Below, in pieces: positions 1-54,648 of a DNA stretch of 54,648 nt. A model generated the notes under the pieces. It saw only the letters and a list, made by a program, of their open reading frames with translations. It made no database searches and was not told the DNA's origin. The DNA is from a virus, in the IMG/VR virus record IMGVR_UViG_3300025433_000326, positions 1 to 54,648 of that record, one strand, 5' to 3'. Each line of letters opens with the position of its first letter. The stretch's first letter is position 1. The position numbers were made by a program, and so were the translations under genes.

Positions 1-267
1 GCGCCAGCGGTGGCCCAGGGCCGGCTCATCAGGCCTCCAGCGGTCGTGCCAATGGGCAATCGCGGCATAGGCCTCAGGGGGCCAGCCGGCGGCATCACCC
101 AGTTGCTGCAACGCCTTCAGCTCGGCCGCGGCCGCGTGTGTCGGCTTGATCGCCGGCTCTCCCTTAGGGGCGAGCAGCGGCACACTTGCGCTATTGTTGG
201 ACCAATTCCATCCCGATTTAGGGATGGTGGCTTCACGGGTTGCCCCCCGTGAAGCAGGTAAAATCAA
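1..267 (-). CDS. Hypothetical protein, 3' end beyond left edge
   Basis: The reading frame opens at a TTG (267) with an AAAGGAG ribosome site about nine bases upstream, and stays open for 89 codons to the left edge. A near-copy of its first half lies at 382-564. About half of the differences between the copies are silent third-position changes, so the frame looks truly coding. The visible part has a Trp/His-rich end (HWHDRW). I recognise no family. The start is inferred from the duplicated ribosome site, which precedes TTG in both copies. Confidence 0.5.
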   Translation of the reverse strand, partial: MILPASRGATREATIPKSGWNWSNNSASVPLLAPKGEPAIKPTHAAAAELKALQQLGDAAGWPPEAYAAIAHWHDRWRPDEPALGHRWR

Positions 268-379
268 GGGGGGAATCTCCTTTGATGTCCCCAGCTGCCT
301 GCGGTCCTAGTCGCCAAACAAAGAAACGCAGACGCTGGGAGGAATAGTGAGAGGGGGCCTTTCGGGGCCCTTTCTTTTT
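203..379 (+). ncRNA. Structured unit 1 (possible small RNA)
   Basis: Read on the plus strand this stretch holds CCATCCC-N6-GGGATGG (208-227) and TTCACGGG-N6-CCCGTGAA (232-253), then a linker hairpin (CCCAGC 290-295 with GCTGGG 334-339, inner CTGCG/CGCAG), then a terminator. A second unit with the same first two stems, a different linker hairpin and the same terminator follows at 500-661. That could be a pair of small RNAs with variable middles. The first stems overlap minus-strand coding, so they may instead act on that mRNA. No promoter is clear. Confidence 0.3.
351..379 (+). terminator. Rho-independent terminator, copy 1
   Basis: A GGGGGCC...GGGGCCC stem is followed by TTTCTTTTT. The copy at 634-661 has a perfect C(UUCG)G tetraloop. 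The T tract lies only on the plus-strand side, so it ends plus-strand transcripts. Confidence 0.65.
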
Positions 380-381
380 GG

Positions 382-564
382 TCAGTTGGTCGGCATAGAG
401 ACGCCGAGCGCCTTCAGCTCGGCTGCGGCCCTATGTGTCGGCTTGATCGCCGGCTCGCCCTTAGGGGCGAGCAGCGGCACACTTGCACTATTGTTGGACC
501 AATTCCATCCCGATTTAGGGATGGTGGTTTCACGGGGTGCAACCCGTGAAGCAGGCAGAATCAA
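382..564 (-). CDS. Chimeric 60-residue ORF, duplicate of the left-edge gene
   Basis: Its first 50 or so residues match the gene at 1-267, including the TTG start and an AAAGGAA ribosome site. At the shared residues LKAL it switches to the tail GVSMPTN-stop of the gene at 664-843. The join lies inside the nine bases CTGAAGGCG common to all three. This is most simply a product of tandem duplication or short-homology recombination, and its product may have no function. Confidence 0.4.
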   Translation of the reverse strand: MILPASRVAPRETTIPKSGWNWSNNSASVPLLAPKGEPAIKPTHRAAAELKALGVSMPTN

Positions 565-661
565 GGGATTTTTCCTTTGGTTGAGCCGGTTCGGAGTTCG
601 AGCTCCTGCCGGTGATCTGTTTTCTGAAACGAGAGGGGGCCCTTCGGGGCCCTTTCTTTTT
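500..661 (+). ncRNA. Structured unit 2 (possible small RNA)
   Basis: It repeats the two perfect stems of unit 1 (505-524 and 529-550; the second loop differs, GTGCAA instead of TTGCCC). A different linker hairpin follows (CCGG 586-589 with CCGG 609-612, inner GGAG/CTCC), then a terminator. Conserved ends around a variable centre are what make it notable. See unit 1 for alternatives. Confidence 0.3.
634..661 (+). terminator. Rho-independent terminator, copy 2
   Basis: A nine-pair stem closed by the very stable C(UUCG)G loop (642-647) is followed by TTTCTTTTT. The downstream sequence, including the tail of the minus-strand gene, is also duplicated from copy 1. Confidence 0.7.
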
Positions 662-663
662 GG

Positions 664-843
664 TCAGTTGGTCGGCATAGAGACGCCGAGCGCCTTCAGG
701 CCAGAGCGCAAGAGATCCGAATCAGGGATGCAGGCCCCGCGCTGCTCATGGGCAAAGTGCCAGGGGCAAATCCAAAGCCGGCGCCGACTCTCACGAAGGA
801 AGAGATCGCTGGGATCAAAGAGAACAGCGATGCTGGCCCGCAC
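664..843 (-). CDS. Hypothetical protein with a CPWHFAH motif
   Basis: A frame of 59 residues from a GTG at 843. The same frame continues upstream, but that part overlaps the plus-strand gene at 925 and looks non-coding. The C-terminal half contains ICPWHFAHEQRGAC, with Cys and His spaced as in a small metal site, and ends in the LKALGVSMPTN tail duplicated at 382. I do not recognise the family. Confidence 0.35.
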   Translation of the reverse strand: MRASIAVLFDPSDLFLRESRRRLWICPWHFAHEQRGACIPDSDLLRSGLKALGVSMPTN

Positions 844-924
844 ATTCGATGCCAATGCCGAGGAGTATTGGGTGGTCTGGGATCGTTCTATTGTGGTTGC
901 AGCCAGAGATCCCCAGCTCGACGC

Positions 925-1146
925 ATGAACACCCGCCCCCCAGACGTAAGCCACACCCTCGCCGTGGTGGTTGGATACCTGCGCCGAGGCCCCACGACGC
1001 GGCGGCGCTTCCTTGCGCTGATCGAATCGGCGCCCAACTATCAGCAGCTGCACCTCCAGGCCCAGGGCGAGGGCCTTTACGCTTCCCCGGCCGCGGCTGA
1101 AGAAGCAGCAGCGGCGATGGGCCTGGCGATCGAAGCAACGGCCTGA
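925..1146 (+). CDS. Small hypothetical protein heading the tail operon
   Basis: A 73-residue protein starting at ATG 925, rich in Ala near its C-terminus and with a basic RRGPTTRRR stretch. It lies eight bases before the next gene and reads into the tail operon, so it is probably a small structural or assembly protein. No family is recognised. Confidence 0.5.
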   Translation: MNTRPPDVSHTLAVVVGYLRRGPTTRRRFLALIESAPNYQQLHLQAQGEGLYASPAAAEEAAAAMGLAIEATA

Positions 1147-1154
1147 GCCGCCGC

Positions 1155-1403
1155 ATGTTTCACCGGTTGTTGGTTTCGCCAATGCAGAACGTGGTGGCGA
1201 TCCACTGCAATTTCAACGAGGCTGGCGATCAACTGAAGGTGGGGATGCTGGTGGTTGAGGCCGGCACCATCTCTTCCGACGTGCTGGTGTCACCGCCGAC
1301 CGGCGGCGCGGCCTTCTATCTGGCCTTGCCTGAGGATGTTCTCAATGCAGGGCAGCGCTACGTTGGGTGGCAGATCAGTTCCCCAATCAGGCCAGCCGCA
1401 TGA
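1155..1403 (+). CDS. Putative small tail protein
   Basis: An 82-residue protein, mostly beta by its alternating hydrophobic pattern. An alternative ATG at 1182 would give 73 residues; neither start has a good ribosome site. Its stop overlaps the ATG of the tail assembly chaperone by four bases (ATGA), a sign of translational coupling. Its place just before the chaperone pair fits a tail tube or tail completion protein, but the sequence alone does not prove this. Confidence 0.5.
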   Translation: MFHRLLVSPMQNVVAIHCNFNEAGDQLKVGMLVVEAGTISSDVLVSPPTGGAAFYLALPEDVLNAGQRYVGWQISSPIRPAA

Positions 1404-2035
1404 GCGTCAGCAGCAGAATCCTGGCCACCTTCCGCACCGATTACAAGGTGCTGGGGCCGTTCCGGTTGGCTGTCTACGGCAAATTGCTCCAGGGTGAAGC
1501 GGAGCTGCTCGAGCAACAGCAGCGTGATCAGACCGTCACCTATGGCGCCTACATCCGCCTCACTCAATCCATTGCCAGGGAGACAGGTCTGCCGATTGAG
1601 GATGTTGACCAAATCATTGCTCAGTTCCAGACCAGCAGCGACATCAACGACACCCAGGCGATCAATGAGAAGCTCAAAGCGCTTGGAGCTCTGAGCAGCG
1701 ATGCCCAGGAGTTCAGCGCTTTCCTGAACAGTCAGGCGCTGCTGAGTGATCACAAGCGAACGCTGGTGACAGCGCTGCTGCTTGGTCGCGCTGAATACAT
1801 GGCCGCGGAAGATGAGTCTGAGGAATGGATTCATCTCAAGCGTGGCGAGTGGGACATGGAAGACACCCGGAAATTGCCGAAACCCATGGTGGATGAGCTC
1901 CATGACTTCCTGATGGGCGAGCGAGCTGCGCAGGTGGAAGCGGGAAAGCCGCCGGAGATGAAGGCCCAGAAGAGGCCCCGAACGACCAAACTCTCACCCG
2001 CGACGAACAGCTCGCCCGCATTGACGCCTTCCTGA
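1400..2035 (+). CDS. Tail assembly chaperone, gpG-like
   Basis: A 211-residue, helix-rich acidic protein immediately upstream of the tape measure gene, the position of lambda gpG. Such proteins coat the tape measure during tail assembly and are absent from the finished virion. Near its end the sequence GGGAAAG (1942-1948) lies in frame as G GGA AAG, exactly the lambda G/T slippery heptamer, and the -1 frame stays open to 2439. The start at 1400 is chosen for the ATGA overlap with the previous gene. Function is inferred from position and frameshift architecture. Confidence 0.75.
   Translation: MSVSSRILATFRTDYKVLGPFRLAVYGKLLQGEAELLEQQQRDQTVTYGAYIRLTQSIARETGLPIEDVDQIIAQFQTSSDINDTQAINEKLKALGALSSDAQEFSAFLNSQALLSDHKRTLVTALLLGRAEYMAAEDESEEWIHLKRGEWDMEDTRKLPKPMVDELHDFLMGERAAQVEAGKPPEMKAQKRPRTTKLSPATNSSPALTPS
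1942..1948 (+). other. Programmed -1 frameshift site (GGGAAAG)
   Basis: The heptamer is phased X XXY YYZ relative to the 1400 frame. After slippage the next codon starts at 1948, and the new frame has no stop until 2437-2439. This is the same heptamer used by lambda G/GT. Confidence 0.8.
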
Positions 2036-2439
2036 GCACCCCTCCTACTGATTGGGATGAGATCCAGCTGGTGCTCACCAGCGGGCTCACCCATGATCCC
2101 CGCTGGCAGGCCGATCGATTCCACCTCCAACCGGTTGACGCCGTTCTGAAGGCCTACGGCTGGGCCCTGAAAGAGAAGGCGAAGCGCACCAATGAGCTGA
2201 GCACCACCACGGCCCGGCTGGCGGTGCTGGTGGAGATGGCCGGCTTCCCAGGGTTGGGCAGCAAAGGCCGCACAGAGGAACAGTTCCTGCCGTTTGACAT
2301 CCGCGACGCCGACAGCCAGCGGGCCCAGCGGCTCACGCCAGAGGTGGCCGCCACAATCCGTTCCCTGCTTCGTGATGGCCAACTGCCGCTCCGGGTGCTG
2401 GTGCTGGCAGTGGAAGAGCTCGAGCGCTCCAAACTCTGA
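1948..2439 (+). CDS. Tail assembly chaperone, T extension (made by -1 frameshift)
   Basis: A frame of 163 codons with no good start of its own near the beginning; the first candidate is a GTG at 2071. It is continuous in the -1 frame from the slippery site, so the natural product is a G-T fusion of about 346 residues. In lambda the T part recruits the tail tube protein while the G part binds the tape measure. The extension reads as coding throughout. Another open frame just after its stop (SDAVAASEWFQDKVNV, ending 2485) hints at a further one-base frame change at 2434-2440. Confidence 0.75.
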   Translation, partial: AAGDEGPEEAPNDQTLTRDEQLARIDAFLSTPPTDWDEIQLVLTSGLTHDPRWQADRFHLQPVDAVLKAYGWALKEKAKRTNELSTTTARLAVLVEMAGFPGLGSKGRTEEQFLPFDIRDADSQRAQRLTPEVAATIRSLLRDGQLPLRVLVLAVEELERSKL

Positions 2440-2457
2440 CGCCGTTGCGGCCTCAGA

Positions 2458-5400
2458 ATGGTTTCAAGACAAGGTGAACGTTTGACCAGCAGCGGCGGGG
2501 GCGGCGGCGAATACACCCTGGGTACAGCCACCCTGACCCTTAGGGGCGACCTGAAGCCGCTTGAGGCTGACCTGGCCAAGATGCGGCGGATGATCGCCGA
2601 CATGGAGCGGCGGCAGACCAACATTCCGGCGCCCAAGATCCCGCCGCCTTCCGCTGAAACCCAGAGCGGGTTTGATCGGCTGCAGGGCACGTTGGAGCAG
2701 CTCCGCAAAGGGATCACTGGCGACAGCTCAGCCTGGGACGCAATGGCGGCTCGCCTGAAAGGCGCCGGCGCTGCTGGTGCCGGCGCGGCTGGTGGAATCG
2801 GCGGTGCTGGCGCCGCGCTCGGCAGCATGGTGGGCATGGCCGGGAAGGCGATCCCGATCCTCGGCCAGCTCGGCCTGGCGGCAGCGGGCGTCAAGGTGGT
2901 GTTTGGCGCGGTTTCGACAGCGATCGGCGCCGTGATCGGCCCGCTTCAGGCGCTGACCGCTGAGACGGCGCTGTTCAACCGGCAAATGAATGAAGCTGGG
3001 GCCGTGATGGCAAACCAGTTCGCTATTTTTGCTGATGGAAAGATCGTTGAAGGCACCGCCCGCCAGATGAGAATGGTCCGTGGCACTATTCTCGACGAAT
3101 ACAAATACATCCAGAAGGAAGTAGCTAATATCAGCGGCTCTACAGCAGCTCAGATATACGATAGCTTCAACATCATAATGACCCACAGCAACAGCTTGGG
3201 GGATAAAGGCACCCCGCAGAACGCTTCCAAGCTTGCTACCCGCATCGCGGCAGGTATGAACACGTTTGGGATCCCGCAAAACCAGATGATGCAGGAGACA
3301 AACGCTCTGATGATGGGCAACATCGATCCCAACGCGATGCTGGCCCAGAAGTTGGAGATCACATCTTCTGATGTAAAGGAACAGCAGAAGCAGGGCAAAT
3401 ATTACGACTTTTTGATGGGGAAGCTTGAAACCCTCTACGAGGGCCAGAAGGAGCTGGGGGTGAGCCTTCAGAACGTGATGAGCAATTTCGAGTCCGTCAG
3501 CCAGACGATCACGGCGAAATCAGGCGTTGCGCTGGAGGCTTCTTCCGCCGCCATGCTTCAAACCGTGTTGACCACGTTCCAGAACCTGCAGTCCAGCTTT
3601 GAAATGCTGCTGTCATCGCTTGCTGAGGCGGTGGCCCCCCTGCTGGAGCTCATGGGCCCGGTGCTCTCTGTGCTGACTTCGATCGGCAGTGTCCTGGCCT
3701 CTGTTGGCGGGATGGCGCTTGATGTGATCGGCGCGGTGTCCGCGGTCGTGAAGTCTTCTCTCTTGGCGCCATTGGTGGCTGTGGCTAGGAGCATTGAGCT
3801 GATCGCCAAAGGAGCGGAACTTGCCGCAAAAATATTGTCAGATGGCTTTGATTCAATAAAGGTCGCTCTTGGCTTCTTCCCCGACGAATCAGCTGATGGC
3901 GTCAACAAGTTCTTCGACAATCTGATCGGTGGCATTGAGCAGGCCGGCGAGTCCCTGGACCGCGCCCGCCTGGATCGCTTGCAGAATCAGCTCGGCAATG
4001 GGCTGGGCAGGATCCGAACACAAGGGGAGGCGGAGGGGCTCTCTGAGTTCGCCATCAAAGAGCGCCAGGACAAGTTCCGTGACGACTTCATTGAGCGGAC
4101 CGGCCTCGTTACTGATGTTGAGCTCCGCAGCCTCAAGCTCTCAAAAGAGGCCCAGGCCGATCTGGACGCCTTCAACGCTGCGCTGGGCACCGGATCAACC
4201 CGTGCCCTGAACGTGTCCAAGCAATGGGCCGAGATCAAGACCAAGGGCTACCAGAACGAGATCAAGAGCTTGGAGCAGGGCCTTGGCCTGATGACCCGGC
4301 AGAAGGCCGTTGCGGAGGCCATGGCCGCCGTTGCCGATGCCCGCCGCGCTTTCACCGCCCACGGCTTCGAGCTTGGTGTCCAGGTGTCGGCATCACCAGA
4401 AGCCAAGGCCGCGGCAGTAGCCCGCCTGAACAATCTCAAGTTTGAGCAGGAGAAGGAAGCGATCCAGGAACGGAAGGGCCTGCTGCAATCCGAGCGGGAG
4501 ATGCAGCAGCGGCAGATGGCGATCCAAGAGAAGCAGCTGCTGATCCAACAGGAGCAGCTCAAAATCGCGGTGGTTGAGGCAGAGAACAGTCGAAACAAAG
4601 GCAAGGAGACGACTCAGGAGCTGCTGCGCAAGCGCGGAAACACCCGCTTTGGCACCCCCGCCTATTTCGCCGTCACTGCAGAGCTGAACGCCCAGATGGC
4701 CCGCACCACCCGGGACAACGCCATCCTCAATCACGCCAAAGAGGCCCGCCGCCTGGGCTTTGAAGCGATCAGTCAACTGGGCACCATCAACAGCCTCGAG
4801 CAACAGCGCATGGACCTGCAGCTGGAGCAGCTTGGCCTTCAGGAGCAGGGCGCCCAGTACACCCTGGAGCAACAGCGCCTGATGGTCGAGATTGCCGCCG
4901 CTGGCCAGGACATCGCCAACACCATGGCCGCGGCGAACAATGAAGCCACCGCCCGCAACAACGAGCTCAACAACGAGAAAGCAACAATCCAGGATCAGTT
5001 GGCCCTTCAGGCTGAGCAGGTGAGGCTCGACAAGGCCCGCACTGACCTGGCCATCACCCGCGGCCGCGCTGCGGTTCAGGAAGCAGAGCGGCTGCAGTCA
5101 GTCCAGCAAGCGCAGGCCAGCGCCCGGAGCGGTGGCGGCGTGGTGGCCGTGGTCGAAGCACAGATTGCGGCGGCCGCGGCTGGTGTGACGGGAATGGAAA
5201 CCGCCGCCGAGGCGCAGGAACGGCTCTATGCCGCGAAGGAAGCGCAGATGGAGCGCGAGCATCGGATGCAGCAAGAACAACTGCGCATCCAGCAGCTGCG
5301 CGAGCAATCTGAGCTGCGCATTCAGCAGCTCACACTTCAAAGCCAACAGGTGGAGATCACCTTGGCGCGGGCAAAGATGACCGCCACCCTGGCCACCATC

Positions 5401-7584
5401 GCGTTGGCCAGGCAACAGGACGCCCTCGGTGCGGCGATCCCTGGGCAGGGCTCAGTGCCAGGCCTGGGCAGCAGCGGCGGCGGCGCCGTCTTTGGAGCCA
5501 CAGACGGCGGCACCGGCCGCGTCAGCAATGCCGAGGGCTACGTCCATGGTCACTTCCAGACATCTGGCACCCTCGCCGAGCTGCTGGAGGATGTCTTGCC
5601 TGTCGTCAACCAGCTGATCGAGCAAGGGGTAGACGTGACCCTGATGGACGGCACCCCGCTGAGCCGCGGAATGTCCGACCAACAGATCAAGGGCCTGCTG
5701 CGGAAAGGGGCCGGGCAGCACGGCCACAGCGGTGATGGTCGATCGCTGGATCTTTCGGTGCCGGTGGGAACCGCTGTGCCGGTGGGTCTGTCTGACGTGC
5801 GCACCGCCAACAACACCGCTGACGGGATCAACGGGCTGCTGCCAGGGAGCGGGAAGACGTGGCTCAGCCATCTGGCGCCGGGCTCAACGGGTGGAGCCGG
5901 CGCCAGCACCGCATCAGCGACCCCCGCAGCCTCGAACATCGATCCCAAAATCCTGGCGGCGGCCGCGGCGGCTTACAAGGCTGGCTTCAGGGGTGAGGCT
6001 CTGGCCGAAATCACGGCGGTGGCTTTTGCCGAGAGCAGCTACGACCCCACCGAAACCAACATGAAGGGCGGAGATCGCAGCTATGGGCTGTGGCAAATCA
6101 ACATGAAGGACGGCACGGGGCCAGAGCGCCGGCAGCGGTTTGGCCTGGCCAGCAATGAAGACCTGTTTGATCCAGACGCCAATGCTCGCGCTGCTTTTGG
6201 CCTCTGGCAGGATCGAGGCTTCCAGCCCTGGCGAAACAGCCATGGCAATGCCAACTACATGGCGGCCCTGCCTGAGGCGCGGCAGGCGGCGGCCTGGGCG
6301 GAAGGTGGTGGCACGGTCGGCGCTGCTGGGGTGGGCCCAAGCCTCGATCAACAGCAAGCTGCAGCAGAAGAGCAGGGCCAGCAACTCGACACCGCCGAAG
6401 CCCGGCTGAACGAGTTGCTGGCGCAGATAACGACGTTCTTCGAGATGCTCAACAACCGCCAGAGCCTGGGGCAAGAAAACATGACGGAGGCGCAGCTGGC
6501 CGAACGCCAGCAGTTTGACTTTGAGCAGGAGACGGATCGACTCCGCGCCCTAACGCTGGAAACCCCCACCGGCCAGTTGGCGGCCAGCAGCACGCAGGCG
6601 ATCACCGACAGCATTGCCGGATCCATCAAAGGCGGCCTTCAGGCCCTGATGAGTGGCGGCGACATCAAGCAGGCGCTGCTTGGTGTGCTCAGCCAGGCCG
6701 GCCAGACGCTGATGGAGGCCACCGTCGATTCCTTGCTCAACCCCATGCTGGCGCAGCTGCAGGGGCAACTGTTCAAGACGCTGAGCGGCGTGGACATAGA
6801 AGCAGTGGCACTGCAAAACGCTGCCGGTGCTCACGTAACCGCGGCTGGTGCATTGATGAATGCAGCGGCGGCCATCGGCGCCGCTGCGGCCGGCACGGGT
6901 GCCGCTGGTGGGGTGAGTGGCATCAGCCAGGCCTTCAGCACGGTCAGCAAGCTGGCATCGCTGGCCGGCGGCCTGGGTGGCGGCATCAGTGCCGGCATTC
7001 AGAGCGCTGGGGCGGCAGCTGGCGCAGCAGCGTTTAATTCCATCGTTCCGATTGGTGTTCAACCGTTCACCGCCGGCTTTGCCGGTGGCGGTGAGGCGCG
7101 CTACGGCCTTGACTACCTTGTAGGGGAAGGAGGCCCTGAAATCGTGCGCTTCAATCGCTCCGGCGGCAAGGTCACCAGCAACCGGCAATTGAGCCAGGCG
7201 CTTGGTGTTCCCTTTCAGCGCGCCCCGGGCGGCAAGGCAGAAGTGGCAGGCGAAACCCTGGGGATGGGCACCCCTGGCGTTCCGTTCGCTCGCACCGTCA
7301 GAAACTCCGCATCACCCGCAACCCCTGGCGTTCCGTTCATCAGGCCCAGCGGGGGAGAGCGCAGCGGCGTTCCGTTCATCAGGCCCGGCGGGGGAGAGCG
7401 CAGCGACGTGGCCAGCGCCCGCCGGCTGCAGATTGGCATTGAAACCCAGGTGATCAATGGCGTCGAGTACGCCACGGTGGAGCAGGTGCGGCAGGCGGCC
7501 AATGAATCCGCCGAGGCCGGCCGAGAGTCCGCCTACACCGGCATCCAGAACAACCCCAGCGTTCGGCGCGCCCTGGGGATGTAA
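2458..7584 (+). CDS. Tape measure protein with M23-like and transglycosylase domains
   Basis: A 1708-residue protein that sets tail length. Gly/Ala-rich hydrophobic helices lie near 100-170 and 350-460, and long Gln/Glu-rich coiled coils near 590-980. An M23-peptidase-like stretch follows (HGHSGDGRSLDLSVPVGT, about 1092-1109). Then comes a goose-lysozyme/SLT-like domain (AFAESSY with likely catalytic E1192; YGLWQIN at 1209-1215). The C-terminus carries short GVPFIRP-type repeats. The start at ATG 2458 is uncertain: a TTG at 2482 would overlap an upstream stop (TTGA). The cell-wall domains would let the tail tip open peptidoglycan during DNA entry. Confidence 0.92.
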   Translation: MVSRQGERLTSSGGGGGEYTLGTATLTLRGDLKPLEADLAKMRRMIADMERRQTNIPAPKIPPPSAETQSGFDRLQGTLEQLRKGITGDSSAWDAMAARLKGAGAAGAGAAGGIGGAGAALGSMVGMAGKAIPILGQLGLAAAGVKVVFGAVSTAIGAVIGPLQALTAETALFNRQMNEAGAVMANQFAIFADGKIVEGTARQMRMVRGTILDEYKYIQKEVANISGSTAAQIYDSFNIIMTHSNSLGDKGTPQNASKLATRIAAGMNTFGIPQNQMMQETNALMMGNIDPNAMLAQKLEITSSDVKEQQKQGKYYDFLMGKLETLYEGQKELGVSLQNVMSNFESVSQTITAKSGVALEASSAAMLQTVLTTFQNLQSSFEMLLSSLAEAVAPLLELMGPVLSVLTSIGSVLASVGGMALDVIGAVSAVVKSSLLAPLVAVARSIELIAKGAELAAKILSDGFDSIKVALGFFPDESADGVNKFFDNLIGGIEQAGESLDRARLDRLQNQLGNGLGRIRTQGEAEGLSEFAIKERQDKFRDDFIERTGLVTDVELRSLKLSKEAQADLDAFNAALGTGSTRALNVSKQWAEIKTKGYQNEIKSLEQGLGLMTRQKAVAEAMAAVADARRAFTAHGFELGVQVSASPEAKAAAVARLNNLKFEQEKEAIQERKGLLQSEREMQQRQMAIQEKQLLIQQEQLKIAVVEAENSRNKGKETTQELLRKRGNTRFGTPAYFAVTAELNAQMARTTRDNAILNHAKEARRLGFEAISQLGTINSLEQQRMDLQLEQLGLQEQGAQYTLEQQRLMVEIAAAGQDIANTMAAANNEATARNNELNNEKATIQDQLALQAEQVRLDKARTDLAITRGRAAVQEAERLQSVQQAQASARSGGGVVAVVEAQIAAAAAGVTGMETAAEAQERLYAAKEAQMEREHRMQQEQLRIQQLREQSELRIQQLTLQSQQVEITLARAKMTATLATIALARQQDALGAAIPGQGSVPGLGSSGGGAVFGATDGGTGRVSNAEGYVHGHFQTSGTLAELLEDVLPVVNQLIEQGVDVTLMDGTPLSRGMSDQQIKGLLRKGAGQHGHSGDGRSLDLSVPVGTAVPVGLSDVRTANNTADGINGLLPGSGKTWLSHLAPGSTGGAGASTASATPAASNIDPKILAAAAAAYKAGFRGEALAEITAVAFAESSYDPTETNMKGGDRSYGLWQINMKDGTGPERRQRFGLASNEDLFDPDANARAAFGLWQDRGFQPWRNSHGNANYMAALPEARQAAAWAEGGGTVGAAGVGPSLDQQQAAAEEQGQQLDTAEARLNELLAQITTFFEMLNNRQSLGQENMTEAQLAERQQFDFEQETDRLRALTLETPTGQLAASSTQAITDSIAGSIKGGLQALMSGGDIKQALLGVLSQAGQTLMEATVDSLLNPMLAQLQGQLFKTLSGVDIEAVALQNAAGAHVTAAGALMNAAAAIGAAAAGTGAAGGVSGISQAFSTVSKLASLAGGLGGGISAGIQSAGAAAGAAAFNSIVPIGVQPFTAGFAGGGEARYGLDYLVGEGGPEIVRFNRSGGKVTSNRQLSQALGVPFQRAPGGKAEVAGETLGMGTPGVPFARTVRNSASPATPGVPFIRPSGGERSGVPFIRPGGGERSDVASARRLQIGIETQVINGVEYATVEQVRQAANESAEAGRESAYTGIQNNPSVRRALGM

Positions 7585-8054
7585 TGGCCGTTCAGCTCTG
7601 CGCCTACATCGTGTTCGTGGATGCAAGCGGCACCCCACAGGTGGGTTATGCCTGGCAGAACTTCTGGGCTGGTCAGCTGCGCAGCTACGACGGTCGGGAT
7701 CACGTCTTCATGGGATTCCGCATCAGCGATTCGGCTGGCGCCCGCGGCGGTGATCGATCACAAGGCGAGCTCAGAGTCAACCGGAATCAGCTCGCGCTCA
7801 ACGTGTTGGCAGAGGCCCGGGCCAATGCCTGGAAGATCCGCGCCGATATTGTGGTGGTCGATGTTGTCGCCGGCAGCGACGTGCGGCTCCTGTCCAGGCA
7901 CAACTGGCGGCTGGGGCCGATCGAGCGGCAGGCCTCCATCCGGGTGCAGCTGACCAGCCCCTTGGACGCCGTGCGTGGCGACGCCCCCCGCCGCCGGCTC
8001 AGCACTGAACTGGTTGGCCAGGTGCCAGATACCGGCTCCCTGTTTATCGCATGA
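7584..8054 (+). CDS. Minor tail protein
   Basis: A 156-residue protein whose ATG overlaps the tape measure stop (TAATG). It sits between the tape measure and an NlpC/P60-like protein, where lambda has gpM/gpL and other phages have similar baseplate hub proteins. It is beta-rich with regular VxLTSPLDAVR-type segments. The phage role is secure from context; the exact homologue is not. Confidence 0.65.
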   Translation: MAVQLCAYIVFVDASGTPQVGYAWQNFWAGQLRSYDGRDHVFMGFRISDSAGARGGDRSQGELRVNRNQLALNVLAEARANAWKIRADIVVVDVVAGSDVRLLSRHNWRLGPIERQASIRVQLTSPLDAVRGDAPRRRLSTELVGQVPDTGSLFIA

Positions 8055-8464
8055 CGATCACAGCGCCCTGGCTTCACTACCTTGGCCTCCCTTGGCAATG
8101 GAACGCCGACCCTGATCGAGATGGCGGCACAGACTGCTTCCGCCTGGTGCTCGCCGTCCTAGCCCTCCATGACGCCCCTCGACCTGAACGGATTCACCGG
8201 CAGTGGTACGTGGCCGCCGGCCGCGGCTATTGGGATGAAGTGCTCGATGAACTGGAGCTCGGCACCTATCGGGTGAAGGGTGGCTGCAACCTGGACATAG
8301 CGCAGCTGGACGGCGGCGCCCCGATCGCCCTGGGCATTTGCGTGGCCGGTGGTTTGCTCACTTGCTCCCGGGAAGAAGGGGTGCATTGGCGGCCCATTGA
8401 TCCAGCGAACGTGCTCCGCTGGTGTCGCTTCTATCCAACGCCATCACTGCAGGGCCAGCCATGA
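8051..8464 (+). CDS. NlpC/P60-like tail tip protein
   Basis: A 137-residue protein overlapping the previous gene by ATGA. TDCFRLV near residue 28 resembles the catalytic DCSGLV of NlpC/P60 peptidases, as in lambda gpK. The second motif (IALGICVAGGLLTCSREEG) sits where the family has HVGI and a His, but lacks the usual His, so activity is doubtful. The order tape measure - minor tail - NlpC/P60 - J protein is typical of siphovirus tail tips. Confidence 0.6.
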   Translation: MTITAPWLHYLGLPWQWNADPDRDGGTDCFRLVLAVLALHDAPRPERIHRQWYVAAGRGYWDEVLDELELGTYRVKGGCNLDIAQLDGGAPIALGICVAGGLLTCSREEGVHWRPIDPANVLRWCRFYPTPSLQGQP

Positions 8465-11400
8465 AACATCCCCTCCCGCTCCCTGGTGACGAATACCTGG
8501 CCGAGCTGCTGGGATGGACGCCAGAGCAACTGCTGCAATACCAAACCGAACGCTGGCAGGCGGCGGCACAAGCTCCCGCGCCCCTGGTGGTCTGCGAGCC
8601 GATCTCAGGAACACTGGCGGTCATCTCGTTGGTGACCACAATTCTGTCGGTCGGCTACACCCTGCTCAGCCTGCTGCTGGCTCCAAAGCAGCGGCGGCCT
8701 GGAGAGATCAGGAGCACCCAGCGGCAGGGCGACACGATCAGCGACAGCGGCCGGTACTCTCCACGCCCTGGCTTTGATTCAACCCAGGAGGTCGCCAGGC
8801 TCGGCACTGTGATTCCCGTCACGTTCGCCCGCCGCGAGTTCCTTCCCGCGCTGAATGGACGCCCTGAAGGCTTCTACGGGGGCATTCGGATCAATGCGGG
8901 CCTGGTCTGGTCCCAGATGTTCAGCCTCGGCGGCTCTCAGTTGTTCCGTGGCGTCTACGTGCTGGGGGAGGCGCCGATCGCCAGCGTTGACCCGCAAGGA
9001 TTTGCGCTCGGCAACAACCCGCTGCGCTCCTACGACCTGGGCACGGACGGGGCCAACGAGGCCGCGGCGCGCCTGACGATCTACAGCCGGCCGGGTGGAG
9101 GCCGCATCCTTGGCACCGATCGAGTGGCGGGCCGGCTGGCCTCTGCTGATCTAGGCAATGTAGAGAATGCCGGCGGTGCGGACGTGTTTCAGCTGGGCAG
9201 CCTCGGCAATGCCATATTGCCGGATGCCTGCGCAACAGGCCGGCCCAGCACGTCCACCTCCTTCGGCCTTTACGCCACCGTGGCCAACGGCCTTGGCTAT
9301 CGGGTGAACCCCCAGCTCCGGCCCACGCGAGTGATGACGGCCAAGCCCTCTGGGAATGACGGAGATCAACGGCTTGATCCAACTGACGACGTGGTGGCCC
9401 TGGGCGCGCTCTGGAAAGCTCGGAGCATGTGGAGCGGCCGCAGCGGCATCACCACCACCAGTAGAGGCTGGGTGAGCAATTCCGCCACCCTGGAGATCGG
9501 CGACAGCTTCCTTTATCTCCTGTCGAACACCACCGACGCAAAAACCCAGTTCCAATTCGACGGCTCCCAGACAGACAGCGACCAGAAGCATCGCGAGACA
9601 TTTTCGGACGTGGCTGTGGCAATCAGCAGCCGCCAGCGTTCAGCAGATGACGCCCTGCTTATTGGCGACATCTACAAGGCCGGCAGCTGCCTGGCGGTGC
9701 TGGAAACTCGCACTCCTAGCGCCGATGTTTTTGTGAGCGACGCCGACAACGAGCCGGTAGGAGGTGGCCAGCAGATGGTTTGCCTGTTCCGGGTCATTCG
9801 CGGCGGAATCGTCAACGAGACAACGGACAACGAAATCAATCCATCAACCAGTGGAGGCAGAACAGAGCCGCGGGTGGCGGATGAAAGTGATAATTGGGAT
9901 TGGGCCAGCATTGATCCAGGGCCCCGCTACCCGACCGGCACCAGCCGGGGCCATTTGCATCGCTGCGCCATAGCTGACTTCACCCTGGCTCGCCCTGCCC
10001 AGGTGATTGAGATTGGCTTCCGCAGCACCGTAGGGATTCGCGGCCAGGGCTTCGCCAACGTTCGCCAGATCCCCAGCCTGCGCGAGATCAACAAAAAGGC
10101 GGGCGGTGAGCGAGAGGGGGAAATCCTGGAATCAGGCGACAAGCTTGAAATCTCATCGTTCCAGACCGGCACCCGTTCGTTCAGTGAGGAACGATATTCG
10201 TTCTTTCGTGTTTCGTATCGGGCAGAGGCCGGGGCGACCTTCACTGAATTGCCCACGATCTACGGGGTGCGCGGCCTCACCCAGCAGCCTCAGTACAACT
10301 ATATGCGGCTGCAGATGCCCAGCGCGGCCCGTTGGCAATACCGCATTGAACCGCTCAGTGGCTGGGAGATCCGATCAGGGGCACAGGCTGGGAGCATGGC
10401 GGTTCTGGACGCCCGGCGCAGCGTAATCGAATCTGTGCAGAGCTTTACTGATGGCGCGGTTGCTGTCACCTACACCGGGGAGGCACCGTTTACCCGTTCT
10501 GTCGAGCGCTTTTCCCTCGACTCCATTGAGCCCAACGAACGGAGCTCGCTGGTCGGCTTGGCAACGCAGACCAACAACGATCGCGGGAGGCCTGGGACAT
10601 ATACCAATGCCGTCATCCTGCAGGACGGGGAGGCAACCAACTCGCGAGCCACGGTGGTGGTGCCCACTGATGGCAACTTTGATGATTTGGCAATCACGAT
10701 CACGGAGGCAGGCAACGACTACAACGGCGATGACGCCCTGACCTTGATCAACGGGGACAGCGGGAGCAGCAGTGTGCTCAGCACCCGCTCATTTCAGCTG
10801 GCGCCAACCAGCATCGCCTTCGGATTTGGTGTGCTGAGTGTCCCAGAAAACACGGTTAGACCGCGGACAGGAAGCCGGGTCAGCTTTTCGGGCACTCTCC
10901 CCGCCGAGCTTGAAACGGGCCGCACCTACTGGGTGGGCGCGTTGCTGAGTGGCAATGGGTTCGTTGTCTCAGCGACAGATGGCGGCTCTTTGGTCCTGGT
11001 CGGCCTGGGCGGAAGCAGCAGCGCAATGACCTGCACCCAATGGGTGGATGCGTTCACGCTGACCGCCGCTTCGGCCGGCCCTTTCACGGTGGTGGGAGGC
11101 CCGGCCGTTCCCGCGGTTGACACCCCAATCGAGTTCGACTCGACCGGCACCCTTCCTTCCCCTCTCGTTGCTGATACCGAATACTTTGTTCACAGCGTTG
11201 GCGCTACAACGTTTCTCGTTTCCGCCACCGTTGGCGGTTCATCCATCAGCCTCTCGACGGCCGGCACGGGCGTGATCACCGGCCGGATCAGCAACGCCAC
11301 GAACTGGGTTGGCGCTCCGCTGCTGGGCAAAACGGACATTGGCATTGGCTGGAGCGATGAAGACGCCCTCACCGATAAGTGGGCGAAGGTGGCGGAGGTG

Positions 11401-12630
11401 TTTGTCTACGACGAAATCCAGACCAGCGCATCCGTGGGCCCGGAGCATGAAATCGCCTATGTGAACGTCATCCAGACCAACGCCGTCGCCCCGAGCTACC
11501 GCAACCTGGCCGGGCTGGGCCTCTCCATCCGCAGCTCCCTCGAGTTCAGCTCTGTTGGCCAGTTCTCTGCGCAGCTGCTCGGCGGGCACAGCGCTGAGCG
11601 CTACCTCGAAGAAACAGCTGGGCCCAGCCATCTGCTGCCAGATGCGTTTCGCACTCTTGCGTTAAGCCCTGATTTTGGCGGCGGCCTGGAGGTTGCCCCT
11701 GATCAGATCAACGAGCCCAGCTCTGTGGTGGCCGCTCAATGGTGCTTCGATCGCCGCTACTTCTTCGATGGCACCCTGGGCACCCCAGAGAACCTGAGAG
11801 GGTGGGCAGCTGAGCAGGCCCCGTTGCATCTGCTCGCCTTCTATGAGCTCAATGGCCAGTTCTATTGGAAGCCAGCGATCACCTGGGACCCGGTGCCAAT
11901 CGTTGACCTGTTCACGGCGGCGAACATCAAGCCCGGCAGCTTCAAATCAACAACCAGCGACGACGACCAGCGCCGCCCGATCCAGGTTTCAGGCGCCTAC
12001 CGCGATGAACGGGCCAACGATGACATCCAGGCGCCGGGCATGTTTGCCACAGCGCGAGAGATCACGATCCGGGAGGCCTCCGGCAGCGACAGCGACCCGA
12101 TCGAGCCGCTCGACATCACCGACAGCTGCACCAACCGGTGGCACCTGCTCGACGCAATGAAGTTCTTGATCCGCTGGCGCCGGCTGGTGGGTGATCCGAT
12201 CAGCTTCGAGACAAATTACTCTGGCCTGCTCCGCCCTATCAGCCCAGAAGACCATATCGCCGTGGCTTACGACGAAGTGCTCGATGAGCTCTATTCCAAC
12301 GGCGCCGTGTTGGCAGATGGAACGCTGATCGCCACCGAACCACTGGCGGATGGATCCTACGAAGTGCTGGCATGGGACGGGATCACGCTGCCAGGCCCCA
12401 CGATCCAAACCCTCACCGTTACCGACCAAGGGAAGACCGGCTCACCGGTGGGCATCAACTGGACCCGCACCGCGCCGCCCCAGGTGCGAACCTACCGGGT
12501 AATGCGGGTGTCTCCCACGGATGACGGCCGCCTGCGGATCGAGGCCCTGCTGATGCCCACCGATGATGAAGGGCGCCTGCTGATCTCCCTAGATTGGGAC
12601 GATGAAGATGCCTGGGTGATTCGAGGCTGA
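8461..12630 (+). CDS. Tail tip / host specificity protein, J-like
   Basis: A 1389-residue protein; I chose ATG 8461 for the ATGA overlap with the previous stop. An N-terminal hydrophobic segment (ISGTLAVISLVTTILSVGYT) is followed by a baseplate-hub-like region (SLGGSQLFRGVYVLGEA), repeated beta modules at about 780-960, and a C-terminal region with WDPVPIVDLF. Size, position and the LFRGVYVLG signature match the tail tip attachment proteins of lambda-like phages, which form the central hub and contact the host. Confidence 0.8.
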   Translation: MKHPLPLPGDEYLAELLGWTPEQLLQYQTERWQAAAQAPAPLVVCEPISGTLAVISLVTTILSVGYTLLSLLLAPKQRRPGEIRSTQRQGDTISDSGRYSPRPGFDSTQEVARLGTVIPVTFARREFLPALNGRPEGFYGGIRINAGLVWSQMFSLGGSQLFRGVYVLGEAPIASVDPQGFALGNNPLRSYDLGTDGANEAAARLTIYSRPGGGRILGTDRVAGRLASADLGNVENAGGADVFQLGSLGNAILPDACATGRPSTSTSFGLYATVANGLGYRVNPQLRPTRVMTAKPSGNDGDQRLDPTDDVVALGALWKARSMWSGRSGITTTSRGWVSNSATLEIGDSFLYLLSNTTDAKTQFQFDGSQTDSDQKHRETFSDVAVAISSRQRSADDALLIGDIYKAGSCLAVLETRTPSADVFVSDADNEPVGGGQQMVCLFRVIRGGIVNETTDNEINPSTSGGRTEPRVADESDNWDWASIDPGPRYPTGTSRGHLHRCAIADFTLARPAQVIEIGFRSTVGIRGQGFANVRQIPSLREINKKAGGEREGEILESGDKLEISSFQTGTRSFSEERYSFFRVSYRAEAGATFTELPTIYGVRGLTQQPQYNYMRLQMPSAARWQYRIEPLSGWEIRSGAQAGSMAVLDARRSVIESVQSFTDGAVAVTYTGEAPFTRSVERFSLDSIEPNERSSLVGLATQTNNDRGRPGTYTNAVILQDGEATNSRATVVVPTDGNFDDLAITITEAGNDYNGDDALTLINGDSGSSSVLSTRSFQLAPTSIAFGFGVLSVPENTVRPRTGSRVSFSGTLPAELETGRTYWVGALLSGNGFVVSATDGGSLVLVGLGGSSSAMTCTQWVDAFTLTAASAGPFTVVGGPAVPAVDTPIEFDSTGTLPSPLVADTEYFVHSVGATTFLVSATVGGSSISLSTAGTGVITGRISNATNWVGAPLLGKTDIGIGWSDEDALTDKWAKVAEVFVYDEIQTSASVGPEHEIAYVNVIQTNAVAPSYRNLAGLGLSIRSSLEFSSVGQFSAQLLGGHSAERYLEETAGPSHLLPDAFRTLALSPDFGGGLEVAPDQINEPSSVVAAQWCFDRRYFFDGTLGTPENLRGWAAEQAPLHLLAFYELNGQFYWKPAITWDPVPIVDLFTAANIKPGSFKSTTSDDDQRRPIQVSGAYRDERANDDIQAPGMFATAREITIREASGSDSDPIEPLDITDSCTNRWHLLDAMKFLIRWRRLVGDPISFETNYSGLLRPISPEDHIAVAYDEVLDELYSNGAVLADGTLIATEPLADGSYEVLAWDGITLPGPTIQTLTVTDQGKTGSPVGINWTRTAPPQVRTYRVMRVSPTDDGRLRIEALLMPTDDEGRLLISLDWDDEDAWVIRG

Positions 12631-13049
12631 TGGCGATCGATTTCCCTGCTGTCGAACCCACCCGCTTTGGGTTCCTGATGCCTCGCCATCCGGTCACCAG
12701 CAGCGGAAGCGAGAACGGCATTCAGGATCAACGGCTCTGGGCCAGTGTGGCGAGCGGCGCCCAGCTCGATCTTGAGTTTGGGAACATCAGAACAGCAACG
12801 GCTCAGCTGATCCTGGCCACCTTCAACAGCAGCCTGTCTGGCGTGTTGCCGCTCACCTTGCCGGCGATCCTGTTTGCTGGCATCGGTCCAGAAGAGGTGA
12901 CCTTCATTGAAAGCCTGACCACGGCCGCCGGGCAGAGCTGGTATTGGCCTGTCGGCCAGGGAGCTCCTACCCCGAAGATGTCCCTCACCTACCGCCGCCG
13001 CTGCTCATTGGCCGTGATGCTGGAGGCCAGGCTGCAGAACAGCCCGTAA
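12630..13049 (+). CDS. Putative minor tail protein
   Basis: A 139-residue protein with its ATG overlapping the J-like stop (TGATG). The N-terminus (FPAVEPTRFGFLMPRHPV) resembles small tail proteins carrying an xRPxxPVT motif. Aromatic residues (QSWYWPVG) precede the end. It is a virion component by context, with no precise family. Confidence 0.55.
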   Translation: MAIDFPAVEPTRFGFLMPRHPVTSSGSENGIQDQRLWASVASGAQLDLEFGNIRTATAQLILATFNSSLSGVLPLTLPAILFAGIGPEEVTFIESLTTAAGQSWYWPVGQGAPTPKMSLTYRRRCSLAVMLEARLQNSP

Positions 13050-13098
13050 GGCTTCACCGGGGCCCTAGCTTGCTCTTAGCAGGGTGACAGGGCTACGG

Positions 13099-13497
13099 AT
13101 GGGCGTTCGCAATACCACCAAGTCCGATGTCTATTACAACGGGCAGCTGGTCGGGAAGCTCACCGATGCGTCTGTAAGCGTCAGCCGGGACAACCTCCCC
13201 ACCACTGGAGTGGGTCAGCAGGCGGCCACCTCCGCCAAGGGCCTGCGCGAAAGCCAGGTCAGTTGCACCTTCATCTACGACCCGGACAACAGCGCAGGGG
13301 TGGCCCTGGCTAACTCCATCTGGAACGATGATGAGGAGGTAGAGACGCTCCGAATCGTCACGCAGCGCGGCAACACTCGCGCCGACTTCACCATGGAGGT
13401 GATCAGCGTCAGCCTCGGCACACCGGTGCGAGTGCGCGAGCTCATCAACTGCTCCATGCAGCTCGCTGTTCAAGGTGATTTGAGCGGGAGGTTCTGA
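13099..13497 (+). CDS. Putative tail tube-like protein
   Basis: A 132-residue beta-rich protein. ATG 13099 has an AGGG seven bases upstream; a GTG at 13084 would add five residues but has no spaced ribosome site. The pattern VYYNGQLVGKLTDASVSVS followed by a charged loop and IVTQRGNTRADFTMEV resembles tail tube or tail terminator folds. The 50 bases upstream contain no clear promoter. Confidence 0.5.
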   Translation: MGVRNTTKSDVYYNGQLVGKLTDASVSVSRDNLPTTGVGQQAATSAKGLRESQVSCTFIYDPDNSAGVALANSIWNDDEEVETLRIVTQRGNTRADFTMEVISVSLGTPVRVRELINCSMQLAVQGDLSGRF

Positions 13498-13500
13498 TCG

Positions 13501-14583
13501 GTGGCCATTGACGGCGAGATTGGCACCGTCCAGTTCTCTCGGACCTGGCCCGAGCCGGTCCTAATCACTGATGAAGCCATCACCGCACCCGGCGCCATCG
13601 TGCGCCTGAGGATGGACGCGGAAGGCTTCTGGAACGGCGATCACGTCCTGCTTTCTTCACCCCTCGGCCTCCCGTTCGATGTCTCCGGCACTGGGTATGC
13701 CAACACCCCGGATGGCCACACCTTCTGGGGCACCGCAGGGGGCCCCGCTGGGCCCGCCACCCTGCACCGGACAGATGACACCGGCCCATTCTGGAGCGAT
13801 GACGACGCCGATCCCTTCTGGGAGGATGCCAGCACCACCGGCCTGACCACCCAGCTGGGCGCCTACATCCATCGCAATGACCTGGAGCAGGCCACCTTCT
13901 ACAGCCTGGAGGCGCCCGCCGTGAACGGCGAGGCCCTGGGTCGAATCCCGCTGTTCCCTGTCGGCTTTGATGCCATGGTGATCAGCGTGTTTGCCACTGC
14001 ACCCGGTTACCAGAGCGATCTACTGCAGGCCGCGGCATCCGTAGAGCGCCCTGAGTGGAGAGAGTCACTGCTCAGCGACCTGATTGCCTTGCCGGCCTCT
14101 GTCAAAGAAGCTGCGGCAGAAGCCGACACCCGCGGGTGGAAGGTGATGGCGGATCTGAGCGGTTGGGATCTGGAAACGGATTGCGGGGCCCTGGATCAAG
14201 CGGCGATCGGCGAAGCGTTTGGATCGGTGGCCGTCAGCCAATTAAGCGGTGCCGGGAGCTTCATGGGCGAGGTGTCCAACACCTACGCCCCTGGCATCAC
14301 AGTGGCCGCCAAGATGCTGCACCTGCAGCTCCTGACCCAGCAGGGCGCATCGGCCACCGTGCGCTTCCTGGTGGCCGATGGCGGCCGCGGACACAGCAAT
14401 GGCGTCTGCTTCATCAAGGAAGAGTGCTTATTTTATGAAATGGACGTGCTGCTGACGAATGTTCGCCTGAGCACTCAGACAGGAGACACCAAAAAGGTGC
14501 GCGGACAATTTGCCAGCATTGGTGGAATCCGCTTTGTTGTCGCTGATCGGAGCCATCCTTTGGCGATAGCGAGCTTGGCCTAG
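13501..14583 (+). CDS. Phage structural protein, unknown role
   Basis: A 360-residue protein from a GTG three bases after the previous stop. An unusual Asp/Trp/Phe-rich loop (FWSDDDADPFWEDA, about 97-110) could bind calcium. The last third has the mixed beta pattern of baseplate or fibre-base proteins. It lies between tail tube-like and spike genes and is probably part of the distal tail. No family is recognised. Confidence 0.5.
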   Translation: MAIDGEIGTVQFSRTWPEPVLITDEAITAPGAIVRLRMDAEGFWNGDHVLLSSPLGLPFDVSGTGYANTPDGHTFWGTAGGPAGPATLHRTDDTGPFWSDDDADPFWEDASTTGLTTQLGAYIHRNDLEQATFYSLEAPAVNGEALGRIPLFPVGFDAMVISVFATAPGYQSDLLQAAASVERPEWRESLLSDLIALPASVKEAAAEADTRGWKVMADLSGWDLETDCGALDQAAIGEAFGSVAVSQLSGAGSFMGEVSNTYAPGITVAAKMLHLQLLTQQGASATVRFLVADGGRGHSNGVCFIKEECLFYEMDVLLTNVRLSTQTGDTKKVRGQFASIGGIRFVVADRSHPLAIASLA

Positions 14584-14606
14584 CCTGAAGTCAACAGCAA
14601 CAGGTC

Positions 14607-17600
14607 ATGGCCCGGATCAGTCTGGCGAACGCCGCATCGGGGATTCTCAACGCTTTTGGCCCCAGCGGTCAGGCCAGGGCAAAACCCCAACTTGCAGCGA
14701 TGGCGGATCTGCTGCGCCAGCTCGTTGGAGATGCGAACGTCGCGCCGGGTTCAGGGGAATCGATAGACCCGTTGCAGGCCCCCTTCACCCTTTACGTCAA
14801 CCCGTTCATCGGAAGTGATCAGTTTGTAGCTGGCTATTACAACAGCTTCGAGACTACGGGCACTGATCAGCAGATCATTGACCAGAAGCTGAAGAGGATC
14901 AGCAACCAGCAGATGACCTGCGGCTACAGCGCGCACCGGCCATTCCGCACCATCAACCGAGCGCTGCTGGAAGCTGTCATTATCACCTCCAGGAGTTACT
15001 ACACGTTCGCATCGGCTGCCGCGCAGGTTGATTGCGTTCGTGTGTGCCTGTCTGATGCACAGCACCTTTATTACACAGAACCGCCAACTGGTACGCCCAC
15101 GGTTTGGACTGATGGCTACACGCCTACGAAAGCCGATCTGATCAATTTCAACCCAGCTGGTGGGGGCGTTATCGCACCTCGATACACGTCAATTTCAGGC
15201 AACGACTACCGCAAGTGTGTCATCCGACCCTCCTGGACGCCGCCGGCTGCTGACCTGGCTGCCGATTACTCCAATGCTGTGGCATTGCTGCAGGTTACCA
15301 CCAGCGCCTACTTCCGTGAGATCACGTTCCAGGACAAACTGGGGCAGAACGAATCCGATCACCTTGCTTATTGCTCTGGCCCGGCAAGCGCCGCCGCCCT
15401 AGATGCCCTCTACGCCAAGGCCCTAGCAGCGTTCGGCACCGTGGCCGATCTGAACCCGGCGCTGGTGGTAACCCGCCCAACCGAATACGAAACCGTGGGA
15501 CCATTCCCCGGCAACCCACAGCTGTCATGGGACACTGTTGTGGGGGCAAGTCCTTATATCTTGAACTGCGCCAATCGCTCTCAGTGGGGCCGTGGCGGAG
15601 TGCTTTGGGATGGCGCCAAGTTGGGTGGCCTGAAATCGTTTGTCACCGCTCAGTTCACCAATACGAGCGAACAGAACGACGTCAATTCCTGGGAGGTTTA
15701 TAACGGCAGCAACTGGGTAACTCCAGCGGATTACGACGCCCTGATTGCGGCTGATCCCAATGATACCCGCGCCAAGTTTGCTCGTAGTTCCCGGCACATA
15801 ACCTGCATCAATGATGGCTTTGTTCAGGAAGTCAGCATCTTCGCTATTGGCACCAACTACCACAACCTTGTTGATACTGGCGGGGAGATCACCAGCTCTA
15901 ACGGAAACAACACGTTTGGTGGTTGTGGGGCGTTGGCAACTGGCTATAAGTCTGCCGCCTTCCCGCAAGATAAGAACTGGGACACAAGTGCAGTATCAGT
16001 ACCGCTGACGCCTTCAGTCAAGACCAACAACATCCGCCGGATCTTTATCGGGACTGTTTCGGAGGTTTATACTGACGATGGCGGTCTGATACTGGAGGGG
16101 CCGGCTGATATTACATCACTTGAGGCGTCAGGCTATAGCCTCGCCCCTGGCACTCAAATATGGTGCGAAACCCCTGCGGATCTCACTGATCCAGTCAGGG
16201 CTACGCTGAATGGATCGCCGTTCAACCCGGCTTTCCCTGACACCATCGGCTTTGTTACAGGCGGTGGCAACAACTTCCCAGCCGATGGCGTGGGCATGGT
16301 TGGGCGACGTGTCTATGTGCGCCGCCTGGTAGACATCAGGGCCACAAGCGAACGCCGCGCTGAATTGGTACTAGGCAATACTGCCAACAGCCGCATCCCT
16401 GAAACCAATTTTGTCCTGCAAACTGACCCGTCCAGGACGGGAGCAGGGGCACTGTTTAATGCCACAACTGAAGTTCTGACTTGCTACAGCTCAAGCAAGA
16501 CATTCCTTTCGGGGATTGACCTAGCCGTCCGCGTTGTTGTCCAGCAGGGCTCTTACGCCGCCAACTACGCCAACGGCGGATATTACAGGGCTGGGCAGAT
16601 AGTCTCCTACGCCAACAAAAAGTGGATGGCCCTGCTGGATGGCTACTCCGTAGGCACTCCACCGCCAGAAGACCGGTGGGGGCAAACGCATGTCCACACG
16701 CAATCAGGCTTCATCCCCGAGGGCATTGCTGGCGCCGAGGGTTTTCCGATCGTATTCGACACCGACACCGACACAGCAGTTATCAGCACCACTTTGGGAA
16801 TCAATTGGGGAACGATTTTCACTAGCTCCGGCTCTGTCCGTGATCAATACCGCTCCGGCCCTGACTATCTCGGCCTCCATGCCTTCCTGCGGGCGCTGGG
16901 CTTCAGCGATGCCAACGCCCACACCGCGCTCCTGCCCCGCGTGGAGGCTGATCGGCAGCTTGATCCGACCTCGGCCACCGACTTTCCCACGGCCCCATCT
17001 GGAGGGGCTGCTACAGGCCGCGCCAATTGGCCGCTGGAGTTCCGCCGCCCGAGCACATTGCGTCTCAGCAACCATACCTGGGAGTGGTCTGGATGGGGAA
17101 ATTATAGCAAAGCCTTGCCTATTGCGCAGAAGCCGCTATCAGCGCAAAACAGGTTTTCTTACTACTTCACCAACACCGCAGGGGGCCGTGTAGTACCCGC
17201 CGGAGAAAATGAAGATGGTTACAGGGTATCCCCCCGAGGACTGGAGAACATTCAGACTGGGGCGATCCTTGCGGTTAATGACATTCAAGGTGGGCCGCTG
17301 GATGCTCCGCTTGCATTTGACCCGAATCCAACATTTGGCAATTTAACCGTCACAAATAGCCTTGACATCAGGGGGGCCACTTTCCTGACTGATGATGGCC
17401 CATACCTACCTGTTATTGGTGATGCGACCGCTGAAGTGAGGCTGCGCAGGCTAGGGATAAACGCAGATGATGACCCCGATTTTGATCTGTTCCTGAATGG
17501 CTCCGCCAGGGGCAATGTTGTTGACCTCGGAAGTGGTACTGCAATCAACTGCCAACTGGGTAACTATTTCACCCGAGCCATGGCTGGCAACCTGACCTTT

Positions 17601-17810
17601 ACGTTTGTCAATCCACCAGCTGTTGGTCGATTCTCTTTTAGCCTCCATATTGTCTATACAAGCGGTACTCTCACGTTCCCTGCGAGCTTGCGCCACGTAT
17701 TCGACATCTTGCCAGACCTAATAGCAGGTCAAACCTACTTGTTCGTTATCAGCACCATTGACGGCGGCACCCGCTGGCTTTGTGACACCCGTAACTGGCC
17801 GACAGCATGA
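14607..17810 (+). CDS. Large tail spike/fibre protein
   Basis: A 1067-residue protein. Residues 58-150 (FTLYVNPFIGSDQF ... CGYSAHRPFRTINRALLEA) carry the N-terminal motif seen in cyanophage spikes, where a right-handed beta-helix usually follows, with repeated short turns over 150-650. Motifs such as VYVRRLVDIR and WGQTHVHTQSGF lie further on. The C-terminus is compact and beta-rich. It probably binds, and perhaps cuts, a surface polysaccharide. Its stop overlaps the next ATG by four bases. Confidence 0.75.
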   Translation: MARISLANAASGILNAFGPSGQARAKPQLAAMADLLRQLVGDANVAPGSGESIDPLQAPFTLYVNPFIGSDQFVAGYYNSFETTGTDQQIIDQKLKRISNQQMTCGYSAHRPFRTINRALLEAVIITSRSYYTFASAAAQVDCVRVCLSDAQHLYYTEPPTGTPTVWTDGYTPTKADLINFNPAGGGVIAPRYTSISGNDYRKCVIRPSWTPPAADLAADYSNAVALLQVTTSAYFREITFQDKLGQNESDHLAYCSGPASAAALDALYAKALAAFGTVADLNPALVVTRPTEYETVGPFPGNPQLSWDTVVGASPYILNCANRSQWGRGGVLWDGAKLGGLKSFVTAQFTNTSEQNDVNSWEVYNGSNWVTPADYDALIAADPNDTRAKFARSSRHITCINDGFVQEVSIFAIGTNYHNLVDTGGEITSSNGNNTFGGCGALATGYKSAAFPQDKNWDTSAVSVPLTPSVKTNNIRRIFIGTVSEVYTDDGGLILEGPADITSLEASGYSLAPGTQIWCETPADLTDPVRATLNGSPFNPAFPDTIGFVTGGGNNFPADGVGMVGRRVYVRRLVDIRATSERRAELVLGNTANSRIPETNFVLQTDPSRTGAGALFNATTEVLTCYSSSKTFLSGIDLAVRVVVQQGSYAANYANGGYYRAGQIVSYANKKWMALLDGYSVGTPPPEDRWGQTHVHTQSGFIPEGIAGAEGFPIVFDTDTDTAVISTTLGINWGTIFTSSGSVRDQYRSGPDYLGLHAFLRALGFSDANAHTALLPRVEADRQLDPTSATDFPTAPSGGAATGRANWPLEFRRPSTLRLSNHTWEWSGWGNYSKALPIAQKPLSAQNRFSYYFTNTAGGRVVPAGENEDGYRVSPRGLENIQTGAILAVNDIQGGPLDAPLAFDPNPTFGNLTVTNSLDIRGATFLTDDGPYLPVIGDATAEVRLRRLGINADDDPDFDLFLNGSARGNVVDLGSGTAINCQLGNYFTRAMAGNLTFTFVNPPAVGRFSFSLHIVYTSGTLTFPASLRHVFDILPDLIAGQTYLFVISTIDGGTRWLCDTRNWPTA

Positions 17811-20395
17811 ATGACAACATTATTGATCAGCACAAAGGAATTGGCTTGCCGAGAACAAGCAGCTTGATTCTGGACATTGACACTGAAGCGGTAACACCAG
17901 GTAATCTGGATTTCACGCTGTCAATGGCAGCCAAAGTTGATTTCACCGACAACTACACAGTTCGCGTAATTACCGCGCCTGCGTCAGACTATGCCGTGGA
18001 TTGGGGGGATGGAAACGAAACAATACAATCAAGCTCTTCAGCCTTGCTTCATACATACGCTACTGCAGGAGAGTACCAAATAACAATCTATGGGCTGCTG
18101 GGAGGAGGTATCCATCCTTGGTTTGATGAAGGCGCTAGCGCAAATCTAATTACTGGAGTAGGTGCTACAGATAATGCGCGGTTTGCCAATATATTTACGG
18201 CTTTCAGGGAGTGCTCAAACCTCGCATCAGTAAGTTCCAGCTTTGAACTTGGAGGCGCAACTGTCCTTGCCTCTACTTGGGCATCTTGTGCTAACTTAAC
18301 ATCTTTCCCTTTAATTGATTTCAGTCAAGTTACTGTACTGGCTAGTGGCTGGCCTGGGGTTGTTAACTGGCGTAGTAATAACACTTTAGGTGTATGGGAA
18401 AACTGCACAGGGCTTACCAGCTTCCCGCTCATCAATACCAGTAATGTCACTGTCTTTAGCCAAACCTGGCGGGACTGCAATAGCCTTAATTCGTTCCCGT
18501 TGATTGACACAAGTAAAGGGACTGACTTTTACTTTACCTGGGCTCGCTGCACTAGCCTTACTTCATTCGCGTTGATTGACACAAGTAAAGGGACTAACTT
18601 TCAGGCGGCCTGGCGGGAATGCAATAGCCTTAATTCGTTCCCGTTGATTAACACAAGTGAAGGGACTAACTTTCGCTTAACCTGGAGTAGCTGCAATAGC
18701 CTTAATTCATTCCCGTTGATTAATACGAGCAATGGCACTAACTTTAACCAAGCCTGGCGGGACTGCAATAGCCTTACTTCGTTCCCGTTGATTGACACAA
18801 GTAAAGGGACTGACTTTAGCTATGCCTGGCGGTACTGCTATAGCCTTACTTCATTCCCGTTGATTGACACAAGTAATGGCATTAACTTTAGCGACGCTTG
18901 GAATAACTGCAATAGCCTTAGTTCATTCCCGTTGATTGATACAAGTAAAGGGACTAACTTTAACTCAACCTGGCGGGACTGCAATAGCCTTACTTCGTTC
19001 CCGTTGATTGACACAAGTAAAGGGACTGACTTTAGCTATGCCTGGCGGTACTGCTATAGCCTTACTTCATTCCCGTTGATTGACACAAGTAATGGCATTA
19101 ACTTTAGCGGCGCTTGGAATAACTGCAATAGCCTTAATTCGTTCCCGTTGATTGACACAAGTAATGGCACTAACTTTGCCTCAACCTGGTGGTACTGCAC
19201 TAGCCTTAGTTCATTCCCGTTGATTGATACAAGTAAAGGGACTAACTTTGACTCAACCTGGCGGGACTGCAATAGCCTTAATTCATTCCCGTTGATTGAC
19301 ACAAGTAATGGCACTAACTTTGCCTCAACCTGGCTGAACTGCACTAGCCTTAATTCATTCCCGTTGATTAATACGAGCAATGGCACTAACTTTGGCGAAA
19401 CCTGGCGGGACTGCAATAGCCTTAATTCATTCCCGTTGATTGACACAAGTAATGGCACTAACTTTGCCTTAACCTGGTATAACTGCACTAGCCTTAATTC
19501 ATTCCCGTTGATTAATACGAGCAATGGCACTAACTTTGGCGAAACCTGGCGGAACTGCACTAGCCTTAATTCGTTCCCGTTGATTGACACAAGTAATGGC
19601 ACTAACTTTGCCTTAACCTGGAATAACTGCACTAGCCTTACTTCATTCCCGTTGATTAATACGAGTAAAGGCATTAACTTTAACTCAACCTGGCGGGACT
19701 GCACTAGCCTTAGTTCATTCCCGTTGATTGATACAAGCAATGGCACTTACTTTAACGAAACCTGGTGGAACTGCACTAGCCTTAGTTCATTCCCGTTGAT
19801 TAATACGAGCAATGGCACTAACTTTGACTCAACCTGGCGGAACTGCAATAGCCTTAATTCATTCCCGTTGATTAATACGAGCAATGGCACTAACTTTCGC
19901 TTAGCCTGGCTGAACTGCACTAGCCTTAATTCATTCCCGTTGATTAATACGAGCAATGCGACCAACTTTACCTCAACCTGGCTGAACTGCACTAGCCTTA
20001 ATTCATTCCCGTTGATTGATACAAGTAATGTCACTGACTTTCCCAGAGCCTGGAAAAACTGCAATAGCCTTAATTCATTCCCGTTGATTAATACGAGTAA
20101 TGCGACCACGTTCGTAAGCGCATGGAGCGAATGCACGGCTTTAGCAGACTTCCCAGCTGGTGTATTCAACGGCTGTCCCTGTACGGATTTCACGATGGCC
20201 TTCAACGACTGTGCCCTGACTGCCACCTCTGTCAACAATATCCTTATATCTATTGAGTCAAACGGCACGTCAAATGGAACGCTTGAACTAAGTAATGTCT
20301 TGTCATTGGGCACCAACGCCGCTCCAACAGGCGCTGGCATCACCGCCAGAAACGCCCTGATCTCTCGCGGCTGGACCGTGAACGTCAACCCCTAG
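17807..20395 (+). CDS. PKD / BspA-type leucine-rich-repeat surface protein
   Basis: An 862-residue protein. Residues 45-97 form a PKD-like domain (YAVDWGDG ... HTYATAGEYQITIYG). From about 200 to 780 there are 24 consecutive 24-residue repeats of the BspA/DUF285 type, with fixed residues SFPLI, TS, F, W, C and SL. A degenerate repeat and a short cap end it. It has no signal peptide, and is coupled to the spike gene by an ATGA overlap, so it is probably a virion adhesin or receptor-binding protein. The gene is strikingly AT-rich for this window, a sign of recent transfer. A bacterial cell-surface adhesin carried as cargo is the alternative. Confidence 0.75.
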   Translation: MNDNIIDQHKGIGLPRTSSLILDIDTEAVTPGNLDFTLSMAAKVDFTDNYTVRVITAPASDYAVDWGDGNETIQSSSSALLHTYATAGEYQITIYGLLGGGIHPWFDEGASANLITGVGATDNARFANIFTAFRECSNLASVSSSFELGGATVLASTWASCANLTSFPLIDFSQVTVLASGWPGVVNWRSNNTLGVWENCTGLTSFPLINTSNVTVFSQTWRDCNSLNSFPLIDTSKGTDFYFTWARCTSLTSFALIDTSKGTNFQAAWRECNSLNSFPLINTSEGTNFRLTWSSCNSLNSFPLINTSNGTNFNQAWRDCNSLTSFPLIDTSKGTDFSYAWRYCYSLTSFPLIDTSNGINFSDAWNNCNSLSSFPLIDTSKGTNFNSTWRDCNSLTSFPLIDTSKGTDFSYAWRYCYSLTSFPLIDTSNGINFSGAWNNCNSLNSFPLIDTSNGTNFASTWWYCTSLSSFPLIDTSKGTNFDSTWRDCNSLNSFPLIDTSNGTNFASTWLNCTSLNSFPLINTSNGTNFGETWRDCNSLNSFPLIDTSNGTNFALTWYNCTSLNSFPLINTSNGTNFGETWRNCTSLNSFPLIDTSNGTNFALTWNNCTSLTSFPLINTSKGINFNSTWRDCTSLSSFPLIDTSNGTYFNETWWNCTSLSSFPLINTSNGTNFDSTWRNCNSLNSFPLINTSNGTNFRLAWLNCTSLNSFPLINTSNATNFTSTWLNCTSLNSFPLIDTSNVTDFPRAWKNCNSLNSFPLINTSNATTFVSAWSECTALADFPAGVFNGCPCTDFTMAFNDCALTATSVNNILISIESNGTSNGTLELSNVLSLGTNAAPTGAGITARNALISRGWTVNVNP
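18413..20140 (+). repeat. 24 tandem 72-bp repeats inside the LRR gene
   Basis: Each unit encodes 24 residues and the codons of the fixed residues are almost identical between units. Changes cluster at the pair before TW/AW, the pair after W, and Asp/Asn after PLI. The blocks at about 18771-18930 and 18987-19146 are near-identical copies 216 bp (three units) apart. Confidence 0.9.
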
Positions 20396-20404
20396 CCCCC
20401 TCCC

Positions 20405-20944
20405 ATGAGCTACGTCCTCGCCATTCCGTCTACCACCCCTGTCCTTGCCACCCGCGCCGCGCTCCAGGCTGCCTACCCGTCCAGCATCTTCCCCGCAAGC
20501 TTTGCCGGCCTGGAGGATTTCCACGTCTACTCAGTCACCCCATCCCTCGAGCCCGAATACGACCCCACCACGCACAAGCTCATCCTTCAACCCTTCACCG
20601 GCTCCGGCAGCTCCTGGACGCAAGCCTGGACAATCGAGCCTCTATCAGCGGCTGAGCTGGCTGCCCTCAACCCGCCCCAGTGGCAGGAGTTCGCCGCCGC
20701 TGTTGTGATGGATCCAGCGATCAACAGCATGTTGACTGCTGTCGCCGCCGCCGGATTCCCCGCGCTGGCTGGAGGCCTGCAGGTCGGCATGGGCCAGGCC
20801 GCCGAGGGCAAGCCTCAAACGTTTGTGACCATGTGGGCCGGAGTCACCCCGATGCTCACCGAAGGCCTTGCCGCGCACCTTGCAGCGATGGCCACCACCT
20901 ACCACCTGCCAGCGGCGTTTGTTGCAAACTTGAATCCAGCGTAG
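20405..20944 (+). CDS. Hypothetical protein downstream of fibre genes
   Basis: A 179-residue protein ten bases after the LRR gene. It has a PxQWQEFAAAVVMDPAINSML segment, an Ala/Gly-rich helix, and GC content back at the local level. Position suggests a fibre assembly chaperone or small virion protein. No family is recognised. Confidence 0.5.
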   Translation: MSYVLAIPSTTPVLATRAALQAAYPSSIFPASFAGLEDFHVYSVTPSLEPEYDPTTHKLILQPFTGSGSSWTQAWTIEPLSAAELAALNPPQWQEFAAAVVMDPAINSMLTAVAAAGFPALAGGLQVGMGQAAEGKPQTFVTMWAGVTPMLTEGLAAHLAAMATTYHLPAAFVANLNPA

Positions 20945-20970
20945 ACTTTCCGCATCATCGCTTTGCGACA

Positions 20971-21213
20971 ATGCGCTCCCGCTTCATCCTGGCAACGGCA
21001 CTTACCACGGCCGCCGTGGTCCTGATCCCCACTGCCGCCCTGGCCCAGGCTGTCACCCCTGGCAGCGTTGTCGCGTACATCACCATGATTGGGAGCATCT
21101 GGTTTGCGATTGACAAGGTGATTGACTTGCTCCCGCTCCCCGAGAACACCCTGATTCAGTTCATCCGGGACACCCTTAACGCTTTTTTCGCCCAGCAAAA
21201 ACAGAACCGGTAG
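20971..21213 (+). CDS. Holin-like small membrane protein
   Basis: An 80-residue protein with a signal-like N-terminus (hydrophobic, ending ALAQA), one transmembrane helix (VVAYITMIGSIWFAIDKVIDLL) and a charged tail. It is the first gene of a set that ends with an endolysin, so a holin or spanin-like role is likely. T TTT TTC near its 3' end is phased for -1 slippage into an open frame reaching 21524. Confidence 0.55.
   Translation: MRSRFILATALTTAAVVLIPTAALAQAVTPGSVVAYITMIGSIWFAIDKVIDLLPLPENTLIQFIRDTLNAFFAQQKQNR
21183..21189 (+). other. Possible -1 slippery site (TTTTTTC)
   Basis: The codons GCT TTT TTC give the heptamer T TTT TTC. Slippage moves into a frame open from 21189 to 21524. Homopolymer sequencing error is the main alternative. 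Confidence 0.4.
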
Positions 21214-21524
21214 ATCCGTTCCGGGATTTCAAGTGGCAGGGCGACCCGGAGCCCGGCGCTGCGCAGGTCCCTGGCGGGAAGATGCTTTTGACGTTTGAGC
21301 TCGGCGGGCCCACGCCAGCAGAACAGAACGCTCGCATCCTGAACGAGCTGCTGACAGAGCATCGCGTCAGCAAAGCAATCAGCGATTTTGAGGAAGCCCA
21401 ACCAGAAGAGGAAGCCCCCGCCCCGATCTTCACTGAAGAGCCGATCGATCCAAACCTACAGACCGGAGATAGCCGGCTGCTCGGCGGCGCGATGGAGATC
21501 AAGGCGCCTCACCAGCGCTCATAG
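21189..21524 (+). CDS. Acidic cytoplasmic extension of the holin-like protein
   Basis: Read from the slippery site this frame gives 111 residues starting RPAKTEPVDPFRDFKWQGD and ending in a Glu/Pro-rich stretch. The only internal ATG (21282) would discard the coding-looking DPFRDFKWQGD part and has a badly spaced ribosome site. A fusion of about 184 residues (membrane protein plus acidic tail), made by frameshift or split by a one-base error, is the best reading. Confidence 0.5.
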   Translation, partial: RPAKTEPVDPFRDFKWQGDPEPGAAQVPGGKMLLTFELGGPTPAEQNARILNELLTEHRVSKAISDFEEAQPEEEAPAPIFTEEPIDPNLQTGDSRLLGGAMEIKAPHQRS

Positions 21525-21599
21525 ATGGCCGCGGCGATCGGCTGTGGCACCATCGCCTTAAACTGAGCTCAAGCAGCCGCAGAGGGCGGGATGGGCTAA

Positions 21600-22241
21600 A
21601 TGTTTGTCCTGGATGATCTCTTGGCAATTGGCGCGACTGCAAGCGCCGTTACCGTGTGGCTAAAAAGAAATGACTGGGTGATGCCAATTCTTTCCAGAGC
21701 ACAGCGCAAGGTTTCGCGGCTTATGCCAGGGGCCGGAAGGGATCAAATACTGGCCGAGATACTGTATGAGCTGAAGCCAAACGGCGGCTATTCACTGAAA
21801 GACACAGTGAATCGAATTGAGCAAAACCAAAAAGAACTGCGCCTAAAAGCTCAAATAGTGGCAGTAGCTCAGTCACTGCAGCAGAACATGCTGAACATCG
21901 CGGTGGCTCGCTTTGATGATGACGGCCTGCTGGTTGAGGCAAACCAGCCATGCCTACACCTGCTTGGCCTAACACATCGTGAAGCATTAGGCAGTGGATG
22001 GAAGAACGCAATAGCAGAAGACGCAAGAGGATCGATAGCAACAGAGTGGTGTTGTTCTATCGATGATCGCCGCGACGTGCGGATGGACGCTTGCATTTTT
22101 AACCGCACCACCCGAGAGAAAAGCTTAGTTTCTATAGAAGCCAATCGACTAGAGGTAGATGATCGAGTGTTTGGCTGGCTTGCATGGATGAGGCCGGTTC
22201 CGATGTCACGTTCAGAAGCTGCCGAAGCAGAAGCCGCCTGA
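21600..22241 (+). CDS. Membrane-anchored PAS-domain protein in the lysis cassette
   Basis: A 213-residue protein. It has an N-terminal hydrophobic segment (LLAIGATASAVTVWL), a linker with LKPNGGYSLKDTVNRIEQNQ of the kind found in small phage membrane proteins, a short coiled coil, and a PAS domain at about 95-205 (NIAVARFDDDGLLVEANQPC ... GWLAWMRPV). No kinase, cyclase or DNA-binding output is present. It lies between the holin-like gene and the endolysin, so it may tune lysis or membrane state to a host signal. The PAS call is fairly firm; the role is inference. Confidence 0.6.
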   Translation: MFVLDDLLAIGATASAVTVWLKRNDWVMPILSRAQRKVSRLMPGAGRDQILAEILYELKPNGGYSLKDTVNRIEQNQKELRLKAQIVAVAQSLQQNMLNIAVARFDDDGLLVEANQPCLHLLGLTHREALGSGWKNAIAEDARGSIATEWCCSIDDRRDVRMDACIFNRTTREKSLVSIEANRLEVDDRVFGWLAWMRPVPMSRSEAAEAEAA

Positions 22242-22314
22242 CCGCCAGCCATGAATCCTCCCTGTTGCCAGGTCATCATTCAGCAGTAACGTCGAGGGGT
22301 GCGCGTAAAAGCCA

Positions 22315-23049
22315 GTGAAGCCTTCCCTTTTTCAGTACGCCCAGGCCACCAAGCGCGACCTGCCCCGCCACCAAGAGTTTTGGCAAGCTGTGGAGGACAT
22401 GCTGAGCGATGAGCAGCGCCAGGCCCTCTCAGATGGCGGCGCTGTGCGCGCTGCGCTCTGGCTTGCCCCTGAACAACCCCCGGCCCCCCCGGAGCCGGCT
22501 GGCTTCAACTGGAATCGCGCCAGGCAGGCCTGCTGGGACCTGATGCAGGTGATCTACGCCCATGAAGGCGGAACCGTTGATCCCTATGAAGCCTTCAACC
22601 GTGGAGTGGCCGGCGACAGCCTCCGCCAGCGGTGGCCCGGCGGTGGCCTCCAGGTGCTCAGCATCGGTGAAATCATTAACCTCCAGCAATCTGAGAAGAT
22701 CTTTGCCGTTGGCGCCCTCCAGGTGATCCCTTCCACCTTGCTGGAGCTCCTTCCTGATTCAGGCCTGACCCATGAGGATCGCTTTGATGCCGCCAGCCAG
22801 GACCGCCTCACCCTCACAATCCTGCTGAAAGGCCGGAAGCGGCCGGCCCTGACCCGCTACCTGATGGGGGGCCACGATCAAAACGCTGCACTGGATGATC
22901 TGGCCTACGAATGGGCCAGCCTGCCCAATCACACCGGCCGCGGCTGGTACGACGGTGATGAAGGAGGCAACCGCGCCAATGGCGAGCTCTCTGAGATCAA
23001 AGAGGCCCTGATCAAGGCCCGCATGAACTGGGCCATCCTGCGGCGATAA
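22315..23049 (+). CDS. Endolysin (lysozyme-like)
   Basis: A 244-residue protein from a GTG at 22315. After a Pro-rich linker the catalytic-like region begins with AHEGGTVDPYEAFNRGVAGDS (E84 is the likely acid) and continues with FAVGALQVIPSTLLEL and TRYLMGGHDQN. The layout is that of a muramidase or transglycosylase endolysin. It lacks a signal peptide, so it needs the upstream holin. It converges with the M15 gene, four bases from stop to stop. Confidence 0.7.
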   Translation: MKPSLFQYAQATKRDLPRHQEFWQAVEDMLSDEQRQALSDGGAVRAALWLAPEQPPAPPEPAGFNWNRARQACWDLMQVIYAHEGGTVDPYEAFNRGVAGDSLRQRWPGGGLQVLSIGEIINLQQSEKIFAVGALQVIPSTLLELLPDSGLTHEDRFDAASQDRLTLTILLKGRKRPALTRYLMGGHDQNAALDDLAYEWASLPNHTGRGWYDGDEGGNRANGELSEIKEALIKARMNWAILRR

Positions 23050-23053
23050 GGGC

Positions 23054-23860
23054 TCAGTACGGCCACCGAGCAGCAGGCCAGGCCCCGGCGCCAGGCACAA
23101 ACCCACCCTGCCGCCGGTCCAGGTGAATGAAGCCCCTCCGGCGGCCGTCACCCAGCCCCCCGGTCCAGCGGCGACTGATCCAGTTGTAGAACGAATCGAG
23201 GCTTGCCCCGATCGGGTACAGGTCAACAGCCAACCCGCTGACGTGGTAGCTGCCCCACACACCACCCACCTGCCGGTTGATTGGTTCCGGCCGATAGAAC
23301 GATGTCACCCCCAGCGGCCGCCTCCAGGCGGTGCGCACCTTCTGGTATTCGGCCGCTGTCGCCAGGATCCGGCGAATGTCGGCGCTGTTGGCCGGTGGCC
23401 GGCGGCGGTGATCAAACTGCAGCACCTCGCCCACCGTCAGGTTCGGGGTGACCAGACAGCTGAAATCACTCCAATCAATTGGGCCGGCCGCCGGGCGGGT
23501 TGCCGCCTGCAGCCGCCTGAAGTGGGGTGAGTAGACAATCCAGGAGCCAGCACCGCTGGCCAGCTCCACCCGTTCGCTGGCGTGTTCCGGGATCTCCGTT
23601 GTCTCCACGACGCCATAGGTCTGGCCGCGGCGAACAGCAACTTTCTGATCCGCTGGCAGGCTGCTGGCCTGCTCGGTGCTCTTCTTTAGCCAGGTGTCTT
23701 CGACGGCTTGGAGGGTGAAGAAGAGCGGCCGCGGCTTTGCTTCCGCAGCCTTTGAGGCATCAACCGCGGGGCTTGATTCAGCCGGCTGCTGGGGCGCCAT
23801 CGCCAGGGTTTTCTGCGGTTTGATCGCCATCTGCCGGGTTTTGCGCTGCTTTGGCTTCAT
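23054..23860 (-). CDS. M15-family peptidoglycan peptidase
   Basis: A 268-residue protein. The C-terminal domain has the zinc-peptidase signature SYHVSGLAVDLYP (H206, D213) and GFIHLD (H247), preceded by VTSFYRPEPINRQVGG, as in D-Ala-D-Ala carboxypeptidase-like M15A enzymes. Residues 45-110 may form an SH3-like wall-binding domain. It is the last gene of the early minus-strand operon and overlaps the previous gene, with in-frame starts at 23830 and 23800 as alternatives. It could assist lysis, or modify the wall early in infection. Confidence 0.75.
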   Translation of the reverse strand: MKPKQRKTRQMAIKPQKTLAMAPQQPAESSPAVDASKAAEAKPRPLFFTLQAVEDTWLKKSTEQASSLPADQKVAVRRGQTYGVVETTEIPEHASERVELASGAGSWIVYSPHFRRLQAATRPAAGPIDWSDFSCLVTPNLTVGEVLQFDHRRRPPANSADIRRILATAAEYQKVRTAWRRPLGVTSFYRPEPINRQVGGVWGSYHVSGLAVDLYPIGASLDSFYNWISRRWTGGLGDGRRRGFIHLDRRQGGFVPGAGAWPAARWPY

Positions 23861-24098
23861 TCTGAAGCCGTAACGCCTCCATGGCTTCCTTTTCGTTGGG
23901 CATCGGCCGGTTCAGGCCCGTGAAGGTTCCATGAAGGGTGTGGGTCGGTTGATCCCGGCCGGCGGCCTCATAGAGCATCCGCATCTTGATGATCCGGTTT
24001 GACATCGCCACGTGATCGGTGGCCCCAGGGCTGCGGGGGGCAGTGCGCAGCGTCTTGAGGTGCTGCTCGAGGGTTTGCTTCAACTTGGGCATTTCCAT
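23778..24098 (-). CDS. Small hypothetical early protein
   Basis: A 106-residue protein starting MEMPKLKQTLEQHLKTLR (a second ATG at 24092), with a central helical part and a Glu/Ala/Asn-rich acidic tail that overlaps the start of the M15 gene. Part of the early minus-strand operon. No family is recognised. Confidence 0.45.
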   Translation of the reverse strand: MEMPKLKQTLEQHLKTLRTAPRSPGATDHVAMSNRIIKMRMLYEAAGRDQPTHTLHGTFTGLNRPMPNEKEAMEALRLQNEAKAAQNPADGDQTAENPGDGAPAAG

Positions 24099-24447
24099 TG
24101 ATCGGCGAGAAGGCAGGGCATCCATCGGCGCGGATGACCCGGCCGCTTGCCTCTGGGATGCCTAGGGAACAGATTCTGCCTGAAGCGCTCTTGTCCCTGG
24201 TTCCCACCCCGGTCCAGTGGCAGCAGTCCCTACAGGTTGAGCAGAACGCGCTGGTTTTCCTGATCTCCATCCGCGGCAGCTCCGGGCAGATCGAGCGGTT
24301 ACAGGCCCCCGAGGCAATCCGGTAGACCAGCAACGCCGACACCTGCAGATCCTCGGCCAGCTGCTCCCGCACCTGGCAGGAGGGCAGGCCCGGGGCGGTG
24401 AGGATGGTCCGCACCAGTGCCTCCCTCTCGGCTGATGGCGCGATCAT
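23968..24447 (-). CDS. Cys-rich putative zinc-binding early protein
   Basis: A frame of 159 residues starting at ATG 24447 with an ATGA overlap to the previous gene. The first 40 residues look like a small HTH (REQLAEDLQVSALLVYRIASG). Cysteines follow as ICPELP, CSTCRDCCHW, ICSLG and DGCPAF, a zinc-ribbon-like set. The last 40 or so codons overlap the next gene and look non-coding, so the real end may have been moved by a frameshift. A regulator or replication accessory is possible. Confidence 0.45.
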   Translation of the reverse strand: MIAPSAEREALVRTILTAPGLPSCQVREQLAEDLQVSALLVYRIASGACNRSICPELPRMEIRKTSAFCSTCRDCCHWTGVGTRDKSASGRICSLGIPEASGRVIRADGCPAFSPINGNAQVEANPRAAPQDAAHCPPQPWGHRSRGDVKPDHQDADAL

Positions 24448-25079
24448 GGCAACGGCCGGGTGTACCGGTAGCCCCACCATTGCTGGCTGATAACGCTGCC
24501 ATCCTTCGCCAGGTTTGTCTCACGGCAGGCGATCGGCCATCCGAACTTGTCGTAATAGATGACGGCTTTCTCTTCGATTCCCCCCGGCCGGTAGAGGTGG
24601 CGGCGCTTGCACCAGCCTGAGCAGGGCATCCCATCAAACGGCACAGGCTCTGGAAGGGTGGTGTGCTCATTGACCACCTGGTGCCCCTGGTCATCAATGA
24701 TGATCTGCAGAGCTCCCGGCGGAAATCTCCGGCCTTCTGGCGGAACGATCAGGCCGGGCGCCGGCATCCTCAAAATGAACCCCCCGCCTGGATCATCCCC
24801 CTCGACGGTGAGGAACTGAAGCAGGTGATGCCGGCTGGCAATTTTCCCGATCGGCCGGCGCACAAAGGCCGCGGCCGCGTTATGGACCTGGCGGCGGCTC
24901 TGGCCTTCCTCGCCGTGCATCTCCCAAGGCGTTGCGTAGATCCAATCGAGGCCTTTTTCTGGTGGTCCTGCGGCGACGCTGGCGCTGCTGAGGCAGGCCA
25001 GCTGGCTCAGCAGCCTGTGATCCTTCGCCAACATGTTGATGTTGCTCTGGCCCAAGGCCTCCACAATCGGTGAGTCCAC
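24444..25079 (-). CDS. Hypothetical early protein
   Basis: About 211 residues from a GTG at 25079, or 196 from ATG 25034; the N-terminal part overlaps the nuclease frame. Notable segments are GLDWIYATPWEMHGEEGQSR near the start and MPCSGWCKRRHLYRPGGIEEK, a Cys/Trp/His patch, near the end. The C-terminus YYDKFGWPIACRETNL may bind nucleic acid or metal. I do not recognise it. Confidence 0.45.
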   Translation of the reverse strand: MDSPIVEALGQSNINMLAKDHRLLSQLACLSSASVAAGPPEKGLDWIYATPWEMHGEEGQSRRQVHNAAAAFVRRPIGKIASRHHLLQFLTVEGDDPGGGFILRMPAPGLIVPPEGRRFPPGALQIIIDDQGHQVVNEHTTLPEPVPFDGMPCSGWCKRRHLYRPGGIEEKAVIYYDKFGWPIACRETNLAKDGSVISQQWWGYRYTRPLP

Positions 25080-25464
25080 GGTTTCGGCGAAAGAGAATGA
25101 GGTCCGAGAGGAGCTGTAGCCAGTTTGGGTTTGCATCGTAGAGATGGGTTTCGGTGAACGAGATCAAGGCCCAACCCGAAAGCTGAGCAAGGGCGGATTT
25201 TGTGCAATCGCGGGTTATCCCATTGCCAGTGGAGTGACCGCCGGGCCTCCAGATGCCGCCTTGTATTTCAAGCGCCACCGCAGCATCAGGCCAGGCGAAA
25301 TCAGCACGGAACGGCGGTGGCCGGCGGGCCTTAAGCCCTTCCTGCTTCTGCCAATGCGCCCAGCTCACCCAGGCGTCCAGGGCATGCTCCCGCACAAAGG
25401 GGAGCAGGGGATAGCTGACCAGCCACTGAGCAGCAAAGGCTTCCTCTAGGTGGCTGGGGGCCAT
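24880..25464 (-). CDS. PD-(D/E)XK-like nuclease
   Basis: Starts at ATG 25464, three bases below the previous stop. The recognisable part covers about 125 residues: FRADFAWPD (D55), VALEIQGGIW (E66, with Gln where Lys is usual), GGHSTGNGITRDCTK (H77, D86, K89) and GWALISFTETH. This matches phage endonucleases of the DUF559/VSR-like fold. The frame runs on for about 70 residues over the next gene and may end earlier in reality. It probably processes DNA ends next to the ERF recombinase. Confidence 0.6.
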   Translation of the reverse strand: MAPSHLEEAFAAQWLVSYPLLPFVREHALDAWVSWAHWQKQEGLKARRPPPFRADFAWPDAAVALEIQGGIWRPGGHSTGNGITRDCTKSALAQLSGWALISFTETHLYDANPNWLQLLSDLILFRRNRGLTDCGGLGPEQHQHVGEGSQAAEPAGLPQQRQRRRRTTRKRPRLDLRNALGDARRGRPEPPPGP

Positions 25465-25466
25465 CC

Positions 25467-26090
25467 TCAGTTCAGCTTGGCGACACAGGAGGCAATGCAA
25501 CCAGAGAATGGATCCACCACCCGCCCCTCAGCCGCCAGCACCATGGCCAGCAGTTCCAGCACTGCAGGAAGACTGGATGGTTCAATCCCGTTGATCGAGG
25601 CCTCTGTCATCTTCAAATCAAGCATCTCAAAGAGAACGCTGATGACCAAGGAAAAATCATCAGCGTCCAGCGTTGACGGGTCGGTGGCGAGAGTAAAAGA
25701 ACCGTTGGCCCGCTTTAAGAGCAGGGATCCATCAGGCCGAAGCCCAATCGCCACAATATCCAAGGGCCCTGGCGATTGATCGGTGTCTTCGCTGTCTTCC
25801 TCCTGCTGTACTCGCAGGACCCCCAGCGACTTTTCAAGGGCATATAGAAGCTTTTCCTCAGCATCTATAAGCTTTGCCTCAGCCGCAGACTGCTTCACTG
25901 GCTGTTTCTGATCGTTGTTCATGGTGTTTTTGTGGGTTGCTGTGGAACGTTGGACTGCAGCGATAGCGGCAAGGCCTTGATCAACGGTGGCAATCTCCAG
26001 GTGACCACCGCCCCGCCGCAAGAGCATGCTTCCATCAGGCCGAAGCCCGACCGAAACAAGGTCACCTGGGAACGGCTCCTCTTTGCTCAT
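25467..26090 (-). CDS. Early protein with two copies of a beta motif
   Basis: A 207-residue protein with an internal repeat: GDLVSVGLRPDGSMLLRR near 9-26 and LDIVAIGLRPDGSLLLKR near 110-127. The middle is acidic (QQEEDSEDTDQ). It overlaps the previous gene by ATGA. An in-frame ATG at 25922 could start a shorter product with only the second copy. No family is recognised. Confidence 0.5.
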   Translation of the reverse strand: MSKEEPFPGDLVSVGLRPDGSMLLRRGGGHLEIATVDQGLAAIAAVQRSTATHKNTMNNDQKQPVKQSAAEAKLIDAEEKLLYALEKSLGVLRVQQEEDSEDTDQSPGPLDIVAIGLRPDGSLLLKRANGSFTLATDPSTLDADDFSLVISVLFEMLDLKMTEASINGIEPSSLPAVLELLAMVLAAEGRVVDPFSGCIASCVAKLN

Positions 26091-26533
26091 GGTGTGCCTT
26101 CATCGGCGAAGGCCTGGCCCAGGCGCGGGCGCATCGGGATAGTCGAGAGCTCCAGCACTGTTTGATTCGGGTCGCGGCGTGAGAGGCCTTTGGCGTTTTT
26201 GTTGTAGAACCAGATGCTGGACTGCTTCGCAGGCTGCGGCGCCTTGATCACCACGTCATCGGTGACGACGATGCGGCTTTCGTGGCCCAAGAGCTTGACG
26301 TTGATTTTCAGGGTTACAGAGCCGGAGCCGCCATTGGCGAGCACTGCCTCAACGACCTTGGCCAGGCCTTCGCCCAGCTCCGTGTGGGTGGCCCCGTTGC
26401 GCTGCGAGAAGAGAAACTGCCCAAAGGGGCTGCATTCGCTGCTGGTGGGTTCACGGGGAAAAGGAAAGCGGGGTTGGCTTGAAGTGGTCAATGTTTGCCG
26501 CTGCTTGACCTTGACTGCCGGCCAGTAGGTCAT
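26087..26533 (-). CDS. Conserved-type phage early protein
   Basis: A 148-residue protein with an AGG ribosome site before ATG 26533. The core (SGSVTLKINVKLLGHESRIVVTDDV, then WFYNKNAKGLSRRDPNQ) has the alternating beta pattern and the LSRRDPxQ ending common in small early phage proteins near recombination genes. Function unknown. Confidence 0.55.
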   Translation of the reverse strand: MTYWPAVKVKQRQTLTTSSQPRFPFPREPTSSECSPFGQFLFSQRNGATHTELGEGLAKVVEAVLANGGSGSVTLKINVKLLGHESRIVVTDDVVIKAPQPAKQSSIWFYNKNAKGLSRRDPNQTVLELSTIPMRPRLGQAFADEGTP

Positions 26534-26604
26534 GTGGAACCTGGAGACGCCGGCATCCCTCGACGGGGCCCAATCATTGGCGAGAGGCCTGTAATTACTC
26601 CCAA
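26530..26604 (-). CDS. Very small ORF between ERF and the 148-residue protein
   Basis: Twenty-four residues from a TTG at 26604, ending PRRGMPASPGST. Its stop overlaps the next ATG as ATGA, the spacing seen across this operon. It may be a real leader peptide or the remnant of a gene, since about 120 bases between it and the ERF stop hold no convincing frame. Confidence 0.25.
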   Translation of the reverse strand: MGVITGLSPMIGPRRGMPASPGST

Positions 26605-26721
26605 ACGTTCCGATCAGGAGCAGGCATCACCTGGGAGGTCATGCACGAGGTTCTGCTCATCGCTGCGGCACCAGCAGGGGCGGTCAAGGGCCCCGCGCTG
26701 GTGGTGTTTGTCGTTCCATGC

Positions 26722-27621
26722 TCAAGTGGGGCAACTGGGATCTGATTGCTGCTGCCCTGGTGCTGGCGCGGTGCGGGTGACATCCACGGTGCGCTGTGGC
26801 TGGCCGACTGTCCGCGGAGCGGCCTGCGGCCCTGGCGGGCGCTGGGCCACCGGTGCTGGGCGCGTGGCTGGCGACGGGTTGCCTTGTGGTTGAGGCCGCC
26901 CGCCCTCGTCCCTTCTGCTGCTTTCCTCGTTGAAATCGTCATCACGATCAGCCGCAAGGCCCAGCACCATCTGCAGCGCCAGCCGGCGGGCTGTTGTAAG
27001 GCCTGCAGAGTGTGATTGCCCTGGGGAGCGATCGGATGACCCAGGGAACAGCGGCACCGGGCCCCCGCTGACGGCGCCGCCATTCGCATGGATCAGGTAA
27101 GCGGTAATCACCGGATCGCCGCTGTCGCTCAGCTCTTGCCTGGTGATCGCCGCCAGCCCAAAAGCCGCAGCAAGCTGCCCTGCCGCAATGACGGCGGCCA
27201 GGTCGGCATAGCCGTACTCGACTAGATCCCCTTTCTTGGTCCTGTAACCAGCGAAACGGTTCTCGGCCAGGTGGGGCTTTGTCGCATGCCAGGCGGCGAA
27301 GGCCTTGAAGAGCTCTACCTGCTGCTCCGGGAGCGGCTTGTAGCCAAGGAAATCCACCAGCCGCGCCTGCTGGTCATCACTGCCTGAGGGGGCGGCCTGG
27401 CTCAGGGCCATCTCTTGGACCTTGGAGTTCAGATCACCGAAGGCCTTGCGCGCACCAGCGAGCTGGGTCTGGAGGGTTTGAATCTCGGCGGCGTGACCAG
27501 CAACGGCCGCGGCCACGTTGGAGATCAGATCATCCGTGCCCTGAACGGAGCCATCTTGCTGCTGGGGCGGCTGCTGGCCGGCCTCCGGCGGCAGGGCGCC
27601 TGGGGTGTCTTGCATGTTCAC
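26722..27621 (-). CDS. ERF-family single-strand annealing protein
   Basis: A 299-residue protein starting at GTG 27621 (in-frame ATG 27615). The ERF core spans about 90-210: FAAWHATKPHLAENRFAG, YGYADLAAVIAAGQLAAAFG, ITAYLIHANGG and a closing LTTARRLALQMVLGLA helix. The tail is Pro/Gln-rich and disordered, as in many annealing proteins with a C-terminal SSB contact. It promotes annealing recombination of phage DNA and probably works with the nuclease downstream. First gene of the early minus-strand operon. Confidence 0.8.
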   Translation of the reverse strand: MNMQDTPGALPPEAGQQPPQQQDGSVQGTDDLISNVAAAVAGHAAEIQTLQTQLAGARKAFGDLNSKVQEMALSQAAPSGSDDQQARLVDFLGYKPLPEQQVELFKAFAAWHATKPHLAENRFAGYRTKKGDLVEYGYADLAAVIAAGQLAAAFGLAAITRQELSDSGDPVITAYLIHANGGAVSGGPVPLFPGSSDRSPGQSHSAGLTTARRLALQMVLGLAADRDDDFNEESSRRDEGGRPQPQGNPSPATRPAPVAQRPPGPQAAPRTVGQPQRTVDVTRTAPAPGQQQSDPSCPT

Positions 27622-27991
27622 AGAACTGGGGAGTGTGCCGCGGCGGCCGTCTGACCGCTTTGGTCATGGCACACTAGCACTACGATTCAGCCATATCGGT
27701 AGCAGGCCGCACCGTCTGGGGCGCTGCCGGGGCCCGGCCGGTCACCTTCGATGAAGGAGCAGCTCCAGGCTGCTGCAACCTGGAGTAGGTCAGGTACGCT
27801 CGCCATCCAGGCATCCACCAAGACAACAAAGGCCCCGCCAACAGGCGGAGCCGATGCTGCCCCTTGCGGGGCCACGGAGGCGGCCCGCTCCCCAGCGAAC
27901 AACGTCTCCGTAGCGCCGCGATCCTATCGCAGGCACTGCCGGATAGAGGCCCAGTAGGGCCAGGGACCAGCAAACCTATCGCTATTCACGA
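27622..27991. promoter_or_regulatory. Divergent early control region
   Basis: The 370 bases between the ERF operon and the initiator gene contain no convincing gene. They hold two adjacent operator-like sites near the ERF start and a hairpin cluster at 27831-27875 (GGCCCCGC with GCGGGGCC; on the minus strand CCGCC-TGTT-GGCGG followed by TTTGTTGT, a weak terminator). A copy of CCGCTCCCCAGCGAA, the leader motif of the 44-48 kb genes, lies near 27886-27900. Promoters for both directions must lie here, but I see no clear -35/-10 pair. Confidence 0.5.
27652..27682. promoter_or_regulatory. Tandem operator upstream of the ERF operon
   Basis: TGACC-N5-GGTCA (27652-27666) directly abuts TGGCACACTAGCACTA (27667-27682). 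The second site matches 14 of 16 bases of one in front of the LexA-like gene at 39841-39856. Confidence 0.5.
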
Positions 27992-29635
27992 ATGAGCAGA
28001 GCAGAGCAGAACACGGGTGAAACCTTCCAGCTGGAGAGGCAGCGGTTTGTACTTCTACCTCTTGAACTTCTGGCCAGTTGTTCATCCAAGGCGCGAAAGC
28101 CGCTGGTCTTTGTTTATAGCTGGCTTTGGTATCACGCGGGGCAAATTGATTCGTATCCATCCGTATCTCGGCTGAGTTTGGAATGCGGGATGAGCATGGC
28201 CGACATCCGGGCAGCGATCAAGGAACTGCTGTTTGAGGGCTGGATCACGTGCAAAAAAACAACGGGCCCAAAAGGGGTGAAAACGTACCGGATCACGGCC
28301 GATTACAGCACCATAAAACGACCACGGAAGCAAAAAAAAGGCAGTTTTCCTCCCGCTGTCTCTCCAGTCCCTGACAGCGATTTGCCTATGCACCCCCTAC
28401 CCATGGGTACCCCCTACCCACAGGTACCCCCCCCTACCCATGGGTACCCCCTACCCACAGGTACCCCCCCCTACCCACAGGTACCCCCTAAACGGCCTGA
28501 AAATGACCCTCCAGGCACCCCCTTGCAATCGTCTGAAGCGTATAAAACAGCTGAGACTGATGCCCTAGCCTGGAATCTCAGCGATTCAAACCCTGAAAAA
28601 AAAGTTTTCCACAGGCCTGTTTTTGAAGGCTCCTGCGCGGCCTGTTCCTCAAAAAACGGTCACCCCGCGTCAACCGCTGAAACCTGTTCCTGTAGAAGGG
28701 ATCCCAGCGAAAGCCCAACACCTGAAACAGGGGGCTTGACACGTAAGATACCCTTAGAAGAATCTAGAATAGATTCTTCCTCTAACTCTTTATCTACTTC
28801 TAAGGTTACTTTCTTAAAACCATATAAGCTTGGTCATCAACAAAAACACGCTGCTAACGATTCAACGGCAGCGGCATGCGACCCCGACATAAGCAACCCA
28901 GGGCAAGTTCAGCCCGTCCCACCGCTCACCACCTTGCCGCCGCCGCAAATCGTGGTACAGTCGGCAAGCAACCTCACCGCTCCCCAGCAACATGATTCCC
29001 CACTCAGCTCCCTCCCACCCTGCGCAGAGCCGTACCGCCACCTGCTCGCCCAGTGGTGGGCCTCCCGCAGCTTCAGGCACCGAAGCCTCCAGCCTGATCA
29101 GCCTCTCGCCCAGGCCGACCTGGACGCCATCAGCCTCGCTCACGCTCACGGCGTCCTAGAGCCCTTCCTCGCACAAGCGGCCGCGGCCGGCTGGAAGTCT
29201 CTTGCCTATCGCGTCAAGATTCGCATCCAGCAGCTACAAGCAGGACCAGCAGCAGCCGCCGACTTTGATCGGCTCCGCTCCCAGTACCTCGCTGCTCCAA
29301 ATCGCGTTCCTTGTCAATCTCTGCCCCGTGCGCAGAAAGAGCTCGCCCTCATCCTCAAAGAGGGCTACTCCATTGACCAGATCCTCGCCGCGCTCACCGC
29401 TGAAACGGCTGCGCAAGCCGCAAAGCTCAGCAAAGCTGAGTTCTGCCCTTCCATGCCAGACATCGCTCGATGGCTCAAGGAACGCCGCTTTGCTGCCTAC
29501 ATCCAGGCCCCAACCTCAGAGCCGCGCATCCTCTCCCCTGCTGACTTCACCCATGCCATAGACGAAGACGGTGAGCCCGATCCCTTCGCTTACTCCAACT
29601 ACCTCGAAGCCTGCAAGCTACAGGGCCTCATCTGA
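27992..29635 (+). CDS. Phage replication initiator (O/DnaD-like)
   Basis: A 547-residue protein. Residues 15-105 form a winged helix (FVLLPLELL ... SYPSVSRLSLECGMSMADIRAAIKELLFEGWI). The middle is low-complexity and Pro/Ser-rich, and its DNA carries iterons. The last 220 residues are helical with two DnaD-like or helicase-loading segments. This design, an initiator whose gene contains the origin, matches lambda O. It begins the plus-strand early operon, and its stop overlaps the next ATG. Confidence 0.65.
   Translation: MSRAEQNTGETFQLERQRFVLLPLELLASCSSKARKPLVFVYSWLWYHAGQIDSYPSVSRLSLECGMSMADIRAAIKELLFEGWITCKKTTGPKGVKTYRITADYSTIKRPRKQKKGSFPPAVSPVPDSDLPMHPLPMGTPYPQVPPPTHGYPLPTGTPPYPQVPPKRPENDPPGTPLQSSEAYKTAETDALAWNLSDSNPEKKVFHRPVFEGSCAACSSKNGHPASTAETCSCRRDPSESPTPETGGLTRKIPLEESRIDSSSNSLSTSKVTFLKPYKLGHQQKHAANDSTAAACDPDISNPGQVQPVPPLTTLPPPQIVVQSASNLTAPQQHDSPLSSLPPCAEPYRHLLAQWWASRSFRHRSLQPDQPLAQADLDAISLAHAHGVLEPFLAQAAAAGWKSLAYRVKIRIQQLQAGPAAAADFDRLRSQYLAAPNRVPCQSLPRAQKELALILKEGYSIDQILAALTAETAAQAAKLSKAEFCPSMPDIARWLKERRFAAYIQAPTSEPRILSPADFTHAIDEDGEPDPFAYSNYLEACKLQGLI
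28397..28485 (+). repeat. Five origin iterons
   Basis: CTACCCATGGGTACC or CTACCCACAGGTACC occurs at 28397, 28414, 28434, 28451 and 28471. Spacing alternates 17, 20, 17, 20 bp. Neither 17 nor 20 is a multiple of three, so the repeat is kept as DNA rather than as protein. Confidence 0.8.
28397..28860 (+). other. Putative replication origin inside the initiator gene
   Basis: After the iterons come a TTTTCCACA DnaA-type box (28605-28613) and an AT-rich stretch (about 28740-28860). The latter includes the perfect inverted repeat GAAGAATCTA-GAA-TAGATTCTTC (28757-28779), a likely unwinding region. Confidence 0.6.
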
Positions 29636-30108
29636 TGACCATCTCCCCAGCACCAGCCAGCCTCCCAGCTCACAAGCGCCGACCATCCAAAGGCCCCGGC
29701 TTCACCATTCCCAATTACGCCTGTTGGGCCTGCGAAGACACCGGCATCGTCAGCAACGGTGATGGCCTTGTCAACGATTGGTTGCCTGACTACGACATCA
29801 CGCCTGATGGCGTCATCCTCCCAGGCAGTGACCCGGCCTGCATCTGCCAATGCCTCGCCGCTTACCCATCCTCTAACCAGCCAGGCCGCGGCGGATTCAG
29901 AGACTCCGCAGGGCCACGCGCTGTTGAAACCCTCAACGGCCAACGCTTTGCTGGTGTCCAGTTCCCCCAGGCCGGCGTCCAGGCCCTGCACACCGAGCGC
30001 AAGCGGCTCGGCATGGCAGGCATCAAACACACCGCTCAGGCTGCTCGCCTGGCCGCGGCCGCCATGACCACTGCCTCTATCGGCAGCATCCTCCCCCCAA
30101 CACCATGA
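29635..30108 (+). CDS. Cys-motif early protein
   Basis: A 157-residue protein overlapping the initiator stop (TGATG). ACWACEDTG near residue 31 and ACICQC near 68 could bind one zinc. The C-terminal half is Ala-rich and helical. It follows the initiator, so it may be a helicase loader or DNA-binding accessory. No family is recognised. Confidence 0.5.
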   Translation: MTISPAPASLPAHKRRPSKGPGFTIPNYACWACEDTGIVSNGDGLVNDWLPDYDITPDGVILPGSDPACICQCLAAYPSSNQPGRGGFRDSAGPRAVETLNGQRFAGVQFPQAGVQALHTERKRLGMAGIKHTAQAARLAAAAMTTASIGSILPPTP

Positions 30109-30305
30109 TCAACCTCCCGCTCATCCCCGGAAGCGTCAGCTGGGCTCGCAAGGCCGCCTGGCTGCAGCATCCCTGGGTTCACCGCATGGAACGCGGCGAA
30201 CGCCGCGCTACGGCCCTCTGGTACTGGCGCACCGCCCCCAAAATCGCCGCATCCTGGCCGGAGTTCTGGCGGTCAATCAATGCCAACAACGGTGTGGTCC
30301 CATGA
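30105..30305 (+). CDS. Small Trp-rich basic protein
   Basis: A 66-residue protein, ATGA-coupled on both sides. It has seven Trp and many Arg/Lys. Unrecognised. Confidence 0.5.
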   Translation: MINLPLIPGSVSWARKAAWLQHPWVHRMERGERRATALWYWRTAPKIAASWPEFWRSINANNGVVP

Positions 30306-30631
30306 AGGCTTCCACACGCTTCCCTCTCCCGCCCATCGGCACCGCCATGGTCCTCGCACCAGCCGGCGACCACCTCGATCACCTCGATATCCATCCCGTC
30401 AACGTCCAGGCACACCTCGGACGCTTCTTCATCGCGGGTGGCATCCGCTTTCACTCCGCTGACGATCGCCTCCAAGGCCCAGGGCCCGATGGATGGGCAA
30501 ACTCCCACGCCGTTATCCATTGCCTGCCCCCAGGGGCCGACCTGGTGCCAACTGCAGCCATAATCTCCGCCGCCTCCTTCCAGCCGATGGCCGCGGCCAT
30601 CGGACAACCAGAACCCACAGAGGCCTGGTAA
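30302..30631 (+). CDS. Hypothetical early protein
   Basis: A 109-residue protein. Regular hydrophobic and His residues (DHLDHLDIHPVNVQAHLGRF) suggest a small beta fold. Coupled by ATGA to the gene before. A long opposite-strand open frame here looks like a shadow. Confidence 0.5.
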   Translation: MKASTRFPLPPIGTAMVLAPAGDHLDHLDIHPVNVQAHLGRFFIAGGIRFHSADDRLQGPGPDGWANSHAVIHCLPPGADLVPTAAIISAASFQPMAAAIGQPEPTEAW

Positions 30632-31282
30632 ATGATCCACTCCCTTCCCGCCTGGCTTCACAACCATCCCGTCATGCCAGACGGCCGCGGCTATGTGTCC
30701 ACCGCTGGTGAGCCGATTCACCAAACCGCCCGGGAGATCCTGGCGACCATCCACCCGCATCACCGCCTACACGCTGAAAGGAACCTGATCGTGCTGCGCG
30801 CTTGCGTGGCCTATGCGACCAGCCGCTTTGATGCCGATCGGTCTGCTGGTGGCCTGTGGCAGCCGACAGCGGCACCATTCAGCGACCACCTGGAGGTGAT
30901 CGAGCCGCTGCTTGCTCACGGGTTCTGGGATCAGCTCACCTGTCACGCGGCACCGATTCACCTGCGGCACCGCCGGCTGATGGTGGCCACCACCGCCGAG
31001 CTATTGGTCAAGTTCCGCAATGGCGGCGACCTGGGCATCGCCACCGTCCAGACGGCGCCGCGTGACCAGCTCAACCCGATCCACGTCGAGGCTGAGCTTG
31101 GTGCTGCCCTGGCCCTACTGGGTGACTCCTGGGGCTGGTTTCCGTCGAGATCATTCGTGATCTATGCCCGCCCAGGCAAGACCACGGTGGAGCTCGTTGG
31201 AGTGGATCAAGCAATCGGCCACTGGGTTGATGCGCTCGATTCCCGCCGGTGGCTCATCAAAAACCTGCAGCGCACCGAATGA
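30632..31282 (+). CDS. Possible degenerate RecB/Cas4-like exonuclease
   Basis: A 216-residue protein. The C-terminal half follows the layout of RecB/Cas4-type PD-(D/E)XK nucleases (ELLVKFRNGGDLGIATVQT, then a helix EAELGAALALLGDSWGW, then SFVIYARPGKTTVELV). The expected ExK is not obvious (IATVQT), so activity is doubtful. The site, amid replication and recombination genes, would suit an exonuclease. Low certainty. Confidence 0.4.
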   Translation: MIHSLPAWLHNHPVMPDGRGYVSTAGEPIHQTAREILATIHPHHRLHAERNLIVLRACVAYATSRFDADRSAGGLWQPTAAPFSDHLEVIEPLLAHGFWDQLTCHAAPIHLRHRRLMVATTAELLVKFRNGGDLGIATVQTAPRDQLNPIHVEAELGAALALLGDSWGWFPSRSFVIYARPGKTTVELVGVDQAIGHWVDALDSRRWLIKNLQRTE

Positions 31283-31443
31283 ACGACATGAAAGACCCCG
31301 AATGGCTGGCCAGTTTCGCTGCCAGCGCCCGCCAACAGCTCAGCAGCGTGAGCTTCGCCCTGATCGCTGCTGATGCAACGGTCCGGGTCAAGCGCCGCCG
31401 CCTCCTTCGCCGTCCCACTGTTCCCCAACCATCACCCCAATGA
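31279..31443 (+). CDS. Small basic protein
   Basis: Fifty-four residues starting MNDMKDPEWLASFAAS and ending in an Arg-rich tail (RVKRRRLLRR). ATGA overlaps at both ends support it as a real coupled gene. Confidence 0.45.
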   Translation: MNDMKDPEWLASFAASARQQLSSVSFALIAADATVRVKRRRLLRRPTVPQPSPQ

Positions 31444-31709
31444 AACGCTTCCTCCTGCTCCCCCTCCTGCTCGCCGTTGGCGCCCTGGCTCCTGCCTCTG
31501 CGCAGAGCCTCCAGCCAAATCCTCGCTCGATGTTCGAATACGCCAAAATGGGCGCCCTATGGCATGGCGGAAACTTCGCCAAGAAGGGCAAGTTTCGGTG
31601 GGCCTGCACGACCTACAGGCATCTGCTCTTCATTGAAGAGAGTGATAATCGCAGCACTGCCAGTGATCGAGCTACCACCAAACGACTGATCAGCAAGGTG
31701 TGCCGATGA
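31440..31709 (+). CDS. Small secreted protein
   Basis: Eighty-nine residues with a classical signal peptide (MKRFLLLPLLLAVGALAPASA|QS). The mature part is basic with two Cys. Export to the periplasm is likely; function unknown. Confidence 0.5.
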   Translation: MKRFLLLPLLLAVGALAPASAQSLQPNPRSMFEYAKMGALWHGGNFAKKGKFRWACTTYRHLLFIEESDNRSTASDRATTKRLISKVCR

Positions 31710-31820
31710 CTAATCGAGTTATTCAAACACCGCCCCGCGCTGCTCTCCCCTGAGCAGTTTCAATGGTGGCTAGAAACCGCCACAATCGAAGAACTTGAAT
31801 CCTTTGCAAGATCAGCATGA
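31706..31820 (+). pseudogene. Frame-disrupted small ORF
   Basis: ATG 31706 overlaps the previous stop, but its frame ends at 31753. The frame that looks coding (FKHRPALLSPEQFQWWLE ... ESFARSA) runs to a TGA at 31818-31820 that overlaps the next ATG, and it lacks a start. It is in phase with the previous gene across TGA CTA. A one-base indel, or readthrough of that TGA, would explain it. Confidence 0.4.
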
Positions 31821-32134
31821 TCCCCGAACTTTTCGCCCCATTCGCCGCCACCGCAGTTATCACGCTGGCCGTCACCGAGACGGTCATCAAACCCATCTCA
31901 ACCCGCCTGTTCAGGCGTTATGCCCCAGCCACGCTCGCCCTGTTTATGGCCAGGGCAGACGATCTGCTGTTCTGGGCAATTGAACACGACAAAACCCGCG
32001 ATGAATACGAAGCAGCTTTATGCCTGTGGATGGAAGAACAAGTAGGGGATCAGTGGGGACCGCAGGATTGTGACCGCGCATTCGGCGGTGGCTACGACCC
32101 ACGAATTGCCTTGGAGCATTGTTCCAGAACATAG
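31817..32134 (+). CDS. Small membrane-associated protein
   Basis: A 105-residue protein with one N-terminal hydrophobic helix (FAPFAATAVITLAVTETVI) and an acidic C-terminal part with Trp (ALCLWMEEQVGDQWGPQDCD). ATGA-coupled to the disrupted ORF upstream. Unrecognised. Confidence 0.5.
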   Translation: MIPELFAPFAATAVITLAVTETVIKPISTRLFRRYAPATLALFMARADDLLFWAIEHDKTRDEYEAALCLWMEEQVGDQWGPQDCDRAFGGGYDPRIALEHCSRT

Positions 32135-32252
32135 CACCGAAAACCACACTGTTACCCAGGCTGTCCCTTATCTGCAACTCCAGACTTCTATCTACGGTGG
32201 CCGCTGGAAAGATGTTCCCATTGTCGAGCCTGAAGATGAAGAGGCGAGCTAA
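32070..32252 (+). CDS. Small acidic protein
   Basis: Sixty residues from a GTG overlapping the previous gene by 65 bases. The part VPYLQLQTSIYGGRWKDVPI and the acidic tail (EPEDEEAS) read as coding. The true start may lie later. Confidence 0.4.
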   Translation: MTAHSAVATTHELPWSIVPEHSTENHTVTQAVPYLQLQTSIYGGRWKDVPIVEPEDEEAS

Positions 32253-32407
32253 TGACAACCAAACTTCTAAACGATTTAGCCAAGTGCGCAGTGCGCCGCG
32301 CCCATCTTTACGCTTACTCCCCTCGTTTCTGGCGTGAGGGCGCTGCTGCTTCCATTCTGTACGGCTTTTCTTGGCCTAAGGCTGAATTGCGGGGTATAGA
32401 AGAGTGA
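32252..32407 (+). CDS. Small basic protein
   Basis: Fifty-one residues, ATG overlapping the previous stop (TAATG). It begins MTTKLLNDLAKCAVRRAHLY and contains SPRFWREGAAASILYGFSW, possibly an amphipathic membrane-binding helix. Confidence 0.4.
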   Translation: MTTKLLNDLAKCAVRRAHLYAYSPRFWREGAAASILYGFSWPKAELRGIEE

Positions 32408-32483
32408 CAGGGCAAGATGGTGTTGCCTGTCAGGCGAATGACACCTATTCCGCAACCCTCGAACACTCCACCAAACAAAAATC

Positions 32484-32561
32484 ATGACCGACATCGACCT
32501 ATCAAATTTTGTTAACCAAGATGTTTGTGTTGAGCAACGTTCCAAGCGGCCCAACGCATGA
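32484..32561 (+). CDS. Tiny ORF coupled to the methyltransferase
   Basis: Twenty-five residues (MTDIDLSNFVNQ ...) ending in an ATGA overlap with the methyltransferase start. It could couple translation of that enzyme. The 76 bases before it hold no other clear gene. Confidence 0.3.
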   Translation: MTDIDLSNFVNQDVCVEQRSKRPNA

Positions 32562-33688
32562 GTTCACCGATCCATAGCGAGGAACGAGCGGAGGATTCGG
32601 TGCAACGCCTTGTTCTGTCCGATTCGGTGGAACTGTGGCTGGGCGATTGTCGGGAGATTGCGCCGAATCTTTCTGGCGTAGATTTACTGGTTGCAGATCC
32701 GCCCTATGGGATGGGGAAAAAGGGAATCATGCACGATGACATCTATGGGAAAAAGCTGGACGCCTTCCTCATGGAATGCTGGGGGGCTTGCCGTCCCTCT
32801 CTCAAGGACAACGCAAGTGCCTACATCTGGGGGCAATCGGAGGACTTGTGGCGGCTGTGGTATCGCGGGGGGCTGAACGACTCGGAAAGACTGACAATGC
32901 GAAATGAAATCGTGTGGAACAAGGGCAGCGCGCAAGGAATGGGTTCCGATCAACACCGGAGGTTTCCCACAGCAACGGAGCGCTGTCTGTTCTTCATGCT
33001 CGGAGAGCAGGGGTTCAACAACAACGCCGACAACTATTGGGAAGGGTGGGCACCGCTTCAATTATATTTGAAAGGCGAGCGTGATGCGATGGGATGGACA
33101 AGCGTTGAACTGAAACGGTTAGCGGGTCACTCGGCGAGCGGGCACGACCACTGGACGGGATTGTCGCAATGGATGTTCCCCACCCGTGAAACTTACGACG
33201 CATGGAAAGCGGCAGCAAGCGGCCAAGCATTCAAGCGGGAGCACGACGACCTGAAGCGGGAGCATGACGACCTGAAGCGGGAGCATGACGACCTGAAGCG
33301 GGAGTTCTACGCCACCCGCGCACACTTCGACAACGGACACCAGAACATGACCGATGTCTGGACGTATCCGAGAGTGAACGGCAAGGAGCGCCACGGCCAC
33401 GAATCACCCAAGCCGGTCGCGATGATGGCGCGAGCAGTGAAGACTAGCTGCCCCGAAGGTGGGCTCGTTCTCGACCCATTCATGGGGACGGCTCCCACCG
33501 CTATCGCGTGCATCCGAACAGGTCGCCGATTCATAGGGATAGAAAAAGACCCCGACCACTTCGAGACGGCGCGGAAGCGGATCGAGGCGGAACTCGCTCA
33601 GGGCGATCTATTTCTTAGACAGACGGACACCCTTAGCAATGCCCCCCACGCCCAACCTCAGCCCTCATTTCCCAGCGAGCTGGCCTGA
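32558..33688 (+). CDS. Beta-class DNA methyltransferase (N6-A or N4-C)
   Basis: A 376-residue enzyme. The catalytic DPPY is at 47-50 (motif IV) and the AdoMet-binding motif I comes late (LDPFMGTAPT, about 305-314, then GRRFIGIEKD), the permuted order of beta-class methylases. The region between holds the target recognition part plus a heptad KREHDDL repeated three times. No cognate endonuclease is adjacent, so it is probably a solitary phage methylase that protects DNA from host restriction or marks it for regulation. Confidence 0.85.
   Translation: MSSPIHSEERAEDSVQRLVLSDSVELWLGDCREIAPNLSGVDLLVADPPYGMGKKGIMHDDIYGKKLDAFLMECWGACRPSLKDNASAYIWGQSEDLWRLWYRGGLNDSERLTMRNEIVWNKGSAQGMGSDQHRRFPTATERCLFFMLGEQGFNNNADNYWEGWAPLQLYLKGERDAMGWTSVELKRLAGHSASGHDHWTGLSQWMFPTRETYDAWKAAASGQAFKREHDDLKREHDDLKREHDDLKREFYATRAHFDNGHQNMTDVWTYPRVNGKERHGHESPKPVAMMARAVKTSCPEGGLVLDPFMGTAPTAIACIRTGRRFIGIEKDPDHFETARKRIEAELAQGDLFLRQTDTLSNAPHAQPQPSFPSELA
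33233..33304 (+). repeat. 21-bp repeat in the methyltransferase gene
   Basis: Three full copies and a partial fourth of a 21-bp unit encoding KREHDDL, in frame. Copy number changes would lengthen a coiled-coil arm without breaking the gene. Confidence 0.85.
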
Positions 33689-33896
33689 TCCCGCCATGTT
33701 CTGGCCTGCCCTACAGTTGCTGGAGTCAACCACCCCGCGCCCAGCGCCGCCGTTCCTGTCCAACAGAGGGGAGGCATGGTTCTGGAATGATGACTCGGAT
33801 TGCTGGGAGTTGCTTCGATGGAGGGATCTTGGCGGCCCTGGGATTGCTGACTACAGATATTGGCTGCCGTTTTACATGATTCCACAGGTTCCATGA
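33639..33896 (+). CDS. Hypothetical Trp-rich protein
   Basis: Eighty-five residues, or 66 from ATG 33696, which avoids the overlap with the methylase. GEAWFWNDDSDCWELLRWRDLGG is aromatic and acidic. Its stop overlaps the next start (ATGA). Confidence 0.45.
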   Translation: MPPTPNLSPHFPASWPDPAMFWPALQLLESTTPRPAPPFLSNRGEAWFWNDDSDCWELLRWRDLGGPGIADYRYWLPFYMIPQVP

Positions 33897-34249
33897 CCAC
33901 GCCTGACCTGCGCCAACTCAAGGCCATCCCGGAATCGCCCTACAAGGAAGCCCTGGCCGCTGCTCTAGGTGTCGAGTTGCCTCCCGAGGGTGTTAGCTCG
34001 ATATGGACCATCACTCCCTGCCCTGGGGCTCTCTCTGTTCAATTCGTATCAGCCGGGAAAGGTGGCGGCCCCGATACCTGGGTGGTTTTCGCCACTGACG
34101 ACTATCCGCACCGGTCTGGCGTCTACACCGATGGGTCTGCTGCTCTCGCAGCTGCCAGCCCCCAGGGCGCCGGCATCGCTGCTGGTCAGTCTCTGCGCCG
34201 TTTTATGCGCTTTTGGGGCTGGTTACCGGAGAAGGAGCGCCAGCTGTGA
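33893..34249 (+). CDS. Hypothetical early protein
   Basis: A 118-residue protein starting at the ATGA overlap. Segments SVQFVSAGKGGGPDTWVVFATDDYPHRSGVYTD... suggest a compact beta fold. The C-terminal helix is basic. Unrecognised. Confidence 0.45.
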   Translation: MTTPDLRQLKAIPESPYKEALAAALGVELPPEGVSSIWTITPCPGALSVQFVSAGKGGGPDTWVVFATDDYPHRSGVYTDGSAALAAASPQGAGIAAGQSLRRFMRFWGWLPEKERQL

Positions 34250-34488
34250 AGCACTGCCACAGCTGCGGCATCCCCACCCGTGCGCATGGGCTTCTGTGTC
34301 GGCACTGCAGCAAGCAAACGCCTGAAGCGATCCTGGCCAGGGAGCAGAAGCGCAGAGAGAACGCCCCCACCAGCTGCCCGGCTTGCATCCATTGGACGGC
34401 GCCCGCTGGCTGCTACTTCGAGTTCCCCGAGGCCGGCGGCCGGTTTTACCATTGTTCGGCCTTCAAGCGCCAAGGCCCGGATGGCTAA
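34246..34488 (+). CDS. Double zinc-ribbon small protein
   Basis: Eighty residues from a GTG overlapping the previous stop (GTGA). Cysteine pairs CHSC, CRHC and CPAC plus a later Cys/His (FYHCSAF) form one or two zinc sites. It probably binds nucleic acid or protein partners. Confidence 0.5.
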   Translation: MKHCHSCGIPTRAHGLLCRHCSKQTPEAILAREQKRRENAPTSCPACIHWTAPAGCYFEFPEAGGRFYHCSAFKRQGPDG

Positions 34489-35395
34489 GCGGCAAGTGGT
34501 CAACTGGAAAGAGTCCTCTCTCACCGGGGCGCTGGTCGCGCTCCATGACAGCTGGATCAACAAGGTCGGGCCTGAAGAGCTGGAGGCGGATTTTCCCGCC
34601 GCCGGTTGGATCCCAATAGAGGGAGCGAATGAAGAACGTACTGATGAGTCGCCACTGGTGATCTGAGGCCTGCTCCCAGGCCCCCCACTGGCTGAACGTG
34701 GCGACCCAGTTTTGCCGCTCGAGGTTCGGGAGCTCACCCAGCTGATCCATCGCCAGCTGGTTTCTGACGGCCATCAAGGGGTACTTCATCCTGCGCATCC
34801 CTACCGCCTGAAGACGTTGCCCGATGTTTACATAATCACCAAGCAGTTTTAGCCATTCCTGTTGCCGTGCCAGTTGTATCGGGTTGCGGTGCTCGCAAAG
34901 CCGTGCAAGCTGAGGCAGCCGGCTTTGCATGGCCTGAAAGAGGGTTCGTTTTATCATCAGTTCGTGGACCTTATATTTTGGGCTATAGCATTTCCTGCAA
35001 TGCCACCCGGGCCCAGTATTGCAATCGGTTCTTTTCAGTCGGGTTCGGCAATCCCCGCAGCGAATGAGCCCATCAAACGTGTGCTGCTTTCCCCCGAACA
35101 GTTCGTTGCAACCCTTGCCGGCATTGATCAATCGTTGGCCAGCGGCCCAGTCAACTTCATCAATTAGCCGCGCTTCTGTTTCCTGGTGACCCTTGCCACG
35201 CAGCGCAGGATTCTCCCAGAATCGCTGGAGGGTGATGCGATAACAGCCCATCCGCCGCGCAGTTGTCGCCCAGAGAAACCCGGTGTCAAAGAGACTCTCG
35301 ATCCACGTCTTCGCTATTTCCCAGTTGTCTGGGTGTTTTTTCAGTATCCCGTCAGAGACGCAAAAGCCAAAAGGGCGTGTCTTGACCGCTTCCAA
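34463..35395 (-). pseudogene. Large serine recombinase lacking its catalytic domain (XisF-like)
   Basis: The open frame preserves the recombinase domain (RPFGFCVSDGILKKHPDNW, WIESLFDTGFLWATTARRM) and the zinc ribbon (LIRCGDC ... WHCRKC), followed by a helical coiled-coil region. The N-terminal resolvase domain with its nucleophilic Ser is absent; upstream of about 35400 the sequence is unrelated. A TTG at 35395 is the only plausible start. Either the gene is a deletion remnant, or its 5' part lies elsewhere, for instance across an attachment site. Confidence 0.65.
34481..34666 (+). CDS. Small protein, end of the plus early run
   Basis: Sixty-one residues overlapping the previous gene by eight bases and lying opposite the recombinase C-terminus. 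VVNWKESSLTGALVALHDSW reads as coding. It is the last of the compact plus-strand row. Confidence 0.4.
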   Translation: MAKRQVVNWKESSLTGALVALHDSWINKVGPEELEADFPAAGWIPIEGANEERTDESPLVI

Positions 35396-35448
35396 AATTG
35401 AATTGTCCGCTGTTGAGTGAGTAACATCATGCCAGCAGGTTCCCTTCA

Positions 35449-36108
35449 ATGAGTAGCAAGCGTCCCGCCACTTTGCCGCCGTTGCCACCCACGACGATGA
35501 CAACCCTGGCAGCGCTGCTGCCGGATAGGAAGAACGCCCGGCGTCGAACGCAACGGTCCACAGGGATGATCGAGCGTTCTCTCTCTGAGTTCGGCGCGGC
35601 CCGGTCTGTGGTGATTGATGAGCACGGGACCCTCTTGGCCGGGAACGGCACCGCCGAGGCGGCCGCATCGATCGGGATTGAGCGGGTGCTCATTGTTCCG
35701 GTAGATGGCAACACGCTGGTGGCGGTCCAGCGTTCTGATCTAAATCCCGAACAGAAGGCCGAGTATGGCGTTGCTGACAACCGTTCGTCAGACACCTCAG
35801 GATTCAGCGGGGAAGCTCTCAACACCCTGCTGGAAGAGCACTCTGGCCTCGATCTCAGTCCTTACTTCACCGATGATGAGTTCAAAGCGCTGATCAGCGA
35901 CCTGGACCCACCTCCAGGCGATAAAGGGGGAGGGGAAGGAGCCAGCGCGGGCGGCCTCGAAGTCAAGCTGAGGTTTTCAACAGAGGAAGACCTGAGGGAG
36001 TTCCAGCAGCTGATGGTGAGGCTGGCCGAGGCAATGCCAGAGGAAGAGACGACAGAGGCGCGGCTGGTTCGAGCTGCTGAATCAATGCTGGCGAGGTTGG
36101 GCCGTTGA
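35449..36108 (+). CDS. ParB/Srx-fold protein next to terminase
   Basis: A 219-residue protein. Residues 42-115 form a ParB-like N-terminal domain (SEFGAARSVVIDEHGTLLAGNGTAEAA, then LNPEQKAEYGVADNRSS), the type often found just upstream of phage terminases, with no partner ParA. The C-terminus is acidic. It may bind DNA or CTP in packaging start or partition. It starts opposite the recombinase remnant and ends in a TTGA overlap. Confidence 0.65.
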   Translation: MSSKRPATLPPLPPTTMTTLAALLPDRKNARRRTQRSTGMIERSLSEFGAARSVVIDEHGTLLAGNGTAEAAASIGIERVLIVPVDGNTLVAVQRSDLNPEQKAEYGVADNRSSDTSGFSGEALNTLLEEHSGLDLSPYFTDDEFKALISDLDPPPGDKGGGEGASAGGLEVKLRFSTEEDLREFQQLMVRLAEAMPEEETTEARLVRAAESMLARLGR

Positions 36109-37463
36109 CAGCAGGCGCGGATTGGGAGAGCGGCCGGTCCTGGCGGATCACCGATAAGGAGAGAGAGCAGATCGCTGAGATGCTGCAAGCCGGGCAAGGC
36201 GCCCGAGAGATTGCCGCCGCAACCAAGCGCAGCCTTCCCACGATCTACAACCACATGAGGGACATCAGAGCCGGGCGATTGCCGACAGGCGCGGCACGGA
36301 TCACCGATAAGGAGCGGAAGCAGATCGCTGAGATGCTGCAAGCCGGGCAAGGCGCCCAAGAGATTGCCGCCGCAACCAAGCGCAGCCTTCCCGCGATCTA
36401 CAGGCACATCAGCGACATCAAACCCGGGCGATTGCCGACAGGCGCGGCACGGATCACCGATAAGGAGCGGAAGCAGATCGCTGAGATGCTGCAAGCCGGG
36501 CAAGGCGCCCAAGAGATTGCCGCCGCAACCAAGCGCAGCCTCTCCACGATCTACAACCACATGAGGGACATCAGAAGAGCCGGGCGATTGCCGACAGGCG
36601 CGGCATGGATCACCGATAAGGAGCGGAAGCAGATCGCTGAGATGATGCAAGCCGGGCAAGGTGCCCGAGAGATTGCCGCCGCAACCAAGCGCAGCCTTCC
36701 CACGATCTACAGGCACATCAGCGACATCAAAGCCGGCCGATCGCCGGAAGAAGCCAGGCGGCGGTGGCGGCAACGCCGGGATCTGGAGGCGGGCGGTTCC
36801 GGCTGCCTGCCGGCTGATCAGCCTGTCAATGTGCCGCTGCTGATCGAGCGCTACGCCCTGGGGGCCTCGATCGGAAGCCTGGCCAGTAGTTTGCGGATCA
36901 GCTATCACCGTGTTCGAGCATTGATCGTTGATGCCGGGGTGCCAATCCGGCGAAATGGAGCCAGGGGGCCAGGCCCTGAGAGGAAAGGACACCTGTGGAC
37001 CACGGCAGAGGCCTCAGCCTGCCGCCGAATGATGGCCCAGGGCCAGCGCCAGGCAATCATCGGCATGGCGCTGGGGCGAAGTGAGGCCTCAATAGGGGCA
37101 TGGCTCTACGACCAGTCGAGGCCCGGCCGGCCCGAGCGCGCCGCCACGATCTCCCGCCGCCGCCGCGGTGACCTGCTCCCTGAAGAAACGCCAGAGGTGG
37201 AGGTGATGGATCGGATCGTTGCTGGTTGGCTGGATGGCGAAAGCGTGGTGGATCTGGCGGTTCGCCATCGCCTGCCGAGCCCGATCATCTCCGGTGTGCT
37301 GCGGCAGCGTGGTCACCATTCAAAGAAAGGCCGCAACCCGGCGAAGCTGAAGAAGCAGGCCCAGCAAGCCGCCCTGGCTACCTGCGCCAAGCACCTGCCG
37401 GCCTTTGGCGGTAACGAACTGGTCCTAGCTTCACTTCAGGCGCGAGCATCAGGCCGTGGCTGA
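36105..37463 (+). CDS. Tandem helix-turn-helix array protein
   Basis: A 452-residue protein from a TTG overlapping the ParB-like stop. Residues 14-220 are four near-identical 51-52-residue repeats, each a Hin/resolvase-type HTH (ITDKERKQIAEML-AGQGA-EIAAATKRS-IY-H). At least two more HTH-like segments follow (LIERYALGASIGSLASSL ... and MDRIVAGWLDGESVVDLAV). The Arg/Lys-rich linkers fit DNA contact. It stands just before small terminase, so it may recognise a repeated packaging or regulatory site. Confidence 0.7.
   Translation: MTAGADWESGRSWRITDKEREQIAEMLQAGQGAREIAAATKRSLPTIYNHMRDIRAGRLPTGAARITDKERKQIAEMLQAGQGAQEIAAATKRSLPAIYRHISDIKPGRLPTGAARITDKERKQIAEMLQAGQGAQEIAAATKRSLSTIYNHMRDIRRAGRLPTGAAWITDKERKQIAEMMQAGQGAREIAAATKRSLPTIYRHISDIKAGRSPEEARRRWRQRRDLEAGGSGCLPADQPVNVPLLIERYALGASIGSLASSLRISYHRVRALIVDAGVPIRRNGARGPGPERKGHLWTTAEASACRRMMAQGQRQAIIGMALGRSEASIGAWLYDQSRPGRPERAATISRRRRGDLLPEETPEVEVMDRIVAGWLDGESVVDLAVRHRLPSPIISGVLRQRGHHSKKGRNPAKLKKQAQQAALATCAKHLPAFGGNELVLASLQARASGRG
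36144..36758 (+). repeat. Four 153-156-bp tandem repeats encoding HTH units
   Basis: Units begin at 36144, 36297, 36450 and 36606. Units 1 and 3 share the recognition-helix end IYNHMRDI, units 2 and 4 share IYRHISDI, so the array has an A-B-A-B pattern. Confidence 0.9.
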
Positions 37464-37884
37464 GGTCAAGGCCATCTCAAAGGCGGCTGAACGCCGCTAC
37501 CAGGTTCATGCCCTTCATCGCTGGGTGGTGCGCGATGGGTACGGGCCAAAGCAGCTGATGGACGCCGCCATCAAAGGCTGGAAGTGTTCCCCCCGGGTGG
37601 CCTCTGGATTGGTTGCCGAGGCCCTTGAGCTGTCGGTGACAGCGATCAGCCACTACGACCGCATTCGGATGGCATCTGTTCAGGTTGAGCGGATGGAGGC
37701 CCTGCTGCAGCGCTCCCTCCAGCAGGGTGAGCTCCAGGTGGCCCTGGGCGTCAATCGTGAGCTCAACGCCTTGATCTTCAAAGTGGCTGAGTTTGAAGCG
37801 GCTCAAGAGGAAGCGGCGGCCGCCATTGCCCCATCACTGACAGAGGAAGAGCAGGAAGCGGCTGATCGCGCCGGGGACTTCTAG
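37456..37884 (+). CDS. Small terminase subunit-like protein
   Basis: A 142-residue helical protein from a GTG overlapping the HTH-array gene. It has an N-terminal HTH-like part (VRDGYGPKQLMDAAIKGWKCS), a central oligomerisation helix pair and an acidic tail, as small terminases do. It is immediately upstream of the large terminase (four bases). Small terminases bind the pac/cos site and regulate the motor. Confidence 0.65.
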   Translation: MAEVKAISKAAERRYQVHALHRWVVRDGYGPKQLMDAAIKGWKCSPRVASGLVAEALELSVTAISHYDRIRMASVQVERMEALLQRSLQQGELQVALGVNRELNALIFKVAEFEAAQEEAAAAIAPSLTEEEQEAADRAGDF

Positions 37885-37887
37885 CCC

Positions 37888-39429
37888 ATGGCATGGGATG
37901 ACAATGCGTGGGCTGAATACGACGCCAAGAATCGGGCCCTGATCACCCCCTACCAGTTCCCGCATCACGGCTTGCACCGCCCGCGCAAACGGGTGCAGCC
38001 CATCTTGCGGCACCTCCCGCGCAGGCCGCTCTTCACTGGATTGATCGGATCCAATCTGTGGGACAACCTGCCGAAGCAGTGGCCGCATTTCGCGGCGCGA
38101 ACAACAATTGCGTCTCAGGGGAAATACCTGCCCTTCATTCCCTGGGAGGTCCAGCTGGATCTGGTCCGAATGATTCGGAGCACCCAGAACGTTTACTGCC
38201 TGAAATCAAGGCAAACCGGCGTTTCCGAAACGGTCATCAATTACATGCTGATGATGGCCATTGAAAACCCAGCTTGGGTGGGCATCGTTTTCAGCAAGAC
38301 CGGCGAGGATGCGTCAGAGCTGGCGGCCCGCATCAAAGGCCAGGCGGCCAGCCTTGGTTCCTTCTGCCCGCCCCTGCCAAAGGATTCTGCCCGCAAGCTG
38401 CAATTCCTTGGCCGTGGATCGCTTCACTTTCTGCCGCCCACTGAACGAGCGGCCAGGGGAATCCCATCGGCCTCCATGGTCCTGTTCGATGAGGGCGCCT
38501 TCATTGAGAGGCTGAGCGGGATTGAAACCGGCGCCATGCCCACCCTGAGCCTCCTGGGCCCCAGGGCGCGGGCGGTGTGGGTCAGCACCCCCAACGGCCG
38601 CAGCGGCCGCTTCCATGAGCACTGGACCACTGATCACGGCGAAATCCCGCTAGGGCCGGCCACGGTGAACGGGATTCCAACCCTGGCCCGTTCACCCGAT
38701 GGTCAGTTCGGCAAGGTTGCGATCCACTGGAGCCAGCATCCAATCTTTGCCGCTGACCCTGACTACCAGGAGAAGACCAAGCGGAAGTTTCAGCTCACCC
38801 AGCAGCGCTACCAGCAAGAGTTTGAGCTCGACTTCACTGCCACCGATGCCGAGGTCTACCCGCACGAACTGATCGAGGCTGCTGAGGCCATCGGTGCCCT
38901 GGATGATCCAACCAGCGGGAACGTCTACGTGATCGGGATCGATCCCAACGGCGGCGCCGATGATGAGTTCGTGACCACGGTTCTGGACGTGACAGCCAGC
39001 CCCTGGCAGGTGGTGGCCCGGTTCAACGACTCGCGCCGCAGCAGGGATTACGGCCTGCAGCGCAGCGCCCGGCTGATTGACCAGTTCGCCCCGGAGCTGA
39101 TCGTCATCGAGAAGAACGGCGTGGGTGCTGCGGTGGCCGAGAGCCTGGCCCGGCTTCGCCCTGGATACCCGATCGAAGAGGTTGCCACCAGCCGGCCGTC
39201 GAAGGTCGCTATGACCGATCGGGTGCTGCTGCTGCTGGAGCAGGGCGAGCTGGGCCTGCCGCCCAACGACATCTACGGGGAACAGATGCGAGTCTTCCGC
39301 CAGCACCCAGACGGCACCCGCGAGGCCGCCGCTGGCGCGCACGATGATGCCGTGATGTCTCTGGCCATGGCCTGCGAGGCCGGCGCCCGCACCCGGCCGA
39401 TGGTGGCCGAATGGGTCAACATGACCTAG
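37888..39429 (+). CDS. terL: Terminase large subunit
   Basis: A 513-residue packaging motor and nuclease. Walker A-like CLKSRQTGVSE at 104-114, Walker B VLFDE at 198-202, coupling WVSTPNG at 231-237. The RNase H-like nuclease has VIGIDPNGG (D352), LIVIEKNGVG (E408) and GAHDDAV (D486/D487). All expected motifs are present and the length is usual. It cuts and pumps phage DNA into proheads docked on the portal. Confidence 0.92.
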   Translation: MAWDDNAWAEYDAKNRALITPYQFPHHGLHRPRKRVQPILRHLPRRPLFTGLIGSNLWDNLPKQWPHFAARTTIASQGKYLPFIPWEVQLDLVRMIRSTQNVYCLKSRQTGVSETVINYMLMMAIENPAWVGIVFSKTGEDASELAARIKGQAASLGSFCPPLPKDSARKLQFLGRGSLHFLPPTERAARGIPSASMVLFDEGAFIERLSGIETGAMPTLSLLGPRARAVWVSTPNGRSGRFHEHWTTDHGEIPLGPATVNGIPTLARSPDGQFGKVAIHWSQHPIFAADPDYQEKTKRKFQLTQQRYQQEFELDFTATDAEVYPHELIEAAEAIGALDDPTSGNVYVIGIDPNGGADDEFVTTVLDVTASPWQVVARFNDSRRSRDYGLQRSARLIDQFAPELIVIEKNGVGAAVAESLARLRPGYPIEEVATSRPSKVAMTDRVLLLLEQGELGLPPNDIYGEQMRVFRQHPDGTREAAAGAHDDAVMSLAMACEAGARTRPMVAEWVNMT

Positions 39430-39520
39430 GGCCGGCCTCTCGCTTGAGCGCCTGCAGCCCCAGGGCCCGGGCCTGATCAGCAGGGCTCCGCCCGCCCGGG
39501 TTCAGCGGTTCAGCGGCCAT
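39416..39520 (-). CDS. Small ORF at the end of the repressor cassette
   Basis: Thirty-four residues (MAAEPLNPGGRSPADQARAL ...), starting inside the end of the LexA-like gene and overlapping the terL 3' end by 14 bases. It has the look of the short tail genes common in such cassettes. Confidence 0.3.
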   Translation of the reverse strand: MAAEPLNPGGRSPADQARALGLQALKREAGPRSC

Positions 39521-39806
39521 TGTCAGGCCCCTGATAGCGGCCTTCGAGCATCTCACCCCGCAGTTCTGGGCCTTGTGACTGATCCCAGAGCACCCGCAGC
39601 GTTCGCGGTTGCCCGCGGGTCCAGCTCACGGCACCCGCGGCTCTCAGCCCTAGCAGCGCCGCCTGGACGCTTGAGGTGGCCTTCAGGCCCCGCGCCCGCT
39701 GCAGATCCCGAACGGTGGGGGCGTAATCATGCCGGCGCCCGAAGGCTCGGATCGCTTCCAGCGTTTCCGCTTGGGGCCATGTGAGAGCTTCCTCTTGGGC
39801 GTCCAT
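39510..39806 (-). CDS. LexA-like winged-helix repressor (DNA-binding domain only)
   Basis: A 98-residue protein. Residues 8-70 match the LexA N-terminal domain: LTWPQAETLEAIRAFGRRHDY, PTVRDLQRARGL, SSVQAALLGLRAAGAV, then a wing (QPRTLRVL). The S24 autocleavage domain is missing, so it cannot be inactivated in the usual SOS way. It follows the sigma factor gene, and its own upstream region carries the 16-bp operator shared with the ERF operon. Probably the phage repressor or an early/late switch. Confidence 0.65.
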   Translation of the reverse strand: MDAQEEALTWPQAETLEAIRAFGRRHDYAPTVRDLQRARGLKATSSVQAALLGLRAAGAVSWTRGQPRTLRVLWDQSQGPELRGEMLEGRYQGPDNGR

Positions 39807-39840
39807 CCTGCGGTTCTTTGCCTGTAAGTATGCACTCTAC

Positions 39841-39856
39841 TGGCACACCTGCACTA
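39841..39856. promoter_or_regulatory. Operator upstream of the LexA-like gene
   Basis: TGGCACACCTGCACTA, overlapping the sigma factor stop codon. A CATACT box (minus strand, about 39828-39833) just downstream could be the -10 of the repressor promoter, so binding here would be autoregulatory. Confidence 0.5.
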
Positions 39857-40735
39857 GCGTCGAAAGGTGCTGAACAGGCCCAGCTGGTCGCTTTCCCTGC
39901 CCTCCAAGCGTTCTCGCAGGTTGATGAGCCCGGAACGGCTGAGGCCTTTGGCCTGCTCCAGGCCCAGCCCCATCCCTCTGGCCACCTCGGCGAAGGTTTC
40001 GCCGTCAAGGCGCCGCAGCATCACCTCTTGCTGTTGTGGCCAGGGCGCCAGGGCGCAGCTGACTGCCTGCAATTGCTGCTGTCGCCGTGTTGAGGCATTG
40101 TTTGAGCTCGCCTGAATCGCTGTCAACAGCGTGTTGCTTTCGCTTTCGTCATCATTGATCAGGACATCCAGCGAGGCCTGCCTGTGGCAGGCTGCCGCCA
40201 GGGCCAGGGTCTGGAGGTCAGCAGGCGATAGATCCATCCCCGCCATTGCCTCTACATCGGTGGCCGGCCGGCCATGCTCAAGCTGGAACCGCTCCCGCCA
40301 CTGCCGCAGCTGGTGCATCCGTTCGCTTCGCTTCACCGGCACCCTGATGCCGTTGGCGGAATGGATCAACCGGATCATGCTCTGCCGGATCCAAGGCACG
40401 GCATAGGTCGAGAACTTGTAGCCGCGCATCGGGTCAAACTTTTCAACTGCTCGCGCCAGCCCGATCGAGCCCTCCTGGATCAGATCGGCGACATCCAGGG
40501 AGATGATGCCCGCGACATTGAAGGAGCGGCTGCACGTCACGACCAGCCGCATATTCCGGGCCACCATCTGCTCGCGGGACCGCAGCCCTGAACGCTTCAC
40601 CCGCAACGGGGCGTCAGCTGGCGACGGTGGCCAGTCTTGCCAGGCTCGAATGGCTCGGCCATGGATCAGTTGCTCTTCAAAGGAAGGGATTGGCAAGCGC
40701 GAGTACGCCTGTAGCTGATCGTCCAGCGAGCTCAC
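39854..40735 (-). CDS. Phage-encoded sigma-70 family factor
   Basis: A 293-residue protein from a GTG at 40735. Region 2 is well kept (MVARNMRLVV; DLIQEGSIGLARAVEKFDPMRGYKFSTYAVPWIRQ at 84-118), region 3 lies near 135-185, and region 4 near 225-285 with an HTH (FAEVARGMGLGLEQAKGLSRSGL). Region 1.1 is missing, as in group 2 and 3 sigmas. It redirects RNA polymerase to its own promoters. It sits on the opposite strand between terL and the portal gene, an added cassette with its own control. Confidence 0.85.
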   Translation of the reverse strand: MSSLDDQLQAYSRLPIPSFEEQLIHGRAIRAWQDWPPSPADAPLRVKRSGLRSREQMVARNMRLVVTCSRSFNVAGIISLDVADLIQEGSIGLARAVEKFDPMRGYKFSTYAVPWIRQSMIRLIHSANGIRVPVKRSERMHQLRQWRERFQLEHGRPATDVEAMAGMDLSPADLQTLALAAACHRQASLDVLINDDESESNTLLTAIQASSNNASTRRQQQLQAVSCALAPWPQQQEVMLRRLDGETFAEVARGMGLGLEQAKGLSRSGLINLRERLEGRESDQLGLFSTFRR

Positions 40736-40840
40736 AAAGGGGAGGTCTAATCAGGCCGGCCCTACCCTACGGGGCTCGTCATCGTTGCTCAGCAATCAAC
40801 AGGGGCAGCATTAACCTGAAACCACGTAGAAGGCTACAGA
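40736..40840. promoter_or_regulatory. Divergent region between sigma factor and portal genes
   Basis: The 105 bases hold no gene. They must carry the start signals of the sigma gene (leftward) and the head operon (rightward); an AGAAGG ribosome site precedes the TTG of the portal gene. No clear -35/-10 pair is seen. Confidence 0.35.
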
Positions 40841-42751
40841 TTGGCCATCGGATTCCTTCAGGATCAGGCGCCTGATTCCAACCGGATGGATGGGCCGCTG
40901 TTGAACGTGCTCACCGGCATGGGCACGTCCAACGACCGCAGCCAGGCCACTGGCATCCAGGGCGGCCGTGCTCTGGGCGAGGCAGAGATCAATGCGCTCT
41001 ATGAGCAATCCTGGCTGCTCCGCCGGGTGGTTGAGAAGATTCCCATGCAGGGCACCCGCAGCGGCTGGGACCTAGGCCTGGGCGATGAAACCACCACCAC
41101 CGAGCGCAGCAAGCTCGATGATCTGGTTAGTTGGACAGAAGAGCTGAAGCTGCCGCAGGCCGTGACCACTGCCGCCACCTACGCCCGCCTGTATGGCGGT
41201 GGTGCGCTGGTGGTGTTGGCGGATGATCGCACCCCCATCGACAAGCCGCTCAACCTCAAGCGGCTGCGCAGCATCAAGGGGTTCTACCCCATCGATCGCT
41301 GGAGGTTGTACCCGTCTGCAGGTTGGACGGGCATCGGTTCGCCTGAAAGCTATTGGTTTGAAACACAGCAGGATCGCGACCTGACGAAGGCTTCAGGCGA
41401 TCCAGGCCTGGCTGATGCGTTGCAGGTCGATATTCATGCCAGCCGCATCATCCGCTTTGAGGGCCTGCCCTGCAGCTGGCGCACCATGCAGTCGCGCCAA
41501 TGGTGGGGGCTGTCGGTGGTCGATCTGTGCTGGGACGTGTTCAAAAGGTTCGAGACAGGCCAGCAGAGCGCCGCGGACATCTTGCATGATTTTGATCTGG
41601 TGGTTCACACCCTCCCGAACCTGCAGCGGATTCTGGACGCGGGCGGCGAGCAGAAGCTGCGCGAACGGCTGCGAGTCAACAGCATGGCCAGGTCTGTCTA
41701 TGGGGCCTACGTCCTGGGCGAGGGCGAAACCCTGGCCAACCTCAGCCGATCAGCCGCAGGCATCGCCGACATCCTCGAAGGCCTGAAGGGCGAGATCACC
41801 GGTGCCTCAGGACTGCCCCACACCATTCTGTGGGGTGAAAGCCCCAGCGGCATGGGAGCAGATGGCCGCAGCGAGCAGGCCGCGTTTGGCAATGACGTGG
41901 CTGATTGGCAGGACCGCGATCTCCGGCCGCCCCTCCGCCGAGCGTTTGAGCTGGCCATGGCCTGCTCCGATGGGCCGTGGAAGGGGAAGGATCCACCGGA
42001 GAGCTGGGCGGTGGAGTTCCGCCCCAACTACACGCCAACAGAAGATGAGCAGGCTGATTTGCGCGGCAAGGTGGCCAACGCTGATGTTCAATACATCCAG
42101 GCCGGTGTGCTGTCGACCAACGAGGTGGCGCTGGCCCGCTTCGGCAAGCCGCGTTTCAGCCTCACGACGACGTTGATCGATCGCGAGGAAGATGGCAGCC
42201 TTAAGCAGCCAGAGCCTCCGGCCGGCGCTGCTGGCGATGAATCCGAGATTGAGTTCGGCGAAAGCCTGGCCGAGCAGGAGGCCGATCCAGGCGGTGCCCC
42301 CCCTGATCCAGAGGAAGAGCCCCCCTCGAGCCGGGGTGATCAGGCTGACGCCTGCTGTGACGATTGCGAGGCCCGATCCCAGGAGCTCGCCCTTTCAATC
42401 ACGGCGAACCGCCGCCGCCGCAAGCAGCGGAAGGACGCCCCGGCCATCCCCCGCGCTGACGCGGCCGGCGACGTGATCGAGCGCTGCGGGGTGAACATCC
42501 GAATTGATAGCCAGGGCCTCGGACGCATCCTTGCCCCCTATGGGCAGGAGCTGCCCCATCCGGTAGCGGTGGGCCCAGACATCAGCGGCGCCTGGGAGGT
42601 GTTTGAGCCATCGACTGGCGCCTACCTCCTGGCGATCGGCCACCAGCACGTCCGCGGCATCCGCGATTCAATCGGGCCAGGCCCCACGATCCGGCAGATC
42701 GATGGCACTGATCTGGTGGCCCTGGGGGCCCGCTGTGACGCCTATTCCTGA
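40841..42751 (+). CDS. Portal protein (DUF1073 type) with C-terminal extension
   Basis: A 636-residue protein from a TTG with AGAAGG nine bases upstream. Residues 40-430 match anti-parallel portal folds of the DUF1073 group (INALYEQSWLLRRVVEKIPMQ..., ATYARLYGGGALVVL, VHASRIIRFEGLP, LPHTILWGESPSGMGADG). An acidic linker, a Cys cluster (ACCDDCE), and a beta-rich domain (about 540-636) follow, longer than a plain portal. It forms the DNA entry ring of the head. Confidence 0.85.
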   Translation: MAIGFLQDQAPDSNRMDGPLLNVLTGMGTSNDRSQATGIQGGRALGEAEINALYEQSWLLRRVVEKIPMQGTRSGWDLGLGDETTTTERSKLDDLVSWTEELKLPQAVTTAATYARLYGGGALVVLADDRTPIDKPLNLKRLRSIKGFYPIDRWRLYPSAGWTGIGSPESYWFETQQDRDLTKASGDPGLADALQVDIHASRIIRFEGLPCSWRTMQSRQWWGLSVVDLCWDVFKRFETGQQSAADILHDFDLVVHTLPNLQRILDAGGEQKLRERLRVNSMARSVYGAYVLGEGETLANLSRSAAGIADILEGLKGEITGASGLPHTILWGESPSGMGADGRSEQAAFGNDVADWQDRDLRPPLRRAFELAMACSDGPWKGKDPPESWAVEFRPNYTPTEDEQADLRGKVANADVQYIQAGVLSTNEVALARFGKPRFSLTTTLIDREEDGSLKQPEPPAGAAGDESEIEFGESLAEQEADPGGAPPDPEEEPPSSRGDQADACCDDCEARSQELALSITANRRRRKQRKDAPAIPRADAAGDVIERCGVNIRIDSQGLGRILAPYGQELPHPVAVGPDISGAWEVFEPSTGAYLLAIGHQHVRGIRDSIGPGPTIRQIDGTDLVALGARCDAYS

Positions 42752-44133
42752 TGGCTGATCGTTCCGTTGAACTGCTCGAGCATCTCGATCTGGAGATGCG
42801 TGGCCTGGAGGATCAGCAGCTCAAAAAGCTGCAGGGCATCTTCAACGAGGCCCTAAGCCGCACGATCCGCTCCCTGATCGACCGGCTGGAGAAGATCGAC
42901 GCCCAGCCGATCTACGATCCCAAGCGCACCCCAGGCGCCTTTCAAGGGTCAACGCCTGCAGGGCCCGAGATCATCACCCCGCTGCAAAAGAACCAGGCCA
43001 GCCTCTACCTCCAGGGCCAGCTGCTGCAGGATCTGCAGGTGATCATCGGTCGCTTCCCGCAGGACAAGGCCGCCGGCCGGGCCCTGGACACTGAACTGGT
43101 GGAGCTCTTCCGCCGCGCTCACGACCTGGGCAGCGAGTACGCCATTCAGCTCAGCCAGAACATGCTGGAGCCTGCGGCCAAGCTCTCGGCCACTCACCCG
43201 CTGATCACCCAGGCCGGCCAGGTGCCGCCGCCCGCAGCGCCTGCAGCACCAATCACCCCAGGCGGCGGCTACCAGGAAGGGCAGTCATTCACCCGGCTGG
43301 TCAACATCGGCGCAACGGTCGCCGCCGCCGAGCGTGATTTCAAGAGCCTGTCGGAGAACTACCGCCGGCAGCGCGATGCAGCCACCAGTGAACGGGTGGT
43401 CGCGGCGAAGGATTACTTCTATCGGTGGTGGCGTGACTGGGGCGATGCGGTGCAGGTGGAAACAGCCACCCAGCTGGCAACGGGCCTCGATAGCAGGGCG
43501 CTGGCCCGCACCCTCAAGGCAAGGCTGCCGAACATCAATGAGGCCTTCCGTAACCGGGCCGAGACAGTGGCCCGCACCGAAACCCACATCGCGGCCGGGG
43601 AGGCCAGAGAGCGCACGTTCCGCCGGGTTGGAGCTGGCTTTGTGCGCTACATCACCACGGCAGACGATCGGGTGTGCGAATGGTGCGCTCCACGGATGGG
43701 TTGTTTATACTGGGCAGGCAGTATTAAGACGCCGATTCATCCAAATTGTCGTTGTGCATTGTCACCTATTACCCTTGAATCGCTGGTGATTCAGAATAGC
43801 TTAGCGGCCAAGGCGTCAGAGCGCTGGGAGCAGGAGCAGCAGGCCCTGGCTGCCGTCACCCGCACCAAGTATGAGCAGGCCAACAGCAGGCCATGGCGGC
43901 CAACCGGTGGAGGTGACCAGCCAAGAGGCGCGGGCGATTTCCCGCTGATGGAGAAGACCAGCCTGCCGGCCACCCAGCGGCGCCGTGGGCCCGGTGCAGC
44001 GGTGGCGAATGCTGGCGCGCAGGCATGGCCTGCAGGCGATCCGGTGTGGGCTCCTGGGCGGGGCTGGCTGGATCAGGGGGCCCGGGTGGCCTATGAAGCG
44101 ATGGTCAGAGAGGTTGCTGAGATAGCGGAGTGA
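42751..44133 (+). CDS. Head morphogenesis protein, SPP1 gp7/MuF family
   Basis: A 460-residue protein overlapping the portal stop (TGATG). The MuF domain spans about 240-350: LKARLPNINEAFRNRAETVA, RTETHIAAGEARE and the metal-like DDRVCEWCAPRMGC ... HPNCRC. It usually binds the portal and is packaged in small numbers. The C-terminal 100 residues are basic and Pro-rich. A 50-residue gene on the other strand overlaps its last 29 bases. Confidence 0.85.
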   Translation: MADRSVELLEHLDLEMRGLEDQQLKKLQGIFNEALSRTIRSLIDRLEKIDAQPIYDPKRTPGAFQGSTPAGPEIITPLQKNQASLYLQGQLLQDLQVIIGRFPQDKAAGRALDTELVELFRRAHDLGSEYAIQLSQNMLEPAAKLSATHPLITQAGQVPPPAAPAAPITPGGGYQEGQSFTRLVNIGATVAAAERDFKSLSENYRRQRDAATSERVVAAKDYFYRWWRDWGDAVQVETATQLATGLDSRALARTLKARLPNINEAFRNRAETVARTETHIAAGEARERTFRRVGAGFVRYITTADDRVCEWCAPRMGCLYWAGSIKTPIHPNCRCALSPITLESLVIQNSLAAKASERWEQEQQALAAVTRTKYEQANSRPWRPTGGGDQPRGAGDFPLMEKTSLPATQRRRGPGAAVANAGAQAWPAGDPVWAPGRGWLDQGARVAYEAMVREVAEIAE

Positions 44134-44257
44134 CCACCTTGAGCGCAAGGGAATCATCTGGCAGGTGGATTTCGGCGAAACTTTTTTCAAGTTGTGCGTA
44201 ACCCTTAAATCTCGCAGTTGTTTCTTCATCCATAGCTGTAGAGGGTGGTAAGGGCAT
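44105..44257 (-). CDS. Small ORF behind a leader element
   Basis: Fifty residues (MPLPPSTAMDEETTARFKGY ... TPLSQQPL). It is directly preceded on its strand by CCACCGCTCCCCACAC-ATG, the leader motif found before other tiny genes in this block. Overlaps the MuF 3' end in a convergent layout. Function unknown. Confidence 0.45.
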   Translation of the reverse strand: MPLPPSTAMDEETTARFKGYAQLEKSFAEIHLPDDSLALKVVTPLSQQPL

Positions 44258-44494
44258 GTGTGGGGAGCGGTGGCTGTTGAGGTGGCGAACCTGTAAGCCC
44301 CCCTTACAGGTTCAAGCTTCCCCAATAAAGGAAGCGGTCATTTCCTTTATTGGGGAATCGCCTTCAGGGCTTGGCAAGCTCGCGCTCAAAAGCGGCAACG
44401 CATCGGCAATCTTCGGCGTGAGCCAGCAGCAGATCGCTTTGCTCACCGGAAAATTAGGAGCGCAGCGAGTAATTTTTCCGAGTGCAGCAACTTG
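44258..44494. other. Intergenic hairpin cluster
   Basis: Three strong inverted repeats: GAACCTGTAAG-CCCCC-CTTACAGGTTC (44287-44313), a perfect 16-bp pair 44318-44333/44342-44357 with an 8-base loop, and CGGAAAATTA/TAATTTTTCCG (44447-44480). The leader motif lies at 44260-44274. The first two may end transcripts from both sides or structure the leader RNA. A short plus-strand open frame here is unconvincing. Confidence 0.6.
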
Positions 44495-45661
44495 TTAAGT
44501 GCTTTTGGGTTTGAGAACACGAAAAATGGATTGCCCGACTTTTTTCCCAAGCTCAGCAGGGACTGCATTTCCAAGTTGGCGCATTACTTCACCCCAAGAG
44601 CCTTCAAAGTCAAAGTCATCAGGAAATGTTTGAATTCTAGCGCTTTCACGAACAGTAAAGTAACGAACACTTCCATCTTCAAAACGAATCATATTCTCGC
44701 CTCCCGGAATACCATGCCCTCCAGCCTTCAACGCCTTGGAAGGCTCGTCAATATAACTGCCTGTATGGCCGGGATAGATTTTGGCACCACCTTTAAAAAC
44801 ATGATGGTTAAATTCATTAGCTTTTTTAGATTCAGGGTTAGGGAGATCTGAAATGGCATCGCGAACTGTGACCCATGGCTCCAACTCCGGTTCAAACATT
44901 CCATATTTTTGCTTTAACCTTTCTACTCTATTCTCTGTTTTTTCGTCCATTTTTGAGCATTGAACTTTATGCTTTTTCCAGTATTCTTTTGTAACCCATT
45001 TACTCCAGAGCAAAGCGTCCTCGGAGTGTGTTGACTGAGGAAACGACCAGTTTGCATCAACGTCTGACCTGAAACCAACGATAAATACCCGCTCTCTTTT
45101 TTGAGGGACGCCATAGTCTGCTGCATTTACAAGACGATACAATACGTTATATTCGAGATCTGCATACTTATTCTTAGTATGGTGTTTCTCTAATCGCTCT
45201 CGATGCTTTTCCCATTCTTCATTCCTTTTCTTTTCTATCGAGGGATATTGCAATTGTAATACTATATATTCAAAATATTCGAAAAAGCTTTTTCTCAACA
45301 AGCCTTTTACATTTTCAAATACGAATGCTCTTGGTTTTTTCTCTCTAATAGCCCTAACGGCTTCTGGAAACATATCTCTGGCGTCATCGTGGCCATTCGC
45401 TTTGCCGCCAAGGGAGAAAGGCTGGCAAGGTGGCCCACCTGATATTAATTCTATTGTTTCTGGTACGCTTAAATAATCGAACTTGGTTACATCACCTTCA
45501 TATACTCCAGCCCCCCGAGTAAGCAATTTATTTGCTCTTAGAGTTCGGCAAGCATCTTTGTTAAATTCAACTACTGCCTTTGGAGTAAAGCCGGCGCTGT
45601 GAAGCCCTAACGCTAACCCACCTGCACCTGCGAACAATTCAATTGAAGACATTTTAGCCAT
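44495..45661 (-). CDS. 5-methylcytosine DNA methyltransferase
   Basis: A 388-residue enzyme with all main motifs: FAGAGGLALGL (I, 10-20), GGPPCQPFS (IV, catalytic C79), FENVKG (VI), PQKRERVFIVG (VIII) and QLGNAVPAELG (X). The gene is much more AT-rich than its neighbours, with AT-rich flanks, so it was probably acquired recently. No endonuclease is next to it. It sits 44 bases downstream of a leader element that elsewhere precedes tiny genes, as if inserted there. Role: protection against restriction, or an orphan methylase. Confidence 0.9.
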   Translation of the reverse strand: MAKMSSIELFAGAGGLALGLHSAGFTPKAVVEFNKDACRTLRANKLLTRGAGVYEGDVTKFDYLSVPETIELISGGPPCQPFSLGGKANGHDDARDMFPEAVRAIREKKPRAFVFENVKGLLRKSFFEYFEYIVLQLQYPSIEKKRNEEWEKHRERLEKHHTKNKYADLEYNVLYRLVNAADYGVPQKRERVFIVGFRSDVDANWSFPQSTHSEDALLWSKWVTKEYWKKHKVQCSKMDEKTENRVERLKQKYGMFEPELEPWVTVRDAISDLPNPESKKANEFNHHVFKGGAKIYPGHTGSYIDEPSKALKAGGHGIPGGENMIRFEDGSVRYFTVRESARIQTFPDDFDFEGSWGEVMRQLGNAVPAELGKKVGQSIFRVLKPKST

Positions 45662-45749
45662 TATCTAATTAACCTTCTTAACATTGTAACTAGCGATTTC
45701 TGGAGAGCGGTGGGACGTGGCCGGGCAAGCCCCGACGGGCTGTTGGTGG
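45662..45749 (-). promoter_or_regulatory. Leader element and promoter before the cytosine methylase
   Basis: On the minus strand: ACCAACAGCCC, hairpin GTCGGG-GCTTG-CCCGGC (45736-45720), CCACCGCTCTCCAG (near 45713-45700), then a -10-like TACAAT (45688-45683). It is a diverged copy of the element at 45912-45964. Confidence 0.5.
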
Positions 45750-45911
45750 TCAGTCGGTCCAACGGGCCCATTCATCGGGATCGGGGAAAGCCTCATCGTT
45801 TTCGCCAAACATGAGCACCCTGTTGTATGCAGCGATCTCGGCGGTGGTCAGGCCTTCATAGGGCTGTTTGCCCGCGGCGTAGTTGGCGTTCACTTTGTCT
45901 TTGGCGGTCAT
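45750..45911 (-). CDS. Small acidic ORF behind a leader element
   Basis: Fifty-three residues (MTAKDKVNANYAAGKQPYEG ... DEWARWTD). The ATG follows GCTCCCCAGCTG, the leader motif, by two bases. The acidic, Trp-ending C-terminus resembles small phage host-takeover proteins, but nothing specific is recognised. Confidence 0.5.
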   Translation of the reverse strand: MTAKDKVNANYAAGKQPYEGLTTAEIAAYNRVLMFGENDEAFPDPDEWARWTD

Positions 45912-45964
45912 CAGCTGGGGAGCGGTGGGGCAAGTGCCAGACAAGCTCTGGCGGGCTGTTGGTG
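45912..45964 (-). promoter_or_regulatory. Leader element with hairpin
   Basis: On the minus strand: ACCAACAGCCC, hairpin GCCAGA-GCTTG-TCTGGC (45952-45936), then CCCACCGCTCCCCAGC (45929-45914), then ATG at 45911. Compared with the copy at 45720-45736, the loop GCTTG is kept and two stem pairs change together (A-T to G-C). Confidence 0.6.
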
Positions 45965-46156
45965 TCAGGCAAAGCGGCCGGCCACGTTCCAATCAGGGTT
46001 TGGTTCGCCAGCCCTGCGGTAGTTTTCTTCAAACAGAGCATTCAGATTGCGAGCACCCAATCCTTGATGGCTTCGACAAATAAAGATTGCGCCTTCAATT
46101 GCGTGGTTGCTCATTGAATCAAGGTTGTAATCAAGGGCGATAAAAGCTGCGGGCAT
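45965..46156 (-). CDS. Small ORF behind a leader element
   Basis: Sixty-three residues (MPAAFIALDYNLDSMSNHAI ...). It begins three bases after CACCGCTCCCCAGC, and a likely promoter (TACAAT, 46206-46201) lies 45 bases upstream. Unrecognised; possibly a small beta-alpha regulator. Confidence 0.5.
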   Translation of the reverse strand: MPAAFIALDYNLDSMSNHAIEGAIFICRSHQGLGARNLNALFEENYRRAGEPNPDWNVAGRFA

Positions 46157-46206
46157 GGCTGGGGAGCGGTGGGGCGCGAAGGCCTCTCGCCTTCATTCAT
46201 ATTGTA
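46157..46206 (-). promoter_or_regulatory. Promoter plus leader element
   Basis: On the minus strand a TACAAT -10-like box (46206-46201) is followed by hairpin GAAGGC-GAGAG-GCCTTC, then CCCACCGCTCCCCAGC (46173-46158), then ATG 46156. The transcript would start almost at the hairpin. Confidence 0.5.
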
Positions 46207-46214
46207 GCACGTTG

Positions 46215-46463
46215 CTAACAGCAGGGATTATTCTCTTCCGCCCATTCCGCTGCCTCTTGCTCTGTCGCAAAAGGCCCAGCCCAGGTAACGATGCTGGCTT
46301 GCTCTCCCAACGGGCCGAGCGGGTGCCTGCGGAAAAAGCTGGCGCCTTGCTTCTGGATTGCTACCGCGTCAAGACCGTCCGCCAGGTCACCCCAGAAAAG
46401 GATGGCCGCTATCCAGCCATCAGGAGCAAGGCCTACATCTTCCGCCCAGCTGGCTTTGGTCAT
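46215..46463 (-). CDS. Small hypothetical protein
   Basis: Eighty-two residues, ATGA-coupled to the gene upstream. GPFATEQEAAEWAEENNP resembles the helix of small phage proteins that process a tagged residue set; WGDLADGLDAVAIQKQGA lies before it. Unrecognised. Confidence 0.45.
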   Translation of the reverse strand: MTKASWAEDVGLAPDGWIAAILFWGDLADGLDAVAIQKQGASFFRRHPLGPLGEQASIVTWAGPFATEQEAAEWAEENNPCC

Positions 46464-46843
46464 CGCTGGAGGCCTTCGGCGGTGGACACCTGCCGGTCGA
46501 GCAGCTCCGCCAGAACAAGGTCGCCATCTTGTCTTGGTACGTTCTCCCAGCGGTGGCCTTCCATCCGCCAGAACACGATCAAGGGCATCGCGTCGCGCAT
46601 CGCCAGGATGTCTTCCAGCTTCATGTCCATCGACCAGTCAGTGACTGGTATCAGCAGCCGCCAGCCCGCCACTCCCCCGACAACGTGCTTCGCCAGGGAG
46701 GGCGAGCTGCAGGCCAGTTGGATTGGCCACCCGTAGACATCAACTCGATCGGGGAAAGTGCTGCAGCGAACGCCGATGATCACGCCGGGCTTTCCCCAAG
46801 CAACGGACGCGATCAGGGGCCTCTGAGATTTCAATGGCATCAC
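46460..46843 (-). CDS. Hypothetical protein
   Basis: A 127-residue protein from GTG 46843 or ATG 46840. Its C-terminal half (PLIVFWRMEGHRWENVPRQDGDLVLAELLDR) is a likely small alpha/beta fold. ATGA overlap with the next gene shows an operon of at least two genes. Confidence 0.45.
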   Translation of the reverse strand: MMPLKSQRPLIASVAWGKPGVIIGVRCSTFPDRVDVYGWPIQLACSSPSLAKHVVGGVAGWRLLIPVTDWSMDMKLEDILAMRDAMPLIVFWRMEGHRWENVPRQDGDLVLAELLDRQVSTAEGLQR

Positions 46844-46870
46844 ACGGTTACCGACAATTTGGAGCGGCGC

Positions 46871-47236
46871 TCACGCCAACGCACTTCTGACCTGTCGCCG
46901 GCTGATGCCCAGGTGCCTTGAAATGCGGCGCTGGCTCCAGCCATCACTGAACAGCAGGGCTACGATCGAAACGGCCGAGTTTTGAACTGTCAAGCCTGGC
47001 TTGACAGTTGGAACCTCTGGCCCAACTACCGAGGATTCCTCGGCAGTTGAAATCTTGAGCCCAGTTGCCCCTGTGAGCGTGTGCGGGTGTGCCCAGGCAG
47101 CCAGCCAGTCGTTCAGCCTGTGGACGGCCTCGCCCAGGCTGTAGCCGGCGACGTAGGCCACCACAGCAACGGCGGCGATAGCGCGGATGGTCGCTTCAAT
47201 GCTTTGGCCCCAATCGGCCTTGATCATGTCTTTCAT
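46871..47236 (-). CDS. Membrane-anchored HTH protein
   Basis: A 121-residue protein. One transmembrane helix near 18-37 (AIAAVAVVAYVAGYSLG), a linker, and a C-terminal HTH (VALLFSDGWSQRRISRHLGI, then SRRQVRSAL). A membrane-tethered DNA-binding protein is unusual for a phage. It follows the leader element (ATG seven bases after ACCGCTCCCC). It might tether DNA to the membrane or sense envelope state. Confidence 0.5.
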   Translation of the reverse strand: MKDMIKADWGQSIEATIRAIAAVAVVAYVAGYSLGEAVHRLNDWLAAWAHPHTLTGATGLKISTAEESSVVGPEVPTVKPGLTVQNSAVSIVALLFSDGWSQRRISRHLGISRRQVRSALA

Positions 47237-47255
47237 TTCGCTGGGGAGCGGTGGG
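47237..47255 (-). promoter_or_regulatory. Leader element
   Basis: CCCACCGCTCCCCAGC (47255-47240) followed by GAA-ATG. The 70 bases upstream are GC-rich with weaker hairpin potential. Confidence 0.5.
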
Positions 47256-47328
47256 ATTTGCCGGCGGCGCCTGTAGCGCGCTCAGCGGCCACACCATAGC
47301 CCAGAAAATGCGATCCGCCAGCTGCTGC

Positions 47329-47481
47329 TCACGTCATTTCCCGGCGGATCAGCGGCCGCGTTGTCGTTGGCCGCGTTTGGCCCTGGCGGGCCCCCTCGCG
47401 GCGGATCGCGTCCTGCTCTGCTGCGCTCAAACGCACATAGGCCGGCCGGCGCAAGGCAAAGCCGTCTTCTGCCAGAGTCAA
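47329..47481 (-). CDS. Small RHH-like protein
   Basis: Fifty residues from a TTG overlapping the previous stop (TTGA). FALRRPAYVRLSAAEQDAIRREG has the pattern of a ribbon-helix-helix DNA-binding protein (short strand, then two helices). Low certainty because of size. Confidence 0.4.
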   Translation of the reverse strand: MTLAEDGFALRRPAYVRLSAAEQDAIRREGARQGQTRPTTTRPLIRREMT

Positions 47482-47795
47482 AGCGCCTGCCCTTTCGAGG
47501 CCTGGTAGGCGCGCACCAGCTCCCGGCCGCACAACTCGGCGGTGGCGTTGGCGGCAAGCCGGCCGAAGTCTGGGTCACGGGTGGACGAGCCCCAGAGGCT
47601 GCGCACCCCGTCAACGCCCAGCACCATGGCCCGGGAGAAGGGGACGCCGGCTCGCAGCGCTTGGCAGGTCACAATGGCCGTGTGCCAGGCAGCCGTGACG
47701 GGATCAGCCTTGCTCACCGGCATCAGGCCAATGGCGGCACCAAGGCCCAAGGCGGTGAGGTTGATCAGGATCAGGGTCGAGGTGGATGGTTTCAT
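47478..47795 (-). CDS. Small exported or membrane protein
   Basis: A 105-residue protein with an N-terminal hydrophobic segment (TLILINLTALGLGAAIGLM) that could be a signal anchor, then a helical part with two Cys. It starts three bases after a shorter leader motif (CCCTCCCCAGC). Unrecognised. Confidence 0.45.
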   Translation of the reverse strand: MKPSTSTLILINLTALGLGAAIGLMPVSKADPVTAAWHTAIVTCQALRAGVPFSRAMVLGVDGVRSLWGSSTRDPDFGRLAANATAELCGRELVRAYQASKGQAL

Positions 47796-47877
47796 TTCGC
47801 TGGGGAGGGACACGGCCGAAATTGTAGCCGCTTCCATAGCTCACGTGTATCATTCGTTGGCACTTGCCTGATTCGCA
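47796..47877. promoter_or_regulatory. Divergent promoter region
   Basis: On the minus strand TACAAT (47826-47821) lies 26 bases upstream of the ATG at 47795, followed by TCCCTCCCCAGC, a partial leader motif. For the plus-strand gene TATCAT (near 47848) is a weak -10 candidate. Confidence 0.35.
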
Positions 47878-48141
47878 ATGAAACCCTCCAGCCCCGTCCT
47901 GCCTGATCTGTCGCGCCCCCAGCGGCGCATGGCCGAACCTCGCACCGCCTTCCCGCGCACCCGCCGCCGCACCCGCAGCCAGCAGCGGCCGGCCGCTTCC
48001 CCGGCCTTGCGCCAGAACTGGATTGGGATGGCGATCGTTGCCGGTTCAGCTGCTCTCACTATTGGTGGCCTGGTGGTGTTCAGCGGCATTCGCGACAGCC
48101 AGGCTTTGCGGTCGCCCGTACCCGCAGCGCTGCAGCCATAA
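47878..48141 (+). CDS. Small basic membrane protein
   Basis: Eighty-seven residues: a very Arg-rich N-terminus (RTRRRTRSQQR) and one transmembrane helix (WIGMAIVAGSAALTIGGLVVF). Topology would be basic side in the cytoplasm. Unknown function. Confidence 0.45.
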   Translation: MKPSSPVLPDLSRPQRRMAEPRTAFPRTRRRTRSQQRPAASPALRQNWIGMAIVAGSAALTIGGLVVFSGIRDSQALRSPVPAALQP

Positions 48142-48184
48142 AGGCGGGGAGGCTTAGCCTCGGAGCAGCACGTCACTTCCAGCC

Positions 48185-48454
48185 ATGACTATCGCTGATC
48201 GGCTCCACGCGGCCACCGGACTGAAGCGCTTCCTCGCCACCGTTGGCCCAATCGAAGCCGTTCAAGCAATGGAGGATGCGATCAAGCTGCTCCGGGAAAA
48301 GCCCAAGCTCTCGGCAGCTGAAATAGTGGAAGAGCTGGAGGCGATTGCCCTGGCGCCGCCGGCCGCCCCGAAGCCGCCCGCGCCGATCGCCCCCAAGCCC
48401 CCATCCAAGGCTGTGCAACCACTGAAAGAGAAGGCGCCGGATCCTCAGCCCTAG
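48185..48454 (+). CDS. Small Pro-rich protein ending at an in-frame amber
   Basis: Eighty-nine residues: an N-terminal helical domain (MTIADRLHAATGLKRFLATV ... EIVEELEAI) then a Pro/Lys linker. The same frame continues after TAG (48452-48454) with sequence that looks coding, so the native protein may be longer. Confidence 0.5.
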   Translation: MTIADRLHAATGLKRFLATVGPIEAVQAMEDAIKLLREKPKLSAAEIVEELEAIALAPPAAPKPPAPIAPKPPSKAVQPLKEKAPDPQP

Positions 48455-48736
48455 ACTGAAGGCGGCTACGGCACCTACGACGAAGAAGGCCTGGAGATCA
48501 CCCCGCCGACCCGACTCAGCGGGTACTACGTGAACGTGCATGGCCGCCTTCCACCTGAGGCTGAGGCATTCCGCGTCCGCTATGGCATCGCTGGTTACTT
48601 GCTGGCTGGAGGCGTGAGCGAAGCCCTAGCGACCTATGAAAGTTCCAAGGAACAACCGAAACAGAATCACCCATCGGTTCCAAGGATGCTTAAAGCTGTG
48701 CTTGTATTTGGAAGCCGTGTAATAGCCTCTGTCTGA
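48455..48736 (+). pseudogene. In-frame continuation after the amber codon
   Basis: After TAG the frame reads TEGGYGTYDEEGLEITPPTR, then YYVNVHGRLPPEAEAFRVRY and a helix, with no start before a GTG at 48530. It looks like the C-terminal domain of the gene at 48185, cut off by a stop or reached by readthrough. The last 40 or so codons overlap the minus-strand gene at 48626 and may not be coding. Confidence 0.4.
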
Positions 48737-49045
48737 TCGGATGCCTAGGATGTTGTCTATGTATTCTTTCTTGTATTCAAGAACGGTGTGATTGCCCCGG
48801 CGGCCATCCTCAACAATCGTGCAGTAGTGGAAGACAACATTCTTGCCGCCAAACAGTAGGTTGCGTAGGAACACTGAGAAGCGCTTGTCCGAGATAAGCC
48901 ACAGAATCGTGGCTATGTAGTCTTCACAATTACCCCTTGCCGACTCTTTCCGGGTATCAAGAATGTGCCACGGATCCAAGCCTGGCCTGTCAGGCCGATA
49001 CTGGAAAACCTTGTTCAGGGTGTAGGCGGCTTCCTGGAGGTGCAT
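48626..49045 (-). CDS. Transglutaminase-like cysteine protease
   Basis: A 139-residue protein. ARGNCEDYIATILWLI (likely catalytic Cys) and GRRGNHTVLEY (likely His), with Asp further on (YIDN), give the Cys-His-Asp order of bacterial transglutaminase-like peptidases. The gene is more AT-rich than its neighbours. The substrate is unknown; it could act in head maturation or be a moron. Confidence 0.5.
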   Translation of the reverse strand: MHLQEAAYTLNKVFQYRPDRPGLDPWHILDTRKESARGNCEDYIATILWLISDKRFSVFLRNLLFGGKNVVFHYCTIVEDGRRGNHTVLEYKKEYIDNILGIRSDRGYYTASKYKHSFKHPWNRWVILFRLFLGTFIGR

Positions 49046-49150
49046 GGATCAGTGATCAGACGGTTCATTATCAGGTTATTGGCCCTTTCCCTGCAGCTTG
49101 ATCAGCCACGGAGCGGGCCCATACTGAGTTCAAGGCAAGACAAGTCAGAG

Positions 49151-49411
49151 ATGGATCGGCGGCAGGAGATGGTTCAGCTGGCCACCCAGCTCTTGATGGA
49201 GCAGATCAACCCGGTGCGGATTCTTTCAATGAGCGATGAGGGCGGGATCCCGTCCGGCACCTTCGAGAGCAACCGCCAGCAGTTCACCTTCAAGTTCACC
49301 CGCTCCGGCCTGGTCACGTACAAGCCCCAGCGGCAGGGATCTGCTGGCCGGGAAGACAGTGGGCTCTCTGATCGCTTGGCCCGGCTTCAGGATCGCTTGA
49401 GCTCGCTGTGA
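49151..49411 (+). CDS. Small hypothetical phage protein
   Basis: Eighty-six residues from ATG 49151 (the frame is open further upstream but looks non-coding). SGTFESNRQQFTFKFTRSGL suggests beta strands, and DRLARLQDRLSSL a final coiled helix. GTGA overlap with the next gene. Confidence 0.5.
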   Translation: MDRRQEMVQLATQLLMEQINPVRILSMSDEGGIPSGTFESNRQQFTFKFTRSGLVTYKPQRQGSAGREDSGLSDRLARLQDRLSSL

Positions 49412-49806
49412 GCATGTTCTCCAGGATTGTCGCCGCAACAGTTGATCCGTTCGCTCGGCGGGCGGCCGCCACGTTCAGCGCTGAGGTGACCACCCAGGTG
49501 CGGGTCACCCTGGCGGTGGAGCTCCAGAATGCAGAGCTGCAACTGCAGCGAGCAGGCCAACGCCTGGGTGACCAGATCAGGATTGCCGCGGCCGGATCGT
49601 TGGGCCGATCGCTTGATCCATTGCGCGAAGAGCTGGCCAAGGTGTCGCGGGTAGCAGATGCCCTGGCCGTCTACGGGTTGGCGCGACCTGTGCCGCAGGA
49701 GAGTGAATCGCCGCATCAGCAGGCGGTGTTGCAGGCCCAGGCGGAGCAGGTCGAGGGCCGGCTGCTGCTGGTGGTTCCGCCTGGTGGCCAAGAGGTGGAT
49801 CGATGA
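49408..49806 (+). CDS. Helical phage protein
   Basis: A 132-residue, strongly helical protein (AVELQNAELQLQRAGQRLGD) from GTG 49408 or ATG 49414. ATGA-coupled to the 735-residue gene. Might be a scaffold-like or connector protein; not recognised. Confidence 0.45.
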   Translation: MSMFSRIVAATVDPFARRAAATFSAEVTTQVRVTLAVELQNAELQLQRAGQRLGDQIRIAAAGSLGRSLDPLREELAKVSRVADALAVYGLARPVPQESESPHQQAVLQAQAEQVEGRLLLVVPPGGQEVDR

Positions 49807-52010
49807 AGAGCTCTGACGGCCTGCGGAATCGCCTGGCGGCCGTGGAAGCGTTGCTGCCAGTCCGGGACCACCCCGGTCCCAGCCCGGCCCCTCGATGGGA
49901 CCATGCCGATCAGGTGAGCTTGCTGGTGCAGCAAGTCATGGCGGAGGCCAGGCCCGGGGCGTTGGTGCTGGATTGGCAGCTGGCGCCGCGTGGCGTGGTG
50001 GCAGGGCGGATGGCTGTGGACGGCCTGCTCTACCGGTTTCGCTGCGATGCTGACGTGGTGGCGTTTCGCCCGGCGTGGGACGGGGTGAATGAGCGCAGCT
50101 GGGAGATCCGATCTGATTCGTTTCTGCAGCTTCGGGCCCCTGAACAGCGCCTGGATTTTCGTGGCGGCGCGGTGCGGGCGGGGAAGAAGTGCAGCGTTGG
50201 CTATGGCTGCGGGAACAAGTGCATCACGGTGCGGAAGGAGTGCCTGGTCAGGCCAGGCAGTGCGATCGGGAAGGGTCGCCTGAAGAGGCTGCTGGCCCTG
50301 GCTGCTGGAGGTGATAAAGCCGCGGCCGGCGCGGCCCAGCGGGTGACTGCCGGCCGTGGGTCCAAGGCGGCAGAGCTGCGTCAGGGGCGCAATGTGAAGC
50401 GGCTGGAGGCCTTGCTGCAGCGGCCTGAGATTGCCGAAATGGTGCGGACCGGCAAGGTGCCCGAGAGCAAGCCAAAAGCTGGCGCTGTGCGCGACCTGTC
50501 GCCGGATGAGATCGAGTTTGATCCTGCGCGCTTCCAATACAAGATCAAAGCGACAGCGACCACCGGGGAGGTGGGAAGCCTTTCGGGCGTGAAGAAGTGG
50601 GACCCGAACCTGGCGGGGGTGATCAGCGTCTGGCAGGACGCCGATGGGAAGACCTACGTGGTCAATGGTCACAACCGCCTGGCCCTGGCCCGCCGCCTGG
50701 GCGCCGAGGCGGTGACCGTGAGATACCTGGACGCCCCGACCGCGAAGGACGCCCGGGCGATCGGCGCCATGCAGAACATCGCCGAGGGCGCCGGCACACC
50801 AATGGACGCGGCGAAGTTTTTCCGGGATACCGGCATTCAAACGCCTGCTGACGTAGAGGCCCGTGGGTTGCCGCTTAACAGCGGCCAGGCGGATAAGGGC
50901 CTGCGGCTCAGCAAGCTGCCCGATGACGTGTTCAAGGCGGTGGTGGATGGTGATCTGAGCATCAACCGCGGGGCGATCATCGGCGGCTCTGGCCTGGAGG
51001 CAGGCAAGCAGCAGGAGATTTTCAAGATGGTCAGCAGCCGGCGGGGGATCACCGACAAGACCCTGAGCGAGCTGGTGGATCACGCCCGCATCAGCGAGCA
51101 GCAGACCCAGACCACCTTCGACCTGTTCGGTTCAAGCGAGGTGTCAAAGAGCAACCTGATCACCCGCGCCAAGCTCTCGGCAGGCCTGAAATCGAAGATC
51201 AGCCGAGAGAAGCGGCTATTTGGCACGGTCAGCAAGGCCCGATCAGCGGCCTCGTTGACGGAGAAAGCCGGGAACGTGATCAATCAGGAGGCCAGCAGCA
51301 GGGTGACCGCCGAAGCCGGGCAGGCGCTGCAGGTGTTCGAGCAACTCAAGAGCACCGCCGGCCCGATCAGCACCGCGCTGAACCGGGCAGCTGATCGGGT
51401 GGAAGCAGGAGAACCAGAGAGCGAAGTGCGCAAAGAGCTTGAATCTGACGTGTTCGCCGCGGTGGAGTTTGAGCTGGAGGCCGTTGGCCTGCGCCCGCGT
51501 AAAAGCGCCTTTGACCGGGCCGATGGCGATTCGGCCGACTATTACCGCAACAACCCAGAAGCAAGGGAGAAAAAGAATGCTCTGCAGCGAAAGATCAACC
51601 GCCGCCCAGATCGGCTTTGGACGGAGCGGCGGCGGCGCGGAATGGCTGGCCAAGGTGGCCCGGATCTGAGCCACACGGAAGATGATCGGCTGATCAAGGA
51701 AGACCCCAAAGCGAACCGGGCCCGTAATGGCCACGACGGCCGCAGCACCAAGCGGGCTGACAGCCTCCAGGAGCGGATTGATCGAGCGAAGGCAAAAGCG
51801 CCCCCTGGCCAGATGGGGCTGTTCGGTGCTGCCGGCGGCGGCAATGACATCCCCTGCGGGGCTTCGCACATCAGCCGGGCCAAGACTTGCCGGATTACGT
51901 CAGGAGCTCCGGCAGCACCGGCGCCAGCCGTGAAGGCTGAGAAGGCCGCGGCCACCACGGCCCCACCACCTTCTCCCCTGCAGCTTCCCGCTCCGCCAGC
52001 TCCAGGTTGA
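49803..52010 (+). CDS. Large ParB-like-domain protein
   Basis: A 735-residue protein. SVGYGCGNKCITVRKEC (about 131-147) is a Cys-rich motif. A ParB/Srx-type domain follows (LSPDEIEFDPARFQY, WQDADGKTYVVNGHNRLALA, AIGAMQNIAEGAG, about 225-340). A long helical region and an Ala/Pro-rich tail with a second Cys patch (IPCGASHISRAKTC) end it. It resembles the multi-domain injected or head-linked proteins of phages and mobile elements. Its last 116 bases overlap the methylase 3' end in a convergent layout. Confidence 0.6.
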   Translation: MKSSDGLRNRLAAVEALLPVRDHPGPSPAPRWDHADQVSLLVQQVMAEARPGALVLDWQLAPRGVVAGRMAVDGLLYRFRCDADVVAFRPAWDGVNERSWEIRSDSFLQLRAPEQRLDFRGGAVRAGKKCSVGYGCGNKCITVRKECLVRPGSAIGKGRLKRLLALAAGGDKAAAGAAQRVTAGRGSKAAELRQGRNVKRLEALLQRPEIAEMVRTGKVPESKPKAGAVRDLSPDEIEFDPARFQYKIKATATTGEVGSLSGVKKWDPNLAGVISVWQDADGKTYVVNGHNRLALARRLGAEAVTVRYLDAPTAKDARAIGAMQNIAEGAGTPMDAAKFFRDTGIQTPADVEARGLPLNSGQADKGLRLSKLPDDVFKAVVDGDLSINRGAIIGGSGLEAGKQQEIFKMVSSRRGITDKTLSELVDHARISEQQTQTTFDLFGSSEVSKSNLITRAKLSAGLKSKISREKRLFGTVSKARSAASLTEKAGNVINQEASSRVTAEAGQALQVFEQLKSTAGPISTALNRAADRVEAGEPESEVRKELESDVFAAVEFELEAVGLRPRKSAFDRADGDSADYYRNNPEAREKKNALQRKINRRPDRLWTERRRRGMAGQGGPDLSHTEDDRLIKEDPKANRARNGHDGRSTKRADSLQERIDRAKAKAPPGQMGLFGAAGGGNDIPCGASHISRAKTCRITSGAPAAPAPAVKAEKAAATTAPPPSPLQLPAPPAPG

Positions 52011-54648
52011 GATCGAGCAGGTTGCTGAGGATGTCTTCGTTGGCCTTCCAGCCATAGGCCTTCAGCACCAAAGCATCGAGCGCTTGATGGAGCTTGGCAA
52101 GCTGGCTGGCGGGTTCGTTGAAGTAGGCGTTGTAGAGGTCGGTGATGCCCCAGTTCCGCGCCACCATCACCTCGTTGCGGTAGTCGTTGAGGGCTGTCAT
52201 CGCCTGGCGGATCTGCTCCACCAACTCAGGCGTGACGATCTGAGGGAAGGGGAAGGTCTCGAATATAGAGTCGTGGGTGTAGGCGATGTCGCCCTTGAGG
52301 GTGCCTTTCTGCGCGTGCATCCAGATGCGGTGTACGGAGGAAGTCAGCAGGCCCACAATATAGAAATCATAGCTGGCGAGCACGACATTCTTTTCTCCAG
52401 GCAGCCAATCCTTCTGGAATGGAATGAAAACAGCCCACTTGGAAACTCGGGGAACGGCAAAGTAACTTTTCAGTGGTTCGATAGCTGCCCGCATCGCTGG
52501 TCGTTTCTCCCCATACCGCCACCAGTTCACCCGCGTGGTTTCGCGGCGGTTCTCCATGCGCTGGGGCCTCACCAGGTCTTTCACTTGCCGAAAGGGCTCG
52601 GCATAGGCTTCCGCCACTTCCAGTGTGAGATCGTTGAAGTCGATGATCCAGCGGTCGGGCTGCCCCAAAGGACGCTTCGCCAGGTTGGTGCCCATCGAGA
52701 ACGGCTTGACCACCTCGGCGTTCCTTGGATCAGCAGCCAACCACTCCGCCGCTGTCGCAGGGTCAACGTTGAAACCCTTGCCCACCGGAATCACCCCCTG
52801 AAAGCAATAGCCCTTGTTTGCCACCAAGGCACTGGCTTCACTCACATCCACGGTTGAGCGCAAACTGGTGTTGATGGTGGAAACATCCTCTCCATCCAGC
52901 CGGTAACTACCCGCAGCATCGCGGCTCCAGTTCACGATGCTCACGTGCACGTGGGCCTCCCCGGACCACGGCTGGGTTGAGATCGCCGCATGGATGTGAC
53001 CGCCGTTGTCGCGGATGTAGTCGAGGGAGGCCCGGCGGCTCTTGCCATGGCGAATCGAGTTGGTGGCTACCAGCCCAGCCCGGCCGTCGGGCTGGAGGTT
53101 GTCGTGGGCCAGCCGGAACCAGTAGGTGCAGAAGTCCACGCTGTCGTGCACCTCGGGGAACCGCTGAAAGACCCGCTCGACGTACTCATCCCCGAGGTTG
53201 AGCCGCATGTGTTTCCCACCCAAGAACGGCGGGTTCCCCACATATGCATCGGCCTCCGGCCAGGGGATGAACAACGCATCTGCGACCCTGATGTTTGCGT
53301 CGAGGTTGTCGAGGGGTAGATCCCGTTCTGTAAGCCCCAGGCGATCGTTGGCCACCTTGCGGGCAATCATCAGCGTCACCCGTGCCAGCTCCACCGCGAA
53401 CGGGCTGGTGTCCATGCCGAAGAACTGCAGCGGCGTCACCAGGCCCATCACTGCCTGATCTTTCTTCGCATCTGAACGGCGAAGAGCTGAGATGCGCAGC
53501 AGGATCGCCACCTCAAGATCCTTCACGGCGTTGTAGCCCATGTAGAGAAAGTTTCCAGAGCCGCAGGCCGGATCACAGATCCGGTACTGAGTCAACGCCT
53601 GCCGAAGGCCCTCCAGTTCAGCGATACTGCTGGCCTTGGCGATCCGCTCCTCCCAGGGCTCCACGATCGTGGGCCGGATGATCTGCAGCATGTCCACTTC
53701 GCTGGTGAAGTGCTGGCCATGGGCGTGGCGGGTTACTTCATCACTGCTGGCCTCAAAGATGTTCCCGAAGATGCTGGGCCGCACCCGTTGCCAGTTCTCC
53801 TGAGCGCTGGCGCTGAGCAGATCCAGCTCATCGGAGAGCAGCTCAAGCCGAGGGATATGGGCGAAGAGACCGCCGTTGAAGTAAGGCGTCCCACGGAACT
53901 GTCCGCCGGATGTGATGCCGGGGGTGTTCATCTCTCCGAACAGGCTGCCCAGCACGTCGTAACTGCTCTGCCCTCCCTGGCAGGCGCCCAGGGCCTCGGT
54001 GAACTGCAGGTTCGGGAGCATGCCCCGATCTTCCGCAAACAGACTGAGGACGCACTGGAGCACGAACCGCTGGGCCTCCAAGGCCGTGAAATCGCCGCTC
54101 TTCTCGCCCCGCTTGCGCAACCGACCGAACAGCTCCCCCATGCTCCGGGCCTGAGCTTCAGTTACCTCGATCTGGTTGAGGCCGAAGTGGACCGGCTGCT
54201 CAGTCTTGCTGAGGAAGGCCAGAGACGACGATTGGCTAGCCAGATCCTCCACCCGCAGCTTGACCAGGGGCTCATCCACCAGCTGGTTGAAGTCGTAAAC
54301 CCACAGCTCATCGAAGTTGCTAAGCACCGAATAGTCCGGCTTGGGTGCGAGGTAGATCCAGTAGCGCTGCAGTTGCGGGAAGTGGGGCTCCAGAGCTTTG
54401 CCCCGGCTCTTCATCTCGATCAGAACCGTGGCCCGTGTTCCCTCGATCAGGGCGTCCGCCTTGCCCATGCCACCGGCCAGGCTGCCCTTGGGAATCTTGC
54501 GCTCGAAAGTGGTGCCCGCCTCTACAGAGTCAGCCCAGCCCCATGCCTGCAGCAGCCGATTCACGTAGGTCTGGGCCTCGCTGTCCTCATCCCCACGGAT
54601 CGAGGCCACCCAGTGGGCGAAGTTCTGCAGGGCCTGGGGGGTGCTCAA
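51895..54648 (-). CDS. MmeI-like type IIL restriction-modification enzyme, 5' end at window edge
   Basis: At least 917 residues. The N-terminal nuclease domain has KADALIEG ... VLIEMKSRGKAL (ExK of a PD-(D/E)XK site). The gamma-class adenine methylase has CDPACGSGNFLYMGY (motif I) and YVGNPPFLGG (motif IV NPPF). The C-terminal third is target recognition (WIIDFNDLTLE ... WWRYGEKRPAM). Restriction and modification are fused in one chain, as in MmeI. The first visible codon is TTG at the last base, so the true start may lie beyond the window. Confidence 0.85.
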   Translation of the reverse strand: MSTPQALQNFAHWVASIRGDEDSEAQTYVNRLLQAWGWADSVEAGTTFERKIPKGSLAGGMGKADALIEGTRATVLIEMKSRGKALEPHFPQLQRYWIYLAPKPDYSVLSNFDELWVYDFNQLVDEPLVKLRVEDLASQSSSLAFLSKTEQPVHFGLNQIEVTEAQARSMGELFGRLRKRGEKSGDFTALEAQRFVLQCVLSLFAEDRGMLPNLQFTEALGACQGGQSSYDVLGSLFGEMNTPGITSGGQFRGTPYFNGGLFAHIPRLELLSDELDLLSASAQENWQRVRPSIFGNIFEASSDEVTRHAHGQHFTSEVDMLQIIRPTIVEPWEERIAKASSIAELEGLRQALTQYRICDPACGSGNFLYMGYNAVKDLEVAILLRISALRRSDAKKDQAVMGLVTPLQFFGMDTSPFAVELARVTLMIARKVANDRLGLTERDLPLDNLDANIRVADALFIPWPEADAYVGNPPFLGGKHMRLNLGDEYVERVFQRFPEVHDSVDFCTYWFRLAHDNLQPDGRAGLVATNSIRHGKSRRASLDYIRDNGGHIHAAISTQPWSGEAHVHVSIVNWSRDAAGSYRLDGEDVSTINTSLRSTVDVSEASALVANKGYCFQGVIPVGKGFNVDPATAAEWLAADPRNAEVVKPFSMGTNLAKRPLGQPDRWIIDFNDLTLEVAEAYAEPFRQVKDLVRPQRMENRRETTRVNWWRYGEKRPAMRAAIEPLKSYFAVPRVSKWAVFIPFQKDWLPGEKNVVLASYDFYIVGLLTSSVHRIWMHAQKGTLKGDIAYTHDSIFETFPFPQIVTPELVEQIRQAMTALNDYRNEVMVARNWGITDLYNAYFNEPASQLAKLHQALDALVLKAYGWKANEDILSNLLDLNLELAEREAAGEKVVGPWWPRPSQPSRLAPVLPELLT

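Follow-up and report, generated by a model that had tools for sequence, protein, structure and literature searches.

In an uncultured phage, a gene for an O-like replication initiator carries a series of short, regularly spaced repeats between the two domains that it encodes. Do these repeats belong to an origin of replication, or do they serve the protein, its expression or its messenger RNA? The stretch of DNA analysed here (the window) comprises 54,648 bp and is a complete virus record of IMG/VR; its relevant features are collected in Table 1. In our assessment, the locus is very likely a theta-type origin that, as in lambda, is nested within its own initiator gene, with binding, unwinding and replication as its putative functions. 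This origin probably extends from 28393 to about 28994.

Table 1. Features of the initiator gene and of the candidate origin (window coordinates)
Feature	Position	Strand	Remarks
Replication initiator gene, O-like, 547 aa	27992..29635	+	phrog_391, phrog_270 matches
N-terminal winged-helix domain (predicted)	27992..28378	+	recognition helix ~residues 69-82; AlphaFold2 model
C-terminal all-helical domain (predicted), presumed helicase-recruiting part	29003..29632	+	conserved in relatives; AlphaFold2
Iteron array, five dyads	28393..28490	+	cores at 28399, 28416, 28436, 28453, 28473
TTTTCCACA, DnaA-box-like	28605..28613	+	not conserved in relatives
AT-rich tract, candidate DNA unwinding element	28741..28860		66% A+T
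Perfect 10-bp inverted repeat, 3-nt spacer	28757..28779		GAAGAATCTA-GAA-TAGATTCTTC
Box 2, DNA block conserved in relatives	28949..28994 (about)	+	ATCGTGGTACAGT...CGCTCCCCAGCAACATG
CGCTCCCCAGCGA motif, upstream copy	27886..27898	+	~105 bp 5' of initiator ATG

The initiator gave profile matches to phrog_391 ("replication initiation O-like", 6e-7) and to phrog_270 (3e-6), and both were matched by all ten initiator family members. The O-like matches cover the N-terminal part of the protein and the linker, which is rich in proline and glycine. AlphaFold2 predicts, with moderate confidence, a winged helix for the N-terminal domain; an HTH_36 match in the same region is weak and lies under the cut-off. 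The nearest solved fold is the N-terminal domain of DnaD (2v79), a primosomal winged helix, and a weak DnaD-like PHROG match was obtained as well. The initiator nevertheless differs from DnaD, as identity is 11% (E 3.4e-3) and no DnaD C-terminal match was detected in it up to E 10.

The C-terminal domain is 49-53% identical to the corresponding domains of relatives (see below). Family and fold searches with this domain gave no match to anything known, and its AlphaFold2 model has a pLDDT of 79 with a pTM of only 0.47. Among the proteins scanned, none was recognised as a P-like or DnaC-like helicase loader, and ORFs downstream of the initiator had no match to families of known function. One downstream gene, at 30632-31282 (+), is kept nearby in five relatives (48-52% identity) and is a candidate replication partner.

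Both in the window and in relatives, the candidate origin parts are located between the N- and C-terminal domains. The pattern CCTACCCAYRGGTACCCC has five exact matches spanning 28396-28487 (starts at 28396, 28413, 28433, 28450 and 28470), which bears out the five iterons with alternating spacing (17, 20, 17 and 20 bp) reported by the first-pass annotation. Outside the array, the pattern is absent from the whole record, in which a reversed control pattern has no match either; a search for the exact pattern across IMG/VR did not find it elsewhere. A tandem-repeat finder described the region 28393-28490 as 2.6 copies of a 37-bp unit with 96% matches. Such near duplication is what would be left by tandem expansion of a proline-rich low-complexity linker with no role at the DNA level, and the Pro/Gly-rich linker encoded there, together with the proneness of GC-rich repeats to slippage, fits that explanation. 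On the contrary, successive iteron cores fall in frames 2, 1, 0, 2 and 1 of the initiator ORF and encode shifting peptides. Since 17 and 20 both equal 2 modulo 3, the cores rotate through the frame and break its period, as had been claimed of the latter, and the array is therefore not a peptide repeat. Shared 8-mer pairs number 110, versus a mean of 2.6 (maximum 24) when synonymous codons are redrawn from the whole gene and a mean of 23 (maximum 89) when codons are shuffled within the linker only. Chance is rejected under both schemes (p ~2e-4); palindrome counts with codons permuted inside the linker did not discriminate. Linker expansion is also at odds with the relatives, in which synonymous change is suppressed and dyads with paired spacing are retained despite changed cores, and we regard it as extremely unlikely.

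The full-length initiator had no match among cultured phages, no cultured phage record encoding it was found, and single-sequence scans of viral and genome contigs gave no match. Relatives were reached via a portal-gene scan, a search of the records so retrieved and an alignment-based scan. These are about 13 IMG/VR phages with initiators 42-45% identical to that of the window. In place of the window iterons, they carry about six short dyads with C/G arms between the two domains; beyond these come an AT-rich tract, then an inverted repeat and finally box 2. Alternation of short and long spacing, as in the window, is clearest in relative L077, where dyad centres are 16, 21, 16, 19 and 16 bp apart. 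With the automatic dyad finder, the complete paired pattern emerged in some relatives only (L072 and L077); in others, dyads were missed or displaced.

Iteron cores differ by lineage. The core is ACCCAYRGGT in the window and CCCGTTACGGG in L067 and L090; the rest have CCCC..AGGGG types, with CCCCAGGGG-like, CCCACAGGGG-like and CCCAGAGGGG-like variants. The recognition-helix sequence is CGMSMADIR in the window and TGMKEDDVR in L067 and L090; in the rest it is mostly CGMKERDI/VR. By sequence comparison, recognition-helix residues and iteron cores thus diverge together, across three helix classes only. Such joint divergence is expected of an initiator and its own iterons.

Conservation of the region is independent of its coding function. 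Five representative relatives were compared for synonymous change, with correction for amino acid and pair. The ratio of observed to expected change is 0.36 for the iterons, 0.37 for the AT-rich tract and 0.39 for box 2, versus 1.17 and 0.93 for the flanking N- and C-terminal domains. Outside the conserved blocks, contiguous blocks of equal size reach 0.65-0.68 at the lowest. These deficits are significant in the block test. Because the blocks were drawn after the profile had been viewed, which makes the p-values post hoc (above all for box 2), and because a gene-wide sliding synonymous scan of the five representatives by summed deficit gave no window at the 1% family-wide threshold, effect size carries more weight here than p-values. 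Together with codon resampling, the suppressed synonymous change in the iteron block upholds the earlier suggestion of selection at the DNA level. The relatives likewise support placement of an origin in the initiator gene, originally delimited to 28397-28860, but the constraint runs about 130 bp further, to box 2. In relatives, an 11-bp inverted repeat lies after the AT-rich tract and before box 2. Its pairing is kept through two-sided changes in three cells; 4 of 500 shuffles scored as high.

The AT-rich stretch and the perfect inverted repeat that had been noted in the window were both found. At 66% A+T (versus 39.5% overall), the tract ranks in the top 0.3% of 120-mers. It lies about 250 bp from the iterons in the window, whereas the two adjoin in relatives and in lambda. 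An inverted repeat comparable to that of the window occurs in 0.3% of shuffled 370-bp regions, and a handful are present elsewhere in the window. The first-pass annotation had also included the TTTTCCACA box. This box is indeed present, as a single copy in the window, and at least one copy arises in 26 of 100 shuffled windows; taken alone, it is weak evidence. It is missing from all ten relatives examined, and in nine of them no DnaA box at up to one mismatch was found in the open frame of the gene and the 300 bp before it; the single such match, in L070, is upstream of the initiator gene. Its lack of conservation leaves a role of DnaA unsupported. Conserved DnaA boxes, as expected of a DnaA-dependent origin, are not seen, and the box was rejected as a conserved element. 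Cumulative GC skew, proposed as a check, has no clean turning point at the candidate origin and was uninformative.

Box 2 reads ATCGTGGTA...CGCTCCCCAGC-RACATG in most relatives and also holds a TANNNT sequence; it may be a promoter, a binding site or a component of the origin. Copies of the CGCTCCCCAGC motif start at 27886 and 28978 (+), flanking the origin, and at 45924, 46168 and 47250 (-). The minus-strand copies are found directly 5' of ATG, after CAC, at three ORFs at 45.9-47.3 kb. Allowing up to one mismatch, CGCTCCCCAGCRA has five matches in the window versus 0.54 expected, and relatives contain similar CGCTCCCCAGC copies 5' of ATG codons. Cluster K mycobacteriophages reportedly possess start-associated sequences, a short phage-wide motif just 5' of start codons. 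The CCACCGCTCCCCAGC-ATG arrangement resembles these in position; it differs in host and in sequence, and one copy here lies within the initiator gene near the origin.

This motif bears on two further explanations. The conserved blocks might act at the level of mRNA instead of DNA, as hairpins, in attenuation or as an internal start; presence in box 2 of TANNNT and of a motif that precedes the ATG codons of other genes in these phages fits that explanation. On the contrary, loops of the iteron dyads are near zero, too tight for RNA hairpins. The out-of-frame ORF that follows box 2 has 55 aa in the window versus 163-181 aa in relatives, and an additional gene at this place is unsupported. An mRNA role of the blocks as a whole is very unlikely in our view, and box 2 by itself may have one. 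Alternatively, the repeats might be an operator array through which the winged-helix protein controls expression of its own gene, replication beginning elsewhere. Winged-helix folds are common in repressors, and the CGCTCCCCAGC motif occurs both upstream of and within the initiator gene. Such an operator would have to lie about 400 bp into the coding region, followed by an inverted repeat and by an AT-rich tract conserved at the DNA level, and the profile matches of the protein are to phage replication initiators, not to repressors. We consider an operator array improbable.

The nested origin is best compared with lambda O/ori-lambda. In lambda, taken as a control, four annotated iterons lie 20, 24 and 23 bp apart inside O; beyond them come an AT-rich tract and then an inverted repeat. 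The locus agrees with lambda in the placement of the candidate origin within the initiator gene and of the dyad iterons behind the N-terminal domain, with AT-rich DNA and an inverted repeat further on. The proposed lambda-like layout with new iterons is thus corroborated by the O-like winged helix and the DNA elements, and relatives concur. The iterons themselves have another sequence, and their cores of about 10 bp are spaced by 17 and 20 bp, in contrast to the 18-19-bp iterons of lambda. Further differences are a C-terminal domain with no recognisable relation, absence of a recognisable P gene, and the additional box 2. Origins of Stx phages contain six iterons, and additional iterons lengthen the O protein (PMC7466680). 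These lambdoid origins (P27, 933W) resemble most relatives analysed here in iteron number; they belong to close relatives of lambda, whereas the present initiators are O-like by profile in the N-terminus and linker only.

In lambda, O dimers bound to iterons form the O-some, which precedes the P-DnaB step, and transcription across the origin is an activating step (PMC3985674). By analogy, the N-terminal winged helix of our phage would bind the short dyad iterons, probably as one dimer each, and the short and long spacing would sort dyads into pairs. The bound array might wrap DNA into an O-some-like complex, in which the AT-rich tract would be opened. The C-terminal domain would then bring in the host replicative helicase, either directly or via a loader.

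The host itself is probably a cyanobacterium. This follows from the large terminase, whose best-covered matches in cultured phages are cyanophages (about 29% identity), and from a phage sigma-70 factor (39854-40735, -), whose best NCBIfam match is cyanobacterial RpoD-like (1.5e-40, below the model cut-off). No terminase relatives were found in genome contigs, and no host genome was obtained. Several other repeats were observed in the window. An 862-aa protein encoded at 17807-20395 (+), an AT-richer segment, contains about 23 tandem 24-aa repeats with a 72-bp period. Within one protein encoded at 36144-36746 there are about four tandem 51-aa helix-turn-helix repeats that match at 91% in DNA. 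Near-exact 21-bp repeats in a DNA methyltransferase gene (33233-33304) encode KREHDDL heptads. A cytosine-5 DNA methyltransferase gene at 44495-45661 (-) is located in an island (44.5-45.7 kb) whose conspicuous AT-richness suggests recent import of this segment.

Since both halves lie in one gene, site and reader would travel together on recombination. It is possible, though rather doubtful, that recognition helix and nested iterons switch specificity jointly and that origin type thereby constitutes an exclusion or incompatibility group among co-infecting relatives. The locus is a well-supported candidate origin, backed by comparative evidence, for a family of uncultured phages with probable cyanobacterial hosts. 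Together with its relatives it forms a natural set of matched initiators and iterons for studying how DNA-recognition specificity shifts under a constant layout. A working origin of this type could serve in building replicons for picocyanobacteria.
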